Assembly: GCF_000165485.1 (NCBI RefSeq)
Contig: NC_014623.1
Location: forward strand, 6,032,893 to 6,096,892
Source of the DNA: Stigmatella aurantiaca DW4/3-1
GTDB taxonomy: Bacteria > Myxococcota > Myxococcia > Myxococcales > Myxococcaceae
Length of the DNA: 64,000 bases
Direction: 5' to 3'
The first letter of the stretch is position 1; every line of letters starts with the position of its first letter. Position numbers and translations under genes: made by a program. A model generated the notes under the pieces. The model did not search any database, had not been told where the DNA came from, and was given only the letters and a program-made list of their open reading frames with translations. Of this stretch, positions 1 through 64,000 are shown piece after piece.

Positions 1-741
1 GACTTCCTCGAAGCGGACCCCATCCCGCCAGAGCGTCGCGGGCATGTGGAGATGCCCGGTGACGACGACTTCGGCCCGGAAGCGCCGGTGCCAGTCCTCT
101 GTCTTCTTCGTGCCGCACCAGATGGAGAAGCGCGGGATGCGCGGCAGGCGGACGTGCTCGTAGCGCAGCGGAAAATGATTGATGAGGAGCGTGGAGCAAT
201 CGGCCGGCAACGCCTCCAGCCGGGCAAGCGTCTGCTCCACGCGGGCCGCGCACCAGGCGGCGCGCGACGGATACGGATCCGGATGAAGGAGGGCCTCGTC
301 GGTGCAGAGCACATCGGAGTCCATCGCCCACTGAATGGCGTCCTTCTCCGCGACGTAGGTCGGCCGGAACGAGTAGTCGTAGAGCAGGAAGAGCGGCACC
401 AGGACGCGGTGCGGCCCCGCCCCCGGCCAGCGTGGATAGGGGTCCTCCGGGGTCAGCACCCCGAACGACCGGCAATCCTCCACCTGCTGCCGGTAAAGCG
501 CCTCCCCCCGGAGCGCGCCAGGCTCCCGCGACACCGTCCACAGCTCGTGATTGCCGGGCACCCAGATCACCTGACGGAAGCGCGCCGTCAGGGTCCGCCA
601 GGCGAAGTGGAGATGCTCCCGCGTCTCTCCCACGTCCCCCGCAACGATGAGCCAATCGTCCGGATGCGGGGCGAGAGATTGAAGCGCCTGCTGATTGTGC
701 TCGTAGCGCAGGTGAAGATCGCTGAGGGCGTAGAGTTTCAT
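1..741 (-). CDS. Metallophosphoesterase (calcineurin-like), 3' end outside window
   Basis: Reading the minus strand from an ATG at 741 gives an open frame of 247 codons that runs off the left edge. It starts MKLYALSDLHLR and shows the calcineurin-like phosphoesterase blocks in order: D-x-H (SDLH, residues 8-11), GD near residue 40 (VAGDVGE), GNHE near residue 64 (PGNHELW), NHFPL around residue 187 and GHLHMP near residue 228. These are the dimetal ligands of the family, so it is probably an active metal-dependent phosphoesterase or phosphodiesterase acting in the cytoplasm. The substrate cannot be told. The gene is divergent from the AbfB-like lipoprotein. The long plus-strand frame over the same DNA has no recognisable protein and is antisense coding bias. 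Confidence 0.9.
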   Translation of the reverse strand, partial: MKLYALSDLHLRYEHNQQALQSLAPHPDDWLIVAGDVGETREHLHFAWRTLTARFRQVIWVPGNHELWTVSREPGALRGEALYRQQVEDCRSFGVLTPEDPYPRWPGAGPHRVLVPLFLLYDYSFRPTYVAEKDAIQWAMDSDVLCTDEALLHPDPYPSRAAWCAARVEQTLARLEALPADCSTLLINHFPLRYEHVRLPRIPRFSIWCGTKKTEDWHRRFRAEVVVTGHLHMPATLWRDGVRFEEV

Positions 742-858
742 GGTGGAGGGCCGCAGCCTCCTACCCTACACCCTTCGGCCCCCCGGCAGCAGGCGCCGGA
801 GGCCAGAACTCGGACGGCCGGTGAATACCCGGGCTGGAGCCGCGTCGGAGGAAGAGCC

Positions 859-1464
859 ATGAACGCCATCACGCCCCCCTGGATTTCGCGCCTCCTGACC
901 CTGGCCATCCTCGCGGCCCTTCCCGGCTGCATCATCGAAGAAGGCCACTCCCCGGACAGCCCCGGCGCGTCCTACGGATGCCCGTCCCTGGAAGGCCCCC
1001 GCATCGAAGGGAGCGTCTCGCTCCACAACGAGCAGGGCGGCTTCTTCTCGCTGGAGTCGTATACCTACGAGGGCTACTACGTCCGTCACGCGGACGGTCA
1101 GGCGATGATCTCCCTCATCGAGACCGGCTGGGACATGGACGACGCCACGTTCCGCATGGTCCCTGGGCTGGCGGATGAACGCTGTGTCTCGTTCGAGTCC
1201 AGGAACTACCCTGGCTCCTTCCTGCGAGAGGATCACGGCGAAGTCTGGCTGGATGACGGGCGCTCCGATGGACGCTTCGAGGAAGACGCCACCTTCTGCC
1301 CCAGGCTGGGCCTGGCGGACTCGCACGCGCTCAGCTTCGAGAGCTGCACCAGCCCCGGCACCTACCTGCACCACACCGATGACATCCTCTATGTCGGCGA
1401 TGGGAGCGGGTGGGCCTTCGATGAGGACGCCACGTTCCTGCTGACGGATCCCTGGTCTCCCTGA
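859..1464 (+). CDS. Secreted AbfB-domain lipoprotein
   Basis: A 201-residue protein with an ATG preceded by GGAGGAAG. The N-terminus is a lipoprotein signal (ISRLLTLAILAALPGCIIEE, Cys about residue 21). The mature part has tandem units of about 45 residues with the patterns F-x-S-L/F-E-S-x-x-x-x-G-x-Y/F-L/V-R/H-H and D-A-T-F. This is the beta-trefoil signature of the AbfB (CBM42) arabinose-binding domain, here without any attached glycosidase. By family knowledge it binds arabinofuranose side chains or a related glycan. Being an isolated surface lipoprotein it is more likely an adhesion or binding protein than an enzyme. An upstream in-frame extension is open but antisense to the phosphoesterase and was not used. 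Confidence 0.8.
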   Translation: MNAITPPWISRLLTLAILAALPGCIIEEGHSPDSPGASYGCPSLEGPRIEGSVSLHNEQGGFFSLESYTYEGYYVRHADGQAMISLIETGWDMDDATFRMVPGLADERCVSFESRNYPGSFLREDHGEVWLDDGRSDGRFEEDATFCPRLGLADSHALSFESCTSPGTYLHHTDDILYVGDGSGWAFDEDATFLLTDPWSP

Positions 1465-1537
1465 CCCACCGGGTCAGACACATTTCGTCATCGAAGAGAC
1501 ATCTTCGCGGCATGCGGACGGTTCAATCTCTTCCATC

Positions 1538-2044
1538 ATGAACCGACCCCTTCTGACCCTCTGCCTGCTGTTGCCCCTCACCCTCTTCGCCCAGCCACGG
1601 GACTTCACGGGAGCCCCTCCCCCTCCGTTCGCCCGGAAGAGCTGGGTCGAGTTGCTGCTCGAGCACTCCCAGGAACTGGGCCTCACGGACGCACAGCAAA
1701 ACAGTTTGGAATCCATCCAACAGGCCCTGCTCCAAAAGAACGCCCCGTTCAAAAAGACCCTGGAGCAATTGCGACCCCCCACCCCCCCGGCAGACGGTCA
1801 ACCCAGGCAGGGGCCCCCGGACGACGCAATGCGTGCTCGCTTCGAGCAAGTCCATGACACGTTGCAACAGATGAAAAACAACGATGACGCGGCGTATACC
1901 GAAGCCGAAAGTCTTTTGAGTGACGATCAAAAACAAAAGGCTCGCACGCTCATCTCCCAAGAAATCGAGTTGCGGGAACAACACCGCCAGTCCATGCCCC
2001 CGAGACGGCGTGAGCGTTCGGCCCCCAGCGGCGGCTCGCTTTGA
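1538..2044 (+). CDS. Spy/CpxP-like periplasmic protein
   Basis: A 168-residue protein with a signal peptide ending near LTLFAQP. The mature region is mostly charged helix with the motif LGLTDAQQNSLESIQQALLQ and a second helix ending in SDDQKQKARTLISQ. The L-T-x-x-Q pattern and all-helical layout match the Spy/CpxP/heavy-metal-resistance (LTXXQ) superfamily of periplasmic chaperones and metal sensors. A proline-rich linker (about residues 85-100) separates the helices. The ends are rich in Arg/Pro. No partner two-component gene is adjacent, so the role (chaperone or metal response) is open. Confidence 0.65.
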   Translation: MNRPLLTLCLLLPLTLFAQPRDFTGAPPPPFARKSWVELLLEHSQELGLTDAQQNSLESIQQALLQKNAPFKKTLEQLRPPTPPADGQPRQGPPDDAMRARFEQVHDTLQQMKNNDDAAYTEAESLLSDDQKQKARTLISQEIELREQHRQSMPPRRRERSAPSGGSL

Positions 2045-2206
2045 ATGGCACATGCAAAGCAGTGAAAACAGAAAGCACTTCAAAATGTGATTTTTGTTTC
2101 ATTGTTGTTCAAAGTGAATTAAACTACTTTTCCCGCAAGCTGAGTTGATATCGGTGTGGTGAATGTGTCACAAACAATGCGCTAATCCCCCAGTGGAGGT
2201 CGCGCG
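2045..2206. other. AT-rich upstream region of the M4 protease
   Basis: This 160-bp gap is clearly richer in A/T than its surroundings, with runs such as gatttttgtttcattg near 2092 and aattaaactact near 2117. It probably holds the protease promoter, but no single -35/-10 pair with proper spacing is convincing. The protease start is fixed by tggaggt at 2194-2200, which lies 6 nt before the TTG. Confidence 0.4.
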
Positions 2207-4468
2207 TTGCGAAACAAAATCCTGAGAAGCTTCTGTGCAGCTTGGTTGGGCTTGACCTACGCCGCTTGTGGCACCGCCGAGCAGATGGAAGGCGATGTCA
2301 CCGCCTCCACGGCAAAGGACACAAGCGAGGACATCCAAACCGCGCTGAGCGCGCTGACGGATGTCACCGTGCTCGCCTCCCACGATGACCGCACGCCCGC
2401 CTTCATCCAGGGCCGTTTTGGCCAGGCCTCGCGTTCCCTGGCGGGGCTGCGGACCCAGGATGCCCACGAAGGTGTCCTGGAGGTGCTGCGCAACGTCGCC
2501 CCCGTGTTCCGCCTGAGCCCCGAGGAGCTCTACCTCAAGCGCGTCACCACCGACGATCGGGGCCACCAGTTCCTGCGCTATGGCCAGACCCTGAATGGCC
2601 GCGAGGTGCTGGGCGCCGAGCTCATCCTCTTCCTGGACCGTGAGGGCAACGCCTACGCCGTCAACAGCTCGGCACGCGGGGGCCAGCGCACGCTGCTGGC
2701 CGCGCAGCCGGCCATCGCCGCCGAGGCCGCGGCGGTCTCCGCGGCGGCCGCGACGGACGCCTTCCGCAAGGAGGCCCGCGGCACCGGGCGCATCGTCTAT
2801 GTGCGCGGCGAGGACGGCAACCTCGTGCTGACCCATGAGATCCAAGTCACGGGCGTCCGGGCCGACGGCCTGCCCGTGGACGACCGGCTCTACGTGAACG
2901 CCCAGAACGGGCAGATCGCCCTGCGCGATGCGCGCATCCACACCGCGCTCAGCCGCTCCGTGTACAGCGCCAACAACACCTCCTCCTTGCCGGGCACGCT
3001 CAAGCGCTCGGAAGGCGCCGCGGCCACCAACGATGCCCACGTAGACATGAACTACGATCAGTTGGGGAAGACCTACGACTGCTATAAGACGAACTTCAAC
3101 CGCGACTCGTACAACAGCGCGGGCGCGCTGCTGAAGAGCACCGTTCACTACTCCGAGAACGGCACCGGCTACGTCAACGCGTACTGGAACGGCAGCCAGA
3201 TGGTGTACGGCGACGGCGACGGCACGACGTCCATCGAGCTGGGCAAGGACCTGGATGTCACCGTGCACGAGCTCACCCACGCGGTGACCGAGAACGAGTC
3301 GAACCTGGTTTACTCCAATGAGCCGGGCGCGCTGAACGAGGGCATGAGCGACATCTTCGCCGCCTACTGCGAGAGCTGGACGCGCAGCTGGTCCACTGAC
3401 GCGCAGGTGTGGATGATCGGCGAGGACATCTGGACGCCGGGCACCGCGAACGACGCGCTGCGCTACATGAACAACCCGACGAAGGACGGCTTCTCCCGGG
3501 ACTACTACCCCGAGCGCTACACGGGCACGTCGGACTACGGCGGGGTGCACTCGAACTCGGGCATCGCCAACCTGGCGTTCTACCTGCTGTCCGCCGGAGG
3601 CACGCACCCGCGCGCCAAGACGACCGTCACCGTGACGGGCATCGGCGTGCAGAAGGCCGGGAAGATCTTCTACGAGGCCAATGCCAACTGCATGACCTCC
3701 TCGTCCAACTTCGCCGCGGCCAAGACCTGCACCGAGCAGAAGGCCGAGTCGTTCTACCCCGCTGACAAGGCGTCGGTGACGGCGGCCTGGGCGGCCGTCG
3801 GTGTGGGCGCCTCGACGCCTCCGCCGGCCCCGGTCACCCTCACCAACGGGACCCCCGTGACGGGCCTCTCCGACAGCGCGAACGGGCTCAAGTACTACAA
3901 GCTGACGGTTCCCGCGGGGCAGACCACCGTGAAGTTCGTGACCACCGGCAGCACCGGCGATCTGGATCTGTACGTGAAGCGTGGCTCGGCGGGAGATGCC
4001 TCCAGCTATGACTGCAAGTCGGATGGAAGCACCTCCGCGGAGACGTGCTCCATCACCAACCCGGTGGCGGGCGATTACTACGTGACGCTGCTGGCCTATT
4101 CCGCCTACTCGGGGGTGACGCTGACGGGCACCTACAGCGGGACCAGCGGCGGCAATGTGCTCACCAATGGCGTGGCCTCGACCGCCTTCAGCGGTGCCAA
4201 GTCGTCCTGGACCTGCTGGACGCTCAGCGTGCCGGCTGGCAAGACGAAGGTGACCTTCAACCAGGCGGGTGGGACCTCCAACACGGGGGATGCGGACCTG
4301 TTCGTTCAGGTCGGCGCGCAGCCGACGACCAGCGCCTACAAGTGCAAGTCGGAGAACGCCGGCAACACTGACTCGTGCTCCGTCACCAACCCGGCGGCAG
4401 GCACCTATTACGTCTGCTCGTATGGCTACAGCGCCTACACCAACGTCACGCTGAAGGGCACCTACTAG
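2207..4468 (+). CDS. Secreted M4 (thermolysin-family) metalloprotease with two PPC domains
   Basis: A 753-residue protein with a TTG start behind a good GGAGG. A signal sequence with a Cys at residue 21 (LTYAAC, an imperfect lipobox) is followed by an FTP/PepSY-type propeptide (about 50-240). The peptidase_M4 catalytic domain follows (about 250-535). The zinc site is H354-E355-L-T-H358 with the third ligand E378 in NEGMSD, so the active site is complete. Two pre-peptidase C-terminal (PPC) beta-sandwich domains follow (about 545-645 and 655-753), each ending in a GTY motif. Such proteases are made as zymogens, exported and self-processed, with PPC domains often removed. A predatory or nutritional role fits a myxobacterium (inference). 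The gene ends in a strong hairpin terminator. Confidence 0.95.
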   Translation: MRNKILRSFCAAWLGLTYAACGTAEQMEGDVTASTAKDTSEDIQTALSALTDVTVLASHDDRTPAFIQGRFGQASRSLAGLRTQDAHEGVLEVLRNVAPVFRLSPEELYLKRVTTDDRGHQFLRYGQTLNGREVLGAELILFLDREGNAYAVNSSARGGQRTLLAAQPAIAAEAAAVSAAAATDAFRKEARGTGRIVYVRGEDGNLVLTHEIQVTGVRADGLPVDDRLYVNAQNGQIALRDARIHTALSRSVYSANNTSSLPGTLKRSEGAAATNDAHVDMNYDQLGKTYDCYKTNFNRDSYNSAGALLKSTVHYSENGTGYVNAYWNGSQMVYGDGDGTTSIELGKDLDVTVHELTHAVTENESNLVYSNEPGALNEGMSDIFAAYCESWTRSWSTDAQVWMIGEDIWTPGTANDALRYMNNPTKDGFSRDYYPERYTGTSDYGGVHSNSGIANLAFYLLSAGGTHPRAKTTVTVTGIGVQKAGKIFYEANANCMTSSSNFAAAKTCTEQKAESFYPADKASVTAAWAAVGVGASTPPPAPVTLTNGTPVTGLSDSANGLKYYKLTVPAGQTTVKFVTTGSTGDLDLYVKRGSAGDASSYDCKSDGSTSAETCSITNPVAGDYYVTLLAYSAYSGVTLTGTYSGTSGGNVLTNGVASTAFSGAKSSWTCWTLSVPAGKTKVTFNQAGGTSNTGDADLFVQVGAQPTTSAYKCKSENAGNTDSCSVTNPAAGTYYVCSYGYSAYTNVTLKGTY

Positions 4469-4498
4469 TCTTTCCCTTCCATCCCTGACGGATGTCTG

Positions 4499-4536
4499 GA
4501 CGCCCAGGAGCCTCACGCTCCTGGGCGTCTGTGTTT
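4499..4536. terminator. Rho-independent-type terminator hairpin
   Basis: A perfect 13-bp stem, gacgcccaggagc (4499-4511) pairing with gctcctgggcgtc (4517-4529), with a 5-nt loop and a T-rich tail (tgtgttt). It lies between the convergent M4 protease and the duplicated-domain lipoprotein. The T-tail is on the plus strand, so it mainly terminates the protease transcript, though the stem could serve both. Confidence 0.85.
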
Positions 4537-4559
4537 GGGGCCCGGGATTCCAGACAACC

Positions 4560-5636
4560 CTAGAAGCGGGACTCGATGCTCTCGGGCCAGGTAGGCGTCC
4601 CGGCGACAGCATCGATGAAGGGCGTGATCACCAGATCATGCGCGACGCCTTGGTGCACCGGAGAGCCGCTGAAGGTGAACACGCTTTCCAGATGAGGCCC
4701 CCGCGTGAAGAGCTTCACACTCGCCAGCTCCACCTCGCCGTCGTAGTCACGGAGCTTGACGTCGAACGAGAGCCGGGGATTTGCCGTGACGCGGAAGGTA
4801 TAGGGCGAGTCATCGGAGGCTGCCTGCGGGTGCTTCTGGATCTGCGCTCCCTCCAGGACGAACAGCCCGGCGTCCTCCGGCTGGAAAATGGGGCCTTCCA
4901 CCTTCGCGGCCTGCGTGCCCCCATGAAGGTAGATGTACCAGGGCCTCTCCGCCGCGGGGTTGTCCGTGAGCTCCCACGATTCGTACTGCGTATACGTGGA
5001 CAGATCGACCGCGGGATTGAGGATCTCCAGCGGGGCACTGGCCACGAAGCGAGACTCGATGCTCACGGGAGACGTGGGCGCCCCCGCGGTGCCGTCGATG
5101 ACGGGGGTGATGACCAGATCGTGCACGACGCCCTCCTCGAAAGGAGCGCTGCTGAAGACAAACTCACTCTGGAGCGAGGCGCCTTGCTGGGTCAGCCGCA
5201 CCGCCGCCAGCGCCACCTCATGGTCGTAGTCGTAGCCCTTGACGTCGAACGAGAGCCGCGGGTTCACCGTGACGCGGAAGGTGTAGGGCGAATCCTCGCG
5301 GGTCGCTTGCGGGTGCTTCTGGATCTGAGCCCCTTCCAGGAGGAACAGCCCGCTGTCCGCCGCAAGGACAGGCCCCTCCACCGACACGCCCTCCGTGCCC
5401 GCCGCGATGTAGGCATACTCCGGCTCACCTGCCTCCGGGTGGCCTTGGCGCTGCTCCACCGGGTAGAGGGTGTACGTGGACAGATCCACCGCAGGGTCCA
5501 GGATCTCGAGGGTCTGGGCGACCCGCAGCGCTTCCATCTCGACGTCTGGCGAAGAGGCCGCCTCGTTGCCGCAGCCTGCGGCGAAAGAGACCATTCCCAA
5601 GGACGCCAGCATGCGAACGTTCTTCATGAACTTCAT
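4560..5636 (-). CDS. Lipoprotein with two tandem copies of an unrecognised ~150-residue domain
   Basis: A 358-residue protein. The ATG at 5636 is chosen because it has AGGGGGAAC just upstream; a longer frame starts 18 nt earlier. The signal peptide ends in the lipobox SFAAGC. The mature protein is two copies of one domain. Each begins LEILDPAVDLSTYT or LEILNPAVDLSTYT and contains LEGAQIQKHPQA, DSPYTFRV, NPRLSFDVK, HDLVITP and SIESRF in the same order (copies about residues 46-200 and 205-358). The conserved beta-rich blocks suggest a surface-exposed beta-sandwich. I do not recognise the family. It is convergent with the M4 protease. Confidence 0.8.
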   Translation of the reverse strand: MKFMKNVRMLASLGMVSFAAGCGNEAASSPDVEMEALRVAQTLEILDPAVDLSTYTLYPVEQRQGHPEAGEPEYAYIAAGTEGVSVEGPVLAADSGLFLLEGAQIQKHPQATREDSPYTFRVTVNPRLSFDVKGYDYDHEVALAAVRLTQQGASLQSEFVFSSAPFEEGVVHDLVITPVIDGTAGAPTSPVSIESRFVASAPLEILNPAVDLSTYTQYESWELTDNPAAERPWYIYLHGGTQAAKVEGPIFQPEDAGLFVLEGAQIQKHPQAASDDSPYTFRVTANPRLSFDVKLRDYDGEVELASVKLFTRGPHLESVFTFSGSPVHQGVAHDLVITPFIDAVAGTPTWPESIESRF

Positions 5637-5753
5637 GATGTTCCCCCTTGTCATACGCTTTCACTCAGGGGGGCTTCTCATAGCCCCCCCCGGACCAGAA
5701 GGTCCGGCGATGTCCTGGAGACGCCATCCGCTTACTGATACGTGCCAGGACCC

Positions 5754-6395
5754 ATGGTTCCCGCCCAACGCATCCCTCCCCTTCTCCAGCAGCTTCGGCA
5801 AGCACACCCCGATGCCCGCTATGAGTTGAACTGGACGACGCCTTTCGAGTTGCTCGTGGCCACCCTCCTGGCCGCGCAGTGCACGGATGAGCGCGTCAAC
5901 CGGGTGACCGCCACGCTCTTCCAGAAGTACCAGGGGCCCCAGGCCTTCGCCCAGGCGGACACCGGAGCGCTCGAGGAGGATCTCCGGCCCACGGGCTTCT
6001 ACAAACAGAAGGCGAAGGCGGTGCAGACCATGAGCCGGGAGCTGCTCGCGCGGTTTGGGGGCGAGGTGCCGCAGAGCCTCGAGCAGCTCGTGACGTTGCC
6101 CGGCGTGGCCCGCAAGACGGCGAACGTCGTCCTCAACACCGCCTTCCAGCTGCCCTCGGGCGTCATCGTCGACACCCACGTGGCCCGGGTCAGCCAGCGG
6201 CTGGGGCTCACCCAGAAGAAGAAGCCCGAGGACATCGAGCAGGAGCTGATGCGCCTGGTTCCCCAGGACCAGTGGACCTTCTTCGGACCGGCCATGGTGC
6301 TCCATGGCCGGTATACCTGCACGGCGCGCAAGCCCCAGTGCGGCGCCTGCCCCATGGTGGCCTTCTGCCCGAAGATCGGGGTGGCGGAGGAGTAA
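5754..6395 (+). CDS. nth: Endonuclease III (DNA glycosylase/AP lyase)
   Basis: A 213-residue protein aligned along its whole length with bacterial Nth. It has FELLVATLLAAQCTDERVN near residue 30 and the helix-hairpin-helix LPGVARKTANVVLN with catalytic Lys at about 121. The catalytic Asp is in VDTHV at about 140. The C-terminal [4Fe-4S] cysteines are spaced C-x6-C-x2-C-x5-C. It removes oxidised pyrimidines and nicks AP sites in base-excision repair. The ATG at 5754 is preferred because it puts Lys and Asp close to the E. coli numbers (120 and 138) and has AGGA upstream; an in-frame GTG at 5742 is possible. Confidence 0.95.
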   Translation: MVPAQRIPPLLQQLRQAHPDARYELNWTTPFELLVATLLAAQCTDERVNRVTATLFQKYQGPQAFAQADTGALEEDLRPTGFYKQKAKAVQTMSRELLARFGGEVPQSLEQLVTLPGVARKTANVVLNTAFQLPSGVIVDTHVARVSQRLGLTQKKKPEDIEQELMRLVPQDQWTFFGPAMVLHGRYTCTARKPQCGACPMVAFCPKIGVAEE

Positions 6396-6404
6396 GGGCC
6401 CCGG

Positions 6405-7229
6405 TCAGGCCACGCGGGGCCCGTTCTCGCGCGTGAACTCGCCCAGCTCGTGCGTGAGCTCCTCCAGCTCACGCCCACCCGCCATCCGCTGGATCAGCTC
6501 CTCCCGGGTGATCTGATCCTTGGAGAAGGTGCCCTGGCTCCTGCCCCGGTTGAGGATCGTGAACCGGTCTCCGATGAGCCAGGCATGGTGCGGATTGTGC
6601 GTGACCAGGATGACGCCACAGCCGCGCGCCCGCGCCTGGGCCACGTAGCGCAGCACGATGCCCGCCTGCTTCACGCCCAGCGCCGACGTGGGCTCATCGA
6701 GGATGAGCACCCGGGCGCCAAAGTAGACGGCCCGGGCAATGGCGATGGACTGCCGCTCGCCCCCTGACAGCGTCCCCACCGCCTCCGAGGTGTCCCGAAC
6801 GTGGATGCCCATCTTGTCGAGCTCGGCGCGGACCACCGCGTCCGCGGCGTTCAGGTCGAACCACCGGAAGGGCCCCACGCCCTTCATCGGCTCGGCGCCC
6901 AGAAAGAAGTTCCGCACGATGGAGAGCATCGGGACCATGGCGAGGTCCTGGTACACGGTCGCGATGCCCCGGTCCCGCGCCTCGCGGGGAGACTTCAGCC
7001 GGACCTCCTCCCCCGAGAGCAACATCCGCCCCCGGTCGGGCAGGTGCACCCCGGAGAGGGTCTTGATGAGCGTCGACTTGCCGGCGCCGTTGTCCCCGAG
7101 CACGCACATGACTTCGCCCGCGTGCACGCTCATCGAGACGTCCTCCAAGGCGGACACCTTGCCAAAGGACCGAGCCACCCCCTCCACCGCGAGCAGCGGC
7201 GGCGGGCGCCCCTCCTCCGGGCCGCTCAT
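6405..7229 (-). CDS. Sugar ABC transporter ATP-binding protein (CUT2/RbsA-FrcA type)
   Basis: A 274-residue protein starting [15 protein letters not shown], whose ATG overlaps the permease stop as ATGA. Walker A is GDNGAGKST, the signature is LSGGERQ, and Walker B is [12 protein letters not shown]. It has only one nucleotide-binding domain, unlike the duplicated RbsA/XylG proteins, and so resembles the single-domain FrcA type. It is the last gene of the minus-strand operon binding protein-permease-ATPase and would power monosaccharide uptake. The longer open frame upstream is antisense bias over the permease. Confidence 0.92.
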
Positions 7230-8209
7230 CGCCGCGCCTCCACCATCCGGCCCCGGACATAGGTGTTGACGAGCACGGCGCCGATCAACATCACCCCGAG
7301 GAAGACCTTGTACCAATCGGAGTCCACCCCCGCGAACACGATGCCCTGCTGCACCATGCCGAAGATGAGCGCTCCCAGCGCGGCGCCGAGCACCGAGCCA
7401 TGACCGCCCGTCAGCAACGTGCCCCCCAGCACCGCCGCGAGGATCGCCTCCAGCTCCTTGCCCGTGCCGCGCAGCACATCCGAGCCGGTGAACTTGACGG
7501 CCTGGAACGTGGCGATGAGGCACGCACTGAGCGAAGTCGTCATGAACATCGTGATCTTCACCCGGGCCACCGGAACGCCCAGGTTGCGCGCGGCGTCCGG
7601 CGCGCCCCCGGCGCCGAAGATCCAGTTGCCGAAGCGCGTGCGCAAAAGCACCCAGCTCGCCAGCACCGTGATGCCCATCCACCAGAGAATGGACACGGAG
7701 AAGACGCCGATCCGGCTGGCGAACAGCGCCTCCGCCGAGCCGTAGTGGAGCGCCTGGCGCAACCCGCCCACCTGCGTGCGGCCCGTCACCAGGCGGGTGA
7801 CGCCGATGGTGCTCCCGCTGAGGATGAACAACGTGCCCAGGGTGACGATGAACGAGGGCAACTTCGTGCGCGTCACCACCAGCCCATTGACCATGCCCAC
7901 GCACAGTGAAAGCACGGCCGCCACCGCGATGGCCGCCCAGAGCGACCAGCCCAGCCGGTCGCACAGGAGCGAGATCGTCATGCCGCAGGCGGCGATCATC
8001 GACCCCACCGACAGATCGAACTCGCCGGCGATCATCAACATCGAGACGGCGACGGCCAGCAGGCCCAGCTCGGAGGCAATCTCCAGGTAGGTCGCGGCCC
8101 CGGCCTGGGAGAGAAAACCCGAGCCCCCCGCGTAACCGGCGAAGAACAACCAGACGGCCACCACCCCGCAGGCGGCCCCCAGCTCTGGGCGATTCAGGAC
8201 TCTGCGCAT
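7226..8209 (-). CDS. Sugar ABC transporter permease (BPD_transp_2, RbsC/FrcC-like)
   Basis: A 327-residue, very hydrophobic protein with about nine predicted membrane spans, starting [20 protein letters not shown]. It carries the blocks typical of branched/CUT2 permeases, including [32 protein letters not shown] and [23 protein letters not shown]. It lies 7 nt after the binding-protein gene and overlaps the ATPase start, which indicates translational coupling. It forms the inner-membrane channel of the transporter. Confidence 0.92.
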
Positions 8210-8216
8210 GAACTCC

Positions 8217-9218
8217 CTACCGAATGCCCTGCTTGCTGAGTTCGATGACCCGTGACGCTGTCTCCCGGGTCACGAACCCTGGACCGGTCGGGAGGACACC
8301 GCCCGCCGGCAACACGCCGAATTGCTTGTACTGAGTCAGGAGCACGATCGGCAGGTACCCCTGCAGATACTGCTGTTGGTCGATGGCGAACTCCAGCTCG
8401 CCGCCCTGGATGCCGGAAAGCACGTCCGGGGTCAAATCGAAGGTGCCCAGCTTCACCTTGCCCAGGCTGCCGCCCTGCTTCAGCGCGGCCAGCGCCGCGT
8501 TCGAGCTCAACGGGCCGAGCGTCAGGATGCCGTCCACCCCCCCGGTCAGCGCGGCGGCGACCTTCTGCTGCGAGTCCGTCGGATCGGCCGCGTTCACGGC
8601 GAGCACCCGGCCGGTGCCTCCCGCCTTGGCGATCGCGTCCAGGAAGCCCTTGCAGCGCAGGTCCAGCGAGGCATTGCCCACCTCGTGGTTCACGCAGAGC
8701 ACGTTCTTGACGCCCGTGGCGGCCATTTTCTCGCCGCCGCCCGCGCCAGCCTCGTACTCGGTCTGCCCCACGTGGAGCAGCACGCCCAGCTGCTTGTAGA
8801 CGTCACTGCCCGAGTTGATGGAAATCACGGGAATGCCCGCGTCCACGGCGGCCTGGATGGACCGGGACAGGGCCTCGGGATCCGGAATGGAGACCACGAG
8901 CCCGTCGGGCTTCTTGGCCACCTCCGCGTCGATGAGGCGGCTCATCGCCACCATGTCGAACGTCTGGGGCGCGTTGTAGGTGACCGTCACCCCGAGGTCC
9001 TGGGCGGCGTTGTTCACCCCGTTCTTCACGACGCTCCAGAAGGTGTCGGAGGCCTGGCCGTGGGTGATGACGGCCAGGGTGATGTTCTTGCGGGGCGCGC
9101 TGGGCGTCTGGGGCGCGTTTGCCTGCGAGGCCGGTGCGGGGGTCTCGCTCTTGGTGCAGGCCATGGCCAGCACGACGGCCAGACAAGCCATGACTGCCCG
9201 GATGCTCTGGGAACGCAT
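8217..9218 (-). CDS. Sugar-binding lipoprotein of ABC transporter (periplasmic_binding_4, FrcB-like)
   Basis: A 333-residue protein with its ATG at 9218 and AAGGAAAC upstream. The signal peptide is [12 protein letters not shown]-type with the lipid Cys near residue 22, followed by an Ala/Pro/Gln linker. The mature part matches ribose/fructose-type binding proteins: [37 protein letters not shown]-type hinge, [32 protein letters not shown] and DGILTLGP. It should capture a monosaccharide for the permease and ATPase downstream. Its first gene position and the divergent PfkB kinase 200 bp away suggest one sugar-use locus. The exact sugar is not determinable. Confidence 0.9.
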
Positions 9219-9421
9219 GTCGTTTCCTTGCTTTGTGGCCAAGTCTCCCCCCCTGACCTGCTGACCTAGCCTACATGGGGGTTCAGCGGGCCGGCAATCT
9301 AGCGTGGGCATGCCCTGATGCGAGCACCTCGTTTCTCTTCCTCCCCCTTTCGTTCCGCCTCCCCTCCCCACGAGCACCCTGCCGCTCGACGTCTGCGGCG
9401 GATTCGCGTAGCTAGGGGAAA
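9219..9421. promoter_or_regulatory. Divergent promoter region, sugar ABC operon / PfkB kinase
   Basis: A 200-bp gap between divergent genes that must carry both promoters. It contains repeated polypyrimidine tracts around 9335-9375 but no operator palindrome that I could support. Confidence 0.4.
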
Positions 9422-10270
9422 ATGACTTCCCTCCCCGAGTTGCTCGTTATCGGACATGTCACCCGGGATCTCTTCCCCGGAGAGAATCGCCTCGGCGGGG
9501 CTGCCTCGTTCTCCACGCGCGCCGCTGCCATGCTCGGCATCCAGACAGCGCTCGTCACCGCGGCGCCCCCGGACTTTTCGCTGCTGGCGCCCCTGAAGGG
9601 GCTCTCGAACGTGTCGCTCCACATCGTCCCCAGCCAGACGGTCACGACGTTCGAGGTGGACTACAGCGGCCCGCGCCGCCGGCTCTACCTGCGCGAGGTG
9701 GCCCGCCCCATTCGCATCGAGGACATTCCCGTTGCCTGGCGCGGCATCCCCGTCGCCTATGTGGCCCCCGTGGCGGGAGAGTGCGACCGCGCCCTCGTCG
9801 ATGGGCTGAGCGCGAAGCTCATCTGCGCGGGCTTCCAGGGGTGGCTGCGGCGCTCGGGCGCCGACCAGCGCGTGGAGCCCGCCATCACCCCCGAGGCGCT
9901 CGAGCCGCCGCGCGGGCTCAACGCGATCGTCTTCTCCGAGGAGGACCACCCCGAGGGGGAGTTCATGGCCGAGCAGCTCGCCCAGAAGGAACTCCTCGTG
10001 GCCCTCACCCGGGGGCGAAAAGGCTCGACTCTGCGCAAAGGCAGCCAGCGGTGGGACATCTCCGCCGCCCCTGCCCATGAGGTGGACCCCACCGGAGCGG
10101 GCGATGTGTTCGGCATCGCCCTGACCCTGGCGTTGGCGAGAGGGGCCTCCCCCCAGGAAGCCGCCCGGGTGGCCTCCGAGATCGCCGCGCGGGTCGTCGA
10201 AGGGCCCGAGCTGGGCAAGCTCACGGCGGCGGATGCCGCGCACCTGCCCCCCCGCGCCCGGACGCCCTGA
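9422..10270 (+). CDS. PfkB-family carbohydrate kinase
   Basis: A 282-residue protein. It has the first PfkB signature region near residue 22 ([17 protein letters not shown]) and the second, DPTGAGDVF, at residues 222-230 with the catalytic base D228 and anion-hole glycines. It is somewhat shorter than ribokinase (about 310) because the middle is compact. By family it phosphorylates a sugar or nucleoside with ATP. Being divergent from a monosaccharide ABC operon, it likely phosphorylates the imported sugar (inference). Confidence 0.85.
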
Positions 10271-10272
10271 AC

Positions 10273-11160
10273 TCAGAGCTTTTCCAGCCCTGCCCGCTCC
10301 GCCGCCAGCGCGCCCAGCGCCGACCAGTCCAGTTCCCCATGGCCCTGGGCCACCCCGCCCAGCAGGTGGTCCTTGACCAGGCTGGCCAGCGGCATGGGCA
10401 CCTGGGCATCTCCGGCCGCCTCCAGCACCAGCCCGATGTCCTTGAGCCCCAGCCGAAGGGCGAACCCCGGTGGCTGGAACTGCCTGCCCGCGATCAAGCT
10501 CGCGTAGCGCTCGAAGATGGGGGACTTCGCGAAGACCGACTGGAAGACCTCCAGGAAGGTCTTCGGCTCGACGCCGGACTTTTGCGCCAGCGCGAAGGCC
10601 TCTCCCAGCGCCTCCACCATGGAGGCGATGAGGAAGTTGCCGGACAGTTTCACCACGTTCGCCGAGGAGGCCTTCTCCCCGAGCACGGTGAGGCCCCGTC
10701 CAATGGCCTCCAGCAAGGGCCGGACCCGCTCCACATCGGCCTTGGCGCCCGCGGCGAGCACCCAGAGCTGCTTGGCCTCCGCCGCCTCCGGCCGGCCGAA
10801 GACCGGGGCGGACACATAGCCCTGGCCCGCCTGGGCATGCTCCGCGGCGAGACGCTCCGAGAGCGCCACCGAGATGGTGCTGGACGAGATGTGGATCGCG
10901 CCCCGCGCCAGCCCTGACAGCAAACCCTCACCGCCAAAGACCGCCGCCTCCAGGGCCGGATCGTCCGCGAGGATGGAGAAGACGGCCTCGGCCCCCCGGG
11001 CCGCCTCCTGAGGTGTCCCGGCAATCCGCGCCCCCTTGGCCTGGAACGGCTCGGCCTTCGCGCGCGTGCGGTTGTAGACCACCAGCTCGTGCCCAGCGTT
11101 CAACAGGTTCTGGGCCACGCCACGGCCCATGTTCCCAAGCCCAATCAACCCAACCTTCAT
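10273..11160 (-). CDS. NAD(P)-dependent beta-hydroxyacid dehydrogenase (HIBADH family)
   Basis: A 295-residue protein. The N-terminal Rossmann motif GLIGLGNMGRGVAQNLL is followed by NRT (NADP-type). The HIBADH active-site helix ANVVKLSGNFLIAS carries the catalytic Lys at about 170, and the C-terminal all-alpha domain has GLKDIGLVLEAA. The family includes 3-hydroxyisobutyrate dehydrogenase, tartronate semialdehyde reductase and succinic/glyoxylate semialdehyde reductases; the last group is closest by feel. Its ATG overlaps the stop of the prephenate-dehydrogenase-like gene (ATGA), so the two are co-translated. It ends 3 nt from the convergent kinase gene. Confidence 0.88.
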   Translation of the reverse strand: MKVGLIGLGNMGRGVAQNLLNAGHELVVYNRTRAKAEPFQAKGARIAGTPQEAARGAEAVFSILADDPALEAAVFGGEGLLSGLARGAIHISSSTISVALSERLAAEHAQAGQGYVSAPVFGRPEAAEAKQLWVLAAGAKADVERVRPLLEAIGRGLTVLGEKASSANVVKLSGNFLIASMVEALGEAFALAQKSGVEPKTFLEVFQSVFAKSPIFERYASLIAGRQFQPPGFALRLGLKDIGLVLEAAGDAQVPMPLASLVKDHLLGGVAQGHGELDWSALGALAAERAGLEKL

Positions 11161-12002
11161 GAGGTCTCCCCTTTCGATGGAATGCGGAGGCGCTCGGTCT
11201 CCGCGGCACTGCCGTCGGCGGGCAAGGCCTCCAGCTCGCGGTGGATCTGCCCCAGCGCTTCGAGCAGCTGCGCCCGCGCCTCCGTCGCGAAGGGGTTCTC
11301 CCGCTGGATGGCGGCGAAGAGGTGGCCCGCGTCCGAGCGGACCACCTCGATGGTGCGCGCCAGGGCCTTGAAGCTCGCTGGAGCAAACGGCACGTCGAGC
11401 CCCGTGCCCGCATCAATCATTCCCTTGGCCACGAAAAACGTGAGCGCGTGCGTGTGCGCCATCACCCGGTCATGGTTCTCGGGCGTCTGCTCGACGATCT
11501 CGCACCCGAGCCGCTCGTAGAACCGGCGCGCGCGCCCCGTGGCCTCCGGGTGGAGAGGGTTTGGACAGAGCACGACGCGCAGGGGCCGCTCGGCCATGGC
11601 CAGGCTCAAGGGGCCAAACAGCGGGTGCGTTCCCACCCAAGGCACCTCGGCGCCCAACACCGAGGCCAAGGCCTCCACCGGCTTCACCTTGACGCTGCCC
11701 ACGTCGAGGACGAGTTGGGAAGGCAGGAGGTGGGGCCGCAGCGCTTCGAGCACCGGGCGGATGCCGGGCACGGGGACGGCCACCACCACCACGTCCGCCC
11801 CCTGCACCAGCTCCGGCAAGCTCCCGGCCCGGTGGCGCTCGGGAATGTCGGCGGAGGGATCCACGGCCCGGTAGTCCAGGCCGGACTCGACCAGCAACGC
11901 GCCGAGCGCCCGGCCGAAACGGCCATACCCCACCAGGGCCACACGCTTCGGAAAGTCCCCTTCTCCAGGCTGCGCGGGGGGGGATGCAGAGGACACGGTC
12001 AC
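11157..12002 (-). CDS. Prephenate/arogenate dehydrogenase-like protein (TyrA family)
   Basis: A 281-residue protein with a GTG start at 12002, 1 nt after the stop of the U32 gene. The Rossmann motif is VALVGYGRFGRALGALL. Family blocks include DVGSVKVKPVEAL and VGTHPLFGP (the G-T-H-P-M/L-F-G-P substrate loop), with His of ENHDRVMAHTHALTFF for catalysis. It probably catalyses oxidative decarboxylation of prephenate or arogenate in tyrosine synthesis. It lacks an ACT domain, so feedback control by tyrosine through ACT is not expected. The weak RBS and abutting genes suggest coupling to the upstream gene. Confidence 0.82.
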   Translation of the reverse strand: MTVSSASPPAQPGEGDFPKRVALVGYGRFGRALGALLVESGLDYRAVDPSADIPERHRAGSLPELVQGADVVVVAVPVPGIRPVLEALRPHLLPSQLVLDVGSVKVKPVEALASVLGAEVPWVGTHPLFGPLSLAMAERPLRVVLCPNPLHPEATGRARRFYERLGCEIVEQTPENHDRVMAHTHALTFFVAKGMIDAGTGLDVPFAPASFKALARTIEVVRSDAGHLFAAIQRENPFATEARAQLLEALGQIHRELEALPADGSAAETERLRIPSKGETS

Positions 12003-12003
12003 C

Positions 12004-14613
12004 TCAACGGGGCAGAGGGGCGGGAGGGCTGAGCACCTTCATGGTCCCACGCGTGACGCCAAACTGCTCGTGGACGGCCGCACGCCGGACAGCCTCGGCG
12101 GGAGACAACCGGCCCGCGAGCAGCTCCTGGTAGGCGGCCAGCACGCGGGCCGCCTCCTCGTGGGACTCCCGGACAAACTCCACCCGGAAGCGGCGCACCC
12201 CCCGCTCCAGCAGGCGCGGCACCAGCGATGCGGCGCTCTGGGCCTGGGCATTGAACACCGTGTTGCGGCACCCCACGTCGACGATGACCGGGTGGTCCAG
12301 CCCCAGCCGGTCCTTCAAGGAGAGCTGGTGCTTCTCACACGGGCGGCCGCAAGTCCGGAAGTCACGCCCATGCGAGAGCGTGTGCGAGTACACGCAGTGC
12401 TCGGTGTGGAAGGTGGCGATGTGGTGATGCAGGGCGACCGTGAAGCGGTGGGCGGGCGCATGCTCCAGGAGCGAGCCCAGCTGCGCCGCATCGAGATCAT
12501 GGGAGAACGTGAGCGTGTCCAGCCCCAACCCCAGCAGGTACGCGGCCGACAGCGAATTGGTGACGTTGAGCGAGAAGTCCCCGTGCAGCACCGGGCGGGG
12601 CTGACCCTCGGGACGCTCCAGGAAGTGCATCATCGCGCCCCAGTGGCGCACCAGCACCGCATCCGGGCGCAACCGGCCGATGCGCTGGTCATAGCCCTCC
12701 TCGCCCGGCTTCTGCACCCGCACCGTGGCGATCGTCACCCGCAGGCCCGCCGCCCGGGCCCGCTCCACCGCGCGCTGAAGGCCCACCATCTCCATCCAAT
12801 CCAGCTCCACCTCGGGCAACCCCGCGGCGATGACGGCCTCGAGCTGCGCCTCCTGGCGGCACAGGGGAATGAGCCGCGCCGCGCCCTCACCGGGGGCCTC
12901 GGACACGCTCCCGGCCAGCGAGGCGCGCACCTGCTCCAGCACCGGCGTCTCCACCACCGTCCGGCGCGGGCCCCGCTCCACGGCGGCCGTCAGCTCCGTC
13001 ACGAGCTGGCGGCGGATCGCCTTGAGCTCGGAGACGGGCAGGTGCAACCCACGTCCCAGCCCAGCGCACTCCAGGAGCGACAACCGGAAGGGAGTTCCTC
13101 CGAAGGAGCCCAGCTTGTCCCGCAGCAGCCCCTCGTCCAGCCCGCCGCCTCGCGCCGGGGCCAGTGGCACCGGGCTGCTGGCGGACGCATCATGCCCCCA
13201 GGCCCGGGCCCGAACCTGGAGGGGAGCCCCCTCCACGCCCGAGACGCTCAGCTCCAAAGGAATCCGGCCCTCGGGCTCGCCCGCGGCGAGCAGCCCCTCG
13301 ACACGGCGGGTCAGCGCGGGATCGCTGTTGAGCCACACCCGCTGTCCGGGAGCCACCCGTCCCAGATCCGGACCAGGCTGGCCAAAACCCAGCACCCAAC
13401 CGTCCCCCCGCCGTTCCACCCGGAAGATGGGGCCTCCTGGCTCGTGCTTGTCCTCTGGCGCCCCCGCATCGAAGACGACGCCCATGCCCGGGCGCGGCTC
13501 CGCGGCCTCCGGCGCGGGCTCTCCCTTCAACGGAGAGGACACCTGGCCCACGGGCGCCTCGGGGCGGTCCGTCTCCAACCCCAGCCCCCCCGTCCACGGG
13601 CGCTCGTCCGGCACGACCTGGACTTCCTTGCCCGAAACGGACTGCACCCGGCCCAGGTACAGCCCCCGGTGCTTCGGAAAGCGGCCCTCCACCAGCGTCT
13701 GGTGGTCCGAGCCCGCGAGAAAGCCATGGGAGAAGCCGCGGCTGTACGCCAGCGACATGCCGGACAGATCCTTCGCGAGCTGGGCCTCGTCGGGAGCGCC
13801 CGCCAGGATGCTCTCCACCCAGCGCCGGTACCCCTGCACCGTGGAGGTGACGTACGCCGGGCCCTTCAGGCGGCCTTCGATCTTCAGGCTGTGGACGCCG
13901 ATGTCCATGAGCTCCGGCACGGCCCGCACCCCCGCGAGATCCTTGGGGCTGAGCAGGTACTTCACCTCGCCGAGTTCCCGCGTCTGCCCATCGACGACCA
14001 GGTCATACGGCAGGCGGCAAGACTGGGCGCACTGCCCTCGGTTCGCCGAGCGCCCTCCCCAGGCCTCGCTGGTCAGGCATTGGCCGCTCCAGGACATGCA
14101 GAGCGCGCCGTGGATGAAGACCTCCAGCTCGATCTGCGTCTGCCCAGCCAACCGGCGGATCTCCGCCGTGGACAGTTCGCGGGGGACGACGGCGCGGCTG
14201 AACCCCAGCCGCTGGGCGAACCGCACCCCTTCCGCGCTGGAGAGCGTCATCTGCGTGGAGGCATGCAGCTCGAGTTGGGGGCAGATCGCCCGGGCCAGCA
14301 GGGCCACCGCCGGATCCTGCACGATGAGTGCATCCACCCCGGCCGCGGCCGCCCCCCGGATCAGGTGCTCGACGAGGGGCAGCTCGGGCTCGAACACCAG
14401 GGTATTCAGGGTAAGATAGGCCCGGGCACCCGCCCGGTGGATGAGGGGGAACGTCTCGGGAAGGCGGGCCAAGGAGAAATTATCGGCGCGAGCACGTGCA
14501 TTGAATCCTTCATCGAGCCCGAAGTAGATGGCATCCGCGCCACTGGCGAGGGCGGCCCGGAGGGACTCAAGATCCCCCGCGGGGGCGAGGATTTCAGGAC
14601 GTCGCAAAGGCAT
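12004..14613 (-). CDS. Peptidase U32 family protein (RlhA/YdcP-type, with C-terminal extension)
   Basis: An 869-residue protein. The ATG at 14613 has AAGGAGG 5 nt upstream. The N-terminal U32 domain (about 1-330) has PEILAPAGDLESLRAAL, DAIYFGL and the PROSITE-like core FIHGALCMSWSGQC followed by SANRGQCAQSCR, whose cysteines are the presumed Fe-S ligands. Later blocks include LKIEGRLKGPAYV and a large C-terminal half of DUF3656 type. U32 proteins with this layout (E. coli RlhA) hydroxylate C2501 of 23S rRNA; others are prephenate-dependent tRNA hydroxylases (TrhP). Being directly upstream of a prephenate-dehydrogenase-like gene is notable, since prephenate is a substrate in this family's chemistry. 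RNA modification is more likely than proteolysis. Confidence 0.8.
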   Translation of the reverse strand: MPLRRPEILAPAGDLESLRAALASGADAIYFGLDEGFNARARADNFSLARLPETFPLIHRAGARAYLTLNTLVFEPELPLVEHLIRGAAAAGVDALIVQDPAVALLARAICPQLELHASTQMTLSSAEGVRFAQRLGFSRAVVPRELSTAEIRRLAGQTQIELEVFIHGALCMSWSGQCLTSEAWGGRSANRGQCAQSCRLPYDLVVDGQTRELGEVKYLLSPKDLAGVRAVPELMDIGVHSLKIEGRLKGPAYVTSTVQGYRRWVESILAGAPDEAQLAKDLSGMSLAYSRGFSHGFLAGSDHQTLVEGRFPKHRGLYLGRVQSVSGKEVQVVPDERPWTGGLGLETDRPEAPVGQVSSPLKGEPAPEAAEPRPGMGVVFDAGAPEDKHEPGGPIFRVERRGDGWVLGFGQPGPDLGRVAPGQRVWLNSDPALTRRVEGLLAAGEPEGRIPLELSVSGVEGAPLQVRARAWGHDASASSPVPLAPARGGGLDEGLLRDKLGSFGGTPFRLSLLECAGLGRGLHLPVSELKAIRRQLVTELTAAVERGPRRTVVETPVLEQVRASLAGSVSEAPGEGAARLIPLCRQEAQLEAVIAAGLPEVELDWMEMVGLQRAVERARAAGLRVTIATVRVQKPGEEGYDQRIGRLRPDAVLVRHWGAMMHFLERPEGQPRPVLHGDFSLNVTNSLSAAYLLGLGLDTLTFSHDLDAAQLGSLLEHAPAHRFTVALHHHIATFHTEHCVYSHTLSHGRDFRTCGRPCEKHQLSLKDRLGLDHPVIVDVGCRNTVFNAQAQSAASLVPRLLERGVRRFRVEFVRESHEEAARVLAAYQELLAGRLSPAEAVRRAAVHEQFGVTRGTMKVLSPPAPLPR

Positions 14614-14783
14614 GACTTCCTCCTTAACACGCCACCCCCGGCCCACACGCCACCCTGGGCCCCGCGCCAGAACCTCTGCCCGTATCCCCGCCCTGCACCC
14701 AGGTTGTTTATGCTTCCGCCAGGACCGGAATGACCCAGTATTCCATTATGGCCTGAGATTCAGTAGTCATCGAGAAGCCCCTC
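14614..14783. promoter_or_regulatory. Divergent intergenic region, U32 gene / PhnD-kinase operon
   Basis: A 170-bp gap between divergent transcription units. A somewhat AT-rich stretch (gtttatgcttccg near 14704 and attccattatggcctgagattcag near 14740) is the likely promoter zone for the kinase operon. No clear operator was seen. Confidence 0.35.
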
Positions 14784-16955
14784 TTGCGCGATAAGACCGT
14801 GTCGAGCCCGCCCCTCCGCTTCCTCATCTATCCTGCACAGGGCGAGGTCAGGGAGCACGTCAGGGCCGAATTCTTCGCCCGGGCGCTCTCTCAACGGGTG
14901 GGCCGTCCCATCGTCGTGGAGATGGCCCGGACCTATGAGGCCATCGATCAGGAGCTGGCGGCGGACCGGGTGGACATCGTCTGGGCCACCGCCGAGCAGT
15001 GCAACGCGTTCGAGCCCAAGGCCCGTGCCATCCTGCGCGCGGTGCGGGCGGGGCGTTACCACTACCACGCGGCCCTCATCTGCCGCGCCAGCGATCCCCT
15101 CACCCTGAAGCAGCTCCAGGGCACGCGCGCCGCCTGGGTGGCCCCCATGTCCACGGGCGGCCACCTGCTGACCGTCCGCTACTTGGAGGCCCAAGGGCTG
15201 GCCCCCTCGGAGGTGTTCGCCGAGCAGCGCTTCGTCGGCAGCTACCGCAATGCCCTGCTCGCGGTGGTCGAGGGCGCGGCGGACATGACGTCGCTCTTCA
15301 CGACCCACCCGGACGAGTACACGGTCCGCGCCCGCCTCGCCGAGCGCGTGGGGGGGGCCGCGCGCCACCTGACCTCCTTCGCCTTCACCGGGCCCACCCT
15401 CGCCGATGGGCTCATCCTCACCTCGCGCTTGTCGGAGACGGACAGTGCCGCCATCGTGTCGGCCCTCACCACGATGACGCACGATGGGAGCGGCCTGGAC
15501 CCGTTGCTCGGCTCGTTCAACATCGAGGGCTTCGCGCTCGCCTCCTCCCAGGGCCTGGTGCGGCCCTTCTCCCCGGCCCAGCGCACGGAGTTCCTCGCGG
15601 CGGAGGTGGACGCGGAAGAGCGGTGCAGCCGGCTCTGGTCCTTCACGGGCATGGCCTTCGGGCAGGACGTGAGCGGCCGGGAGGGGCTCTCGCTGGAAGA
15701 GGCCCTGCCCCCGGAGGCAAGTGCGCTGCTGGGCGCGCTCGTGCGGGCCACGCGCCACAGCGGCGTGGGGGGCCGGGTGGAGTACCGCCTGGAGACCGGC
15801 GGAGAGAGCCGCCTGTACACCGCCGAGGCCGCCCCCCGGGGCGCGCCCTCCGGCGAGACAGCCCCGCGCACGACGCTGCTGGTCCGGGACATCACCGAGC
15901 AGCAGTCCCTGGAAGTGGACCTGTACCGCCTGGCGTCGTTCCCCTTGCTCCACCCCGAGCCCATGATGGAACTGAGCCTGGTCGGCGCCCTGCGTTACGC
16001 CAATCCAGCCGCCAACCACGCCTTCCCGGATCTGCAAGTGCTCGGGGCCAGCCATCCGCTGGTGGAGACCACGCTCGAGTGGGTCCGGCGGGGAAAGCCC
16101 GGCGAGAGCCCGCCCCTGGTCCACCACGGGGGGCGGTACTGGGAGCTGATGGTCTCCGTTCTTCAGGAAACCGACGCCCTCCGGCTCTTCGTGAAGGATG
16201 TGACGTCGCGCAAGCAGATCGAAGCGCGGCTGCTCCACGCCGACCGCATGGCCGCGCTGGGCTCGTTGGCCTCGCGCGTGGGCCACGAGATGAACAACCC
16301 GTTGGCCTTCCTGATGGCCAACCTCTCTTTCGCCCGGGAAGAGATCGGCCGGCTCCGCGAGTCCCTGCGCTCGGACTCCACCTCCTCCCGGCTGGAGGAC
16401 CTCGACGAGGTGATGGACGCGCTGGGAGAGTCCCTGGACGGCGCGGAGCGGCTGAAGACGATCATCCAGGATCTGCGCACCCTGGCGCGCGAGCCGCCCA
16501 CCCACCGGGCCCGGGTGGACTTGCACCCGGTGCTGGAGGATGCGCTGAAGCTGGTGCGCAACGAGCTGCGCCACCGGGCCCGCCTGGAGAAGGACTTCCA
16601 GCCCGTGCCCACGGTGGAGGCGGACGAGGCGCGGCTCGGCCAGGTTTTCCTCAACCTGATGATCAACGCCGTGCAGGCCATGTCCGAGCAGGACGCGCAG
16701 CGCAACGTGCTGCGGGTGAGCACGCGCACCGGGCCGGCCGGAGAGGCCATCGTCGAGGTGCAGGACACCGGGGCGGGGATGACGCCCGAGGTGCTCTCAC
16801 GCCTCTTCGAGCCCTTCTTCACCACGCGCTCCAACAGCGCGGGCATGGGCCTGTCGGTAAGCCACGCCATCGTGACGAGCCTGGGGGGAACCCTCCGCGC
16901 CGAGAGCGAGCTGGGCACGGGCACCCTCTTCACCGTCACCCTGCCGGCGACGTGA
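14784..16955 (+). CDS. Sensor histidine kinase with N-terminal PhnD-like binding domain
   Basis: A 723-residue protein. Residues 10-270 resemble phosphate/phosphonate binding proteins of the PhnD type (FLIYPAQGEV, VDIVWATAEQC, GSYRNALLAVVEGAADM), but there is no signal peptide or membrane span, so this module appears cytoplasmic. A PAS-like region (about 370-470) precedes the HisKA box SRVGHEMNNPL with phospho-acceptor H501. The HATPase has N box FLNLMINAVQAM, G1 VQDTGAGM, F box EPFFTT and G2 GMGLSVSHAI. It ends 7 nt before a second histidine kinase. The start is uncertain (TTG 14784 or GTG 14799). It probably senses a small oxyanion or peptide inside the cell (inference). Confidence 0.85.
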   Translation: MRDKTVSSPPLRFLIYPAQGEVREHVRAEFFARALSQRVGRPIVVEMARTYEAIDQELAADRVDIVWATAEQCNAFEPKARAILRAVRAGRYHYHAALICRASDPLTLKQLQGTRAAWVAPMSTGGHLLTVRYLEAQGLAPSEVFAEQRFVGSYRNALLAVVEGAADMTSLFTTHPDEYTVRARLAERVGGAARHLTSFAFTGPTLADGLILTSRLSETDSAAIVSALTTMTHDGSGLDPLLGSFNIEGFALASSQGLVRPFSPAQRTEFLAAEVDAEERCSRLWSFTGMAFGQDVSGREGLSLEEALPPEASALLGALVRATRHSGVGGRVEYRLETGGESRLYTAEAAPRGAPSGETAPRTTLLVRDITEQQSLEVDLYRLASFPLLHPEPMMELSLVGALRYANPAANHAFPDLQVLGASHPLVETTLEWVRRGKPGESPPLVHHGGRYWELMVSVLQETDALRLFVKDVTSRKQIEARLLHADRMAALGSLASRVGHEMNNPLAFLMANLSFAREEIGRLRESLRSDSTSSRLEDLDEVMDALGESLDGAERLKTIIQDLRTLAREPPTHRARVDLHPVLEDALKLVRNELRHRARLEKDFQPVPTVEADEARLGQVFLNLMINAVQAMSEQDAQRNVLRVSTRTGPAGEAIVEVQDTGAGMTPEVLSRLFEPFFTTRSNSAGMGLSVSHAIVTSLGGTLRAESELGTGTLFTVTLPAT

Positions 16956-16962
16956 GCCCCGG

Positions 16963-18792
16963 ATGGTGCGACGGCTCCTGCCCATGCTCCTTGCCCTCGG
17001 CTTCGGGCTGCTGGCCCTGGGGTGGGGGCTGGTCAGCCTCCAGCTCATCTTCACCCAGGAGCGGGAGGACGCTTACACGCAGCTTCGCTCCCGCCGCGAC
17101 ACCCTGGAGCAGTACGCCACGGAGACGCTCCGGCAAACGCTGAGCCGGCGGCTCGACGAGAACCTCCCCGCGCTCTACCGGGCCATGGAGGACCCGCTCG
17201 CCCCGGCGGATGGGCTGTACCTGCTGTTCCGCTCGTACCAGTTCCTTCCCCGCCTGCCCCGGCCCCAGCCCGGCGCCCAGACCCCCGCCCGGCAGTTCCA
17301 CGAGGACCTCCGCCAGCGCTTGGAGTCCCCCGGACGCACGGGGCCCGCGCAGGAGCGGCTGGAGTCGCTTCGCGCGATCGAAGCCGCGCTCGCCCAGGGA
17401 GAGGAGGCCCACGCCGAGCAGCGCCTGGAGGCCCTGCTGCGCCACCGCGCCGAGCACCCGCTGCCGCCGCTTCAGGAGCTTCCCTTCACCCTGCTGCTGG
17501 CCGAGCGGCTCCAGCGTGGACCGGCCACCCCGGCCCTGGTGCGTGGACTCGTGCGGGGCGGGCTTGCGGACGACTTTGGAGGAATCGCCCGGGGGGCCGG
17601 GCTCCAGCGGGACCTGCTGCGCGAATGCCAGCGCTTCACCCAGGCGGACTTCGACTTCCTGCGCGAGCGCACCCTCCAGTTGAGCATGGCGATGGGAGAG
17701 CCCACCGGGGCTTTCCAGACACGCATCCAGGAGCTGGGAACCGGGGCCCTGGTCCTCCCCAATGGCCTCGAGGAGCCCACCCTCATCGGCGAGCGCTGGT
17801 ACGTCCAACCCAATGGAGAAGCCGTCCGGGGCATCGCCGTCTCGCTGGAGGAGGAGCTGAAGGCCATTGCCCAGGACATGCGCGCCCGGGAGCTGTTCGG
17901 CGCGGAGGATGGACTGCGGCTGGGGAAGACGGATGCGGTGCAACCGCTCTCCACGCTCCGGGTGGAGGCGATGATGCCCCGGTGGCTCTCCGCGGAGGCG
18001 GACATCGCCCAGCGCCACGGGCTCAAGACGATGCTGGTGGCCAGCTGTGGCGCGCTGGCGGTGGCCATCGGGGTCATCTCCCTCCTGGCCCAGCGCCGCA
18101 AGTACCGCTTCCTGGAACTCCAGAGTGACTTCGTGGCCACCGTCTCCCACGAGCTGCGCACCCCCTTGGCGTCGATCCGGCTGCTGGCCGAGACGCTGGA
18201 GCGCCGGGTGGGGGGAACGGCGGAAGGCAGGGACTACCCCGCCCGCATCATCCAGACGACGGACACGCTGCACTTCCTCGTCGAGAACATCCTGTCGTTC
18301 AACCGGATCGACAAGGGCCGCTGGGCGCCGAAGTTCTCCCCGGTGCGGCTGGAGGAACTCGCCGGGACGCTCCGGACGGACCTCCTGGGCGCCTCGCCAG
18401 TGCCGGTGAACTTCACCTCGGACGTGGCGGAGATGGAGCTTTGGGCGGACCCCGCGCTCCTGCGCCTGCTGCTGTCCAACCTGGGACGCAACGCCTGCGC
18501 CTACAACCGCCGCAATCCCGTGACCATCACCCTGCGGGCCCACCACTCCCCCACCTACGGGCACACCCTGCTCTTCAGCGACAATGGCATCGGCATTCCC
18601 GAGAGCGAGTGGGAGAATGTGTTTCACGACTTCTACCGGCTGAAGTCCTCCGGACCGGAAGTCCACGGCAGCGGGCTGGGGCTCGCGTTGTGCCGCCGCA
18701 TCATGCGGCTCCACGGGGGCCGCATCCACGTGGCCACCTCTGGCCCGGATGGAACCACCTTCGCGATGACCTTTCCCGAGCCGCGCCCATGA
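16963..18792 (+). CDS. Membrane sensor histidine kinase
   Basis: A 609-residue protein. The first membrane span is at about residues 4-25 and a second at about 348-368 (LVASCGALAVAIGVISLLAQ), bracketing a roughly 320-residue, helix-rich periplasmic sensor with no domain I recognise. The cytoplasmic part has HisKA VATVSHELRTPL with H396. The HATPase has N box LLLSNLGRNACAYN, G1 FSDNGIGIP and G2 GSGLGLALCRRIM. No HAMP domain is evident. Its last codons overlap the start of the response regulator (ATGA), so it is the cognate kinase. This type, with a short linker from the second span to HisKA, resembles myxobacterial kinases paired with OmpR regulators. Confidence 0.9.
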   Translation: MVRRLLPMLLALGFGLLALGWGLVSLQLIFTQEREDAYTQLRSRRDTLEQYATETLRQTLSRRLDENLPALYRAMEDPLAPADGLYLLFRSYQFLPRLPRPQPGAQTPARQFHEDLRQRLESPGRTGPAQERLESLRAIEAALAQGEEAHAEQRLEALLRHRAEHPLPPLQELPFTLLLAERLQRGPATPALVRGLVRGGLADDFGGIARGAGLQRDLLRECQRFTQADFDFLRERTLQLSMAMGEPTGAFQTRIQELGTGALVLPNGLEEPTLIGERWYVQPNGEAVRGIAVSLEEELKAIAQDMRARELFGAEDGLRLGKTDAVQPLSTLRVEAMMPRWLSAEADIAQRHGLKTMLVASCGALAVAIGVISLLAQRRKYRFLELQSDFVATVSHELRTPLASIRLLAETLERRVGGTAEGRDYPARIIQTTDTLHFLVENILSFNRIDKGRWAPKFSPVRLEELAGTLRTDLLGASPVPVNFTSDVAEMELWADPALLRLLLSNLGRNACAYNRRNPVTITLRAHHSPTYGHTLLFSDNGIGIPESEWENVFHDFYRLKSSGPEVHGSGLGLALCRRIMRLHGGRIHVATSGPDGTTFAMTFPEPRP

Positions 18793-19514
18793 CCCTCTCG
18801 CCTCCCGCCCCTGTCCCGCGCCCCTCCATCCTCATCGTCGAGGACGACGCGAACCTGCGGCTCGGCCTCCAGGACAACCTCCAGGACGAGGGGTACGAGG
18901 TCGCCACGGCCGCCAGCACCGCCGAGGCGGACGCGCTCCTGCGCGAGCGCGAGTTCGAGCTGCTCATCCTCGACGTGATGCTGCCCGGCGAGGATGGCTA
19001 TGCCTTCTGCCGCCGGCTGCGCGGCGCGGGCCTGCGCAGCATGGTGCTGATGCTCACCGCCCGCACCTTGGAGGAGGACATCCTCCGGGGCTTCGAGGCC
19101 GGGGCCCAGGACTACCTCACCAAGCCCTACCGGCTCCGGGAGCTGCTCGCACGGGTGCGAGCGCTCGTGCGACGGGTGGGCAGCCCGCCCGCTCAGCTCA
19201 TGGGCTTCGCGGGCTTTTCCCTGGATCTCGGCCGGCGCCAGCTCTCCCGGACCGGGGGGGCTCTCATCGAGCTGACCCGCACGGAGTTCGACCTGCTGGT
19301 CTTCCTGCTGCGCCACCAGGACCGCGCCCTGCCCCGGCAGGAAATCCTCGACGCGGTCTGGGGCCAGGACGTGGTGGTGGACCCCCGGACGGTCGACAAC
19401 TTCGTCTCCAACCTCAAGAAGAAGCTCGGCTGGACGAGCACCTCCGGGTTCACCATCCACACCATCCGCGGGGTGGGCTACCGGATGGAGCTGGAGTCCA
19501 TGACGAAACCATGA
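18789..19514 (+). CDS. OmpR/PhoB-family response regulator
   Basis: A 241-residue protein. The receiver domain (about 14-125) has the acidic pair EDD at 20-22, phospho-acceptor D62 (LILDVMLPGEDG) and K112 in YLTKPY. The winged-helix DNA-binding domain (about 150-237) has LTRTEFDLLVFLLRH, VDNFVSNLKKKL and the C-terminal hairpin TIHTIRGVGYRM. The ATG overlaps the stop of the upstream kinase gene. It probably controls its own operon and other targets when phosphorylated by one or both kinases upstream. Confidence 0.95.
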   Translation: MTLSPPAPVPRPSILIVEDDANLRLGLQDNLQDEGYEVATAASTAEADALLREREFELLILDVMLPGEDGYAFCRRLRGAGLRSMVLMLTARTLEEDILRGFEAGAQDYLTKPYRLRELLARVRALVRRVGSPPAQLMGFAGFSLDLGRRQLSRTGGALIELTRTEFDLLVFLLRHQDRALPRQEILDAVWGQDVVVDPRTVDNFVSNLKKKLGWTSTSGFTIHTIRGVGYRMELESMTKP

Positions 19515-19642
19515 CGGAACAATGGCCCCACCACGGCCATCGCCCGGCGCCGATTCCCTACCTTGAACCGTGCCGCCAGTGAGGGGCCGCGAGGTGCGGC
19601 CCCCCTACCGGCGGGAACACCCGTTCGTGGGAGGCGCACCCG

Positions 19643-20386
19643 ATGTTCCAGTCAGTCATCGAGCACAGAGGCATGTGGACAGGCCGTTTCAGCGCGGGCA
19701 CGGCGGTGTCCGTGCTGCTGCACGCGGGGGTGTTCGCCGCCGCCGTGTTCATCACCTCCCGGGAGCCCTCCCAGGAGCCCCGGAAGGAGCCCGTCCTCGA
19801 GTTCGTGCGGCACGTTCCTCCCCAGCCTCCCCGGGGCAACCCCACGCCGCCCTCCACCCCCGAAGCGGCCCCTCGCCCCAAGCCCAAGCCCAAGCGGAAC
19901 GTGCTGGTGCAGCCCTCCACCATTCCCCCCACCCCCCCGGAAGCCCCCCCCGCCGAGCCCCAGCCCGAGGCGCCCCCCGCGAACGACTTGCCCTATGTGG
20001 AGGGGAGCCACCCCGACGGGGTGGAGACCGGCGGCGTCGCCGGCGCGCTGCCCCTGCCCTTCATGGGCAACGGCTCGGGACAGGCCACGGGCGAGGATGT
20101 TCTGCCCTTTGGCGACAGCATGACGCCGCCCCAGCTCATGTCCGGAGACCCGCTCGAATACACGCGCGAGGCCCGCGAAGCCCGCGTCCGGGGCCTGCTC
20201 ATCGCCCGGTGCACCATCACCCGGGAGGGCGCCGTCACGGGCTGCCGCATCATCAAAGGCTTGCCGTTCATGGACGGCGCGGCGCTCACCGCGCTGCAGT
20301 CCCGGCGCTACCGCCCCGTCCACTACCAGGGCCGGCCTGTTAGCGTGTCTTACACATTCCACGTCAAGCTGGACCTCCCCCGCTAG
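19643..20386 (+). CDS. TonB-like energy-transducer protein
   Basis: A 247-residue protein. One N-terminal span (about 18-36, AGTAVSVLLHAGVFAAAVFI) is followed by a long Pro/Lys-rich stretch with PRPKPKPKR, typical of the TonB periplasmic linker. The C-terminal TonB domain (about 170-247) has RGLLIARCTITREGAVTGCR, AALTALQSRRYRPVHYQGRP and VSYTFHVKLDL. By family it couples the proton-motive force (with ExbB/ExbD, not present here) to outer-membrane transporters, or is one of the many TonB paralogues of myxobacteria with gliding or export roles. The frame was chosen over two long alternative frames because only this one has domain content. Confidence 0.85.
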   Translation: MFQSVIEHRGMWTGRFSAGTAVSVLLHAGVFAAAVFITSREPSQEPRKEPVLEFVRHVPPQPPRGNPTPPSTPEAAPRPKPKPKRNVLVQPSTIPPTPPEAPPAEPQPEAPPANDLPYVEGSHPDGVETGGVAGALPLPFMGNGSGQATGEDVLPFGDSMTPPQLMSGDPLEYTREAREARVRGLLIARCTITREGAVTGCRIIKGLPFMDGAALTALQSRRYRPVHYQGRPVSVSYTFHVKLDLPR

Positions 20387-20405
20387 GCTTCGCCGGAACA
20401 CCGCT

Positions 20406-20495
20406 TGCCTCTCTCAAATGGATATGCCAGACAGAACTAGAGGGTTTTTCTAGAACAAACGGCTTTTCTGGCATTGACGCGCCACTTGAGAGGCA
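20406..20495. promoter_or_regulatory. Nested inverted-repeat leader upstream of an unknown zinc-ribbon gene
   Basis: Three nested inverted repeats share a centre. The outer is tgcctctctcaa (20406-20417) against ttgagaggca (20486-20495) with a 2-nt bulge; the middle is gccaga (20426-20431) against tctggc (20467-20472); the inner is ctaga (20437-20441) against tctag (20449-20453). The region is locally AT-rich and ends 12 nt before the next ATG. It could be a terminator for the TonB-like gene, a structured leader, or stacked operators. Confidence 0.5.
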
Positions 20496-20507
20496 GAGCT
20501 TCAGGAC

Positions 20508-21470
20508 ATGAGCCGGTCGGCCATCCAGCAATGGGCGGAGTCCTTTAGCGAGGCATTGGTCAGCCGGGCCACCCTTCTGGGCGCCGCCAAGGGGAGCGGT
20601 CCCGACAGCCGCTCCGGGCAGATCCTCTTCCAGGTCCAGAGCGCGGTCCTGCGCTACGAATCCATGGTCTTCGGAGGCCCCGACCTGAGCTGGGGACGGG
20701 CCCGGGACGAGGATGTGGCCGCCCTGCCGCGCCCGCCAGTCTCCTCGGGAAGACTCGTCTGTGTCGCCTTCTGCCACAACACCCACCCGGACCTTCCGGA
20801 CGCCTGGGACTACGGCACGGGCGTGGCCCTCATCCACGACGAGGACTCGGCGGCCGCGATCAGCTTCGGCCGGGCGCGCCGGACCCTGTCCGTCTCCAGC
20901 ACGGAGGGGCAGGCCCGCATTGGCTTCGGCGGCGACATGCCCCTGCTACGGGATGTGCCGGAGCTGGACTCCCTGGCGCCTCCGGCCCAGCGGGCCTCCC
21001 ACCCGTTCTGGGCCCTGGCGCGGGGGCTGCTCAGCGCGGAGGGTGTGGGCACCTGCTTCCTGGAAGGGCACCGGGTGTCCGCCGGGAGCATGAGCCCCGA
21101 GTCCAACATCATCTCGGTGTTCCGCGGCGCGCTCGGGCTGTACATCGAGAATGAGTTCGGGGAGTCGTCCTGGCATGACCACTCCTACTGTGCGATCGCC
21201 CGCCACTCGGAGGCCCTGGGGCGCTGGCGGCGGATACGGGAGCCGGCGGTGCGTGCCACGGTGGGCGACGCCTGCCCCCGGTGCCAGGGCCGGCTGGAGG
21301 ACGCGGACCTGCCCAACCTGACCGTCCTCGCCCAGCGAAGGACTTCGGCCACCCTGGGCGGCTTTCTGCGCCTGAGGTGCACGCTCTGCACCACGCTCTT
21401 CCGCACCTCGGGGCGGCGCTTCGTGGACATGGGCTCCGGCCAGGTGTCCTACTCGGACCGGATGCCCTGA
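20508..21470 (+). CDS. Unrecognised soluble protein with C-terminal zinc ribbon
   Basis: A 320-residue protein of no family I recognise. There is no signal peptide or membrane span. The C-terminal part has two Cys pairs, CPRC (about residue 257) and CTLC (about 289), spaced as a zinc ribbon. The body contains VCVAFCHNTHPDLPDAWDYG, WHDHSYCAIARHSEALGRW and other His/Trp-rich stretches that could be a ligand or metal site. The start at 20508 has only a weak site (caggac) and lies right behind a nested inverted repeat. It may be cytoplasmic and nucleic-acid or metal binding; this is a guess. Confidence 0.7.
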   Translation: MSRSAIQQWAESFSEALVSRATLLGAAKGSGPDSRSGQILFQVQSAVLRYESMVFGGPDLSWGRARDEDVAALPRPPVSSGRLVCVAFCHNTHPDLPDAWDYGTGVALIHDEDSAAAISFGRARRTLSVSSTEGQARIGFGGDMPLLRDVPELDSLAPPAQRASHPFWALARGLLSAEGVGTCFLEGHRVSAGSMSPESNIISVFRGALGLYIENEFGESSWHDHSYCAIARHSEALGRWRRIREPAVRATVGDACPRCQGRLEDADLPNLTVLAQRRTSATLGGFLRLRCTLCTTLFRTSGRRFVDMGSGQVSYSDRMP

Positions 21471-21518
21471 GCGGCTGCTACCGTTCCGCCCACGCATCGC
21501 CTAGTGTGCCCGGCCGAC

Positions 21519-23000
21519 ATGCGCCGTGCTCCGCTCGCCACGCTCCTGCTCGCGGTCCTCGCACTCCCGGCGTGCGTCCACACCCGCCGTCCGGCGCGGC
21601 CCACCCTGCCCGCCGTCGCCCAGGAACTCTTGGCCGCCATCGAGCAAGAGGGCGCGCTGGCTGGAGCCCTCGTCGTGGATGCCCAGACAGGCCGGGCGCT
21701 CTTCGCGCACCGCGAGCGCGTGCGCCTGCTTCCCGCCTCCACGATGAAGCTGGTCTCCACCTCCTCGGCCCTGGCCACGCTCGGACCGGACTTCCGGTTC
21801 GTCACCCCGGTGCTGCTGGAGGGCACCCACCAGGGCGCCCTCTTCGAGGGGGATGTGGTGGTGGTGTCCTCGGGAGACCCCTCGCTGGGCTCGTGGCGCT
21901 TTCCCGAGACCGTTCCCGTCTGTGAGCAGATCTCCGAGGCGCTCTGGGGGCGGGGCATCCGCCAGTGGCGGGGGGCCCTCCGGGTCGAGTCCTCCGAGGT
22001 GGACTTCGATGGGCCGCTGGGGCCGGGCTGGGCGTGGGACGATGCCGCCTATGCGATGAGCGCGCCCCCGACCCCCTTCGTCTTCCGGGAGAACGTGGTC
22101 GACCTGGCCCTGACCCGCCCCGAGGGGACGGCCTGTGCCGAGCCTCCCGCGGTGCAGGTATCACCGCCCTTCGCCACGTTCCCCACCACCCTCCAACTCG
22201 ACACGAGCGCCACGAAGCCAGGGCTCTCCTGCGTCCGCGCCCGGAACGCCCCGGGGGTCCGGTGCGTGTGGCGCTCGTCCTCGGACCAATGTCCCCGGGC
22301 CGCCTCCCTGCGCCTCTCCATCGACGACCCACAGGCCCTCTTCACGGCCTGCGTGGAGGACGCGCTCTCCCGCAAGGGCCTCACCCGCCTTCCCGCCCGG
22401 AGCCCCTCCGCCCCTCCGCCGCCGCAGACCCGCCAGAGCCTGCTCGAGCTCATCAGCCCCCCGCTCAGCGAGCTGGTGAAGGCGACGAACAAGGAATCCC
22501 TCAACCTCTATGCGGACCGGCTGGGCTTGCGCTTCGCCCGCGAGCGCACCGGCCACGAGGGCTTCTCGGCCCTGCGCACCGCGCTGGCGGAGGAGCTGGC
22601 GCGCCGGGGCATCTCTCCCCGGGAGATGCGGCCCGTGGATGGCAGCGGCCTGTCGCGCTACAACCTCGCCACCGCCCAGGGGCTCGTGCAGGTGCTCTTC
22701 ACGAGCCTGAAGGAGCCCTACGGTGCCGCCCTCTCGGACAGCCTGCCCATTGCCGGGGTGGATGGGACGCTGGCCAACCGCCGCCTCTCCGCGCAGACCC
22801 TGGGCCGCATCCGGGCCAAGACGGGCACGCTCTCCAGCCAGAAAGCCTTCGCCGGTATCGCCGAGCGCCCCGGGGACCTCGAACACCCCCGGGTGGTCTT
22901 CGCCCTGATGCTGGGCAACATGGACGAGCAGCCCGCCCTCTCGGCCAACGACGTGTTCGACCGCTTCGCGGAGGCGCTGGTCAACCTCCCGCTTCAGTAG
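21519..23000 (+). CDS. dacB: D-alanyl-D-alanine carboxypeptidase/endopeptidase (PBP4-type)
   Basis: A 493-residue protein. The signal peptide has a lipobox-like end (LAVLALPAC), so it is probably a lipoprotein. The three penicillin-binding-protein motifs are S74-T-M-K77, S327-L-N329 and K434-T-G. The large insert between SxxK and SxN is typical of peptidase family S13. The enzyme trims or cleaves peptide cross-links in peptidoglycan in the periplasm. The prolyl oligopeptidase gene follows 32 nt later and may be co-transcribed. An in-frame GTG at 21504 is an alternative start. Confidence 0.93.
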   Translation: MRRAPLATLLLAVLALPACVHTRRPARPTLPAVAQELLAAIEQEGALAGALVVDAQTGRALFAHRERVRLLPASTMKLVSTSSALATLGPDFRFVTPVLLEGTHQGALFEGDVVVVSSGDPSLGSWRFPETVPVCEQISEALWGRGIRQWRGALRVESSEVDFDGPLGPGWAWDDAAYAMSAPPTPFVFRENVVDLALTRPEGTACAEPPAVQVSPPFATFPTTLQLDTSATKPGLSCVRARNAPGVRCVWRSSSDQCPRAASLRLSIDDPQALFTACVEDALSRKGLTRLPARSPSAPPPPQTRQSLLELISPPLSELVKATNKESLNLYADRLGLRFARERTGHEGFSALRTALAEELARRGISPREMRPVDGSGLSRYNLATAQGLVQVLFTSLKEPYGAALSDSLPIAGVDGTLANRRLSAQTLGRIRAKTGTLSSQKAFAGIAERPGDLEHPRVVFALMLGNMDEQPALSANDVFDRFAEALVNLPLQ

Positions 23001-23032
23001 TCCTCCCCCGCCTCTTCCGCCTGGAGTCTTTC

Positions 23033-25207
23033 TTGCCCTCCAAGATCGCCCTTGCCTCGCTCGCGCTGCTCCTGCCGCTCACCGCGTCCGCCGCCGCCAA
23101 GGCCGGCAAAGCGCCCAAGCCTCCCGTGGCGGAGAAGAAACCCGTGGTGGACACCTACCACGGCACCGCGGTGGAGGACCCTTACCAGTGGCTCGAGTCC
23201 AACGAGCCGCAGGTGCAGGAATGGACGCACGGCCAGAACGCCTATACCCGCGCGGTGCTGGACAAGCTGCCGGGACGCGATGCCATCCGCCAGCGCATCG
23301 GCGAGCTGTTCACCTGGCAGTCCCCCGCCTATTTCGGGTTGATGAAGGCGGGAGACACCTTGTTCGCCCTGAAGAGCCAACCTCCCCGGCAGCAACCGCT
23401 GCTGGTGGTGCTCGGCAGCGTGGAGGACGTGGCCAGCGAGCGCATCCTGCTGGACCCGATGGAAGTGGACCCTTCTGGCCACACATCCATCGACTTCTAT
23501 GAGCCCACGCTCGATGGCCAGAAGGTGGCCGTCTCGCTGTCGAAGAACGGAACGGAGAGCGGCGATGTGTCCGTCTACGACGTGGCCACGGGCAAGCCGC
23601 TTGCCGACGAGGTGGTGCCGCGGGTGAACGGCGGCACGGCGGGCGGCAGCCTCGCGTGGAGCGCGGATGGCAAGGGCTACTTCTACACGCGCTATCCCCG
23701 GGGAACGGAGCGCTCGGGCGAAGACCTGAACTTCTTCCAGCAGGTGTACTTCCACCGGCTCGGGACGCCGACCGAGAAGGACAGCTATGCGCTGGGCAAG
23801 GACTTCCCCCGCATCGCCATGACCCAGTTGGAGACCTCCCAGGACGGCCAGTTCACCACCGCCCTGGTGGCCAACGGCGATGGTGGGGAATACGCCCTGT
23901 ACCTCTTCAGTGCCTCGGGCCAGTGGACGCAAATCTCCCGCTTCGAGGACAAGGTGGTGGGCGGGCGTTTTGGCCAGGACGGAGCGCTGTACCTGCTGTC
24001 GATCCAGGATGCCCCCCGGGGCAAGGTGCTGAGGCTGCCGCTGGCCACGCCGTCGCTGGACAAGGCCTCGGTGCTCGTCCCCGAAGGCCAGGCAACCCTC
24101 CAGGGCTTCCTGCCCACGCCGGGCAGGCTCTACATCGTCGAGCAGCTCGGGGGGCCGTCCCAGCTGCGCATGGTGGATCTGAAGGGACAGCCCTTGGGGT
24201 TGGTCCCCACGCTGCCGGTGTCCTCCGTGGGAGGCCTGGTCCGCCAAGGCGGCGATGACATCCTCTTCGCCAATTCGAGCAACGTGCAGCCCTCGGCCTG
24301 GTACCGCTACGCGGCCCAGGAGGGCAAGGTGCTGAAGACGGCGCTGGTGCAGACCTCGCCCAAGGACATCAGCGGCACGGAGGTCATCCGGGACGAGGCC
24401 GTCTCCAAGGATGGCACCCGGATTCCGCTCACCATCCTCAAGCCCCAGGGGGTGAAGCTCAATGGCAACAACCCCACCCTGCTGACCGGCTACGGCGGCT
24501 TCAACGTCCCCACCACGCCGGGCTTCAACAAGGCGAGCATCGCGTGGCTGGAGCAAGGAGGCATCATCGCCATCGCCAACCTGCGCGGCGGCTCGGAGTT
24601 CGGCGAGGAGTGGCACGCCAACGGCGCGCTCACGAAGAAGCAGAACGTCTTCGACGACTTCTACGCCTGCGCGAAACTCCTGGTGGAGAAGAAATACACC
24701 CAGCCGAAGAAGCTGGGCATCCAGGGCGGCAGCAACGGGGGTCTGCTGATGGGCGCGGAGCTCATCCAGCACCCGGAGATGTTTGGCGCCGTCGTGGCCC
24801 GCGTGGGCATCTACGACATGCTGCGCTCGGAGCGGACGCCCAACGGGCAATTCAACTCCACCGAGTTTGGCTCGGTGAAGGACCCCGAGCAGTTCAAGGC
24901 GCTCTATGCCTACTCGCCGTATCACCACGTCGAGGAGGGAAAGAAATACCCGCCGGTGCTCTTCACCGCGGGCGCCAATGATCCCCGCGTGGACCCCTTC
25001 CACTCCCGGAAGATGGTGGCCCGCCTGCAAGCCGCCACGGACAACAAGAGCCGGATCCTCCTGAGGACGGCGGGCGGCGGCCACGGCGGGGGGACACCTC
25101 TGTCCGAGCGAATCGAGGAAATGACAGACGTCTATGCGTTCCTCTTCAACGAGCTGGGCGTGAAGTACCACCCCGTGAAGCAAGTGGCCGCCCCCAAGGC
25201 CAAGTGA
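23033..25207 (+). CDS. Prolyl oligopeptidase (S9A), probably exported
   Basis: A 724-residue protein with a TTG start behind ctggagtc. The N-terminal signal peptide ends near LPLTASAAA. It then shows the S9A layout of an N-terminal helix (VEDPYQWLES), a seven-bladed propeller (about 95-445, including GKGYFYTRYP) and a C-terminal alpha/beta-hydrolase domain. The catalytic triad is S567 in QGGSNGGLL, D650 in GANDPRV and H684 in GGHGGG, positions very close to porcine POP (554, 641, 680) after allowing for the signal peptide. It cleaves short peptides after proline. Export to the periplasm suggests peptide nutrition or signal turnover. Confidence 0.95.
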   Translation: MPSKIALASLALLLPLTASAAAKAGKAPKPPVAEKKPVVDTYHGTAVEDPYQWLESNEPQVQEWTHGQNAYTRAVLDKLPGRDAIRQRIGELFTWQSPAYFGLMKAGDTLFALKSQPPRQQPLLVVLGSVEDVASERILLDPMEVDPSGHTSIDFYEPTLDGQKVAVSLSKNGTESGDVSVYDVATGKPLADEVVPRVNGGTAGGSLAWSADGKGYFYTRYPRGTERSGEDLNFFQQVYFHRLGTPTEKDSYALGKDFPRIAMTQLETSQDGQFTTALVANGDGGEYALYLFSASGQWTQISRFEDKVVGGRFGQDGALYLLSIQDAPRGKVLRLPLATPSLDKASVLVPEGQATLQGFLPTPGRLYIVEQLGGPSQLRMVDLKGQPLGLVPTLPVSSVGGLVRQGGDDILFANSSNVQPSAWYRYAAQEGKVLKTALVQTSPKDISGTEVIRDEAVSKDGTRIPLTILKPQGVKLNGNNPTLLTGYGGFNVPTTPGFNKASIAWLEQGGIIAIANLRGGSEFGEEWHANGALTKKQNVFDDFYACAKLLVEKKYTQPKKLGIQGGSNGGLLMGAELIQHPEMFGAVVARVGIYDMLRSERTPNGQFNSTEFGSVKDPEQFKALYAYSPYHHVEEGKKYPPVLFTAGANDPRVDPFHSRKMVARLQAATDNKSRILLRTAGGGHGGGTPLSERIEEMTDVYAFLFNELGVKYHPVKQVAAPKAK

Positions 25208-25274
25208 TGAAGCCCTGAGGGGTGCTGCGCGGCACAACCCCTGAGGTATGATGGCCCCTCCCGTGAGGCGCCCC

Positions 25275-26732
25275 ATGCAGACTCGCCGCCCCCCCGAGCT
25301 GAACCCCGCCCTGCTTCCGCCAGGCACCGCCGTGGGTTCCTGGCGCGTGCGGGCCTGGGCGGGAGGCGGTGTCCATGGCGCTGTCTATCAGGCAGTGCCC
25401 TGGAATGATGAGCGTGCCAACCCCGTGGCCCTCAAGCTGGCGCTGCTCCCCAGAGATCCCCGTTTCGCACGCGAGGTGGAATTGCTCTCCCGCGTGCGGC
25501 ACCCCCACATCCCCCGCTTGAGAGACTCTGGCACCTGGCAGCACCCGGGCGGCACGCTCCACCCCTTTCTCGTCATGGACTGGGTGGACGGAACGCCGCT
25601 GTATGACTGGGCGCAACAGTTCCGTCCCTCCTCTCAGCAGGTGCTTCGGCTGTTGGCCCAGGTGGCGCGCGCCCTCCAAGCGCTGCACTCCCAGGGATGC
25701 CTCCACCGCGACGTCAAGGGCGGCAACGTGCTGGTGCATCCCTCCGGCCACCGCGCCCTGCTCACCGACTTCGGCTCGGGCCGTTACCCCGATGCCGCCA
25801 CCCTCACCCCTGGCACGTTGCCTCCAGGCACCCCGGCCTACCGCTCGCCAGAAGCGTGCTTGTTCGAGCTCCAGTTCTTCCGGGATCCCCAAGCCCATTA
25901 CGCCGCTCAACCGACAGATGACCTCTATGCCCTGGGAGTCACCGCCTACCGGCTCGTCACGGGCGAGTACCCTGAGCTTGCAGAACCCTCCAAGGATGCG
26001 TCGGGCATTTGGCACCTGGAGGGGATTGCCTCTCCCGCTCCACGGGCCCTCAACCCTCGCGTGGCGCCACAGCTCAATGCCTTGATCCTTCGCATGCTCT
26101 CGGTACAGCCCCAGGAGCGAGGCTCTGCGGAAGAGCTGGCGAAGGCGATGGAGCAGGCTGCGGAACATCCCCTGCCAGAGACCACCCAGTCTCTCTTCCC
26201 CCAGGAGATGACCGAGGAGACGGCGCCAGTTGCCCAGAAATCGCCTCTCACACCGGAGGCCACTGAGCCCATCGGACACCCAGCACACCGGCGGAATGGG
26301 TTGTCCCGGCTCGCAACGGTCGCAGTGCTTCTGTCGCTGGGCGCCTGGGCAGGCTGGATTGCTCGTGGGCAGACCCCGGAGCCTCCTGCTGTTGTCAGGC
26401 AGAAGAGTGGCGGTGCTCATGAAGAGGACGGAGTTCCATCCGGATTGGGAGATGCGGCCGCAACCGCTTCATCAGTAGCCTCTCCCAATTCTTCCACACC
26501 AGGCGTCTTGGCAGAGGACACGCCCCCCACCCCTGTGCCCGGGCAAATGCGGCCCGATGCGAAGGGACGCTGCCCTCACAAACGGCAGATTGCTCTCAAT
26601 GGAAGTTGTTGGGTGGAACTGGAGCGCGAGAAGTGCGAAGCGCTCAACCTGCCTGTGTACAAAGGCACCTGCTACATGCCGGTATTCCCCCCCAAACGCC
26701 CTCCCACCTCCACGCCCGCGACTCAGCCTTGA
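25275..26732 (+). CDS. Transmembrane Hanks-type Ser/Thr protein kinase
   Basis: About 485 residues. The start at 25275 has GTGAGG 6 nt upstream; in-frame ATGs at 25248 and 25251 are alternatives. The kinase domain (about 20-300) has the glycine loop AGGGVHGAVY, a catalytic loop HRDVKGGN, DFGSG and APE replaced by SPEA. After a Pro/Thr-rich juxtamembrane stretch there is one span (LATVAVLLSLGAWAGWI). A roughly 110-residue extracytoplasmic tail follows, with four cysteines (CPHK, SCWVE, EKCEAL, TCYMP), probably two disulfides. This tail recurs in myxobacterial kinases and may be a sensor. The gene converges on the DUF5953-like gene, 6 nt apart. Confidence 0.9.
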   Translation: MQTRRPPELNPALLPPGTAVGSWRVRAWAGGGVHGAVYQAVPWNDERANPVALKLALLPRDPRFAREVELLSRVRHPHIPRLRDSGTWQHPGGTLHPFLVMDWVDGTPLYDWAQQFRPSSQQVLRLLAQVARALQALHSQGCLHRDVKGGNVLVHPSGHRALLTDFGSGRYPDAATLTPGTLPPGTPAYRSPEACLFELQFFRDPQAHYAAQPTDDLYALGVTAYRLVTGEYPELAEPSKDASGIWHLEGIASPAPRALNPRVAPQLNALILRMLSVQPQERGSAEELAKAMEQAAEHPLPETTQSLFPQEMTEETAPVAQKSPLTPEATEPIGHPAHRRNGLSRLATVAVLLSLGAWAGWIARGQTPEPPAVVRQKSGGAHEEDGVPSGLGDAAATASSVASPNSSTPGVLAEDTPPTPVPGQMRPDAKGRCPHKRQIALNGSCWVELEREKCEALNLPVYKGTCYMPVFPPKRPPTSTPATQP

Positions 26733-26738
26733 TGGGGC

Positions 26739-27491
26739 TCAAGGCGCCATGCGTGCACCAATCTCAGGAAATCGCTCATAGGCATCCTGGAGCGCGCCCA
26801 AGTGGGTTGGGTTATCGAGATCGAGCGGCGTGTCCGTAAGCTGAACCACCCACCCATCCATCGCGGTACGCCGCGCCCGAGAGAGCAGGTCCGCGTCTCG
26901 GGCAGGGTCCGGGAACCCGATGACTCGTGCGGCAGCAGCTGACCAGTAGTTCAGCCATCCCAGGCGATGTGGAATCTCAGGAGAGCGGATTTTCTCCGGG
27001 AGCTTGAGGGCAGGCAGCCCCCGTGGCGGAGTCTCTGGCATCTGCGGGTGGACCGTTTGCGCCGCGATTTCCGTGCTCGCACGAAAGGGAGTGGCATGTC
27101 CCCACAACGCCCTCCCTCCCTCTGCCACAGCCGCAAGCATGTCCGCCGCAACCGTGAGCACGGTGGTGTCCAAAGGCACTTCCGCGTGAACCTCGAACAG
27201 CGCCTGGCGGCCGGGCCCAGTTGCCGACAGTCCCAGATCAAACATCGTCACTGGAAAACTCTCGTCATTTTTGCAAACGAGTTGGAAGCCTCCGCCTTTC
27301 CTAGCCTGAGCGAGCCATGCATCACGCTGCGGCAGTGGCATCAGTTGATGGCTTTCAGAAACGGTCCACGCCAGACGTAGACCAGGGAGCACACGTTCCA
27401 TGGCATGAACAACGGCAACAGGACGGCTGCCATCGTCCAGCAGCGCCGGGGCGTAGATTTTGATACCCAGGGTGTTTTGCATCATCGTCAT
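26739..27491 (-). CDS. Hypothetical protein, DUF5953-like (myxobacterial paralogous family)
   Basis: A 250-residue soluble protein beginning KIYAPALLDDGSRPVAVVHAMERVLPGLRLAW. The Y-A-P-A-L and M-E-R-x-L-P-G-L-R-L-x-W blocks match what I remember of DUF5953, a family found almost only in myxobacteria; the name should be checked. The function is unknown. It is 41 nt downstream of the 3' remnant of another gene that was cut by an insertion element, so it was probably the second gene of an operon whose first gene is now broken. Whether it still has a promoter is doubtful. Confidence 0.65.
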   Translation of the reverse strand: MTMMQNTLGIKIYAPALLDDGSRPVAVVHAMERVLPGLRLAWTVSESHQLMPLPQRDAWLAQARKGGGFQLVCKNDESFPVTMFDLGLSATGPGRQALFEVHAEVPLDTTVLTVAADMLAAVAEGGRALWGHATPFRASTEIAAQTVHPQMPETPPRGLPALKLPEKIRSPEIPHRLGWLNYWSAAAARVIGFPDPARDADLLSRARRTAMDGWVVQLTDTPLDLDNPTHLGALQDAYERFPEIGARMAP

Positions 27492-27532
27492 TTCAGCACC
27501 ACGTCATGAGTATCACCTTGAGATCGGGCGCC

Positions 27533-27594
27533 TCATTCCTGAGCGCGACACCGGGGGCAGCCAATCTTGCCCTGCTGGATCCAGCCTTCGGTAA
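27533..27594 (-). pseudogene. 3' remnant of a gene truncated by the outer IS5-type element
   Basis: The last 20 or so codons of a minus-strand gene remain, ending EGWIQQGKIGCPRCRAQE and TGA. The frame runs straight into the insertion-element end at 27595. Removing all inserted DNA and one TAA duplication joins it to sequence at 34414, where the frame stays open for only about 20 codons before a stop, so the 5' part is missing. The C-P-R-C pair suggests the lost protein had a C-terminal zinc knuckle. The family is unknown. Confidence 0.55.
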
Positions 27595-27613
27595 AAGCGC
27601 CTAACAAAAATAA

Positions 27614-27624
27614 GGTTTGAGGGG
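27614..27624. repeat. Target-site duplication, IS4-family element (left copy)
   Basis: ggtttgagggg, identical to 29139-29149 on the other side of the element. The 11-bp length is in the normal range for IS4-family elements. Confidence 0.9.
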
Positions 27625-29138
27625 CACCCCTTTCAAGATGTTGAATCAATGCGCCCGGAGGCGAGGACTCGAGCCGTGGCGACGTGCTGACGTGCAGTGC
27701 GTCCTGAGACGTAGCCCTTCTTCGTTTTCTTTTTGGGCCCCCGCGGGTGCTTGCGCAGACGCTTGGGCTGAGCGTGCTGCGCAATGCGGATGAGGGTTCG
27801 ACTGAGTTGGAGAGGAGACTGCTCGTCGAAGGCGGTCCAAACGTCATCCCCCACAGCAATCATCATCCCGCCATAGGTGGCCTGCACTTCGGTAGCAACG
27901 AAGAAGGGGGAAAGTTCAATGCCCTCGGCCTTGGCCTCGGGGTGCGCTGCCTCGACTGCCGCCTGGATGACCGCCAGGATGTTGTAGGCCACCACGGCAG
28001 TCCCGAATGCGAGCAGCGCCGCTCGTGGATGACCCAGCGTCCGCACCTCACTATGGAGCGCAGACTCCAAGCTCTGAAACATGCCTTCGATGCTCCACCG
28101 TTTGCGGTACAAACACGCTACCTTCTCGGCGGAGAGCTTTTCTTTGGGAGCGTTGGTGAGCAGACGAATGAGGGGCTCCCCCTCCTCGGTGGGCTCATCC
28201 AGCTGAAGTTCGATGCGACGCAGCGTGAGCAGGCGCCCACCGTCGTCCTCCACCTGGACGGGCTGCTCGAAGACAACGCCCGTTTCCACACGGCCCACCC
28301 TCTTTCGCTTCCCCACCTCTGTAGGGCTGGGCGTGCGTCCATGCTCTCGGATGATGAAGGCGGCGTGCCTGTCCTCCAGGCCAAAGACAATCCGAGTCGT
28401 GGAGAAGTTCCTATCGGCTATCCACAAGTCGCCCTGCTGGGCGTGCTCCAGCACAGCAGCCACCAGCGTCCGCTCCTGAGCGTGTGCGTCCTCACACGGC
28501 ACCACGTCCACCACCAAGCCCTGCTCCGGGGCGTACACTACCAGCGAGTGTCCGGGCAGGGCGGCGCCTCGAAACTCACGCAGCGGCTTGAGCCTTTTCT
28601 CGCTGGCAGGCAGATGATTGCCGTCCATGACTCGGACGCGATAGCCCTCTGCCCAGGGCTTCTCCCCTGTCCTCAGCGGCTGGACTACAGGCTCCAGTCG
28701 TTGGGCGCTGCCACGGACCAGAGCTCGCACCAAGTCCGGCTCCATTCGATTCACCTTCTCGTAGAGCGCAGCGATCGAGGTGCCTCCCTCTGTGGCCTTG
28801 GCGGCCGCATGCAGCGAGGGACGCAGCCCCATGGCCACCACGGACATCAACTCCACCACGGTGGAGAACAGCAACTCCCGGGTGTACTGCCTCTTCCGAT
28901 GCGCCTCGAACAGTGAGTCCATCCACTCCGCGCTGACGGCACGCTGCAGCACCAGCCGGGCCATGACACTGACCGGGCTGTTTTTCACGAACCGCTCAAG
29001 GATTGCATCGAAGGCCATCACACCTCTCCAGTCGCAGAGGCCTCCTTGATTCGCCGCAGCAGTCCTCTATTCCCTCGGGCGCGCGCAGGGCGCTCATTTC
29101 CTGCTTTCTCTTGGTATATAGGCACCTTGAAAGGGGTG
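27625..29138 (-). mobile_element. IS4-family insertion sequence, apparently intact (1514 bp)
   Basis: The ends are imperfect inverted repeats: cacccctttcaagatg at 27625 and, reversed from 29138, cacccctttcaaggtg (15 of 16 identical). It is flanked by a perfect 11-bp duplication (ggtttgagggg). It holds one transposase gene that ends 8 bp from the left end. It sits just inside the left end of the outer IS5-type element. Confidence 0.93.
27633..29018 (-). CDS. IS4-family transposase
   Basis: A 461-residue DDE transposase. The ATG at 29018 follows GGAGAGG. The three acidic blocks are visible: D in RVRVMDGNHLP, D in DLWIADRNFSTTR and E in YRKRWSIEGMF, the last being the IS4 signature Y-x2-R-x3-E-x6-K-like motif. 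The C-terminus is Lys/Arg-rich (RGPKKKTKKGY). The frame is uninterrupted and the element has intact ends and a duplication, so it is probably active or very recently so. Confidence 0.93.
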   Translation of the reverse strand: MAFDAILERFVKNSPVSVMARLVLQRAVSAEWMDSLFEAHRKRQYTRELLFSTVVELMSVVAMGLRPSLHAAAKATEGGTSIAALYEKVNRMEPDLVRALVRGSAQRLEPVVQPLRTGEKPWAEGYRVRVMDGNHLPASEKRLKPLREFRGAALPGHSLVVYAPEQGLVVDVVPCEDAHAQERTLVAAVLEHAQQGDLWIADRNFSTTRIVFGLEDRHAAFIIREHGRTPSPTEVGKRKRVGRVETGVVFEQPVQVEDDGGRLLTLRRIELQLDEPTEEGEPLIRLLTNAPKEKLSAEKVACLYRKRWSIEGMFQSLESALHSEVRTLGHPRAALLAFGTAVVAYNILAVIQAAVEAAHPEAKAEGIELSPFFVATEVQATYGGMMIAVGDDVWTAFDEQSPLQLSRTLIRIAQHAQPKRLRKHPRGPKKKTKKGYVSGRTARQHVATARVLASGRIDSTS

Positions 29139-29149
29139 GGTTTGAGGGG
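29139..29149. repeat. Target-site duplication, IS4-family element (right copy)
   Basis: ggtttgagggg, the perfect partner of 27614-27624. Confidence 0.9.
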
Positions 29150-29245
29150 TGGAATCAGGGAGGGACGGACAGGAGGGCCATGAGCCCCTGAGCCTCGTGG
29201 CTCGCGACCTCGTACCGGACACGTTGCGGGAGCGCGTCAAGTGTC
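29150..29245 (+). pseudogene. 5' remnant of an IS5-type transposase gene
   Basis: It encodes LVARDLVPDTLRERV, matching RVRDLVPDALWERV of the IS5 derivative at 31875-32475. Nucleotide similarity (gcgacctcgtaccggac) stops near 29245, where the passenger GntR segment begins. It belongs to the outer element; its 3' counterpart is at 32685-32843. Confidence 0.65.
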
Positions 29246-30369
29246 CGCGCCTCCAAAGGCAGCCGTACACGCTCCACCGGGTTCGTTCCCCTTCGTTTCA
29301 TCCAGGAGGAGGTGTCTGCTCTGCCTGCCCAGGAACTCCCCCCAGTGCCCGAGCCAACTGGAGCCTGGGGCGGTCGCCCCTGGAGGCCAGGCGGAACCCT
29401 TGGCGACGCTTCTTGTCCCGGAGGTACTTCCGTGCAGGCAGCCCCCTCTGCCAGCGGAGTGCGTGGGTCAGCGGAGAGCGCCTCGGGTAGGGAGCCGCCC
29501 GGGGGCGCCCGGGGGCTCGAACCTGTAGGGCAAGCAGACAGGTTGGGCCCCTTCGCCTCCGACAGCCTCTCCAGGGCGTCCTCGTGCTCCAGCGTGGGAT
29601 GAGCGGGGGCGGTGTCTGTGCAGAGCGGGGGCAGTGATGACTCCCTGGGCTCCTGCGGGGGTGGAAGGCTGGCGAGCAGGTGCTCATCGCTGGCCTGGAG
29701 CAAGGCGGGCAACTCCCGGCGCAGCGACTGCGCGTCCTTGGCGGCCAGGGCGTGCATCGCACAGAGTGCCCATTGCCGAGTGGCCTGCCCATTCAGGTGC
29801 GGCCTCAGCCTCCGGGCCAGTCCTCGGTACGCGCGCTCCAGGGATTGCAGCAGCAGCGCCTGTCCGGGACGGTCCACCGCGCGCGTTGCCTGCCTCAGCA
29901 ACTCGAACTCCAACTCTGCCCACCTGCTGGGGGTGTCGTCACGCCAGCGGGCCGCCTCCGCCAATTCGAAGCACAGGCCTGCCAGCGTGTCCAAGTCCCT
30001 GGCGGAGGCCTGCTGGCAACTCGCCCCCAGCAACTCCACGGCCGTCTCTCGCTTGAGGGCCAGAAACCCCTCCAGCAGCCTGCGCCTCTCCGGTTGAGCG
30101 GCGCCCGGGCCCTCCAGCACCACCCCCAGGTTCTCCAGGGTCACCGCCCCCTCCAAGGGGAGGGCTCGGCTGCGGCGGCCTGGGTGCTGCTCTATCAACT
30201 CTCTGGCGGCCAGGCGTTTCAGCGCTTCACGCACGGTGCTGCGTGAGAGGCCGTAGCGTTTGGCCAGAGTGTTTTCCGAGGGAAGAAAGCCGTCCTGGGG
30301 CAGCAGGCCTTGCGAAATCACCCGCTCCAGGTCCTGCTCCACGCGCCCGACGAGCCCCAACCCTTCCAT
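29155..30369 (-). CDS. GntR/FadR-family transcriptional regulator, chimeric C-terminus
   Basis: A 404-residue protein. The ATG at 30369 has GGGGGGA upstream. The N-terminal winged helix (about 5-75) has LPSENTLAKRYGLSRSTVREALKRL, the classic GntR DNA-binding block. An all-helical, FCD-like effector domain follows (about 85-245). The C-terminal 150 residues are low-complexity and Pro/Gly/Ser-rich. The last 30 or so (from LPQRVRYEVASHEA) are the antisense of the IS5 transposase remnant, so the natural end has been lost or replaced. It is the only passenger gene of the outer element; the IS701 element is inserted 36 bp upstream of its start and may have removed or replaced its promoter. Confidence 0.75.
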   Translation of the reverse strand: MEGLGLVGRVEQDLERVISQGLLPQDGFLPSENTLAKRYGLSRSTVREALKRLAARELIEQHPGRRSRALPLEGAVTLENLGVVLEGPGAAQPERRRLLEGFLALKRETAVELLGASCQQASARDLDTLAGLCFELAEAARWRDDTPSRWAELEFELLRQATRAVDRPGQALLLQSLERAYRGLARRLRPHLNGQATRQWALCAMHALAAKDAQSLRRELPALLQASDEHLLASLPPPQEPRESSLPPLCTDTAPAHPTLEHEDALERLSEAKGPNLSACPTGSSPRAPPGGSLPEALSADPRTPLAEGAACTEVPPGQEASPRVPPGLQGRPPQAPVGSGTGGSSWAGRADTSSWMKRRGTNPVERVRLPLEARTLDALPQRVRYEVASHEAQGLMALLSVPP

Positions 30370-30404
30370 ATCCGTCCCCCCTCCTGGTTTCAGGCTGGGC
30401 CATC

Positions 30405-30408
30405 TTAA
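30405..30408. repeat. TTAA target duplication of the IS701-family element (left copy)
   Basis: TTAA at 30405-30408 matches TTAA at 32496-32499 and fits the YTAR target of IS701 elements. Confidence 0.8.
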
Positions 30409-30572
30409 CACTACTGCGTCAGGGTCCCAAAGGGTGAAAGGGGAGACCGAAAGGGTTGCGCCGAGAGCGCTCGGAGTGGGAGTGGTGGCAAGTGGGGCAG
30501 CGAGGTAGCCAAGAGGCAATCACCCGAGCCATGGCGAGCCGTGCGGTAATAAAGCTGTCGTGAAAGTGGCGC

Positions 30573-31778
30573 TCAGGCCTGGAGCGGCTGCGCGTAGGCT
30601 TCATCCGCCCTTCGGGCCGAGGGGGGAAAATGCCGCACGCGTTCAGCCACAATGAACGCGTAGCAGCACAGGGCCACAGAAACGTGATGATGCCAACCTG
30701 GGAAGAGACGGCCTTCATAATGATCCAGGCCCAGTTCGCCTTTGAGATCTTCGTAAACGCGCTCCGTTCTCCAGCGCTGCATGACCAGACGAATCAGCTG
30801 CTTTTTCGTTCTGTGTCCCGGCAGGGAAATGAGGAAATAGCTAGCAGGCTCGGGTTCCCCCTCGCGCCATTCGATGAGCAGCCAAAGCGGCTCCTGCTCC
30901 TTCTTTGGCACTCCTGCGGCATTCACCCGACGCAGGGCAAAGCGGGCTGACAGGTCCTTTTGGGTCCCCTTGCGCCAAGTGCAGCGTCGAAACCCACCTG
31001 CTTCCTGGATGCTGAAGGCCAAGTCCGAGGCGCTCTGCACCTCTTCTCGGGGCCGTCCCTTTTCGTCCAGAAGGCAAACCGTGGTTTGAGCAGACACCGC
31101 CACCGCGTAGTGCAAGCCCAGAGAACGAAGATGCTCACGGAATGCACTGGAACTGCCATAGGCGCTGTCCGCCAGAACGATGCCTGCAGGCATACCGTCC
31201 TCCACGGCCCGGTCGATCATTTGGAGAGCCAGTTGGGGCTTGGTCTTGAAACGAACCTCTGAGGGGATGCGAGCTTCCTGACGACGGGCGATGTCATTGG
31301 CCCAGCCTTCAGGCAGGTACAGCTCGAAGTCGATGGGCACATGCTCGGTGCGCGTAGCCAGGCTCAGGCTGACTCCAATCTGGCAGTTGGCTACCTTGCC
31401 TGCGGAACCCGTGTACTGCCGTTGTACCCCCACAGAATGCTTGCCCTGCTTGAGAAAGCCCGTGTCGTCCACAATCCAAGCTTCTACCGGCTCTCGCTTT
31501 GTCATTGCCTCCAACGCGTACTGGGCTGCCACCCGTCTGACGTCCCGGTCGCTCCACTTCGAATCCACCGCGAAGTGCAACAACCTCTGGTGCATCGCGT
31601 CCACCCTCTTGGGGTCCGGGCATGCACGCGCGGCCATTGGCTCCACGCTCTTTCGCTCCCCTTCCCCCAGCAATCCCATCGCGTACAGGGCGAACGAGCC
31701 TCGTCGGCTCTCTTCTTCCAATACGTCCCCGATTGTCTGGAAATACCTCTCCCGCCGCTGCACTGCGGCCTCATTCAT
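30573..31778 (-). CDS. IS701-family transposase
   Basis: About 401 residues. The ATG at 31778 is chosen because TATGGAGC lies 6 nt upstream; an in-frame ATG sits at 31790. The catalytic acids are in AWIVDDTGFLKQGKHSVGV, GIVLADSAYGSS and RTERVYEDLKGELG. The block GVQRQYTGSAGKVANCQIGV is characteristic of IS701 transposases. The gene looks complete, but the element is split between its promoter side and its terminal repeat by the nested IS5 derivative. Confidence 0.92.
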   Translation of the reverse strand: MNEAAVQRRERYFQTIGDVLEEESRRGSFALYAMGLLGEGERKSVEPMAARACPDPKRVDAMHQRLLHFAVDSKWSDRDVRRVAAQYALEAMTKREPVEAWIVDDTGFLKQGKHSVGVQRQYTGSAGKVANCQIGVSLSLATRTEHVPIDFELYLPEGWANDIARRQEARIPSEVRFKTKPQLALQMIDRAVEDGMPAGIVLADSAYGSSSAFREHLRSLGLHYAVAVSAQTTVCLLDEKGRPREEVQSASDLAFSIQEAGGFRRCTWRKGTQKDLSARFALRRVNAAGVPKKEQEPLWLLIEWREGEPEPASYFLISLPGHRTKKQLIRLVMQRWRTERVYEDLKGELGLDHYEGRLFPGWHHHVSVALCCYAFIVAERVRHFPPSARRADEAYAQPLQA

Positions 31779-31874
31779 CGAAAGCTCCATACCTCATGGG
31801 TAGGAGCCCACACGCACTACGCAATATCGACCGACTTTCTCTGCCTTCGATTGCTCGCTACCCCCTCGTCCTTA

Positions 31875-32475
31875 GAGCGCCTAACAAAAGTCAGGTTTGA
31901 AAGGGAGGGTGGACGGAAACCAGGCCCCATGAGCACTTGGGCTTCAGGGTTCGCGATCTCGTACCGGACGCGCTGTGGGAGCGAGTCGCACCGCTGCTTC
32001 CGCCTCCCAAGAAGAAGAAAATGCCCTGCCGTCCCGGGGGTGATGAACGAGCCGCGTTGGAGGCCATTCAACGAGAAGGCGGGCAGTCAGCATCATCTTC
32101 CCGTCGACAGAAGAGAGCTTCCGCCACGAGCTGTTCCCTCTGCTGGAGGCTGTGCCCGAAGTGAGGCAGCCGCACGGTCCTCCCCGTCACCGGCCCGACA
32201 AGCTGCATGCCGACAAGGCGTACGCGTCGCGCAAGAACCGTCGCGGCCTGCGTCGGCGCGGCATCACTCCACGCATCGCACGGCCCGGCATCGAGCCGAA
32301 GCAACGGCTGGGCCAGCACCGATGGGTGGTGGAGCGGACCCACTCGTGGCTTCACCGGCAGAGGCGTCTGCGCGTGCGCGATGAGCGGCGCGACGATGTC
32401 CACTTCGGCCTCCTTGTTCTGGGCTGCTGCCTGATACTCTTCCGGAGCCTCAATCCTGACTTTTGTTAGGCGCTC
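31875..32475 (+). mobile_element. Internally deleted IS5-family (IS427-group) element, 601 bp
   Basis: Inverted repeats of gagcgcctaacaaaagtcagg at 31875 and the same sequence reversed from 32475 are perfect over 21 bp, with TTA duplicates at 31872-31874 and 32476-32478. A full IS427-group element is usually about 850 bp, so roughly 250 bp of the transposase middle is missing. It could only move with a transposase supplied in trans. Confidence 0.9.
31928..32469 (+). pseudogene. IS5-family transposase, centre deleted and frameshifted
   Basis: The N-terminal part (RVRDLVPDALWERVAPLLPP, then DERAALEAI) and C-terminal part (LHADKAYASRKN, QHRWVVERTHSWLH, RRLRVRDERR) are in different frames. The middle containing the first catalytic Asp is gone; the second Asp (HADKAY) and the Glu (VVERTHSWL) remain. 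It is non-functional. Confidence 0.88.
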
Positions 32476-32499
32476 TTACCCCTGACTCAGTAGTGTTAA

Positions 32500-32684
32500 C
32501 ACCTGGGACTGACAGGGTGGGGAGAGCTTGCCCCGCTTGGGAGACGCTCCTTCTCTTCTCCTGGATGACGCAGCCAGAAGCACACGGCGCCTCAGCCAAT
32601 CAACGCTAGTACGCCTGGACCTTGGACGCTTGAGGCACTGGAGCCTCGGGCATTCAGAGTGCGAGCCGGGATGCCCTTTCGTTT
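32500..32684. other. Non-coding passenger segment upstream of the GntR gene
   Basis: About 185 bp between the IS701 element and the 3' IS5 remnant. Before the IS701 insertion it would have been directly upstream of the GntR gene. No gene or clear regulatory site is visible. Confidence 0.35.
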
Positions 32685-32843
32685 GGGGCAGCACCGGTGA
32701 GAGGGGAGCGGACCCACGCGTGGCTCTACCCCCAGAAGCGTCTGCGCGTGCGTGATGAGCCGCGCGACGAGATCCACCTCGGCTTCCTTGCTCTGAGCGG
32801 CTGCTTCATCTTCTTCCGGAACCTCAAACCTTACTTTTGTTAG
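32685..32843 (+). pseudogene. 3' remnant of an IS5-type transposase gene
   Basis: It encodes GERTHAWLYPQKRLRVRDE and ends FFRNLKPYFC then TAG, aligned with the C-terminus of the derivative at 31875-32475 with a 1-nt deletion. It forms the right side of the outer element. Confidence 0.7.
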
Positions 32844-32853
32844 GAGTTCTAAG

Positions 32854-34408
32854 TTCGAGTTTCGCACTTTTTAGGAGGCTCCGGCAGCAGCGACTCGAAG
32901 CGTATCGGGTAGGAGGACCAGGAGGTTTTGACGCCCCTGGTGCACAGCCGGGGTCGCCGAAAGTGCAGGTTTCAAACAAGCCAGACGAAGCGTGGCGAGC
33001 ATGTCGGCAAAGGAAGGACGGACCTTGTGGCGGTACCAAGGGCGAGTCACCGGTGTGTAGAGCCGATAGCCGTGCTGAGCAAACCAGAGCACTGTGAGGC
33101 TGTAGAGCAGCATGGCCAGGGGAGCGGTCCTTCGGACCGCCAGGCGGCTCCAGCCCTGGGGCTCCTCGAAGCCCAGATGGCTCTTGCTGCCTTGGAAGGC
33201 TTCTTCAATGGACCAGCGGCCTGCGTACTCGGCCAGCACCTGCTCTGCGGACAAAGAGAGGTCCGTAGAGTAGAAAGCCTGAAGAGGACGCCCTCCGGTC
33301 AAGGGCTCGACGACAACGATTTTGAGAGGACGATGGGGGACGCCGTACCAATAGGCCACGGTTTCCACCAAACGGATCGTGTCCTGTCGGCCGTAGAGGT
33401 GGAGCGTCACCCGGCGGGCGCGCTGCTGCGCGAGCATTTGCTGCGGAGAAGGTAAGCGCATGCCGCGCTTGCGAGGTCGGCCCTGGGTTCCCGGCTTGTG
33501 AATAGGAGGTGGGGCGAACAAGCGCGCATCCAAAGGCAGTCGGCTGAGCAAATCACAGTTTTCTGGCAGGGAGCCCAAGACGCTTTGGCCCCCATAGGTG
33601 GAGTCCGCCGCCACGCGAAAGTGGCGCTCCGCGAACGCCGTGCACAGACACTGGAGCAGTTCCACCGCCAACTCCGGTCGTGTGCGGTACTTGAGGTGCC
33701 ATCGAGCGGCGGCCTTCTGGTTGAGGGAGAGCCGGAAGAGCACCGGCAGGCTGAAGAAGCGGCCGGGACAGCAGGGCACCTGCACCCGTACGGCCAGCAC
33801 CACCCAGCTGTGGCCCCAGCTCGTCACGGCATACCGGCGGCTGCTGGCCAATGGGTCATGGTGCATCCCCGCGCCGAACACCTTCAAGCCCCGCTTGCGC
33901 GCCAGCGTGTCATCCAACGTCAACGGCACCGGCCCTTCGCCCAGCAGCGGCAGCGCCAAGCGCACCATCGCCAATCCCACCTGGTCCAGGCTCCAGCGCG
34001 CCGTAGCAAACAGCCGGTAGTAGGCCGAGAAGTGCTTCGAGATGCTGTCTGCGGCAGCCACCATCACCCCCGTGAGGGTCCTCCGTCCGGCGAACACCCA
34101 GCCCTGCACCACCGTTACCAGCGAGAGCAGGCTCGGCACCGTCATGCTGGCCCCCATCGCGGCCAGCAGTTGAAGAAACGTCCTTGGCAGTCCCATGGCG
34201 TCCCCCGTTGGCAGGGGGGACTCTTCTTACGGAACTCTTCGCTCAGCGCTCCTCCCTGCTGAATAGGCTTCTTGCGATGGGACGTAACAGGTTCTGCGCC
34301 CTCATGCTGCAGGCTTCTGTTCCTTGGCACACCTCCAAGCAGCCCCCTCAGCCCTCCGGCGCATGCCTCCCCTCGGCCGACACCCCTCTCAAAAGTGCGA
34401 AACTCGAA
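32854..34408 (-). mobile_element. DDE insertion sequence (IS4/IS701 superfamily), apparently intact (1555 bp)
   Basis: Perfect 18-bp inverted repeats: ttcgagtttcgcactttt at 32854 and its complement ending at 34408. CTAAG is present on both sides (32849-32853 and 34409-34413) as a likely 5-bp duplication, although a 4-bp CTAA or TAAG reading is possible. It abuts the right end of the outer IS5-type element and lies 64 bp from the start of the NLR-like gene. Confidence 0.88.
32871..34196 (-). CDS. DDE transposase (IS4/IS701 superfamily)
   Basis: A 441-residue protein. The acidic blocks are PLTLDDTLARKRG, RVAADSTYGGQS and GRWSIEEAFQGSKSHLGFE. The N-terminal half has FSAYYRLFATARWSLDQVG, typical of DDE_5-type transposases. 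The frame is uninterrupted between perfect terminal repeats, so it is probably functional. Confidence 0.9.
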   Translation of the reverse strand: MGLPRTFLQLLAAMGASMTVPSLLSLVTVVQGWVFAGRRTLTGVMVAAADSISKHFSAYYRLFATARWSLDQVGLAMVRLALPLLGEGPVPLTLDDTLARKRGLKVFGAGMHHDPLASSRRYAVTSWGHSWVVLAVRVQVPCCPGRFFSLPVLFRLSLNQKAAARWHLKYRTRPELAVELLQCLCTAFAERHFRVAADSTYGGQSVLGSLPENCDLLSRLPLDARLFAPPPIHKPGTQGRPRKRGMRLPSPQQMLAQQRARRVTLHLYGRQDTIRLVETVAYWYGVPHRPLKIVVVEPLTGGRPLQAFYSTDLSLSAEQVLAEYAGRWSIEEAFQGSKSHLGFEEPQGWSRLAVRRTAPLAMLLYSLTVLWFAQHGYRLYTPVTRPWYRHKVRPSFADMLATLRLACLKPALSATPAVHQGRQNLLVLLPDTLRVAAAGAS

Positions 34409-34477
34409 CTAAGTTCGAGCGCCGCCAGTGGTCGGATTGTTGCCCGAAGCGTTGGAGAAACACTGTAGACTCACGGG

Positions 34478-37400
34478 ATGGCGGCGAGTGGAGGACGTCA
34501 ACGCAGCGTTGATGTGGTCATCCTGACGGCCATCACGCTGGAGTTTCAGGCGGTGCTCCAGGTGGAGGCCGGGGCCTGCGAGGGCAGCCGCTGGGAGCAG
34601 GAGCAGGGGCCCAACGGTCTGCCGGTCGCGTTCCGGGAGTTCAAGACCCAGCAAGGAAAACGGCCCATGCGCGTGGCCGTCACACAGGCTGGAGACATGG
34701 GGGCGGTCGCGGCGACCCATGCGCTGCTGCCCCTAACCATGCTCTATACACCCCGCTGCGTGGCGATGTGCGGTGTGTGCGCGGGCCGCCCTGGCAAGAC
34801 GAACCTCGGAGACATGGTCGCCGCCGAGCGTTTGTTCTTCCACGACACCGGCAAGCAACTGCCTGACCAGGTACAGCAGGATCTCAAGACATACAACCTG
34901 CGCGATGACTGGAAGGTAGCGCTCGAGCACTTCGACTTCGCTGCGCGCTTCCGGCAAGAGCCCTGGTGGCAACAGCGCCCCATTCCTTACGAGTGGCAGG
35001 AGAACTGGGTCCTGGCGAAGTTGCTGGAGAACGTCACCGATCCGTCCCAGCATCCCGAGTGCGAGCAGTTCTGCCCACGGTGGGACTTCGTCATCGAGTC
35101 GCTCTGGAAGTCGGACGACGTCCAGGATGGCACGCTTCTGCTCACCGAACAGGGCCGGAAGCGGATCGGCCGGGTGTTCATCAAGCATCGCAACCGTCTA
35201 CCCGATCTGTCTCCTGCGGGATCGGTGCTTCCCTTCAAGGTTCACGTCGCCCCCATGGGCAGCGGCAACCAGGTCGTCGAGGACCACACGGTGTGGAGCT
35301 TCGTGTCCGAGCACATGCGCAAGACCCTGGGTCTGGAGATGGAAGCCGTGGCGCTCGGCGCGCTGGCGCATGCGCAGCGGGAGCAGAAGCTCGATGCCTT
35401 GGTCCTCAAGGGCGTGATGGACTTCGCCAACCACGGGCGCGACGACCAGTTCAAGCAATACGCCGCCCGTGCCTCAGCGGAGTGCTTGCTGGCCTTCCTC
35501 CGAGAGACGCTGGACGTGGAGATCGTGCCCGGAACAGACGATCTCCTGGAATCAGGGACGGAGAAGTTGCCCGAGAACCCACCTCCCTCCGCCCTGCTCA
35601 ACGCGCGCTATCAGGTCGTCTCCTTTCACGAGCAGGGACGGGAGGCCATCCTCGCGGAGCTGACACGCTGGTGTGAAGAGGGTCCCGCAGTGGCGGTGCG
35701 GCTGCTGCACGCGGAAGGGGGCGCGGGCAAGACCCGGCTCGCCATCGAAGCCGTGCGGCGTCAGGGCCTGAAGGATTGGTCCACCGGTTTCCTACCCAAG
35801 CAGGTGCCCGAGGATTGGCTCGAGCGCTTGTGGAAACGAGGGCGGCCCACGCTGGTGGTCATCGACTATGCCGAGAGCCGTCCAGACCTGAGCTTGGTCC
35901 TGCAGCGACTGGTCCGCTACCGCCAACAGGAAGGCGTGGGGTCGATGCGCCGGATGCGTCTGCTGCTCCTGGCGCGCAACGCCGAGGACTGGTGGCAGTC
36001 ATTACGAGACAAGACGGAGCTGAGCACGTGGCTGGATGAAACAATGCCCTACGAGCTTCCTTCCCTGACTCCACTCAAGACAGAGCGAGAGAGGGTATTT
36101 CAGGAGGCCGTGGCGGAGTTCGCCCTGCGGCGCAAGGTGAACGAAAAGCCGCGAGGTGATCTCCTGCTCCTGGACGAACGGTTCGAGCGGGTGCTCTATC
36201 TGCACATGGCCGCACTCGCATGGGTGGAGGGCCTTGCGTTTGATGCGGCCACCTTGATGAAAGTGATCCTCGACCACGAGGAGCACTTCTGGGAAACGCA
36301 GGCTCCCCCGTCGGATACGGCACTCTCTCTGCGGAAGTCCTTGGCGCGTCAGGTGGTGGCCGCCGCCACTCTTCGTGGAGGAATGGAGGACTTCTCCACG
36401 GCCGCGCGCATCGTGACAAAGCTGTTGCCGCGATCCTTCAACGAGAAGGATCAAGAACTGCTCCACCTGCTGCACCGCATCTACCAGCGGAAGGGTCCGA
36501 AAGCGTCCATGTATCTCCCCGCCTTGGAGCCCGACCTCCTGGGCGAAGCCATGGTGCTTCGGGTCGCCTCGCCTGAACGCGAAGAGGACCGGGTAGCCCC
36601 AGACTGGATTGACCGGGTGCTGCCCTCGGATGAAGAAGAGCGGATCGTGGGCACCGGACTGGAGGTACTCGGCCGTGCATCCGCCGCGCATCCTGAGGCA
36701 GGGCGACGCTGGCTGGAGAGACTCCTGACGAACCCCTTGCGGCCGCGTGCGCGCCTGGCCTTGGTGGCCGCAAAGAACGTGGGAATGCACACGGCGTTCT
36801 CTCCGCTGGGAGAGATCCTGGCCGAGCGGCTTCGCGCGGTCAGTGATATCGAGTTAGCCCGTGAACTCGCGACCGTAGGAGTTCCTCAATCCACAGTGTC
36901 ACTGGGAGAGGTCGACGTCTGGATACTGACCACCCTTCTACAAGAATCTGGGTCAGCGATTGGAGAGGCCTCGGAGAGAACAAGAGCGTCGCTTCTCAAC
37001 AAGCTGGGCAACAGGTTGGGCGCCCTGGGACGGCCAGCGGAGGCCCTGGAAGCCACCCGCGAGGCGGTTGGACTCCATCGTGAGTTGGCCCAGCGCAACC
37101 CCGATGCGTTCCGGCCTGCCCTCGCCGGCAGCCTCAACAACCTGGGCAACAGGTTGGGTACCCTGGGACGGCCAGAGGAGGCCCTGGAAGCCACCCACGA
37201 GGCGGTTGGACTCCATCGTGAGTTGGCCCAGCGCAACCCCGATGCATTCCGGCCTGACCTCGCCGTCAGCCTCAACAACCTAGGCAACTGGTTGAGCGAC
37301 CTGGGATGGCCAGAGGAGGCCCTGGAGGCCACCCGCGAGGCGGTTGGACTCCATCGTGAGTTGGCCCAGCGCAACCCCGATGCATTCCGGCCTGACCTCG

Positions 37401-38053
37401 CCGGCAGCCTCAACAACCTGGGCAACAGTTTGAGCGCCCTAGGATTGCGATGGCCAGAGGAGGCCCTGGAGGCCACCCGCGAGGCGGTTGGACTTTATCG
37501 TGAGTTGGCCCAGCGCAACCCCGATGCATTCCAGCCTGACCTCGCCGGCAGCCTCCACAACCTAGGCAACCGGTTGAGAGATGTGGTACGGCCAGAGGAG
37601 GCCCTGGAGGCCACCCGCGAGGCGGTTGGACTCCATCGTGAGTTGGCCCAGCGCAACCCCAACGCGTTCCGGCCTGACCTCGCCGGCAGCCTCAGCAACC
37701 TGGGCAACTGGTTGAGCGCCCTGGGAGGGCCAGCGGAGGCCCTGGAGGCCACCCGCGAGGCGGTTGGACTTTATCGTGAGTTGGCCCAGCGCAACCCCGA
37801 TGCATTCCAGCCTGACCTCGCCGTCAGTCTCAGCAACCTGGGCAGCAGTTTGAGCACCCTGGGACGGCCAGCGGAGGCCCTGGAGGCCACCCGCGAGGCG
37901 GTTGGACTTTATCGTGAGTTGGCCCAGCGCAACCCCGATGCATTCCGGCCTGACCTCGCCAAAAGCCTCCGCAACTTGGCCGCCAGGTTGGGCGCCCTGG
38001 GACGGCCAGCGGAGGCCCTGGAGGCCACCCGCGAGGCGGTTGAGAACTCCTAA
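34478..38053 (+). CDS. NLR-like STAND protein: PNP nucleosidase domain - P-loop ATPase - TPR array
   Basis: A 1191-residue protein. Residues 9-345 are a purine-nucleoside-phosphorylase/MTAN-like (PNP_UDP_1) domain. It has VVILTAITLEFQAVL at the start, MCGVCAGRPGKTNLGDMV, the ribose-binding pair M288-E289 in LEMEAVAL and the catalytic-type D315 in LKGVMDFANH. A linker leads to a STAND/NACHT-like ATPase with Walker A EGGAGKT (K418) and Walker B LVVIDYAE (D463), then a helical region (about 540-840). The C-terminus (843-1191) is eight TPR units. In related immune proteins the PNP domain is an effector that cleaves ATP or a nucleotide, the STAND module oligomerises, and the repeats sense a trigger. 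This gene is likely a single-protein antiphage or self/non-self system (inference). It lies directly beside an insertion-sequence pile-up. Confidence 0.88.
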   Translation: MAASGGRQRSVDVVILTAITLEFQAVLQVEAGACEGSRWEQEQGPNGLPVAFREFKTQQGKRPMRVAVTQAGDMGAVAATHALLPLTMLYTPRCVAMCGVCAGRPGKTNLGDMVAAERLFFHDTGKQLPDQVQQDLKTYNLRDDWKVALEHFDFAARFRQEPWWQQRPIPYEWQENWVLAKLLENVTDPSQHPECEQFCPRWDFVIESLWKSDDVQDGTLLLTEQGRKRIGRVFIKHRNRLPDLSPAGSVLPFKVHVAPMGSGNQVVEDHTVWSFVSEHMRKTLGLEMEAVALGALAHAQREQKLDALVLKGVMDFANHGRDDQFKQYAARASAECLLAFLRETLDVEIVPGTDDLLESGTEKLPENPPPSALLNARYQVVSFHEQGREAILAELTRWCEEGPAVAVRLLHAEGGAGKTRLAIEAVRRQGLKDWSTGFLPKQVPEDWLERLWKRGRPTLVVIDYAESRPDLSLVLQRLVRYRQQEGVGSMRRMRLLLLARNAEDWWQSLRDKTELSTWLDETMPYELPSLTPLKTERERVFQEAVAEFALRRKVNEKPRGDLLLLDERFERVLYLHMAALAWVEGLAFDAATLMKVILDHEEHFWETQAPPSDTALSLRKSLARQVVAAATLRGGMEDFSTAARIVTKLLPRSFNEKDQELLHLLHRIYQRKGPKASMYLPALEPDLLGEAMVLRVASPEREEDRVAPDWIDRVLPSDEEERIVGTGLEVLGRASAAHPEAGRRWLERLLTNPLRPRARLALVAAKNVGMHTAFSPLGEILAERLRAVSDIELARELATVGVPQSTVSLGEVDVWILTTLLQESGSAIGEASERTRASLLNKLGNRLGALGRPAEALEATREAVGLHRELAQRNPDAFRPALAGSLNNLGNRLGTLGRPEEALEATHEAVGLHRELAQRNPDAFRPDLAVSLNNLGNWLSDLGWPEEALEATREAVGLHRELAQRNPDAFRPDLAGSLNNLGNSLSALGLRWPEEALEATREAVGLYRELAQRNPDAFQPDLAGSLHNLGNRLRDVVRPEEALEATREAVGLHRELAQRNPNAFRPDLAGSLSNLGNWLSALGGPAEALEATREAVGLYRELAQRNPDAFQPDLAVSLSNLGSSLSTLGRPAEALEATREAVGLYRELAQRNPDAFRPDLAKSLRNLAARLGALGRPAEALEATREAVENS
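37004..38050 (+). repeat. Coding tandem repeat: seven 138-bp TPR units plus a partial eighth
   Basis: Unit of 46 residues, beginning LGNRLGALGRPAEALEATRE and continuing through GLHRELAQRNPDAFRPDLA. Copies begin at 37004, 37142, 37280 and so on, with one 6-bp insertion (near 37445) in the fourth. The partial eighth (37976-38050) ends EAVENS and stop. Whole stretches such as ttggcccagcgcaacccc are identical in every full copy, which points to recent amplification or gene conversion. Confidence 0.92.
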
Positions 38054-38080
38054 CTATTGCTGACACGCGCCATCTTGTAT

Positions 38081-38434
38081 CTATCCTGGATCCAACGCCC
38101 AGGTGCCATTCTTCCAGTTCGTCAAAGTCTGCCGTGCCTCAAGTGCCGCCGCCCCTTTGTGCTCTGCGGCCTCTTCCAACACCGCTTTGGCTTCCGCTGT
38201 TCGATGGCGCAACAGAAAGGCGGCGGCCATGACCCTCACGTCGATTCGAGGATGCTTCAACAGCACAGCCAGCGCATCCCTTCCAGCATCCCCGTACGCA
38301 CACAACTTGTCGAATGCCGAAATGTATCGCTTTGCGTGACGGTTTCCTTTGCCAGCACTCCCCCGAGCGATCTCCTCTGTCTGAGCAGCAACGTTCTTGA
38401 CGAAATCCTCGACGAGCTTCTCTAATCTCGCCAC
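38081..38434 (-). CDS. DUF2019-type HEAT-like small protein
   Basis: About 117 residues from a GTG at 38434 with GGAG 7 nt upstream; an open extension goes up to an ATG at 38488. It is all-helical, with LVEDFVKNVAAQTEEI, AFDKLCAYGDAGRDALAVLL, HPRIDVRVMAAAFLL and ALEARQTLTNWKNG. This matches my memory of DUF2019, a short HEAT-like family. Many such genes sit near toxins or in genomic islands. It converges on the NLR-like gene with a 27-bp gap, so it is unlikely to share its promoter. Confidence 0.7.
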   Translation of the reverse strand: MARLEKLVEDFVKNVAAQTEEIARGSAGKGNRHAKRYISAFDKLCAYGDAGRDALAVLLKHPRIDVRVMAAAFLLRHRTAEAKAVLEEAAEHKGAAALEARQTLTNWKNGTWALDPG

Positions 38435-38557
38435 TGCCAGACTCCATTCCGGGCATTGGCACTGGCCCGAACTCTCGCTGAGCCCCATCGGACTGAGTGC
38501 TCAACCATTGACGGCTGACGCCTCTCCTTCCTCTACGAGGGACGTGAGGCTTGGGCG

Positions 38558-39121
38558 CTAACGGCACGAAGCTTCGTCCACCAGACACTCTTTCGTACGC
38601 GCCAGGCACTTCACCATGGCCTCGGCGAACATGCCGTTCAGCAGCGGCGAGGCCAGCGGGTAGATCACCGGCGAGGTGAGCTCGAACACATAGATCCACT
38701 CCACCTGAGTTCCCCCCTCCGGAGCGGGCTGGAAGGTCCACTCGCCGCGGCCCGACTTGAGGAGGTACTTGATCGGCGGCTTGAACCCACTGGCGAGCCT
38801 GTACTCGTGGTGCCGGGGGCGGTCCATGATGGTGATGAGCCGCTCCATCACCGCCCCGTCCGAGCTGTGCACGCGGGCCGTTACCCCTTCCCGCAGGGGG
38901 CCTCCACCAACCACCTCGGTCTTCACCACCCCGGGGATGCGGCCGTGCCCGCTGAAGGTCTTCGCGGGCGCCTCCAGCGAGGTGACAAAGTCGTAGACCT
39001 GCTCGGGAGGCCGCTCGATGCGGATCGCGGAGTGGAGCCGGACCTCCTTCGGTGCAACGAGGGCCGTGATGCCCACGGCCGCCACCAGGATCAACACTCC
39101 CACCCACAGAATTCGCTTCAA
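38558..39121 (-). CDS. SRPBCC/START-like protein with N-terminal membrane anchor
   Basis: A 187-residue protein. The TTG at 39121 is preferred (CAAGGTGCGGC upstream) because translation then begins KRILWVGVLILVAAVGI, a clean membrane anchor or signal. The following domain has IERPPEQVYDFVTSLEAPAKTFSGHG and TQVEWIYVFEL, the pattern of polyketide-cyclase/AHSA1-like SRPBCC proteins, which bind hydrophobic ligands in a deep pocket. No ligand can be inferred. A longer frame to 39241 exists but adds sequence with no homology. Confidence 0.75.
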   Translation of the reverse strand: MKRILWVGVLILVAAVGITALVAPKEVRLHSAIRIERPPEQVYDFVTSLEAPAKTFSGHGRIPGVVKTEVVGGGPLREGVTARVHSSDGAVMERLITIMDRPRHHEYRLASGFKPPIKYLLKSGRGEWTFQPAPEGGTQVEWIYVFELTSPVIYPLASPLLNGMFAEAMVKCLARTKECLVDEASCR

Positions 39122-39332
39122 GCCGCACCTTGCTGTTGACCGGCCCACGCGGACCAGGATGAGGTGGGAGACTAATCCTCTGGGGCTCCGGGACAGAAGA
39201 ACCGGCTCAACCAGGCGGCGCCCCTGCTGGATGGTCCGCACCGAACACCGTCCAGCAGAGGCTCCCGTGAGAGGCCCCGGTCACCGTTGAGGACGCGGAC
39301 CCGCTCCGAAGCTGGTGCGAGGGCGCCATCCT
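39122..39332. other. Intergenic region without a recognisable gene
   Basis: About 210 bp between two minus-strand genes. Short open frames here have no domain signal. I see no tRNA, repeat or clear terminator. Confidence 0.4.
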
Positions 39333-40262
39333 TCAGGCGGCGGTGCTGGCAGCCCGCCAAGCGCGGTGGTAGGTGGCCAGCTCCGGCAGGACCCCACCGT
39401 GGCGAGGGCTCCAGCCCAGCTGCCGGCGAGCCTTGGCGCAATTCATCACCTCGTCCTGGTCAGCGGCCTGATCGAGCCAGCCCCCCGCCGCGATGGGCTC
39501 GAAGGAGACGGGGCCCGTGTTCCCGGCCGTCCGCAAACAGGCAGTGAAGATCTCCAGCGAGGTGGGAGGGCCCTCCTCGCCGAGGCAAAAGATCTCCCCG
39601 TCCACCCGCTCTTCCCGTGGGAGGTTCGACCGTCCCGCGCGGGCCAAGACGGTGACATAGGCCGCGGCGAGGTCGTCGATGTGAATCCAGGACCATGACT
39701 TGTCCCGGTTGCCGTAGAAAGCCGTCCGGCCCGCGTGGGCCTCGGCGAACCAGCGCCCGAGCATGGAGGTGCGAGCGTCGCCACCGTACATGAACCCTGG
39801 ACGCAGCACGGTGTGCGGCAGCCCGCTGGCGGCGAGTTCCTGCTCCAGCCGCATCCGGAAGAACAAGCTCCCCTCGGGATTCCCTGGGGTGTTCTCGTCG
39901 AGAAGAGGGGCCTCGACCTTGCCGTAAATGGAACAACCGGTGGTGTAGACCAGGTGGCGGTGGCGGCCGTCACGGCCGTGGGCGGCGCGCAGCTCGGCGA
40001 ACAGGCCCTGGTCACTGCTCACGGGGTTTCCATAGTCCAAGGTGAGGTGAACCACGGCGTCGACGTCCCTCAGGTGGTCCCGGTAGCTGCTGGGATCGGC
40101 GAGGTCCCCCGCGACCGGCTCCACCTCCGACACCGCGAGCGCCCGCGCGCGGGGGCTGTCCACGTCCCGGGTCATGCCGAAGACGGTGTGACCCTCCCTC
40201 CGCAGGGCGGGGGCGATGCGGCTGCCGGCATAGCCAGTGGCGCCGGTGACGAGAATCTTCAC
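39333..40262 (-). CDS. NAD-dependent epimerase-like SDR, atypical active site
   Basis: A 309-residue extended short-chain dehydrogenase. The nucleotide-binding motif is VTGATGYAGSRIAPAL and the later blocks are AVVHLTLDYGN, LVYTTGCSIYG and VLRPGFMYG. The catalytic Y-x-x-x-K expected about 25 residues after SIYG is replaced by F134-x-x-x-R138 (in GSLFFRMRLE). So it may be a non-catalytic NAD(P) sensor of NmrA-like style or use a different mechanism. It is divergent from a MarR regulator with paired palindromes between them, so it is probably that regulator's target. Confidence 0.8.
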   Translation of the reverse strand: MKILVTGATGYAGSRIAPALRREGHTVFGMTRDVDSPRARALAVSEVEPVAGDLADPSSYRDHLRDVDAVVHLTLDYGNPVSSDQGLFAELRAAHGRDGRHRHLVYTTGCSIYGKVEAPLLDENTPGNPEGSLFFRMRLEQELAASGLPHTVLRPGFMYGGDARTSMLGRWFAEAHAGRTAFYGNRDKSWSWIHIDDLAAAYVTVLARAGRSNLPREERVDGEIFCLGEEGPPTSLEIFTACLRTAGNTGPVSFEPIAAGGWLDQAADQDEVMNCAKARRQLGWSPRHGGVLPELATYHRAWRAASTAA

Positions 40263-40337
40263 AGGGGGGCTCCAGACGTTTGCAGGACCGGCTCGTCCCA
40301 GGGGCCACTGTCCTCGGAGAAGGCGGCTTCATTGTTT

Positions 40338-40380
40338 ACTTGCGCAAGCAAGTTATGGCGCATTGCTTGCGCAGTCAAGC
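40338..40380. promoter_or_regulatory. Candidate MarR operator: two related inverted repeats
   Basis: acttgcgcaagcaagt (40338-40353) is a perfect inverted repeat (acttgc-gcaa-gcaagt). gcttgcgcagtcaagc (40365-40380) repeats it with one mismatch, 27 bp centre to centre, about 2.5 helical turns. Both lie between the divergent epimerase and MarR genes, ending 9 bp before the regulator start, so binding should block both promoters. Confidence 0.7.
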
Positions 40381-40389
40381 GCATGGGAC

Positions 40390-40869
40390 ATGAGCCCTGT
40401 GACCGGAATGAAACCGTTGAATGCAGACGAGGAGGCGTTCTGGCGCGCCCTGGGACGGGTGGTGCACGTCCTGCCTCGCTTGCTGGAGGAGGACCTGTCG
40501 AAGGCGACAGGGCTCTCCATGACCGAGTACGCCGTCCTCCTCACCCTCGCGGAGGCGCCTGGACAGCGCCTGCGCATGGCCGAGTTGGCGGCTGCCATTG
40601 CCTTGTCGGCCAGCCGCATCACCCGGGTCGTGGACGATTTGAGCTCGCGTGCGCTGGTGCGCAAGGAGCGGCACGCCGCCGACGCACGCGGCGCCGTCGC
40701 GGTGCTCACCCACGAGGGCCTGAGCCGCCAGCAAAGCGCCGCTCCCCAGCATCTGGCCAGTGCACGAAGGCGGGTGTTGGACCTTGTGCCCCCAGAGCAC
40801 CTCATCGCCCTGGGACGCGTGCTTCAGCAGGTGGCGGACCGCGCGGTGGGGGCAGCCCCCGCGCCCTGA
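40390..40869 (+). CDS. MarR-family transcriptional regulator
   Basis: A 159-residue protein (an ATG at 40408 is a second possible start). It is all-helical with a winged HTH: LSMTEYAVLLTLAEAPGQRLRM, then AELAAAIALSASRITRVVDDL and the wing ALVRKERHAADARGAVAVL, which matches the MarR R-x-x-D-x-R-A motif. It is a dimeric repressor, usually released by phenolic or other small ligands. It is probably autoregulated through the palindromes just upstream and controls the divergent epimerase. Confidence 0.92.
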   Translation: MSPVTGMKPLNADEEAFWRALGRVVHVLPRLLEEDLSKATGLSMTEYAVLLTLAEAPGQRLRMAELAAAIALSASRITRVVDDLSSRALVRKERHAADARGAVAVLTHEGLSRQQSAAPQHLASARRRVLDLVPPEHLIALGRVLQQVADRAVGAAPAP

Positions 40870-40898
40870 TCAGCGGCGGCTACCGTGAGCGCTGCATA

Positions 40899-42278
40899 TC
40901 AAGTCCCGAAAGCATGGGTCAGCTTGGCGATCGCCGCGGGGAGCGCCCGGATCTTCAGCCGCCGGCCGTTCTCATCGAAGACCTCGGAGAGAACCCGGGC
41001 GTGCTCGTACACCTCGCCGATGCGCCCCTGGCGGGCGTAGGGAATCACCAGCTCTGCCTCGGTCATGGAGCGCTCGAAGAACTCCAGCACGCTCTGGCGG
41101 AGCGCGGCGACATCCTCCGGCGAGTGCGCCGAGAGGACGATCGCCTCGGGGTGCCGCTGAAGCAGGGCTTCGCGTGCTTCGGCGGAGAGCCGGTCCGCCT
41201 TGTTGAACAGCAGCTTGCCCGGGACGCTCTGCGCCCCGATGTCCCGGAGCACCTCGCGGGTCACCTCGAGCTGGGCTTCCCAGGTGGGATCGGAGGCATC
41301 CACCACGTAGAGCAGCAGGGAGGCCTCCAGCGCCTCATCCAACGTCGAGCGGAAGGAGGCCACGAGATCATGCGGCAGTTTCTGGATGAAGCCCACGGTG
41401 TCTGACACCAGCACCCGGGGCCGGGTCTCCGGTTGCAGCGCCCGCACCGTGGTGTCCAGGGTGGCGAAGAGCTGATCGGCGACCAGCACCTCGCTGCCGG
41501 TCAGGGCGCGCATGAGCGAGGACTTGCCCGCGTTGGTGTACCCGACCAGCGCCACCCGGAGCTGGTCCCTCCGGGCATAGCGCCGCTGCTCCTGGTCCTG
41601 CTGGATGGCCGCGAGCCCCTCGCGCAGCTCGGCGAGCCGGTCGCGGATCTTGCGGCGATCGAGCTCCACCGCCGAATCACCGGAGCCCCGGCCTTGCTGG
41701 CGCTCGCGGCTTCCCGTCGACTCGCGCATGCGCGGAGCGAGGTAATTGAGCCGGGCGATCTCGACCTGCATCCGCGCCTCGCGGCTGCGCGCGTGGCGGT
41801 GGAAGATGTCCACGATGACGCCGGTGCGGTCGAGCACCTGGGCGCCCGTGGCCCGCTCGAGGTTGCTCAACTGGCTGGGCGAGAGCTCATGGTCGACCAC
41901 CACGACCCGGGGCCTTGACACCGCTTGCGTGTCATCGGCCTCGTCGGCCAACGCCGCCATGGGAACGTCCTCGGGAGGCTCCTCGTCCTCGGATTCCCAG
42001 CGCTCGCGGGCCTTCGACTTGCGCGCCTGCGCTCCAGAAGGCACGGTGCCAGGGCCTCCGGTGAGCTGGGCCAATTCCTTGAGCTTTCCAGTCCCCAGCA
42101 CCGTCCCAGCGGCCACGCCATCGCGTCGCTGGGTCACGGTCGCGACGACCTCGTAACCGAGGGTATGCACCAACCGGCCGAGCTCCGCGAGGTCGGCGGC
42201 GTGTTCTGTATCCGAGACGTTGGGAAGCTGGACGCCCACCAGCACAGCGGGGGGACGCGCGGAGGAAGATTGCGACAT
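40899..42278 (-). CDS. hflX: Ribosome-associated GTPase HflX
   Basis: A 459-residue protein. The ATG at 42278 has AGGGGGGC upstream. The N-terminal HflX domain has VGVQLPN, ELGRLVHTLGYEVV and VLDRTGVIVDIFHRHARSREARMQ. The GTPase domain has G1 VGYTNAGKSSL, G3 DTVGFIQKLPHDL and G4 FNKAD. An insertion of about 40 residues, rich in Lys/Arg/Glu, lies within the N-terminal domain (about 78-115). HflX splits stalled or hibernating ribosomes under stress. Confidence 0.95.
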   Translation of the reverse strand: MSQSSSARPPAVLVGVQLPNVSDTEHAADLAELGRLVHTLGYEVVATVTQRRDGVAAGTVLGTGKLKELAQLTGGPGTVPSGAQARKSKARERWESEDEEPPEDVPMAALADEADDTQAVSRPRVVVVDHELSPSQLSNLERATGAQVLDRTGVIVDIFHRHARSREARMQVEIARLNYLAPRMRESTGSRERQQGRGSGDSAVELDRRKIRDRLAELREGLAAIQQDQEQRRYARRDQLRVALVGYTNAGKSSLMRALTGSEVLVADQLFATLDTTVRALQPETRPRVLVSDTVGFIQKLPHDLVASFRSTLDEALEASLLLYVVDASDPTWEAQLEVTREVLRDIGAQSVPGKLLFNKADRLSAEAREALLQRHPEAIVLSAHSPEDVAALRQSVLEFFERSMTEAELVIPYARQGRIGEVYEHARVLSEVFDENGRRLKIRALPAAIAKLTHAFGT

Positions 42279-42353
42279 GCCCCCCTCGTAACACATCCCC
42301 CCGCGGCCCTGCGTCGCTCGACACGCATTCGGGTGTCTGGAACATTCCGGGCC

Positions 42354-45323
42354 ATGCATCCACCTGTGGAGAAGATCGCCATCCTCGGAGGAGGCATGGC
42401 CTCGCTCTCAGCCGCCTTCGCGCTCACCCACTCCCCTGCACTTCGCGAACGCTATGAGATCACCGTCTACCAGGACGGGTGGCTGCTCGGCGGCAAGGGG
42501 GCGAGCGTCCGCAACCGGGAGGCGCATGGCCGCATCGAGGAGCATGGCCTTCACGTCTGGCTCGGGTATTACGAGAATGCCTTCACGCTGCTGCGCCGCT
42601 GCTACGAGGAACTGGGCCGTCCTCCCGGCGCCGCGATGCGCACGCTGCGGGACGCCTTCATCAAGCATGGCGCCATCGCCGTCGGAGAGCAGACGGCGCG
42701 CGGGTGGGAGCACTGGAGCGTCTCCTTCCCCGAGACGGACGAATGGCCGGGTGAAGGGCGGCCGTTGCCCAGCATCACGGAGTCCATCCGCGCCGCGGCG
42801 TTGCAGGTGCTCCGGTACGCCCTCGTCTGGTGGAAACAGCGGCAGGGCGTCCGGCCTGAATTCGACGGCGTGGCCCAGCAACTCCGCGGCCTGCTCAAGC
42901 GCATGCTTTCACCGCGAAGCTCCCAGCCCGGTGGCATCCCGGCACGAGAACTCGCCGACGGCCTCTCGTCGCTGCTCGATCGGCTCCGGGCCCTGGCCCG
43001 AGGCGACTTCGAGGCCGACGCCCACCTGCGCCGGATGTGGATCGTCCTCGAGTTCGGCGCGATCACCGTGATTGGCATTCTGCGCGACGGCCTCCATGGG
43101 CCCAGCGCCAACTTCGAGGCGCTCGACGAGGTGGAGTACTGCGATTGGCTCCGCAAGCACGGGGCCTCCGAACGCATGGTATCGAGCGGGCTGATCCGCG
43201 CCTTCTACCACCTCGCCTTCTGCGACGGTGCCGGGGCTGGCGCGGGACTCGCCATTCTCGGAATGCTGCGCATGTTCACGTGCTACCGCGGTGCCATCTT
43301 CTACAAGATGCGCGCGGGCATGGGCGAGACCGTCTTCGCGCCCCTGTACGAGGTGCTTCGGCGGCGCGGCGTCCGATTCGAGTTCTTCCACCGGGTGCAA
43401 CGGCTCGAACTCTCCACCGATCAGGCGCGCATCGAACGCGTCGTCATCGGACGGCAGGCGACCCCCCGTTCTGGCGAGTATCAACCCCTCATCGATGTGG
43501 GTGGGCTGCCGTGCTGGCCCGAACAGCCGCTCTACAACCAGCTTGTCGAGGGCGAGGCGCTCGCCCGTCACGGCGCGGCGCTCGCTTCTTTTTGGAGCCA
43601 ATGGCCTCCCGTCGAGCAACGCACGCTGCACCTGGGCACGGACTTCCATCGTGTCTTGCTGGGGATCTCCGCGGGGGCGCTCCCCTTCATCGCCTCCGAA
43701 CTCATCGCGGCGAGCCCTCGCTGGCAACACATGGTCAAGAACGTCCAGACGGTCCGCACGGTGTCCCTCCAGCTCTGGGTGAACGCGCCCATCGGACCGC
43801 TCGCCACGAGCGTGGACGCGCCCGTCACGACCGCCTACCAGGTGCCGCTCGAGACCTGGGCGGACATGTCGCACCTCATCCCGATCGAGGGCTGGAAGAA
43901 GTCCAGCGGCGTCCAAGGCATCCTCTATGCCTGCGGCCAACTCGGCCACGGCAGCGATCCCGTCTCGGAGAGCGATCCTCGCGCCTACGACCGCGCCGCA
44001 CTGGAGGAGACCGCTCGCCGCTTCCTCCAAGAGCACCTCTCGCACATCTGGCCGGGCGGCGCGGATGCTCGCGGTGGCTTGCAGTGGGAGAGGCTCTTCG
44101 ATCCGCAAGGGCGCACCGGACCCGAGCGCCTTCGCGCCCAATACCTGCGTGTCAACGCGGACCCTTCGGATCGCTACGTGCTGTCAGTGCCAGGCTCGCA
44201 GAAGCACCGCATCGCGCCCGATGCGTCAGGGTTCGAGAATCTCGTGCTGGCGGGCGACTGGACCCGGACCGGTTACGATCTCGGCTGCATCGAGGCGGCG
44301 GTGATGTCCGGCCTGATGGCGGCGCGAGCGCTCGGTGCACCGGTCTCCATCATTGGCGAGGTTCCGCGGCGGCACATCGAGCCCAGAATCACACTGCCTC
44401 GCTACGTCGACCGTCCTGGCGAGATGTCACTGCGCTCGCCTTACGTGATGGAAGACGTCTGGATGACCGCGCTCGTGTTACAGGCCCAGCAGGCCTCCCT
44501 CGGGGCGCTGCTCGACAAGTACTTGAACGCTCCCGCCCGAGGGCACGTCCGATACGTGCCAGCAGCGCCCTTCGTCGTGCTCGCCGCTGCTTTTTCTGGG
44601 CGCTCCTTCTCCGGCGACCCCGAGCATCGGCGCCTCGGCTACATGCCCGAAACGGATGTGGCCTTCTGGGTCCCGGCCTGGGCCATGCGCTCCGGCAAGG
44701 GAGGGCTGATCCCCGAGCGGCTGGTCTGGTTCCTGCCGCACGTCTTCGTTTCGACCGGCGCCGCAGCAGCCGCAGGAAGGGAGATCTACGGCTTCCCCAA
44801 GAGTGTGGTGGGTGTCCAGATGAGCCGCTCGGGACAGGCGCTGGATCACCTCTCGGTGGAGGGCGAAGTCCTCGCCCAACACACCCCCGAGACCTGCGGC
44901 ACGAGGGCGCGCATCCTGGAGGTGACACGGCGCGAGGGGGGGACGGGTGCGCCGAGCTCCATTGCTGAGCTGCTCGGCGGTATCACCCGGCCACTCGATG
45001 CTTCTGGAGCATGGGCGTCATCGCTCGCGAACAAGTTCGCCGTGAGCGAAGTCACCATCGCCTTCTTGAAGCAGTTCCGCGACGTTCAGCACACCGAGCG
45101 CGCCTGCTATCAAGCCATCATCGAGGCCAAGGCCACCGTGCGGACCCTGCGTGGGCAGGGTCCCATTCCTGGCACCTTCCATGTGAGCTGGGGCGATTAC
45201 GCGAGCCACCCCTTCGCAGCCGATCTGGGCCTCCAACCTGGAGGGCAGCAGGCCCTGGCGGCCATCTGGGCCGACTTTGATTTCGTCATGGAGTCTGGAC
45301 GCGAGATCTTCCGTGCCAGCTGA
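42354..45323 (+). CDS. Fusion: FAD-dependent amine-oxidase-like protein + acetoacetate-decarboxylase-like domain
   Basis: A 989-residue protein. The N-terminal 690 residues form an FAD oxidoreductase: dinucleotide motif IAILGGGMASLSAAF, the carotenoid-desaturase/amine-oxidase-like GGKGAS and RIEEHGLHVWLGYYENAF, and the C-terminal FAD block LVLAGDWTRTGYDLGCIEAA. The last 275 residues look like the acetoacetate decarboxylase superfamily (GYMPETDVAFWVPAW and GREIYGFPKSVVGVQM). The Lys in FPK aligns with the Schiff-base Lys of the family, but the next residue is Ser instead of the usual second Lys that lowers its pKa. So the domain may catalyse a different Schiff-base reaction. A biosynthetic two-step enzyme is plausible. 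The substrate is unknown. Confidence 0.82.
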   Translation: MHPPVEKIAILGGGMASLSAAFALTHSPALRERYEITVYQDGWLLGGKGASVRNREAHGRIEEHGLHVWLGYYENAFTLLRRCYEELGRPPGAAMRTLRDAFIKHGAIAVGEQTARGWEHWSVSFPETDEWPGEGRPLPSITESIRAAALQVLRYALVWWKQRQGVRPEFDGVAQQLRGLLKRMLSPRSSQPGGIPARELADGLSSLLDRLRALARGDFEADAHLRRMWIVLEFGAITVIGILRDGLHGPSANFEALDEVEYCDWLRKHGASERMVSSGLIRAFYHLAFCDGAGAGAGLAILGMLRMFTCYRGAIFYKMRAGMGETVFAPLYEVLRRRGVRFEFFHRVQRLELSTDQARIERVVIGRQATPRSGEYQPLIDVGGLPCWPEQPLYNQLVEGEALARHGAALASFWSQWPPVEQRTLHLGTDFHRVLLGISAGALPFIASELIAASPRWQHMVKNVQTVRTVSLQLWVNAPIGPLATSVDAPVTTAYQVPLETWADMSHLIPIEGWKKSSGVQGILYACGQLGHGSDPVSESDPRAYDRAALEETARRFLQEHLSHIWPGGADARGGLQWERLFDPQGRTGPERLRAQYLRVNADPSDRYVLSVPGSQKHRIAPDASGFENLVLAGDWTRTGYDLGCIEAAVMSGLMAARALGAPVSIIGEVPRRHIEPRITLPRYVDRPGEMSLRSPYVMEDVWMTALVLQAQQASLGALLDKYLNAPARGHVRYVPAAPFVVLAAAFSGRSFSGDPEHRRLGYMPETDVAFWVPAWAMRSGKGGLIPERLVWFLPHVFVSTGAAAAAGREIYGFPKSVVGVQMSRSGQALDHLSVEGEVLAQHTPETCGTRARILEVTRREGGTGAPSSIAELLGGITRPLDASGAWASSLANKFAVSEVTIAFLKQFRDVQHTERACYQAIIEAKATVRTLRGQGPIPGTFHVSWGDYASHPFAADLGLQPGGQQALAAIWADFDFVMESGREIFRAS

Positions 45324-45334
45324 CCCAGCGGGCC

Positions 45335-47137
45335 CTACGGGGAGCAGGTGGCCCAGGTCGCGAGGGCCGCGCGGATGGGCTCGCGCAGCGGTTCGACCTT
45401 GGCGCTATTGAAGGTGTTGCTCGCCGCGGTCGCGTTGCTGGCGCCTTGGATGAAGATGCCCCACACGTAACGCTGGTTCGTCACCAGGCCGCTGGTGCAC
45501 CGCGGAACCTCGGCCGAGCCCGCCACGGACAGATACTCGAGGCACCCCCCATTGCACAGGGTATAGCCCCCTGCCTTGTAGTGGGTGATCAGGCGGCTCT
45601 TGTATTGGCCAATCTCTTGAGCGCTCAGACTGAAGCCCGCCGCCTCCTGATCCACCAACGTCATCAGCTTGCTGCGGATGCCCGTGAAATCGCCCGCCAG
45701 CTCTGGCATGCGCTGGTAAAGCGCGGTGCGGCTGGAGGCCGTCAACAGGCTGCCATTGGCGATGCCCTCGTACATCACTCCGGCGTCGTCCAGCGTGAGC
45801 GCGTTCGCCACGGGGCCGCCACAACCGGGGTAGTGGTTGAGGCGCGTGGAGGCCATGCCCACGGTGAGCGCCGTCTGGTTGATGGCGGTGAACCCAAACG
45901 CATTGATGACTGCTTTGGTGCGCTGGTTATCGGAGAACTCCAGCATCTGGTAGATGGCGTTCCCCAGCGTCTCCGTGCCCGTGATGGTATTGGAGGGGCA
46001 ACTGCTGTTCGCCGTCGGCGCGTAGAGATTGACGAGCTGATTCAAGGTGGCACGGCCCGCGTCCACCTCGCGCATGGCGTGCAAGGCAATGAGCGCCTTG
46101 ATGCTGCTTGCGGGTTCGAAGACGAAACCCTCCTGGAGGCCTGCCTGCACGGAGCCCCCCACCTGCTTCAAGTAGTGGCCCGTGACGCCGTCCGTCCCAT
46201 CCCGCATCAGCTCGCCAATGCGCGTGGTGGCCGCGTTCGAGTTGTTGACCAGGATGGCCGCGAACTTGCGCACACCCCCCGAGGTGTACGTCTTCACATC
46301 CAGCAGCCGTGCCCCATTCTGGCTCAGGCGAGCACTGAGCTGCGAGGCCGTCACGCCGTAGTACCACCACCAGGCGACGCCCGGGCTTTGCTCCATGATG
46401 ACGTTGAACGTGGAGCCGCTGGCGTCCGCGGGCTCGATGCTCGTCAGGAACGCCTGGTTCTGCGACAGGGCCGTGGAGAGCTGGCTGCCAGTGATGCCGT
46501 AGTACCACCACCACCCCTTCGCGTCGGCTCCCGTGTTGGACACCATCACCGCCACGTAGCGGGTGCCAGCGCTGGTGTCATAGCTGCGCAAGTCCACCAG
46601 CCGCGCGCTGTTCTGCGTCAGGTAGGTCGAGAGCTGCGCCGGGGTGACACCGGAGTACCACCACCAGCCCTTCGCATCGGCCCCTGTATTGGGGATCATC
46701 ACCGCCGCGAAATACGTCTGGCCACTCACCTCGTAGGCATCCAGGCTGATGAGGCGCGCCCCCTGGGTGCTGAGCACCGAGGAAAGTTGGCTGCTGGTCA
46801 ATCCGACGTACCACCACCAGCCCTTGGCATGGCTGCCCGTGTTCTTGACGGTGGCCACGGTGAGCCGCAACGGCGAGGCCTGCTCCACTTGCAAGCTGAC
46901 GATGCGCGCTCCGTTATCGCTGACCAGGGCGGAGACCTGATCAACCGTCTGGCCATAGGCCCACCACCAGGCCGTGGGGGTGGTGTTCAGCGCCTCACCG
47001 AGGGCCGCGTCCTTCCGTTGGGCCCACTCATTTTCTGAGAGGGCCTCGGTGCCCTCGGAGGGGCCACCACAAGCGGCGAAAAAAAGGACGCTGAAGCAGG
47101 TCAATGCGGCGAGCCGCCGCGAGCACAAGGATGACAT
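45335..47137 (-). CDS. Secreted serine hydrolase: BTRD-like repeats + beta-lactamase-fold domain
   Basis: A 600-residue protein. The ATG at 47137 has GGAGG 5 nt upstream. The lipoprotein signal ends VLFFAAC. About residues 50-300 hold five copies of a roughly 47-residue repeat with W-W-W-x-Y-G-x-T-x-x-Q-L-S and ARL, the pattern of bacterial tandem repeat domain 1 known from polyglycine hydrolases. The C-terminal domain is a class-A beta-lactamase-like serine hydrolase with S344-S-I-K347 in FEPASSIKAL and S402-D-N404 in EFSDNQRTKA. A close match to KTG was not found. By analogy it may cleave Gly-rich peptides or peptidoglycan bridges, perhaps of prey (inference). Confidence 0.82.
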   Translation of the reverse strand: MSSLCSRRLAALTCFSVLFFAACGGPSEGTEALSENEWAQRKDAALGEALNTTPTAWWWAYGQTVDQVSALVSDNGARIVSLQVEQASPLRLTVATVKNTGSHAKGWWWYVGLTSSQLSSVLSTQGARLISLDAYEVSGQTYFAAVMIPNTGADAKGWWWYSGVTPAQLSTYLTQNSARLVDLRSYDTSAGTRYVAVMVSNTGADAKGWWWYYGITGSQLSTALSQNQAFLTSIEPADASGSTFNVIMEQSPGVAWWWYYGVTASQLSARLSQNGARLLDVKTYTSGGVRKFAAILVNNSNAATTRIGELMRDGTDGVTGHYLKQVGGSVQAGLQEGFVFEPASSIKALIALHAMREVDAGRATLNQLVNLYAPTANSSCPSNTITGTETLGNAIYQMLEFSDNQRTKAVINAFGFTAINQTALTVGMASTRLNHYPGCGGPVANALTLDDAGVMYEGIANGSLLTASSRTALYQRMPELAGDFTGIRSKLMTLVDQEAAGFSLSAQEIGQYKSRLITHYKAGGYTLCNGGCLEYLSVAGSAEVPRCTSGLVTNQRYVWGIFIQGASNATAASNTFNSAKVEPLREPIRAALATWATCSP

Positions 47138-47316
47138 GAGAACCTCCGGCCAGAGCGAATTCCTGCGGTGTAGACGCAGGGGGCTCCACAAGAGCGTCCT
47201 GATGACGCTCCGCTGGATGAAACGAAGCCCGCCTGGATTTCCCCTCAGGACTGCTCGTTATACGGAGCGCGCGCCATATCTTCCCGGAGAGCGAGTCTTT
47301 TCCGGGAAAACAGCCG

Positions 47317-47664
47317 CTAAGGCGTGGAACGCCCATCCGTACCCGGTGCCTTCGTCATGCCAAGAACCCAATCGAGGTAGGCGCGATGACCTGCTTCCGG
47401 CCGGAGCGCGAGCATTTCGGGGACTTCGTAGGGATGCAGGGCCAGCAGACGTTCCCGCACCTGCTCGAACAATTCCGAGCGCGTCTTCAGCATCAGCAGG
47501 CATTCCGGTTCATCCTGCACCTGTCCCTGCCACCGGTAGATGGAACGGATGGCAGGCAGAATGTTGCCGCATGCCACCCACGTCTCCTCCACCAGTGTAC
47601 GGGCGATGGTGCTGGCCACCTCCGCGGTGGGGCACGTGACGAGCACCAGAATCACGTCAGTCAT
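47317..47664 (-). CDS. cutA: Divalent-cation tolerance protein CutA
   Basis: A 115-residue protein matching CutA1 throughout: VLVTCPTAEVASTIARTLVEE, ACGNILPAIRSIYRWQG, ECLLMLKTR and LHPYEVPEMLAL. CutA forms very stable trimers with a ferredoxin-like fold. It is linked to copper tolerance in E. coli, but its exact role is unclear. The start has AAGG upstream. The 179-bp gap to the gene on its left holds nothing I recognise. Confidence 0.95.
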   Translation of the reverse strand: MTDVILVLVTCPTAEVASTIARTLVEETWVACGNILPAIRSIYRWQGQVQDEPECLLMLKTRSELFEQVRERLLALHPYEVPEMLALRPEAGHRAYLDWVLGMTKAPGTDGRSTP

Positions 47665-47733
47665 GTCGAGCCTTGTTCATTCGAGGTACGGGGCGTCACC
47701 CTACTGTAGGACGCCCAAAAGAATGCCATTCCC

Positions 47734-49071
47734 ATGGCGAACGTCCGTGTGAACTCTGCTAAGCCCAGGGGCATGGAACGCGTCCTCGGACCCACCGAGC
47801 AGGTCTTCTACAAGGTGCGGCAACTGCGCCCCTTCAACGTCGTGATCACCGCCCGGGTCTCGGGCCAGGTGACCGAGACCCGGGTCCGCGAGGCGCTTCC
47901 GGTCGTACGGCACAGACACCCTCTGCTCCAAGCAAACATCCTCGCGGAGTCCCCTCCCCGCTTCTCCCGCAGCACTGTGCCCGAAATGCCCCTCGAGGTC
48001 GTACCGCGCGAGCACGCGGACTCCTGGCTCGAGCAGGTGAACAAGCAGATCAACCTGCCCTTCGACGCCACCCAAGGCCCTCTGGCTCGGTTTGTCCTTG
48101 TGCAGGGTGAAAACCACTCAGAGCTGATCTGCGGGTATGACCACCTCATTGGCGATGCGCTGTCGGGCTGTTTCGCCTTGAGGGACCTGCTTCGCGCCAT
48201 GGCGCCCAGTGGCGGGCGTCCGCCGGAGCTCCCCGCGCGGCCCGCCTACGAGGCCCTGATCGGGCCTCCGCTGCCAGGGACCCACGTGCTGAACAAGGTG
48301 GTCTCCCGGACCTCGTCCACGCTCCTGCGCGTGTCCCCGGCGCTCAACCGGCTCTCCGCCCGGCTCAGCGCCTCGTCCACGCCGCCGCCCCCCGCCGACA
48401 AGGTGCGCTCGGGCTTTGTCTACCGCCGCCTGGTCCCAGAGCAGACCGAGCGGCTGCTGGCCCTCTGCCGTGAACAGGGCTCCTCCCTGCATGGACTCCT
48501 GGGCGCCGCGCTGACACTGGCGAGGGCCGAGACGTTGTCCTCGGACAAGGCCTCCGTCATCACCCTCACCTCCGCCCTGGACGCCCGGGAGCGCTTCGAG
48601 GTGGGCGAGGACTTCGGCCTGTTCACCACCGGCAAGACGCACCTCTTGCGCATCCGCAAGCAAGAGGAGGTCTGGGGCCTGTCACGCAAGCTCCGTGCGC
48701 CCCTCGTCGCCGCGCGCAAGAGTGCGACGCACTTGAAGCTGTTCCGCTCGGCCATCGAGATGTCCTCGCGCACGGTGGACCTGGCGGCCCAGCCCTGGAT
48801 GCAACGCGCCACCCAGCTGGGACTGGACTCCATGCTCGGATTGACCAACCTCGGCCGTCTGAACCTGGACGCCCGGTATGGCGACCTGGGCCTGGAGGGC
48901 ATCAACTTCTCGGGGTCGGTGGCGTCCCACTTCGACATTGTCCTGGCGGCGGCGACCTTCGCCCAGCGCATGGACATCAGCTTCCTCTACAACCCTCCTC
49001 TGATGGCCCCTGAGCTGGCGGAGCGCATCGCCTCCCGCACCTGTGAGGTGCTCGCCGAGGCGGCGCGCTAG
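47734..49071 (+). CDS. Condensation-domain-type acyltransferase (PapA5/alcohol acetyltransferase-like)
   Basis: A 445-residue protein. It has the chloramphenicol-acetyltransferase/condensation fold pattern, with the active-site motif D-H-L-I-G-D (GYDHLIGDALSG, about residue 132), that is HxxxD with the first His of HHxxxD replaced by Asp. It also shows VVRHRHPLLQANI near the N-terminus, as in PapA5 and related acyltransferases. It transfers an acyl group to an alcohol or amine. An in-frame ATG at 47773 (MERVLGPTEQ) matches the usual family start and may be the real one. The next genes, on the other strand, are OCD- and Coq4-like, which suggests a small biosynthetic locus. Confidence 0.78.
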   Translation: MANVRVNSAKPRGMERVLGPTEQVFYKVRQLRPFNVVITARVSGQVTETRVREALPVVRHRHPLLQANILAESPPRFSRSTVPEMPLEVVPREHADSWLEQVNKQINLPFDATQGPLARFVLVQGENHSELICGYDHLIGDALSGCFALRDLLRAMAPSGGRPPELPARPAYEALIGPPLPGTHVLNKVVSRTSSTLLRVSPALNRLSARLSASSTPPPPADKVRSGFVYRRLVPEQTERLLALCREQGSSLHGLLGAALTLARAETLSSDKASVITLTSALDARERFEVGEDFGLFTTGKTHLLRIRKQEEVWGLSRKLRAPLVAARKSATHLKLFRSAIEMSSRTVDLAAQPWMQRATQLGLDSMLGLTNLGRLNLDARYGDLGLEGINFSGSVASHFDIVLAAATFAQRMDISFLYNPPLMAPELAERIASRTCEVLAEAAR

Positions 49072-49076
49072 CCGCC

Positions 49077-49736
49077 TCACTCCGCCTGGATGTTGTACAT
49101 CCGCCGCACATCCTCCAGCGGCATCTCCATGACCTTCCAAGGGTCCCAGTCACCGAACAGATCCACCGTCACGGCGCTGCCCCGGTCCAAGGCTCGCTGA
49201 AGGCGGGGAATGGGAATGAGCCGGGCCAGCATGCGCACGGGAATGACGATCTTGTGCCGTGCGGGATCGTAGTTGCGCGCCTTGGGGTTGAACATGAAGC
49301 CGAGGCTGAACGTGGTGGTGAGCATCTCTTCCCAGATGCTCACCCCATATCCAGACAGCAGGTGGACGAAGTCGTGCACCGCGGAGTGCACCGGCAAGGC
49401 GTGCGGGTGCCCCGGCATGGGAATGCCCCGCTCCTGGCAATATTTCCAGAACTCATGTCCGAAGGTGCCCTCGGGCAGGGTGGCCAGACGCTGGAAGCGC
49501 TGGGCCAAGTCTGGCTCCTCGTAGCGCTCGCGCAGCGTGTCATAGAGCTTCCAGTACCAGTCGCCCTTGGGCAGGCGCAGCAGGGTACCGAAATAGTCGA
49601 TGTAGGCCGCGGCCAGAAAGCCTTGCAGGCCAAAAGCCAACCACAGCTTGGAGCGGGCCTCATCCGAGAGCGAGCGCTCACGGACCGCCGCGCCGGGTTG
49701 AGCCTTGTGGATGAACGCGTCAGTTACGATTCGCAT
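49077..49736 (-). CDS. Coq4-like protein
   Basis: A 219-residue protein. It has PEGTFGHEFWKYCQERGIP and the metal motif HDFVHLLSGYGVSIWEE, which is the H-D-x-x-H-x11-E signature of Coq4. Coq4 binds zinc and acts in ubiquinone synthesis, organising the complex and, by recent work, oxidatively decarboxylating C1 of the ring. No other ubiquinone genes are nearby. It overlaps the end of the ornithine-cyclodeaminase-like gene by 13 nt, so the two are coupled and may serve a specialised pathway rather than quinone synthesis. Confidence 0.78.
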   Translation of the reverse strand: MRIVTDAFIHKAQPGAAVRERSLSDEARSKLWLAFGLQGFLAAAYIDYFGTLLRLPKGDWYWKLYDTLRERYEEPDLAQRFQRLATLPEGTFGHEFWKYCQERGIPMPGHPHALPVHSAVHDFVHLLSGYGVSIWEEMLTTTFSLGFMFNPKARNYDPARHKIVIPVRMLARLIPIPRLQRALDRGSAVTVDLFGDWDPWKVMEMPLEDVRRMYNIQAE

Positions 49737-50827
49737 GCGGACACCTGAGGGGGAGCGTCAATTCGAATGGCTTCCGGGAGCAGACCTTCCGGGCGAAGAA
49801 AGCTGTACGGGTCGCGCGGATCATCCGCCAGGGACTCCAACTGAAACGTCCGGCCAATGCCCAAGCTCTGCGCGTGTTCCAACAGCACCTCGAGCACGAC
49901 CTGGTCCTCCAGGGCGAACCCCGTGGAGTCGAACACCGTGGGGCGGCCGTGGTACTGCCGCCCCTGCGTGGGGTCACGGGCCAGCTCGAAGAGGGTGGGG
50001 CCAATGTCTCCGGGCTGCAGTTGCTGGCATTCGCCTTCCACCAACGCCTGGGGCAAGTAATCCGGACAGACAACGGCACGCCGCAGGAACTCGAGGGGCA
50101 GCTCGGTCTTTCCCGGCAGATCCGAGCCCACGGCGTTGATGTGGACGTGGGACTTGAGCCGCGTGCCGGAGAGGACCGGTCCCGCCCCCACTTCCACGGA
50201 GGTGGCGGTGCAGAGGATGTCCGCCTCGCGCTCCACGTCTTCCAGGCGGACAGCTTCCACTTCCAGGCCCAGGAAATCCACGCGCCGGGCAAAGCCACGC
50301 GCGGTCTCGGGACGCCGGTCGTAGACGAGCACCCGCTTGAGGGGAAAGAGGCGGGAGAGGGCATGGGCCTGGGTCACCGCCTGGGCCCCGCAGCCCACCA
50401 GTCCCAACACCTCGCTGTCCGGACGGGCCAGCAGCCGGCTCGCCACGGCCGAGGCCGCGCCGGTGCGCAGGGCCGTGGGAAAGGTCCCGTCGCACAGGGC
50501 GCGCAGGTGCCCGGTGTTCACATCATAGAGGCTGATGGACGAAAGAATGGTGGGCAGCCCCAACCCCTCCACATTGGCCGGGTTGTAGCCCACCAGCTTG
50601 ACCACCACCTGGCGGCCGACCTTCATCACCGGCATCCACTCGAGCACGCCCGGGTGGGGGTGCTGGTACTGGAAGCCATCGCGCTTGCGCAGCTCCGTGT
50701 GCGAGGGGTCGAACTCCGTCACCGTGCGCCCCAGCGCGGCGATCGTCTCGTCCATCAGGGCGTGCAAGCCCACGATGCCCACGAGCCGCCGCAGCTCCTG
50801 TTCTCCCAGGACCCTCGTGCTCAACAT
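49724..50827 (-). CDS. Ornithine cyclodeaminase/mu-crystallin family protein
   Basis: About 367 residues from the ATG at 50827 (GAGG 9 nt upstream; an alternative ATG is at 50836). It has the family's FRDG-like region, LCDGTFPTALRTGAASAVASRLLA, the Rossmann motif LGLVGCGAQAVTQAHAL and HINAVGSDLPGKTELP. The family includes ornithine cyclodeaminase, alanine and lysine cyclising enzymes, and imine reductases. In biosynthetic loci it often makes proline or pipecolate from ornithine or lysine. It is coupled to the downstream Coq4-like gene. Confidence 0.88.
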   Translation of the reverse strand: MLSTRVLGEQELRRLVGIVGLHALMDETIAALGRTVTEFDPSHTELRKRDGFQYQHPHPGVLEWMPVMKVGRQVVVKLVGYNPANVEGLGLPTILSSISLYDVNTGHLRALCDGTFPTALRTGAASAVASRLLARPDSEVLGLVGCGAQAVTQAHALSRLFPLKRVLVYDRRPETARGFARRVDFLGLEVEAVRLEDVEREADILCTATSVEVGAGPVLSGTRLKSHVHINAVGSDLPGKTELPLEFLRRAVVCPDYLPQALVEGECQQLQPGDIGPTLFELARDPTQGRQYHGRPTVFDSTGFALEDQVVLEVLLEHAQSLGIGRTFQLESLADDPRDPYSFLRPEGLLPEAIRIDAPPQVSACES

Positions 50828-50872
50828 GACTGCCATCCTCGCGCAGGAAGTGTGGGGTGTTGAGACGTCGTC

Positions 50873-51340
50873 TCAGGGGCGTGCGAAATCGACCTTCAGC
50901 GTCCCCTTCTCCAGGACGGCATCCACGGCCTGAAGCGGTACGACCGAGCGGGGCAGCATGATGTGCCGCCGGAAGCTGCCCACGCGGACGATGAGGTCAT
51001 CGCCCTGACGGTCGAGGACGATCTCCTCGCGGCCCGCGCCCGGCATGCGGATGCTCAACCCGTAGCGTCCCCCCGGCTTCTTGGTGAACTGGTAGGGCGG
51101 CGCGGTGACATACCGCCCGGTGGGGTCTTTGCCCTGGAAGAGCTTGTCGGCCAGCGCTCCCAACCGCTCCTGGCCCACGACCTCCTGCTCGAACAGGGGC
51201 AGCCGGGCCACGGGAAGTGGCTCGAAGTAGTCCTGGATCTGCTCGACGTAGGCATTCTGCGCCAGGTTCCACTGCTCCAGGTGCTTGGTGGCGGGCAGGA
51301 TGCGGTTGACCACGACCTGGTCCACCGTCATGCCGTACAT
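50873..51340 (-). pseudogene. 5'-truncated ArsA-family ATPase (C-terminal half only)
   Basis: A 155-residue open frame beginning YGMTVDQVVVNRILP, which normally lies in the second half of an ArsA-type ATPase. The end has the small HSP20-like domain of bacterial ArsA paralogues (RMPGAGREEIVLDRQGDDLIVRVG then RRHIMLPRSVVPLQAV). The P-loop and switch regions are absent, and a stop lies a few codons upstream. Just beyond 51340 begins the PKS fragment, so a rearrangement cut the gene. A GGAGAGGGG lies upstream of the ATG, so a fragment might still be made. Confidence 0.75.
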
Positions 51341-51399
51341 AAGGACCCCTCTCCGTCATTCCCCAGGAGTTGCCCGGTTGCAGGTGCCGAAGCATCGAC

Positions 51400-52190
51400 G
51401 TGGTGCATCCAGGGGTGAGCGATGCACAAGCACTCCGCGAATGGGCGCGGCGGCTGGTAACGGAGGTGGAGAGCGGCGCAACGGATCGTGCCGTGGCGTT
51501 CAGGGCCACCGGCCGATGGGTGCGTGGGTACGCGGCATTGAAGGCCCTCAGGTCCGAGCCAATCCAGGCCCCCCCTGCGTCCAGAGGGCGTCTATTTGAT
51601 CACCGGCGGACTGGGAGGCGTGGGGCTCACGCTGGCCGAGCACCTGGCACGCCGTGTCTCGGCGCGGCTGGTGCTGACGGGCCGCTCCCCCACCCCGCCA
51701 CGCGAGCACTGGGACGCCTGGTTCGGGCCCCCCACGCAACTGAGGCTGGCCGAGGAGCGGAGCGGACTGCGCGAAGCCGCTGGACTTCCTGGTGCTGTGC
51801 TCCTCGTTGAGCTCGCTCCTGGGAGCCCTGGGCCAGGTGGACTACGCCGCCGTGAGTGCCTTCCTGGACGCGTATGCCGAGTCGAAGCGGGGCCTGCCAG
51901 GCCGCCGCACGGTGTCCATCGATTGGGATCGCTGGCTGGAGGTAGGCGCGGCCATGCGCCGGGGCCTCGGACTCACCCCTGGACAACCGGGGGCCATGGG
52001 TCTGCGGCGCACGGCGCCGGGCGTGTACACGGCACGCTGGCGGGCCGAGAGCGCGTGGTGGTTGGACGAGCACCGCTTGGACGGCGTGGCCACGTTGCCA
52101 GGCGTCGCCTACCTGGAGCTGGTCCGCGCCGCGCTGGAACTCGAACATGGGCCCGCGCCGCTGGAATCCCTTGGCCCACGGTGCCAGGAA
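51400..52190 (+). pseudogene. Decayed type I polyketide synthase fragment (KR-DH)
   Basis: Pieces in different frames read as a KR linker (EWARRLVTEVES, VRGYAALKALRSEP) and a ketoreductase nucleotide site (YLITGGLGGVGLTLAEHLA, RLVLTGRSPTPPREHW). Next comes the KR end (LCSSLSSLLGALGQVDYAA, SAFLDAYAESKRG), and then the DH N-terminus with its catalytic motif H-R-L-D-G-V-A-T-L-P. Frameshifts are near 51590 and 51785, and most of KR is deleted. The fragment stops near 52190. It is a relic of a lost PKS locus or one brought in by recombination. Confidence 0.82.
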
Positions 52191-52205
52191 CTTTTCCCCC
52201 CACGC

Positions 52206-53057
52206 TCAATGCGCTGCCAACAGTACCAACAGCTCGATGGGAAGCGAGTTGATCCCAATGCCGATGGAGGCGTGAAGAGGGCTGGCCACCGAGGAGCCCA
52301 TGCCCGTGCGTAGATGTCCGAAAGGACCCAGGCACCATTTCATGCCCACCTCACCGCCCACGTTGAAAGTGTGTTTCTGGAACGCACCTCCGAACAGCAA
52401 GGTGGCGTACGGCACGAGCGAGGAAGTCAAGAAGTGCTGGTAGCCCATGACTGCATTGAACTCGTCGCCTCCTTGGGCGTTCCAGGCAAAGTGCAGGCCG
52501 AGCATCAACCGGCGTGAGCCGAGCGCCATCGGCTGGAAGGCATACGTCAGGGAATACGTGGTCTGTCCCGAGGAAGCCGGGCGCCACTCGAAGAAAAACT
52601 CGCGGTCTGGCTTATCGATGGCGGGAGCCTCCCAACGGAGCCGCGCCGCCTGTTCGCTGTCACCGGCCGCGCCCCGGGCTTGGTAGAGATCCGCCAGGGC
52701 CCAGGCGGCCTCTTCGCTCTCCTGCTGGTAGGCGGTACTCAGCGGCGCCTCGGCCCCGGAGAGTTCGCCACGCGCCATCATGAGCTTCCCCGCGGAGATG
52801 CAATCCCCGGTGTAGCCGCCCTCGCACGCGCGGACGAAGGCGTTCTCGGCCTGCTGCGTCTCGCCTTGCCGCAACAGCTCCGGCGCCCACTGGCTGCAGG
52901 CACCGGCCTCGCCGCGCTCACACTCCGAGGGGATGGTGCCGCGGGAAGTGGCACACGACACGGCCATGAGCGGCAACCCCACCGCGAGGAGCCTCGTCAC
53001 CCACCGCACGGGACATGCGGCAGGCCACGAAGGAACGTCACGGGGGAAAAACGTCAT
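52206..53057 (-). CDS. Lipoprotein with Sel1-like start and beta-rich C-terminus
   Basis: A 283-residue protein. The ATG at 53057 has GGAG 8 nt upstream. The signal peptide ends LPLMAVSCATS. Residues 30-120 are helical with cysteine-containing repeats (ERGEAGACSQWAPELL, VRACEGGYTGDCISAGKLM), like short Sel1/TPR units. The rest has alternating aromatic strands (SLTYAFQPMALGSRRLMLGLHFAW, LVPYATLLFGGAFQ) that could be a small outer-membrane barrel. I do not know the family. Confidence 0.7.
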   Translation of the reverse strand: MTFFPRDVPSWPAACPVRWVTRLLAVGLPLMAVSCATSRGTIPSECERGEAGACSQWAPELLRQGETQQAENAFVRACEGGYTGDCISAGKLMMARGELSGAEAPLSTAYQQESEEAAWALADLYQARGAAGDSEQAARLRWEAPAIDKPDREFFFEWRPASSGQTTYSLTYAFQPMALGSRRLMLGLHFAWNAQGGDEFNAVMGYQHFLTSSLVPYATLLFGGAFQKHTFNVGGEVGMKWCLGPFGHLRTGMGSSVASPLHASIGIGINSLPIELLVLLAAH

Positions 53058-53143
53058 CGGTGTTCTCCAGGACAGCACGCCTGGAGAATACCGCACATGC
53101 CTCCTCGTGCCCGGCCACCCCTGGTGGCGCGCGGGTCAGCAGG

Positions 53144-53572
53144 CTACTCAACGACGTGCGCGTGCGTGGTGCCCGTACTGTCCAGGAAGTAGAGGGTGAA
53201 GCCCACGGGCGTCGCCGCGCCCCACGGCTCGACATAGACGTTCCACTGCAACCCGCCCGGGGCATCATGCTTGAAGACCGCCATGGGCCAACGGCCCGGG
53301 CCGTCACAGACGGCTCCCCCGAGATTGCCCCCCATGCGCCAGATGGCCCCGTCGGCGTTGACCAGAAGCACTGGCACCCAGTCGTAGGGAACCGTGTCGG
53401 ACGAGATCAGCCAATCCGCCTGGAGGTTGGCATCCTGGGCCGGGTTCGCGCACGACGTCCCCACGAAACCGGCGAGCGACAAAGGCTCGTACCGCGAACC
53501 TGCCTGCGCATTGCCGGCAAGCGCCAAGGTTACTCCCGCGCTGAGAATGCAAGCGAATCGAGTCAGTGCCAT
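53144..53572 (-). CDS. Small secreted protein of unknown function
   Basis: About 142 residues. The ATG at 53572 follows GGAGACAACGTG. A clear signal peptide (ACILSAGVTLALAGNAQA) with an AxA cleavage site is present. The mature protein has two cysteines (GTSCANP, GAVCDGP), which probably form a disulfide, and is beta-rich. I know no family. It is 87 nt upstream of, and possibly co-transcribed with, the lipoprotein gene on its left. Confidence 0.65.
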   Translation of the reverse strand: MALTRFACILSAGVTLALAGNAQAGSRYEPLSLAGFVGTSCANPAQDANLQADWLISSDTVPYDWVPVLLVNADGAIWRMGGNLGGAVCDGPGRWPMAVFKHDAPGGLQWNVYVEPWGAATPVGFTLYFLDSTGTTHAHVVE

Positions 53573-53908
53573 CACGTTGTCTCCATCAAGTGGATGAGCT
53601 CACCCCTGTGAGCGCCGGCGGAAACCACCCGCACGTGACAGCCATGATCGTCAAAAACGGGCACACGGCATCGGACCGAGGAAGGGGGGGAACCTTCGAC
53701 CAAAGTCGAAGTTCGACGAAGGTCCAGGCACTCCGCGCCACTTCCTTCGGACACCAATGAAACCGGAGCAACACCGCGCCTCAGAGGAACGGGACGGGGC
53801 AGGAAGCACCCGGTTTGACGCTCTGCGTCTGTGAAAGCCCACGGCACTTCGGATCTTCCCGGTTCGCGGCCTGCTGATATGACGGGGCCCGGAGAGGGAC
53901 CCCGACAT
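53573..53908. promoter_or_regulatory. Divergent intergenic region upstream of glgC
   Basis: About 335 bp between divergent genes. It contains clustered ttcgac/gtcgaa half-sites: ttcgac (53695-53700) and gtcgaa (53705-53710) form a 6-bp hairpin. Around it, accttcg (53692-53698) pairs with cgaaggt (53717-53723). This could be an operator. No gene is visible. Confidence 0.4.
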
Positions 53909-55153
53909 ATGGCGAAGCACATCCTCGGCATGATCCTGGCCGGAGGCCAGGGAACTCGTCTGGCACCACTCACCGCGAAGCGCTCGAAGCCCGCCGTCCC
54001 CTTCGGCTCGAAGTTCCGCATCATCGACTTCGCACTCAACAACTTCATCAACTCGGGCATCTACTCCATCTATGTCCTGACGCAGTTCAAGGCGCAGTCG
54101 CTCACCGAGCACATCCAGCGGGGCTGGCGCTTCGGCTCGTTTCTCTCGGATTACTTCATCACGCTGGTGCCGGCGCAGATGTACCGCTACGAGGAGCTGG
54201 GGCCCGTTTGGTACCGGGGCACGGCGGACGCCATCTACCAGAACCTTCACCTGGTGGAGAACCACGGGGCGGAGCACGTGGCCATCTTCTCCGGCGACCA
54301 CATCTACAAGATGAACGTCGCGCACATGGTGGAGATGCACGAGTCCCAGCGCGCGGACATCACCATCGCCGCGTACCCGACGCCGCTGGCGGACGCCCAC
54401 CGCTTCGGCATCATGCAGGTGGACGAGCGGGGCCGCGTCACCGAGTTCCAGGAGAAGCCCAAGGACGCCAAGCCGATGCCAGACCGGCCCACCATGGCCC
54501 TGGCCAGCATGGGCAACTACATCTTCCGCCGGCAGGTGCTCCAGGATCTGCTGGAGGCCGATGCACGCGAGGAGGGCTCCCAGCACGACTTCGGAAAGAA
54601 CATCCTCCCGAAGGCGCTGAAGGACGGCTACCACATCCAGTATTACGACTTCACCCGCAACCCCATCCCGGGCCGGGATGGGCCCAACACGTACTGGCGG
54701 GACGTGGGAACGCTCGAGGCCTACCACGAGGCCTCCATGGATCTGGTCTCGGTGAACCCGGAGTTCGACCTGTACAACCCGGACTGGGCCCTGCGCACGG
54801 CGAACGAGTACAGCCCGCCGGCGAAGTTCGTCCATGAGTCCGGGGATCGGATGGGCCGGGCGCTCAACTCGCTGGTGGCCGGGGGCTGCATCATCTCCGG
54901 CGGCGTGGTGCGCGAGAGCATCCTCTTCCGCTGGGCGCGGGTGAACTCCTACGCGGAGGTGTCTCGCTCGGTGCTCTTCGATGGGGTGGACATTGGCCGT
55001 CACGCCAAGGTGAAGAACGCCATCATCGACAAGGGGGTACGGGTCCCGCCCAACGCCAGCGTGGGCTATGACCTGGAGCAGGACAAGGCGCGAGGCTTCA
55101 CCCTCACCGACTCGGGCATCGTCGTCGTTCCGAAGAACTACCGGTTCGTCTGA
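53909..55153 (+). CDS. glgC: Glucose-1-phosphate adenylyltransferase
   Basis: A 414-residue protein. It has the nucleotidyl-transferase start [65 protein letters not shown] (substrate Lys) and [14 protein letters not shown]. The left-handed beta-helix C-terminus has [13 protein letters not shown] and [16 protein letters not shown]. It makes ADP-glucose for glycogen, the first committed step, and is typically activated by fructose-1,6-bisphosphate or related sugars. No other glg gene is near. An in-frame ATG at 53879 is possible, but the chosen start fits the family. Confidence 0.96.
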
Positions 55154-55213
55154 GGCTCTGGAGGCGCCACGGAACGGCACAAGAGGCGGAGACTGCGCAG
55201 GGCCCTGCCAGCG

Positions 55214-56335
55214 GTGCTGGTCCTGGGCCTGCTGGGGCTCCTCCTCGCCATACCGGATGACCTGCGCGCCCTCTCCCTGGTGCTCCGGGCTTCGGGGAGA
55301 CACGACGGCTGGGCAGGAGTCCTCCTGTCCTGGAGGACACAACCCGTCGAGGTCTCCAGCCTCCAGGTTCCCACCCGGTACGGCCCCCTGCGGGCCCGCC
55401 TCTATTGGCCCCAGGAGCACCGGGGCCATACGGTGGTGCTGACCTCCGGCGTCCACGCGGATGGCATTGATGAGCCCCGGCTGGTGACGCTGGCGCGAGC
55501 CCTCGCCACGGAAGGGCTTCCCGTGCTCACGCCCGAGCCGGTGGATCTGCTCCGCTATGAAATCACCCCGCGTCTCACGGACATGCTCGAGGACGCGGCG
55601 GTCTGGACCACCCAGCAGCCCAGCCTTGCCCCGGACGGCAAGGTGAACCTCTTTGGGATCAGCTTCTCGGGCGGGCTGTCCATCGTGGCCGCCGGAAGGC
55701 CCAGGCTGAAGGACAAGGTCGTGGCCACGCTGTCACTCGGAGGCCATGGGGATCTCTCGCGCGTGCTGGCCTTCCTCTGCACGGGCGTGAAACCCGATGG
55801 CCAGCGGCTGAAACCCCATGACTACGGCGTGGTCATCCTCCTCCTCAACGTGGCAGGCCAGCTCGTCCCACCCGAGCAGGTGGAACCCCTGCGCGAGGCC
55901 ATTCGCACGTTCCTGCGCGCGTCCCACCTCACCTTGACGGACGCGCGGCGAGCCGAGGAGACATTCGAGGAGGCCCGGCGGATGCAAGCCCGGATGCCAG
56001 AGCCCTCCGCTCGCCTGATGGGATACGTCAACACGCGCGACGTGGCCGCGCTCGGCCCACTGCTCTTGCCCCACGTCCAATCCTTCGCGGCGGATCCTTC
56101 CGTGTCACCCGAACGATCCCCTGCCCCCCCTTCCCCCGTCTACTTGTTGCACGGAGCGGATGACACGGTCATTCCCGCGATCGAGTCGGCGCTGTTACGC
56201 CAAGCGCTGGAGCCGCACACCGAGGTCCATCGCCTCGCCACCCCCCTCATCACCCATGCCGAATTCGACCGTGGCGCGGGCATGATGGACGTCTGGAGCC
56301 TCATCACCTTCTGGTCGAGGCTGCTCGCGGAGTAG
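55214..56335 (+). CDS. Membrane-anchored alpha/beta hydrolase
   Basis: A 373-residue protein from a GTG at 55214. It is an alpha/beta-hydrolase fold with VVLTSGVHADGIDEPRL and a nucleophile-elbow region KVNLFGISFSGGLS. The acid and base appear near LLHGADDTVIP and THAEFDRG. The elbow is G-I-S-F-S-G, so the usual G-x-S-x-G has Ser in place of the last Gly. The hydrophobic N-terminus is an anchor. Positively charged residues suited to it (KRRRLRR) are encoded just upstream in frame, with GGAGGCGCC before an ACG at 55169. Translation may therefore start there or at another non-standard codon. The gene directly follows glgC, in the same frame. Confidence 0.78.
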   Translation: MLVLGLLGLLLAIPDDLRALSLVLRASGRHDGWAGVLLSWRTQPVEVSSLQVPTRYGPLRARLYWPQEHRGHTVVLTSGVHADGIDEPRLVTLARALATEGLPVLTPEPVDLLRYEITPRLTDMLEDAAVWTTQQPSLAPDGKVNLFGISFSGGLSIVAAGRPRLKDKVVATLSLGGHGDLSRVLAFLCTGVKPDGQRLKPHDYGVVILLLNVAGQLVPPEQVEPLREAIRTFLRASHLTLTDARRAEETFEEARRMQARMPEPSARLMGYVNTRDVAALGPLLLPHVQSFAADPSVSPERSPAPPSPVYLLHGADDTVIPAIESALLRQALEPHTEVHRLATPLITHAEFDRGAGMMDVWSLITFWSRLLAE

Positions 56336-56535
56336 CGCGAGCTGGAACGTGGATCCTCCCACATCCCCACTTGGGGACCCGCATGTGAGCTTGAAGGCCC
56401 CAGAGGTACGAAGGAGAGGCCACATGTGACCCGTTGCATCACCGTCCCCTGGGATGAGTCCACTTGTTGGGGGCCCCCCGCGTGGAGAACTTCGGTTCCG
56501 CGACAGGGTCCTGTAGGCAACGGGGAGAGAAAAAG
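56336..56535. other. Intergenic region without a recognised gene
   Basis: 200 bp between two plus-strand genes. I see no gene, tRNA or convincing terminator. A GGGGAGAG at 56520-56527 is the ribosome-binding site of the next gene. Confidence 0.4.
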
Positions 56536-57975
56536 ATGCTCCAAGGAAAGAGCAGTCAGCGAGTCTTCAAGAACGCAACCGGCGTGCTCTCCTGCCTCTT
56601 CGTGCTGGCCTGCGGCGCTGGAGACGAGTGGTCTTCGGACTACTTCCCGCAGGCCGAGCAACTCCAGGCACGGGATCCGGGCCCCTCGGAGCCCACGGGG
56701 AAGAGCTGGTTTGTCAGCCCCCAGGGCTCGGATGAGGCCCGTGGCACGCGCGAGGCACCGCTGCGCACCCTCACCCGGGCCACGGCGCTCGCCAAGGCGG
56801 GAGATGCCATCCGGGTGCTCCCTGGCGTGTATGCCGAGACCCTGGTCCTCGAGGCCAAGGGCACGGACGCTCCGGTCTTCCTCATCGGCGAAGGCTCACC
56901 TCGTCCCACCCTGGTGCCCAACCGTCAGGACCGGGGCTCGCTCATCCGCGTGAAGGGGCGCTGGCGTCTGGAAAACCTCCACATCGATCTGGGGGGGGCC
57001 CCGATGGTGGCCGTCCTCTTCGAGAACGGCGGCCACCACTCGGTCCTGTCCAGGAGTGAGCTTCACCACGGGACGGCGGGCACGGGGGTGCTCGTGGAGG
57101 GCGCGGAGAACGTCACCCTCCAGCACAACACCCTTCACCACTTCATCAAGCCGGGAGACGACTCCCACGGCGTGACGGTGGTGGGCCCCTCGCGCAACGT
57201 CGTCATCTGGGACAACGACATCCATCACAACTCGGGCGATTCCATCCAGTGCCAGGCAGGCAAGGAGCCCGCCGAGGCCGTGCTCATCGACGGCAACACG
57301 CTGCACGAGGATGGGGAGAACGGGGTGGACATCAAGCGGTGCCACGAAGTCATTGTCCGCAACAACCGCATGTTCGGCTTTCCGAACCTGGACCTGCGCA
57401 ACGCGGGGACCTCCGCCGGGGAGGCGGTCGTCATCCACGAGGCGGCCCGTGGCATCAAGCTCCAGAACAACGACATCTCGGATGCGGGCCGTGGCATCTC
57501 CGTGGTGGGGGACAGCACGTTCCCCGAGGGCGTCTGGGTGGAGGGCAACACCATCCAGGACATCCACAGCCGCACGAAGGGCAACGGCCATGGCATCCGC
57601 ATCGAGGTCGCCAAGAACGTGAAGGTGTTGGACAACACGCTGGCGAACACGGCCAGCTACGGAATGATGGTGGCTGCCGATGACAAGCAGGTCCAGGGCC
57701 TCATCATCCAGAACAACTCCCTCCGGGGAGGGGCCCAGTCCCTTCTGCTCCGCCTGGGGCACGAGCGTTTCCGCCCCGGTCTCGTCCTGGAAGGCAACCG
57801 CTATGCCCGCGGAGGCATCCTCCAGGCCGATGGGGTGAAGGAGAAGCTCGGTGGCTCGAACGCTCACCTCAGGGGAGAATTCTCCGGAGAGCGGCTGACC
57901 CTCGCCTCTCACGCGAGCCTCGATGCATGGCGGCAAGTGCTCGAGGTGGACGCCGGGGCCGACCTGCTGGAGTGA
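56536..57975 (+). CDS. Right-handed parallel beta-helix lipoprotein
   Basis: A 479-residue protein. The ATG at 56536 follows GGGGAGAGAAAAAG. The lipobox is LFVLAC. A DUF1565-like opening (WFVSPQGSDEARGT, PLRTLTRATALAKAGDAIRVLPGVY) is followed by about ten beta-helix coils with N-N/N-T ladders (LQHNTLHH, WDNDIHHN, IDGNTLHE, VRNNRMFG, VEGNTIQD, LDNTLANT, IQNNSLRG). Such folds are found in polysaccharide lyases and surface glycan-binding proteins. Catalytic residues cannot be assigned, although repeated His/Asp near SELHHGTAG and DDSHGVTVV could form a site. Confidence 0.85.
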   Translation: MLQGKSSQRVFKNATGVLSCLFVLACGAGDEWSSDYFPQAEQLQARDPGPSEPTGKSWFVSPQGSDEARGTREAPLRTLTRATALAKAGDAIRVLPGVYAETLVLEAKGTDAPVFLIGEGSPRPTLVPNRQDRGSLIRVKGRWRLENLHIDLGGAPMVAVLFENGGHHSVLSRSELHHGTAGTGVLVEGAENVTLQHNTLHHFIKPGDDSHGVTVVGPSRNVVIWDNDIHHNSGDSIQCQAGKEPAEAVLIDGNTLHEDGENGVDIKRCHEVIVRNNRMFGFPNLDLRNAGTSAGEAVVIHEAARGIKLQNNDISDAGRGISVVGDSTFPEGVWVEGNTIQDIHSRTKGNGHGIRIEVAKNVKVLDNTLANTASYGMMVAADDKQVQGLIIQNNSLRGGAQSLLLRLGHERFRPGLVLEGNRYARGGILQADGVKEKLGGSNAHLRGEFSGERLTLASHASLDAWRQVLEVDAGADLLE

Positions 57976-57990
57976 GGGCGTCTCCCGGGG

Positions 57991-58986
57991 TTACTCCGGC
58001 CCGGAGAGGGGAAACCGGAGGAGACCCAGCCGCGGGATACCGCCCCGGCCCGCGGTCATGAATCCAAAGTTGGTGACATACATCCACCGGCGGCCCTCGT
58101 GCTCGGCGATGGCCAGGCTGGCGGGGCCGTCAAACAGGCCGTCCGCCTCGATGGCGTGAATGCGCTTGTCTGGAGTGATCCGGAGGATGCGGTTCGCCCG
58201 GTTCATCGACACCCACAGGCTGCCGTCCTTCGGATCCCTCAGCACGTCATCGGCCCCGAAGAAGCCCTTGCAATCCGGGCCGAGCACCAGTTCAGGGGTT
58301 CCCGCACTGCCGTCCGGCTTGACCGGAATGCGCACGAGCGAGGCCCGGTCACTGCTGACGACCAGCACGCTGTCTCCCTCGAATGTCAGTCCGTTGGCGC
58401 CAATGGGAAAGGGGATCTCCGCCGTGCCACAAAAAGCGTTGTCTCCCAGGAGCGAGGGGGCGGCGGCCCACTTCTCGCCCTGCCCCTCCGGTCCAAACAC
58501 GAACACGGCCCCGGTGGCGGAGTCCGTGACGAACAGGCGCCCCTTCGCATCGAACTCCAGGCCATTGGGGAAGGCCAGCTCCGGGTGGGAGGCAAACAGG
58601 GTGGCCTCTTCGGCCTGAGCCGCGAGCCGGTAGATGCCCGTGCGAAGCTGGGGCGAGTACGAGGCCAGCCCCGCGTAGAGATTTCCCTCCGCATCAAAGA
58701 CAAGGCCGGTGAGAAAGCCCGCATTGGGTGGAATCGAGGGCCAGCGCCCATAGGGCGTCACCGCCCCCGAGGCGGAGATCCGGAGCACCTGTCCCGTGGG
58801 CGCCATGCCGACATAGGCGTCCCCGCCTCGCACGGCGAGCCCCTCGGGAAACTGGCCTTGCGCCATGTCAAAAGCGAGGACCTGGCTGACCGGGGCCGGC
58901 GCGTCCTCCGAAACCTCGCGAGGCCGCTGCTGGGCGGCACACCCCACCCCAAGAACGGCCAGAATGACAGCACGGTGCAACGTCAT
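57991..58986 (-). CDS. SMP-30/gluconolactonase/LRE-like beta-propeller lipoprotein
   Basis: A 331-residue protein. The ATG at 58986 has GGGAGGG upstream. The signal peptide ends LAVLGVGC. Six or so propeller blades are seen, with P-x-G-L-x-F/V-D-A-x-G-x-L-Y/F (GLVFDAEGNLYAG, GLEFDAKGRLFVTD, GLTFEGDSVLVV) and SLWVSMNRANRILRI. The family hydrolyses lactones or binds metals. Here the surface location suggests a binding or scavenging role. It converges on the beta-helix gene (15 bp apart). Confidence 0.8.
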   Translation of the reverse strand: MTLHRAVILAVLGVGCAAQQRPREVSEDAPAPVSQVLAFDMAQGQFPEGLAVRGGDAYVGMAPTGQVLRISASGAVTPYGRWPSIPPNAGFLTGLVFDAEGNLYAGLASYSPQLRTGIYRLAAQAEEATLFASHPELAFPNGLEFDAKGRLFVTDSATGAVFVFGPEGQGEKWAAAPSLLGDNAFCGTAEIPFPIGANGLTFEGDSVLVVSSDRASLVRIPVKPDGSAGTPELVLGPDCKGFFGADDVLRDPKDGSLWVSMNRANRILRITPDKRIHAIEADGLFDGPASLAIAEHEGRRWMYVTNFGFMTAGRGGIPRLGLLRFPLSGPE

Positions 58987-59145
58987 GGTATTCCCTCCCA
59001 GCTCCACCACGACTCTAGTGGATTCCGTCCAGCTCACGGAGCCAGACTTCTGGAAAGGGCATTTTCCCCGGGTCCCCCAGGGCCGAGCTCGCCTTCGGCG
59101 TTTCCACCGTGGCGAGCCCTCGTGCACGTGGCCTGGAGCGCCGGC

Positions 59146-59835
59146 TCACAAATCCGGCGGCGGCCGCACTCCCAGGTGGCAGGCGCGCAGCGCGAGCTGG
59201 GTCCGGTTCTCCGCCCCCAGCTTGCGGTACAGCTGCGTCACGTGGGACTTCACCGTGCGCTCGGCGATCTGCAGGTGCGCGGCGATCTTCAGATTGTCCG
59301 CGCCCCCCGCCACGTAGCCCAACACCTCGCGTTCACGCTGCGTGAGGGCGTTCAGCACGCTGGCTGGTTGCGTGGCCACCGGTGGATGCTCGAAGTCATT
59401 GCGCAGCAGTTGCACGGGGAACAGCCGCTCGCCCCGGATCAGCCCGTGAATGGCGGTCGCCACCGCGCCCACGCCCAGGCCCGCGCGGAAGAGGTAGCCC
59501 GAGGCCCCCTCATCAAAGCACTGAGAGATGATGTCCGGAGCGCTGACCGCCGACAGCATCAGCATCCGGACCTCCAGCCGGCGCTTGCGCGCCTCGCGCA
59601 GGAGGTTGAGCCCCTCCGTGACCGAGCACCCGACCGTGGCCTCGTGGTCCGGCTCGACATCCAGAATGGTGACTTGCGGTGGATCCGTTCCCAGGCTGTC
59701 GAGCAGGGTCCTCACATCCCGCGTGACGGACATGACGTTCAGTCCCTCACTGCGCAATCCGTCGGCGAGCCCTTGCCACGCGGACCATGGACCTTCAAGA
59801 ACGGAAATACGAACCGATAGCTGATTTTGTGCCAT
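59146..59835 (-). CDS. NarL/FixJ-type (LuxR) response regulator
   Basis: A 229-residue protein. The ATG at 59835 follows GGGGGGC. The receiver-like domain (about 8-130) has a conserved D59 in ILDVEPD and LSAVSAPDIISQCFDEGASGYL. The acidic pair near the N-terminus is weak (SVLEGPW), so phosphorylation may be lost. The C-terminal HTH has LTQREREVLGYVAGGADNLKIAAHLQIAERTVKSHVTQLYRKL, which is typical LuxR_C. No kinase gene is adjacent, so it is an orphan regulator. Confidence 0.88.
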   Translation of the reverse strand: MAQNQLSVRISVLEGPWSAWQGLADGLRSEGLNVMSVTRDVRTLLDSLGTDPPQVTILDVEPDHEATVGCSVTEGLNLLREARKRRLEVRMLMLSAVSAPDIISQCFDEGASGYLFRAGLGVGAVATAIHGLIRGERLFPVQLLRNDFEHPPVATQPASVLNALTQREREVLGYVAGGADNLKIAAHLQIAERTVKSHVTQLYRKLGAENRTQLALRACHLGVRPPPDL

Positions 59836-60273
59836 GCTAAGCCCCCCAGCTGCCATGGCGTACGACTGGCTTTTTGAGACGACGACTTCAAGGTCTGCTT
59901 CGACGGGATGTTTCAACCCGGGTGCGAATACTTATCCGGCGAATGTCCTGAAGCCCACCTTGTTCTGAGCAACCAACCGCGGTGCTGCTGAAAGCGATTC
60001 CTCTCCGGCTCACCTCCTGGCATTGCGGACCCAGTGGCCTTACCCCGAAAGAGACTCTACCACCGAATCCCTGCTTTGAGCGAGTCAACTTGTGCCGGAC
60101 TGTCAAGTGCTCACGCATCGGCCTGAAGTCTAGAGAGTCCATACCTTGGGGCCATGCATCCATCCGCTGGAAAACAAGGGGGGCCCCCCCCCGGGTAATG
60201 CCCTCTTGCAAAGAGCGTCCCGTGCTCGCCAGGGCGCGTTCTGGAGAGCAGGCGGCATATGCTGGAGGCCGCG
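59836..60273. promoter_or_regulatory. Divergent intergenic region, regulator gene / RDD gene
   Basis: About 440 bp with no recognised gene. It is less GC-rich between 59870 and 60120 than nearby genes and should hold the promoters of both units. The RDD start is fixed by GGAGG at 60264, 5 nt before the ATG at 60274. Confidence 0.4.
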
Positions 60274-61035
60274 ATGGCGTTCTCCCCTTCCCCCAGCCTC
60301 GATGTGGCCACCCCTGAGCGCGTGGCCCTCACCCTGCCGGTGGCCGGCATTGGCTACCGATGCCTTGCCTGGCTCCTCGATGCGGCGATCCTCTTCTTCT
60401 TCTGGGTCATCGCCTACTTCGTCTTCTCGCTGCTCGTCTCGGACGTGCTCGGGGCCTTCCGGGGATTGTCCGGGCTTGGGCAGACGCTGCTCGTCGTGGG
60501 GGTCTTCGCCACCCAGTGGTTGTATTGGACAGCGGCCGAGGTCCTCACTCACGGGCAGACGCCCGGCAAGCGGCTGACGGGGATCCGCGTCGTCCGCTCG
60601 GATGGCTCGCCCGTGGGGGTGTACGAGAGCGCCGTGCGCAACCTGCTGCGGGCGGTGGACTTCCTGCCCCTGCTCTACGCCACCGGCTGCATCACCATGC
60701 TCTTCACGCCTCAGCACCGCCGGCTGGGAGATCTGCTGGCCGGGACCGTCCTGGTGCGCGAGGAGCGCTTCAACCTGGACCGGTACACGGCCCCCGCCAC
60801 CGCCGTGCCCACCCTGGCCCCCTCCGGGACCGTGCACCTGGGGCCCGAGGAGGTGGACCTCATCCTCGACTTCCTCGAGCGCGCCGCCTGGCTGGAGCCC
60901 GAGGCAAGGCAACGGCTGGGCGCGCGGCTGGTGGAGCGCTTCGGGGGCCTGGAGGAGGCCGAGCGCGCCAGGGTTCTTGCCTCCCCGGAAACCCTCGAGG
61001 GGTTTCTCCGGGCGCGAGCCCAGTCGGTGAGCTGA
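60274..61035 (+). CDS. RDD-family membrane protein
   Basis: A 253-residue protein. The ATG at 60274 has GGAGG five bases upstream. The RDD domain has the arginine and aspartates in IGYRCLAWLLDAAILF, three spans (about 25-45, 65-90 and 120-140) and TPGKRLTGIRVV before the final one. The C-terminal tail (about 170-253) is cytoplasmic and helical (EEVDLILDFLERAAWLEPEARQRLG). RDD proteins are often cation/proton antiporter-like or accessory membrane proteins. The stop is 1 nt from the SpoIIM-like gene start, so the pair is co-translated. Confidence 0.88.
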   Translation: MAFSPSPSLDVATPERVALTLPVAGIGYRCLAWLLDAAILFFFWVIAYFVFSLLVSDVLGAFRGLSGLGQTLLVVGVFATQWLYWTAAEVLTHGQTPGKRLTGIRVVRSDGSPVGVYESAVRNLLRAVDFLPLLYATGCITMLFTPQHRRLGDLLAGTVLVREERFNLDRYTAPATAVPTLAPSGTVHLGPEEVDLILDFLERAAWLEPEARQRLGARLVERFGGLEEAERARVLASPETLEGFLRARAQSVS

Positions 61036-61036
61036 C

Positions 61037-62017
61037 GTGGCCACGCCCCTGCCCGCCTTCGTCGCGCGCCGACGCCCGGACTGGGACGCCCTGCGGGCGC
61101 TGCTGGCCCGGCTCCGGGCGGGCACCCTGCGGCTGGACGAGCTGCGCACGCTCGATACCCTCTACCGCCGGACCGCCTCGGACCTGGCACACGCGCAGAC
61201 CTTCTACCCCGCCACGGACGCCCACCGCTTCCTCAACCAGCTCTGTGGCCAGGCCTACGCCGCCATCTACCAGCCTCCGCGGGAGCGCTGGGTGGCTGTG
61301 CGCGGCTTCTTCTGGCACGAGTTCCCCGCCACCCTGCGGGCCGAGGGGCGCTTTGTGGCCACGAGCGGAGGGCTCTTCATCCTGGGGCTGCTGCTGGGCG
61401 CGCTGGTGGTGCTGCTGGAGCCCCGGGGCGCGGAGCTGCTCGTGCCCGCCGGGGTGCGCTCCTATGTGGCCCAGGGGCGAATGTGGACGGACGATCTGCT
61501 CTCCGTGGCCCCGCCCAACGCGGTGTCCTCCAGCATCGCCACCAACAACCTCACCGTCATCATCTTCACCTTCGCCTCCGGCATTCTCCTGGGCTTGGGC
61601 ACGGTGTTCACCCTCGTCAACAACGGGGTGCAGATCGGCGCCATCACCGCGCTCTGTTCCCGCGAAGGACTGGGAGGGGCGCTGCTGGACTTCGTGGCCG
61701 CTCACGGCCCGGTGGAGCTGTCCATCATCGTCATCGCGGGCGGCGCGGGGTTGATGATCGGCCAGGCGCTCATCGACCCGGGGGAACTGCCCCGGGGTCA
61801 GGCGCTCGCCCTGCGTGGCAAGGCCGCCGTGAAGCTCGTGCTGGGCTGCGCGCCCTTCCTGGCCGCGATTGGCGCCGTCGAGGGCTTCATCTCTCCGGGC
61901 AGCCTGTTTCCCACCTGGCTCAAGGCGGCGCTCGGGTTGACGCTGGGGACGCTTTTCTGGACTTACCTGCTCCGGGCCGGCAAGGGCGAGACGCTCTCCT
62001 CGACGAGGCTGCGCTGA
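61037..62017 (+). CDS. Stage II sporulation protein M (SpoIIM/DUF95)-like membrane protein
   Basis: A 326-residue protein with a GTG start one base after the RDD stop. The N-terminal soluble part has RRRPDWDALRALLARL, LDTLYRRTASDLAHAQTFYP and FFWHEFPATLR. Five or six spans follow, including FTFASGILLGLGTVFTLVNNG and GPVELSIIVIAGGAGLMIG, the SpoIIM core. In Bacillus SpoIIM is part of the septal peptidoglycan-remodelling (DMP) complex. In myxobacteria the RDD-SpoIIM pair usually accompanies MoxR/DUF58 genes; these are not present here. The 3' end overlaps the convergent DnaJ gene by 55 bp. Confidence 0.88.
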   Translation: MATPLPAFVARRRPDWDALRALLARLRAGTLRLDELRTLDTLYRRTASDLAHAQTFYPATDAHRFLNQLCGQAYAAIYQPPRERWVAVRGFFWHEFPATLRAEGRFVATSGGLFILGLLLGALVVLLEPRGAELLVPAGVRSYVAQGRMWTDDLLSVAPPNAVSSSIATNNLTVIIFTFASGILLGLGTVFTLVNNGVQIGAITALCSREGLGGALLDFVAAHGPVELSIIVIAGGAGLMIGQALIDPGELPRGQALALRGKAAVKLVLGCAPFLAAIGAVEGFISPGSLFPTWLKAALGLTLGTLFWTYLLRAGKGETLSSTRLR

Positions 62018-62481
62018 ACCATGGACTCCGCGCGCTTGCGCTGGCGGTGGCGAAGGATCTTCTCGTAGGCACCGTTCAGCTCGCGCATCTTCTCCACCGA
62101 GCCGCCCCGGTCCGGGTGCCGCTCCAGCGCCAGCTCGCGGTAGCGCGTCCGCACCACCTCCGCCGAGTCCAGGGGCGACACGCCCAGCACGCGGTACGGA
62201 TCCTGCTCTTCCAGCGCGTTGAGCCAGCGATCCAGCCGATCCTTCACCTCCAGGAAACGGGCATCCTCCGCGGAGGTGTCCTTCGCCGGATGGGTGCGCA
62301 TCTTGGCATCCGAGCGGAAGATGTCCGTGTAGGTGCTGGAGACCCAGCGGTGACAGGAGCCGCAACGGAAGTACTTCACCCGCCGGCCACTTCCCTCATG
62401 TAGGGTCATCCGAACGCCGCAGTGCGTGCACTCGACTTCGACGTTCTCCAGGGTCTGCCAACTCACCACCGCCGGATTCAT
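61963..62481 (-). CDS. DnaJ-domain protein with N-terminal zinc ribbon
   Basis: A 172-residue protein. The ATG at 62481 has GAGAAGC upstream. An N-terminal zinc ribbon (CTHC, then CGSC about 22 residues later) is joined to a J domain (about 93-150) with DPYRVLGVSP, RYRELALERHPDRGG (the H-P-D motif that stimulates DnaK ATPase) and LNGAYEKILRH. It lacks the Gly/Phe and substrate-binding parts of full DnaJ. It is probably a specialised co-chaperone that brings DnaK to one client. Its last 55 bp overlap the SpoIIM-like gene tail to tail. Confidence 0.88.
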   Translation of the reverse strand: MNPAVVSWQTLENVEVECTHCGVRMTLHEGSGRRVKYFRCGSCHRWVSSTYTDIFRSDAKMRTHPAKDTSAEDARFLEVKDRLDRWLNALEEQDPYRVLGVSPLDSAEVVRTRYRELALERHPDRGGSVEKMRELNGAYEKILRHRQRKRAESMVQRSLVEESVSPLPARSR

Positions 62482-62636
62482 GGCTGCTTCTCGCTCTCCT
62501 GTGTGGGCGCAACACGCCTGTAGCACCCACAAGGTCTCATGAAAGAAGCACCCGTCAAGAATTTAACCGCCCGGCTGCCGTGACGGGGCAGCCAGTGGTG
62601 GTAGAACCCCCAGGCCTCCTCGCTTTCGGGCCCGCC

Positions 62637-63173
62637 ATGCGTCACCTGTTGCTCGCCAGCCTCTTGCTCCCATCGCTGCCGGCGTTCGCCCAGGCAACCC
62701 CCCCGGCCCCTTCGTCCCTCCAGGCCCCGGAAGAAACCCCTCCGGCCGCCTCGCGTGGCGGCGCGGTGAGCGAGGACACGGCCCTGCTGCGCGGATTGCT
62801 CTGGGCCACCGAGCCCACGCCCGAGGAAATTCGCGCCATGGCCATCGAGGACCTGGCGCTCCTGGGCGATCCCCGGGCGCTCAACCCGCTCGCCTCGCTG
62901 CTGTGGGATCCGAATCCCCGGGTCCAGGCCTCCGCCCTGCGGGCCGTGGCCCTCTTCCAACATCCCCGCGCCGAGGAAATCCTCACCCTCGTGGTGCGCC
63001 ACCCCCGCCTGCCGGATGCCCTGAAGATCCAGGCCCTGGACGGGCTGCTCTACCAGCGCACGGCCTCCGCGCGCGCCACCGTGGAGGCCGTCTCGAAGGA
63101 CCCCCGCCTCCCCTCTGCCCTCCAGTCCGCCGCGCTCGCCGTGGTGGCCCGGTGGGACAGCCCCCGGAAGTAG
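62637..63173 (+). CDS. Exported HEAT-repeat protein
   Basis: A 178-residue protein. The signal peptide is HLLLASLLLPSLPAFAQA, followed by a Pro/Ala-rich spacer. Three HEAT-like helical pairs follow (IRAMAIEDLALLGDPRALNPL, RVQASALRAVALFQHPRAEEIL, ALKIQALDGLLYQRT). These repeats generally form protein-binding scaffolds in the periplasm. An in-frame GTG/ACG upstream could lengthen it, but the chosen ATG gives a proper signal peptide. Confidence 0.8.
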   Translation: MRHLLLASLLLPSLPAFAQATPPAPSSLQAPEETPPAASRGGAVSEDTALLRGLLWATEPTPEEIRAMAIEDLALLGDPRALNPLASLLWDPNPRVQASALRAVALFQHPRAEEILTLVVRHPRLPDALKIQALDGLLYQRTASARATVEAVSKDPRLPSALQSAALAVVARWDSPRK

Positions 63174-63197
63174 CCCTTCACGGCAGGGCGTGCCGTT

Positions 63198-63929
63198 TCA
63201 GGCCGCGGGGACACGCGTGGCGATCTCGCCGTCCACGGGAGCGTCCTCGATGCCCAGCCGACGCTCGAGTATCTGCTCCAGATAGAGGACGTGATCCTTC
63301 TCCGTGAGTCCGGTGAGCAGCTTCACCGCCCGGCCCGAGCGCTCCATCCCGATGAGCTCGTAGGTGAAGGTGTCTCGGCCCTTGTTCGAGGCGACGGTTT
63401 CTACGCCATAGAGCTGGGTAAATCGGCGGCCCAACACGTTCAGGTTGCCACGCCACGGCAGAGGGCCATGGCGGATGGTGAGCCGGTCGCGGCTGACTTC
63501 GATCTTCGTCCGGTTCACCAGCCCCGCCAGCGTGTAGTAGCTGAGCCCCACCCCGACGGCGACGTGCGCAACGGGGAAGAGCACCGCGATGAGCGGCGTG
63601 TTCTCCGCCGAAAGCGCGATGCCGTACCAGGTGAAGAGGAAGCTGTCCCACGCGATACAGAAAAAGATCAGGAAGACGTGGCCGAAGGTGAACCAACGCC
63701 AGGAGACGCACGTCCGCGTGCCGTCATCGTCGACCCGGAACTTTGGAGGGAGCGGAGCCTTGGCTCGGACGAGCCTGGGCTTGTCCTGCGCCGGTACCGT
63801 GAGCCCCCGCGCCTTGCGTCCGGACAGATCATAGACCGCGTTGCACGCGTGACACTTGGCCACGGCGATATCCAGCCGGACATCCTCCGGTCTCAAGGGG
63901 GCGCGGCAGACTTCACAAGCAAGCTGCAT
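63198..63929 (-). CDS. Zinc-ribbon membrane protein of unknown function
   Basis: A 243-residue protein starting MQLACEVCRAPL. Two CxxC pairs (CEVC, CHAC) at residues 5-29 form a zinc ribbon. Two membrane spans lie near residues 83-100 and 110-133 (FGHVFLIFFCIAWDSFLFTW and LIAVLFPVAHVAVGVGLSYY). The C-terminal half looks like a small beta domain (NRTKIEVSRDRLTIRHGPLPW), a PH-like layout known in bacterial membrane proteins. The function is not known. 70 bp remain to the window edge without a gene. Confidence 0.75.
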   Translation of the reverse strand: MQLACEVCRAPLRPEDVRLDIAVAKCHACNAVYDLSGRKARGLTVPAQDKPRLVRAKAPLPPKFRVDDDGTRTCVSWRWFTFGHVFLIFFCIAWDSFLFTWYGIALSAENTPLIAVLFPVAHVAVGVGLSYYTLAGLVNRTKIEVSRDRLTIRHGPLPWRGNLNVLGRRFTQLYGVETVASNKGRDTFTYELIGMERSGRAVKLLTGLTEKDHVLYLEQILERRLGIEDAPVDGEIATRVPAA

Positions 63930-64000
63930 GGTCCGGGGACTCCAAGTGAGCGCTCCCGGAGTCTACAGTGTCTTGCCTACCGAGCCAGGCACCACGCGCA

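What the first reader, a model, noticed from the sequence alone, without database searches (positions are those of the whole stretch)
42354..45323. FAD oxidoreductase fused to an acetoacetate-decarboxylase-like domain with an altered active site
The FAD part resembles carotenoid-desaturase/amine-oxidase proteins. The C-terminal part has the ADC-like FPK Lys but Ser in place of the second Lys. Two-step chemistry (oxidation, then Schiff-base catalysis) on one polypeptide is rare and suggests a specialised metabolite pathway.
Basis: partly seen in the sequence, partly recalled or inferred. Interest (0 to 1): 0.55.

Follow-up and report, generated by a model that had tools for sequence, protein, structure and literature searches.

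The report
Desaturase-like flavoenzyme fused to decarboxylase-like domain
A myxobacterial protein joins a carotenoid-desaturase-like flavin enzyme to a lysine-catalysed decarboxylase-like domain; relatives of the two parts have been joined or placed side by side several times in evolution, which points to an uncharacterised two-step pathway, probably on isoprenoid-type lipids.

Summary
ORF 42354-45323 (989 aa) is a real fusion: five other genomes carry it unbroken at 78-94% identity, with dN/dS 0.13-0.24 in both halves. The N-terminal half is an uncharacterised flavoprotein family related to HpnE and plant-type phytoene/zeta-carotene desaturases. The C-terminal half is acetoacetate-decarboxylase-like (ADC): weak by itself, clear by profile (hhalign E 2.5e-8). 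Its Schiff-base Lys (K816) is invariant in 17 of 17 subfamily members. The 'altered' Ser is ordinary: Lys follows in 0 of those 17 and 0 of 10 other myxobacterial ADC proteins. The pairing recurs: 17 of 17 strong hits of this ADC subfamily in 195 genomes of the phylum are fused or adjacent to the flavoprotein gene, with several separate fusions (one reversed, one with another ADC subfamily); four of four cyclic-nucleotide-binding-ADC genes also neighbour such flavoproteins; ten of ten other ADC loci do not. Some sister flavoprotein loci carry an isoprenyl diphosphate synthase. Best reading: a two-step lipid/isoprenoid enzyme (flavin oxidation, then lysine-imine chemistry); substrate and reaction are not shown. 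Many sister loci, but none of the six of the window's type, neighbour giant kinase/cyclase-AAA proteins. Both structure predictions failed.

The parts
42354..45323 (+). whole fusion gene, 989 aa + stop
   Evidence: orthologues in 5 other genomes
42354..44333 (+). FAD module, residues 1-660: HpnE / phytoene desaturase / zeta-carotene desaturase-like flavoprotein
42387..42395 (+). GGG (residues 12-14) of the dinucleotide-binding motif
   Evidence: each in 37-38 of 39 family members
42540..42572 (+). EHGLHVWLGYY (residues 63-73), shared in part with plant-type desaturase 5mog; E63, G65, H67, G71, Y73 in 39 of 39, H64 in 38 of 39
44334..44423 (+). linker, residues about 661-690, identity 70-83% to the orthologues
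44424..45320 (+). ADC-like module, residues about 691-989
44655..44657 (+). acidic residue D768 (Glu in 9, Asp in 8 of 17)
44799..44801 (+). K816, predicted Schiff-base lysine in GREIYGFPKS, invariant 17 of 17
45069..45116 (+). subfamily motif KQFRD...ACYQA (K906, Q907, A917, Y919, Q920, A921 invariant 17 of 17)

Best explanation
The protein is a two-step enzyme. The flavin half oxidises (dehydrogenates, or isomerises at) an allylic position of a long unsaturated, probably isoprenoid, lipid, as its desaturase/HpnE relatives act on such chains. The ADC-like half then works on the product's carbonyl through an imine on K816, with D768 as acid/base, either decarboxylating a beta-keto acid or moving a double bond or cleaving by retro-aldol chemistry. 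Joining the halves passes a poorly soluble intermediate from one site to the other. Shown: both families, conservation of the catalytic Lys, repeated fusion and adjacency. Inferred: isoprenoid substrate (isoprenyl diphosphate synthase and geranylgeranyl-reductase-like neighbours of sister genes; homology). Guessed: the exact reaction, the role of D768 and the hand-over of product.
For: All 17 strong hits (E<1e-100) of this ADC subfamily in 195 genomes of the phylum (15 genomes) are fused or adjacent to an FAD-family gene (coordinates); those 15 genomes all lie among the 22 of 195 with an FAD-family hit at E<=1e-30. Fusions include the window type (6 genomes), G007 and G080 FAD-ADC (32% and 23% identical to the window's ADC half), G058 in reversed ADC-FAD order, and Qingshengfaniella, whose ADC half is of another subfamily; the tree of 39 FAD sequences forces at least 4 gains/losses of fusion. 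In Azospirillum the two are separate overlapping genes near a second FAD paralogue and a FadL-type outer-membrane protein; in Catenovulum they are adjacent. Four of four cNMP-binding-ADC genes sit beside HpnE-like or FAD-family genes. Control: 10 of 10 other ADC loci of the group, 7-8 kb each side, hold no FAD-family or HpnE-like gene by the same search that finds them in 8 of 8 known pairs. Isoprenyl diphosphate synthase near the FAD gene in 6 loci of one sister set; geranylgeranyl-reductase-like gene at G046.
Against: No structure: both predictions failed (pLDDT 36 and 31). No substrate or pathway genes conserved beside the window gene or its orthologues. The isoprenoid clue is from 6 of 25 non-window-type FAD loci, which have no ADC gene, and 0 of 6 window-type loci, and from one gene at G046 that scores under its model's cut-off (120 against 158.8 bits) and lies beside a different FAD subfamily. 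FadL in Azospirillum fits fatty acids as well as isoprenoids. The C-terminal part of the ADC module beyond about column 153 of 328 was not aligned to known ADC.
Confidence: 0.5

Rival explanations
1. A fatty-acid / oxylipin enzyme: the flavin half isomerises or desaturates a long-chain fatty acid and the ADC half isomerises the resulting enone, working like CLA-HY and CLA-DC of Lactiplantibacillus plantarum.
For: CLA-DC is an ADC-family protein that isomerises an oxo-fatty acid (PMC11719350, passages); FadL-type protein beside the Azospirillum pair; weak MCRA match of the FAD half (E 0.0026, under cut-off); patatin-like phospholipase about 3 kb from the Rufibacter FAD gene.
Against: The FAD half is much closer to HpnE/desaturases (E 2.6e-19) than to oleate hydratase (E 0.22); one set of sister loci carries isoprenyl diphosphate synthase.
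Confidence: 0.25
2. A signalling part: the flavoprotein/ADC pair makes or senses a lipid cue for giant kinase- or cyclase-AAA proteins.
For: AAA_16 giants within 5 kb in 14 of the 25 non-window-type FAD loci fetched with flanks, where about 3% is expected per locus from 20 such genes in the 10.26-Mb window genome and 0 of 10 control ADC loci have one; cNMP-binding-ADC fusions; Crp-type regulator and cyclase-AAA protein beside the Qingshengfaniella fusion.
Against: 0 of 6 window-type loci have such a neighbour within what was held (6 kb or more each side); many of the 25 loci are orthologous, so the count is not of independent events; some FAD loci (for example G047, G005 C348, G053 C93, the second gene of G068) were not fetched with flanks.
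Confidence: 0.15
3. The ADC half is a non-catalytic binding or scaffold domain.
For: Second Lys missing; weak single-sequence match to Pfam ADC.
Against: K816 and an acidic residue at 768 kept in 17 of 17, at identities to the window domain down to 20%; dN/dS as low as in the FAD half.
Confidence: 0.1

Closest known systems
HpnE hydroxysqualene dehydroxylase (TIGR03467) and plant-type phytoene / zeta-carotene desaturases (TIGR02731, TIGR02732; PDB 5mog)
   Same: FAD-binding fold by profile and the GLH..G.Y region; best named models and best PDB match (E 4.1e-11 for the family profile)
   Different: scores far below equivalog cut-offs (69.9 against 283 bits for HpnE); longer, with two extra stretches of about 100 aa against 5mog (spacing of the matched segments)
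Acetoacetate decarboxylase superfamily (PF06314; PDB 4zbo/6eej, 3c8w, 3bgt)
   Same: GRE..GFPK Schiff-base lysine region and N-terminal part by profile
   Different: Ser for the second Lys; about 300 aa with its own KQF..ACYQA motif; below the Pfam cut-off by itself
CLA-DC and CLA-HY of Lactiplantibacillus plantarum
   Same: an ADC-family protein and another enzyme acting in one lipid pathway (PMC11719350, passages); that CLA-HY is an FAD protein of the oleate-hydratase family is recalled
   Different: separate proteins; the hydratase belongs to another family; sequences not compared here
Limonene dehydrogenase CtmAB / steroid delta-24 desaturase
   Same: paired FAD paralogues acting on allylic positions of isoprenoids (PMC4109377, PMC11061730, passages); paired FAD genes also occur in sister clusters here
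   Different: their covalent-flavin His motif is absent from 39 of 39 FAD-family sequences

Membership tests
Acetoacetate decarboxylase superfamily | profile-level similarity to ADC | tested here: met
   the single window sequence is under the Pfam cut-off
Acetoacetate decarboxylase superfamily | Schiff-base lysine | tested here: met
   K816, 17 of 17
Classical acetoacetate decarboxylase (enzyme) | Lys directly after the Schiff-base Lys, as in the PDB members | tested here: not met
   Ser; Lys in 0 of 17 relatives and 0 of 10 other myxobacterial ADC proteins, against 5 of 5 PDB members aligned
Classical acetoacetate decarboxylase (enzyme) | decarboxylates acetoacetate | not testable with these tools
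   needs an assay
ADC fold | three-dimensional fold | tested here: inconclusive
   AlphaFold2 gave pLDDT 36 (whole protein) and 31 (ADC half); sequence evidence only
HpnE / phytoene desaturase / zeta-carotene desaturase (equivalogs) | score over the curated cut-off | tested here: not met
   69.9, 47.7 and 53.8 bits against 283, 569 and 622
Amine-oxidase/desaturase-type flavoprotein superfamily | NAD_binding_8 and Amino_oxidase matches over cut-off | tested here: met
   34.3 and 29.2 bits against 21.9 and 19.8
Limonene dehydrogenase CtmAB type | covalent-flavin motif G-F-[LR]-x-[NS]-[TL]-H-A | tested here: not met
   0 of 39; motif read in PMC11061730

The most novel reading that the evidence does not exclude
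An undescribed family of lipid/isoprenoid-modifying flavoprotein + ADC-type imine enzymes, found fused, adjacent, or with the ADC part carrying a cyclic-nucleotide-binding domain, that works under the control of giant STAND-like kinase/cyclase proteins, so that a terpenoid-derived molecule is made or read as a signal; the window fusion is a stand-alone, streamlined form of that module.
Probability: 0.25. Interest if true: 0.75.

Novelty: new variant of a known kind. Interest (0 to 1): 0.5.

Why it matters
The recurrent joining of an HpnE/desaturase-like flavoenzyme with an ADC-like domain predicts an unknown reaction sequence on one substrate. The natural fusion offers a single construct in which both steps could be assayed, and sister loci suggest a link between isoprenoid chemistry and cyclic-nucleotide/kinase signalling.

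Tried and rejected
Frame artefact: rejected (orthologues; dN/dS). CtmAB-type covalent flavoprotein: rejected by motif. Rufibacter neighbour as ADC: rejected (alignment, no Pfam or NCBIfam hit). A conserved operon around the window gene: not found; by protein clustering in the DNA held, neighbours are shared only within pairs of genomes (G000/G036, G053/G068, one DUF1801 gene in L001/L041); Pfam was run on 10 neighbour proteins from three of the five orthologous loci and 10 from the window. Structure prediction of the whole protein (1 sequence) and of the ADC half (3 sequences) gave meaningless models, so no fold search was run. Ten paper searches showed no paper on an FAD-ADC fusion in the rows listed; lists were cut and the library lacks most subscription journals, so this is not proof that none exists. 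Rows dropped: of 21 ADC-type sequences aligned, alignment A1 kept 17 (left out: the Rufibacter protein, which is not ADC; the Qingshengfaniella ADC half and two F4 proteins, which are ADC of other subfamilies and keep the Lys). Six of the 17 are near-identical window-type orthologues. That the second lysine of Clostridium ADC may not be what lowers the catalytic pKa is recalled, from no call.

Full report
What is there. The window lies in a 10.26-Mb single-contig genome. Its close relatives include Archangium and Pyxidicoccus, so the phylum searched is taken to be Myxococcota (inference). The ORF 42354-45323 encodes 989 aa. Residues 1-660 are a flavoprotein: NAD_binding_8 and Amino_oxidase in Pfam, and HpnE, zeta-carotene desaturase and phytoene desaturase as the best named models, all far under their cut-offs. 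The best PDB match of the family profile is plant phytoene desaturase 5mog (E 4.1e-11). Across 39 family members (several of them close orthologues) E63, G65, H67, G71 and Y73 are invariant and H64 is kept in 38.

The C-terminal half. By itself it matches Pfam ADC weakly. A family alignment of 17 (A1) does better: 16 of 17 members match Pfam ADC at E<=0.01; of six PDB matches at E<=1 the first four (E 0.004-0.01) and the fifth (0.25) are acetoacetate decarboxylases and the sixth (0.31) is unrelated; hhalign against 10 other ADC proteins gives probability 95.2 and E 2.5e-8 over columns 13-153. K816 is invariant (17 of 17), residue 768 is always Asp or Glu, and a subfamily motif KQF..ACYQA follows. 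The residue after K816 is Ser, Gln, Gly, Tyr or Glu in the 17 and never Lys; in the 10 other ADC proteins it is His, Gln, Val, Phe or Arg, never Lys. The five PDB members aligned have Lys there. The fold itself could not be tested: both predictions had pLDDT under 40.

The fusion is real. Five further genomes hold the same fusion at 78-94% identity. dN/dS against them is 0.16-0.24 for the FAD part, 0.16-0.33 for the 30-residue linker and 0.13-0.19 for the ADC part.

The pairing recurs. In 96 genomes of the family the ADC half finds 15 genomes; with profile A1 over 195 genomes of the phylum the same 15 are strong (17 loci, E<1e-100) and four more are weak (E 1e-8 to 6e-6) (only the best candidates per genome are scored there). 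The FAD half is found at E<=1e-30 in 22 of 195, and all 15 are among them (hypergeometric 1.7e-17, ignoring kinship). All 17 loci are fused or adjacent to an FAD-family gene (coordinates). Besides the window type, G007 and G080 carry FAD-ADC fusions, G058 the reversed ADC-FAD order, and Qingshengfaniella an FAD protein with an ADC half of another subfamily. On a tree of 39 FAD sequences the well-supported branches force at least 4 changes of the label 'fusion' (several long branches, so placements of single rows are unsure). The window genome also holds a separate cluster at 5.56-5.58 Mb with ADC, FAD, FAD, a second more canonical ADC-family gene and a kinase-AAA giant. Azospirillum plasmids (two of eight records viewed) have FAD and ADC overlapping, then a FadL-type protein and a second FAD gene; Catenovulum has ADC then FAD.

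A third ADC group, and a control. The four weak genomes (G046, G052, G113, G150) carry cyclic-nucleotide-binding + ADC proteins (Pfam on two of the four; the other two by 39-42% identity across both domains). All four sit beside flavoproteins: in G150 beside the tandem FAD-family pair, in the other three directly before an HpnE-like gene (HpnE model E 2.6e-28 to 4.3e-35, under cut-off; the G052 gene runs off its contig). At G046 a geranylgeranyl-reductase-like gene precedes them (under cut-off). As a control I fetched about 7-8 kb on each side of the ten other ADC loci (that call found 13; the remaining three are G080, G150 and G052, already counted as paired): 0 of 10 show an FAD-family, HpnE-like or AAA_16 match at E<=1e-5, while the same search finds flavoproteins in 8 of 8 known paired loci.

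Substrate clues. In six loci of one sister set (L078, L079, L083-L086; FAD without ADC) the FAD gene is followed by an unknown protein of about 260-270 aa and an isoprenyl diphosphate synthase (Pfam on two of the six; the rest by 76-80% identity). None of the other 19 non-window-type loci or the six window-type loci searched has it. This and the desaturase/HpnE kinship favour an isoprenoid; FadL in Azospirillum fits any hydrophobic substrate.

Signalling neighbours. Giant proteins with kinase or cyclase and AAA_16 domains lie within 5 kb of the FAD genes in 14 of the 25 non-window-type loci fetched with flanks, by a strict match; three more of the 25 (L039, L042, L043) have a member of the same loose protein cluster next to the FAD gene and L078 has one with a weaker AAA match. 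By my grouping of orthologous loci the strict count is 9 of 16 lineages. The window genome has 20 AAA_16 matches (18, two more), so about 3% is expected per locus under random placement (the binomial values there treat loci as independent, which they are not, and the density is from one genome). Against this, 0 of 6 window-type loci have one in the DNA held. In G053 and G068 the fusion lies about 19 kb from a second FAD gene, which in G053 is next to such a giant (the G068 neighbourhood was not fetched).

Mechanism and rivals. The best-supported reading is two linked steps on one lipid: flavin oxidation at an allylic position, then imine chemistry on K816. CLA-DC shows that an ADC-family protein can isomerise an oxo-lipid (PMC11719350, passages), and MppR, of the same superfamily, is reported to act as an aldolase (PMC7820114, passages), so decarboxylation should not be assumed. 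A fatty-acid substrate, a signalling role and a non-catalytic ADC half are rivals. No tool here can name the reaction.

Verdict. Confirmed observation, interpretation partly supported; a new domain combination of known kinds, recurrent enough to be functional, with unknown chemistry.

Noticed in passing
window 34478-38053: 1191-aa protein with a nucleoside-phosphorylase-like region and many TPRs; a relative lies on the same side of the fusion in sister genome G036 (L032 3-3425). Looks like a STAND-type conflict protein (recalled, not tested).
   Followed up: partly
window 47317-51340: Block with CutA1, a PapA/condensation-like acyltransferase, a weak Coq4-like and an ornithine-cyclodeaminase-like gene that is absent between the same flanking gene families in sister genome G036 (L032).
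   Followed up: no
L102 1072-2406; L105 772-2058; L082 10672-11916; L127 8379-9578: Cyclic-nucleotide-binding domain fused to an ADC-like domain, 4 of 193 genomes of the phylum, each beside an HpnE-like or FAD-family gene.
   Followed up: partly
L083, L084, L085, L086, L078, L079: Conserved cluster: FAD-family protein, isoprenyl diphosphate synthase, unknown proteins of about 260-270 and 206 aa, and a kinase-cyclase-AAA-TPR giant.
   Followed up: partly
L031 598-19150 and L033, L038, L039, L042, L043: Conserved cluster of two FAD paralogues, two ADC-family genes, kinase-receiver-cyclase protein, metallo-beta-lactamase-fold protein and double ATP-grasp protein (Pfam on L039/L031 members).
   Followed up: partly
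L074 3382-12148: Rufibacter plasmid: FAD-family gene beside a 1706-aa kinase-AAA-GAF-cyclase protein (by similarity) and an unknown 317-aa protein that is not ADC-like.
   Followed up: partly
window 45335-47191: Serine-hydrolase (beta-lactamase-like) protein with a polyglycine-hydrolase-type structural repeat match, conserved beside the fusion in G036.
   Followed up: no
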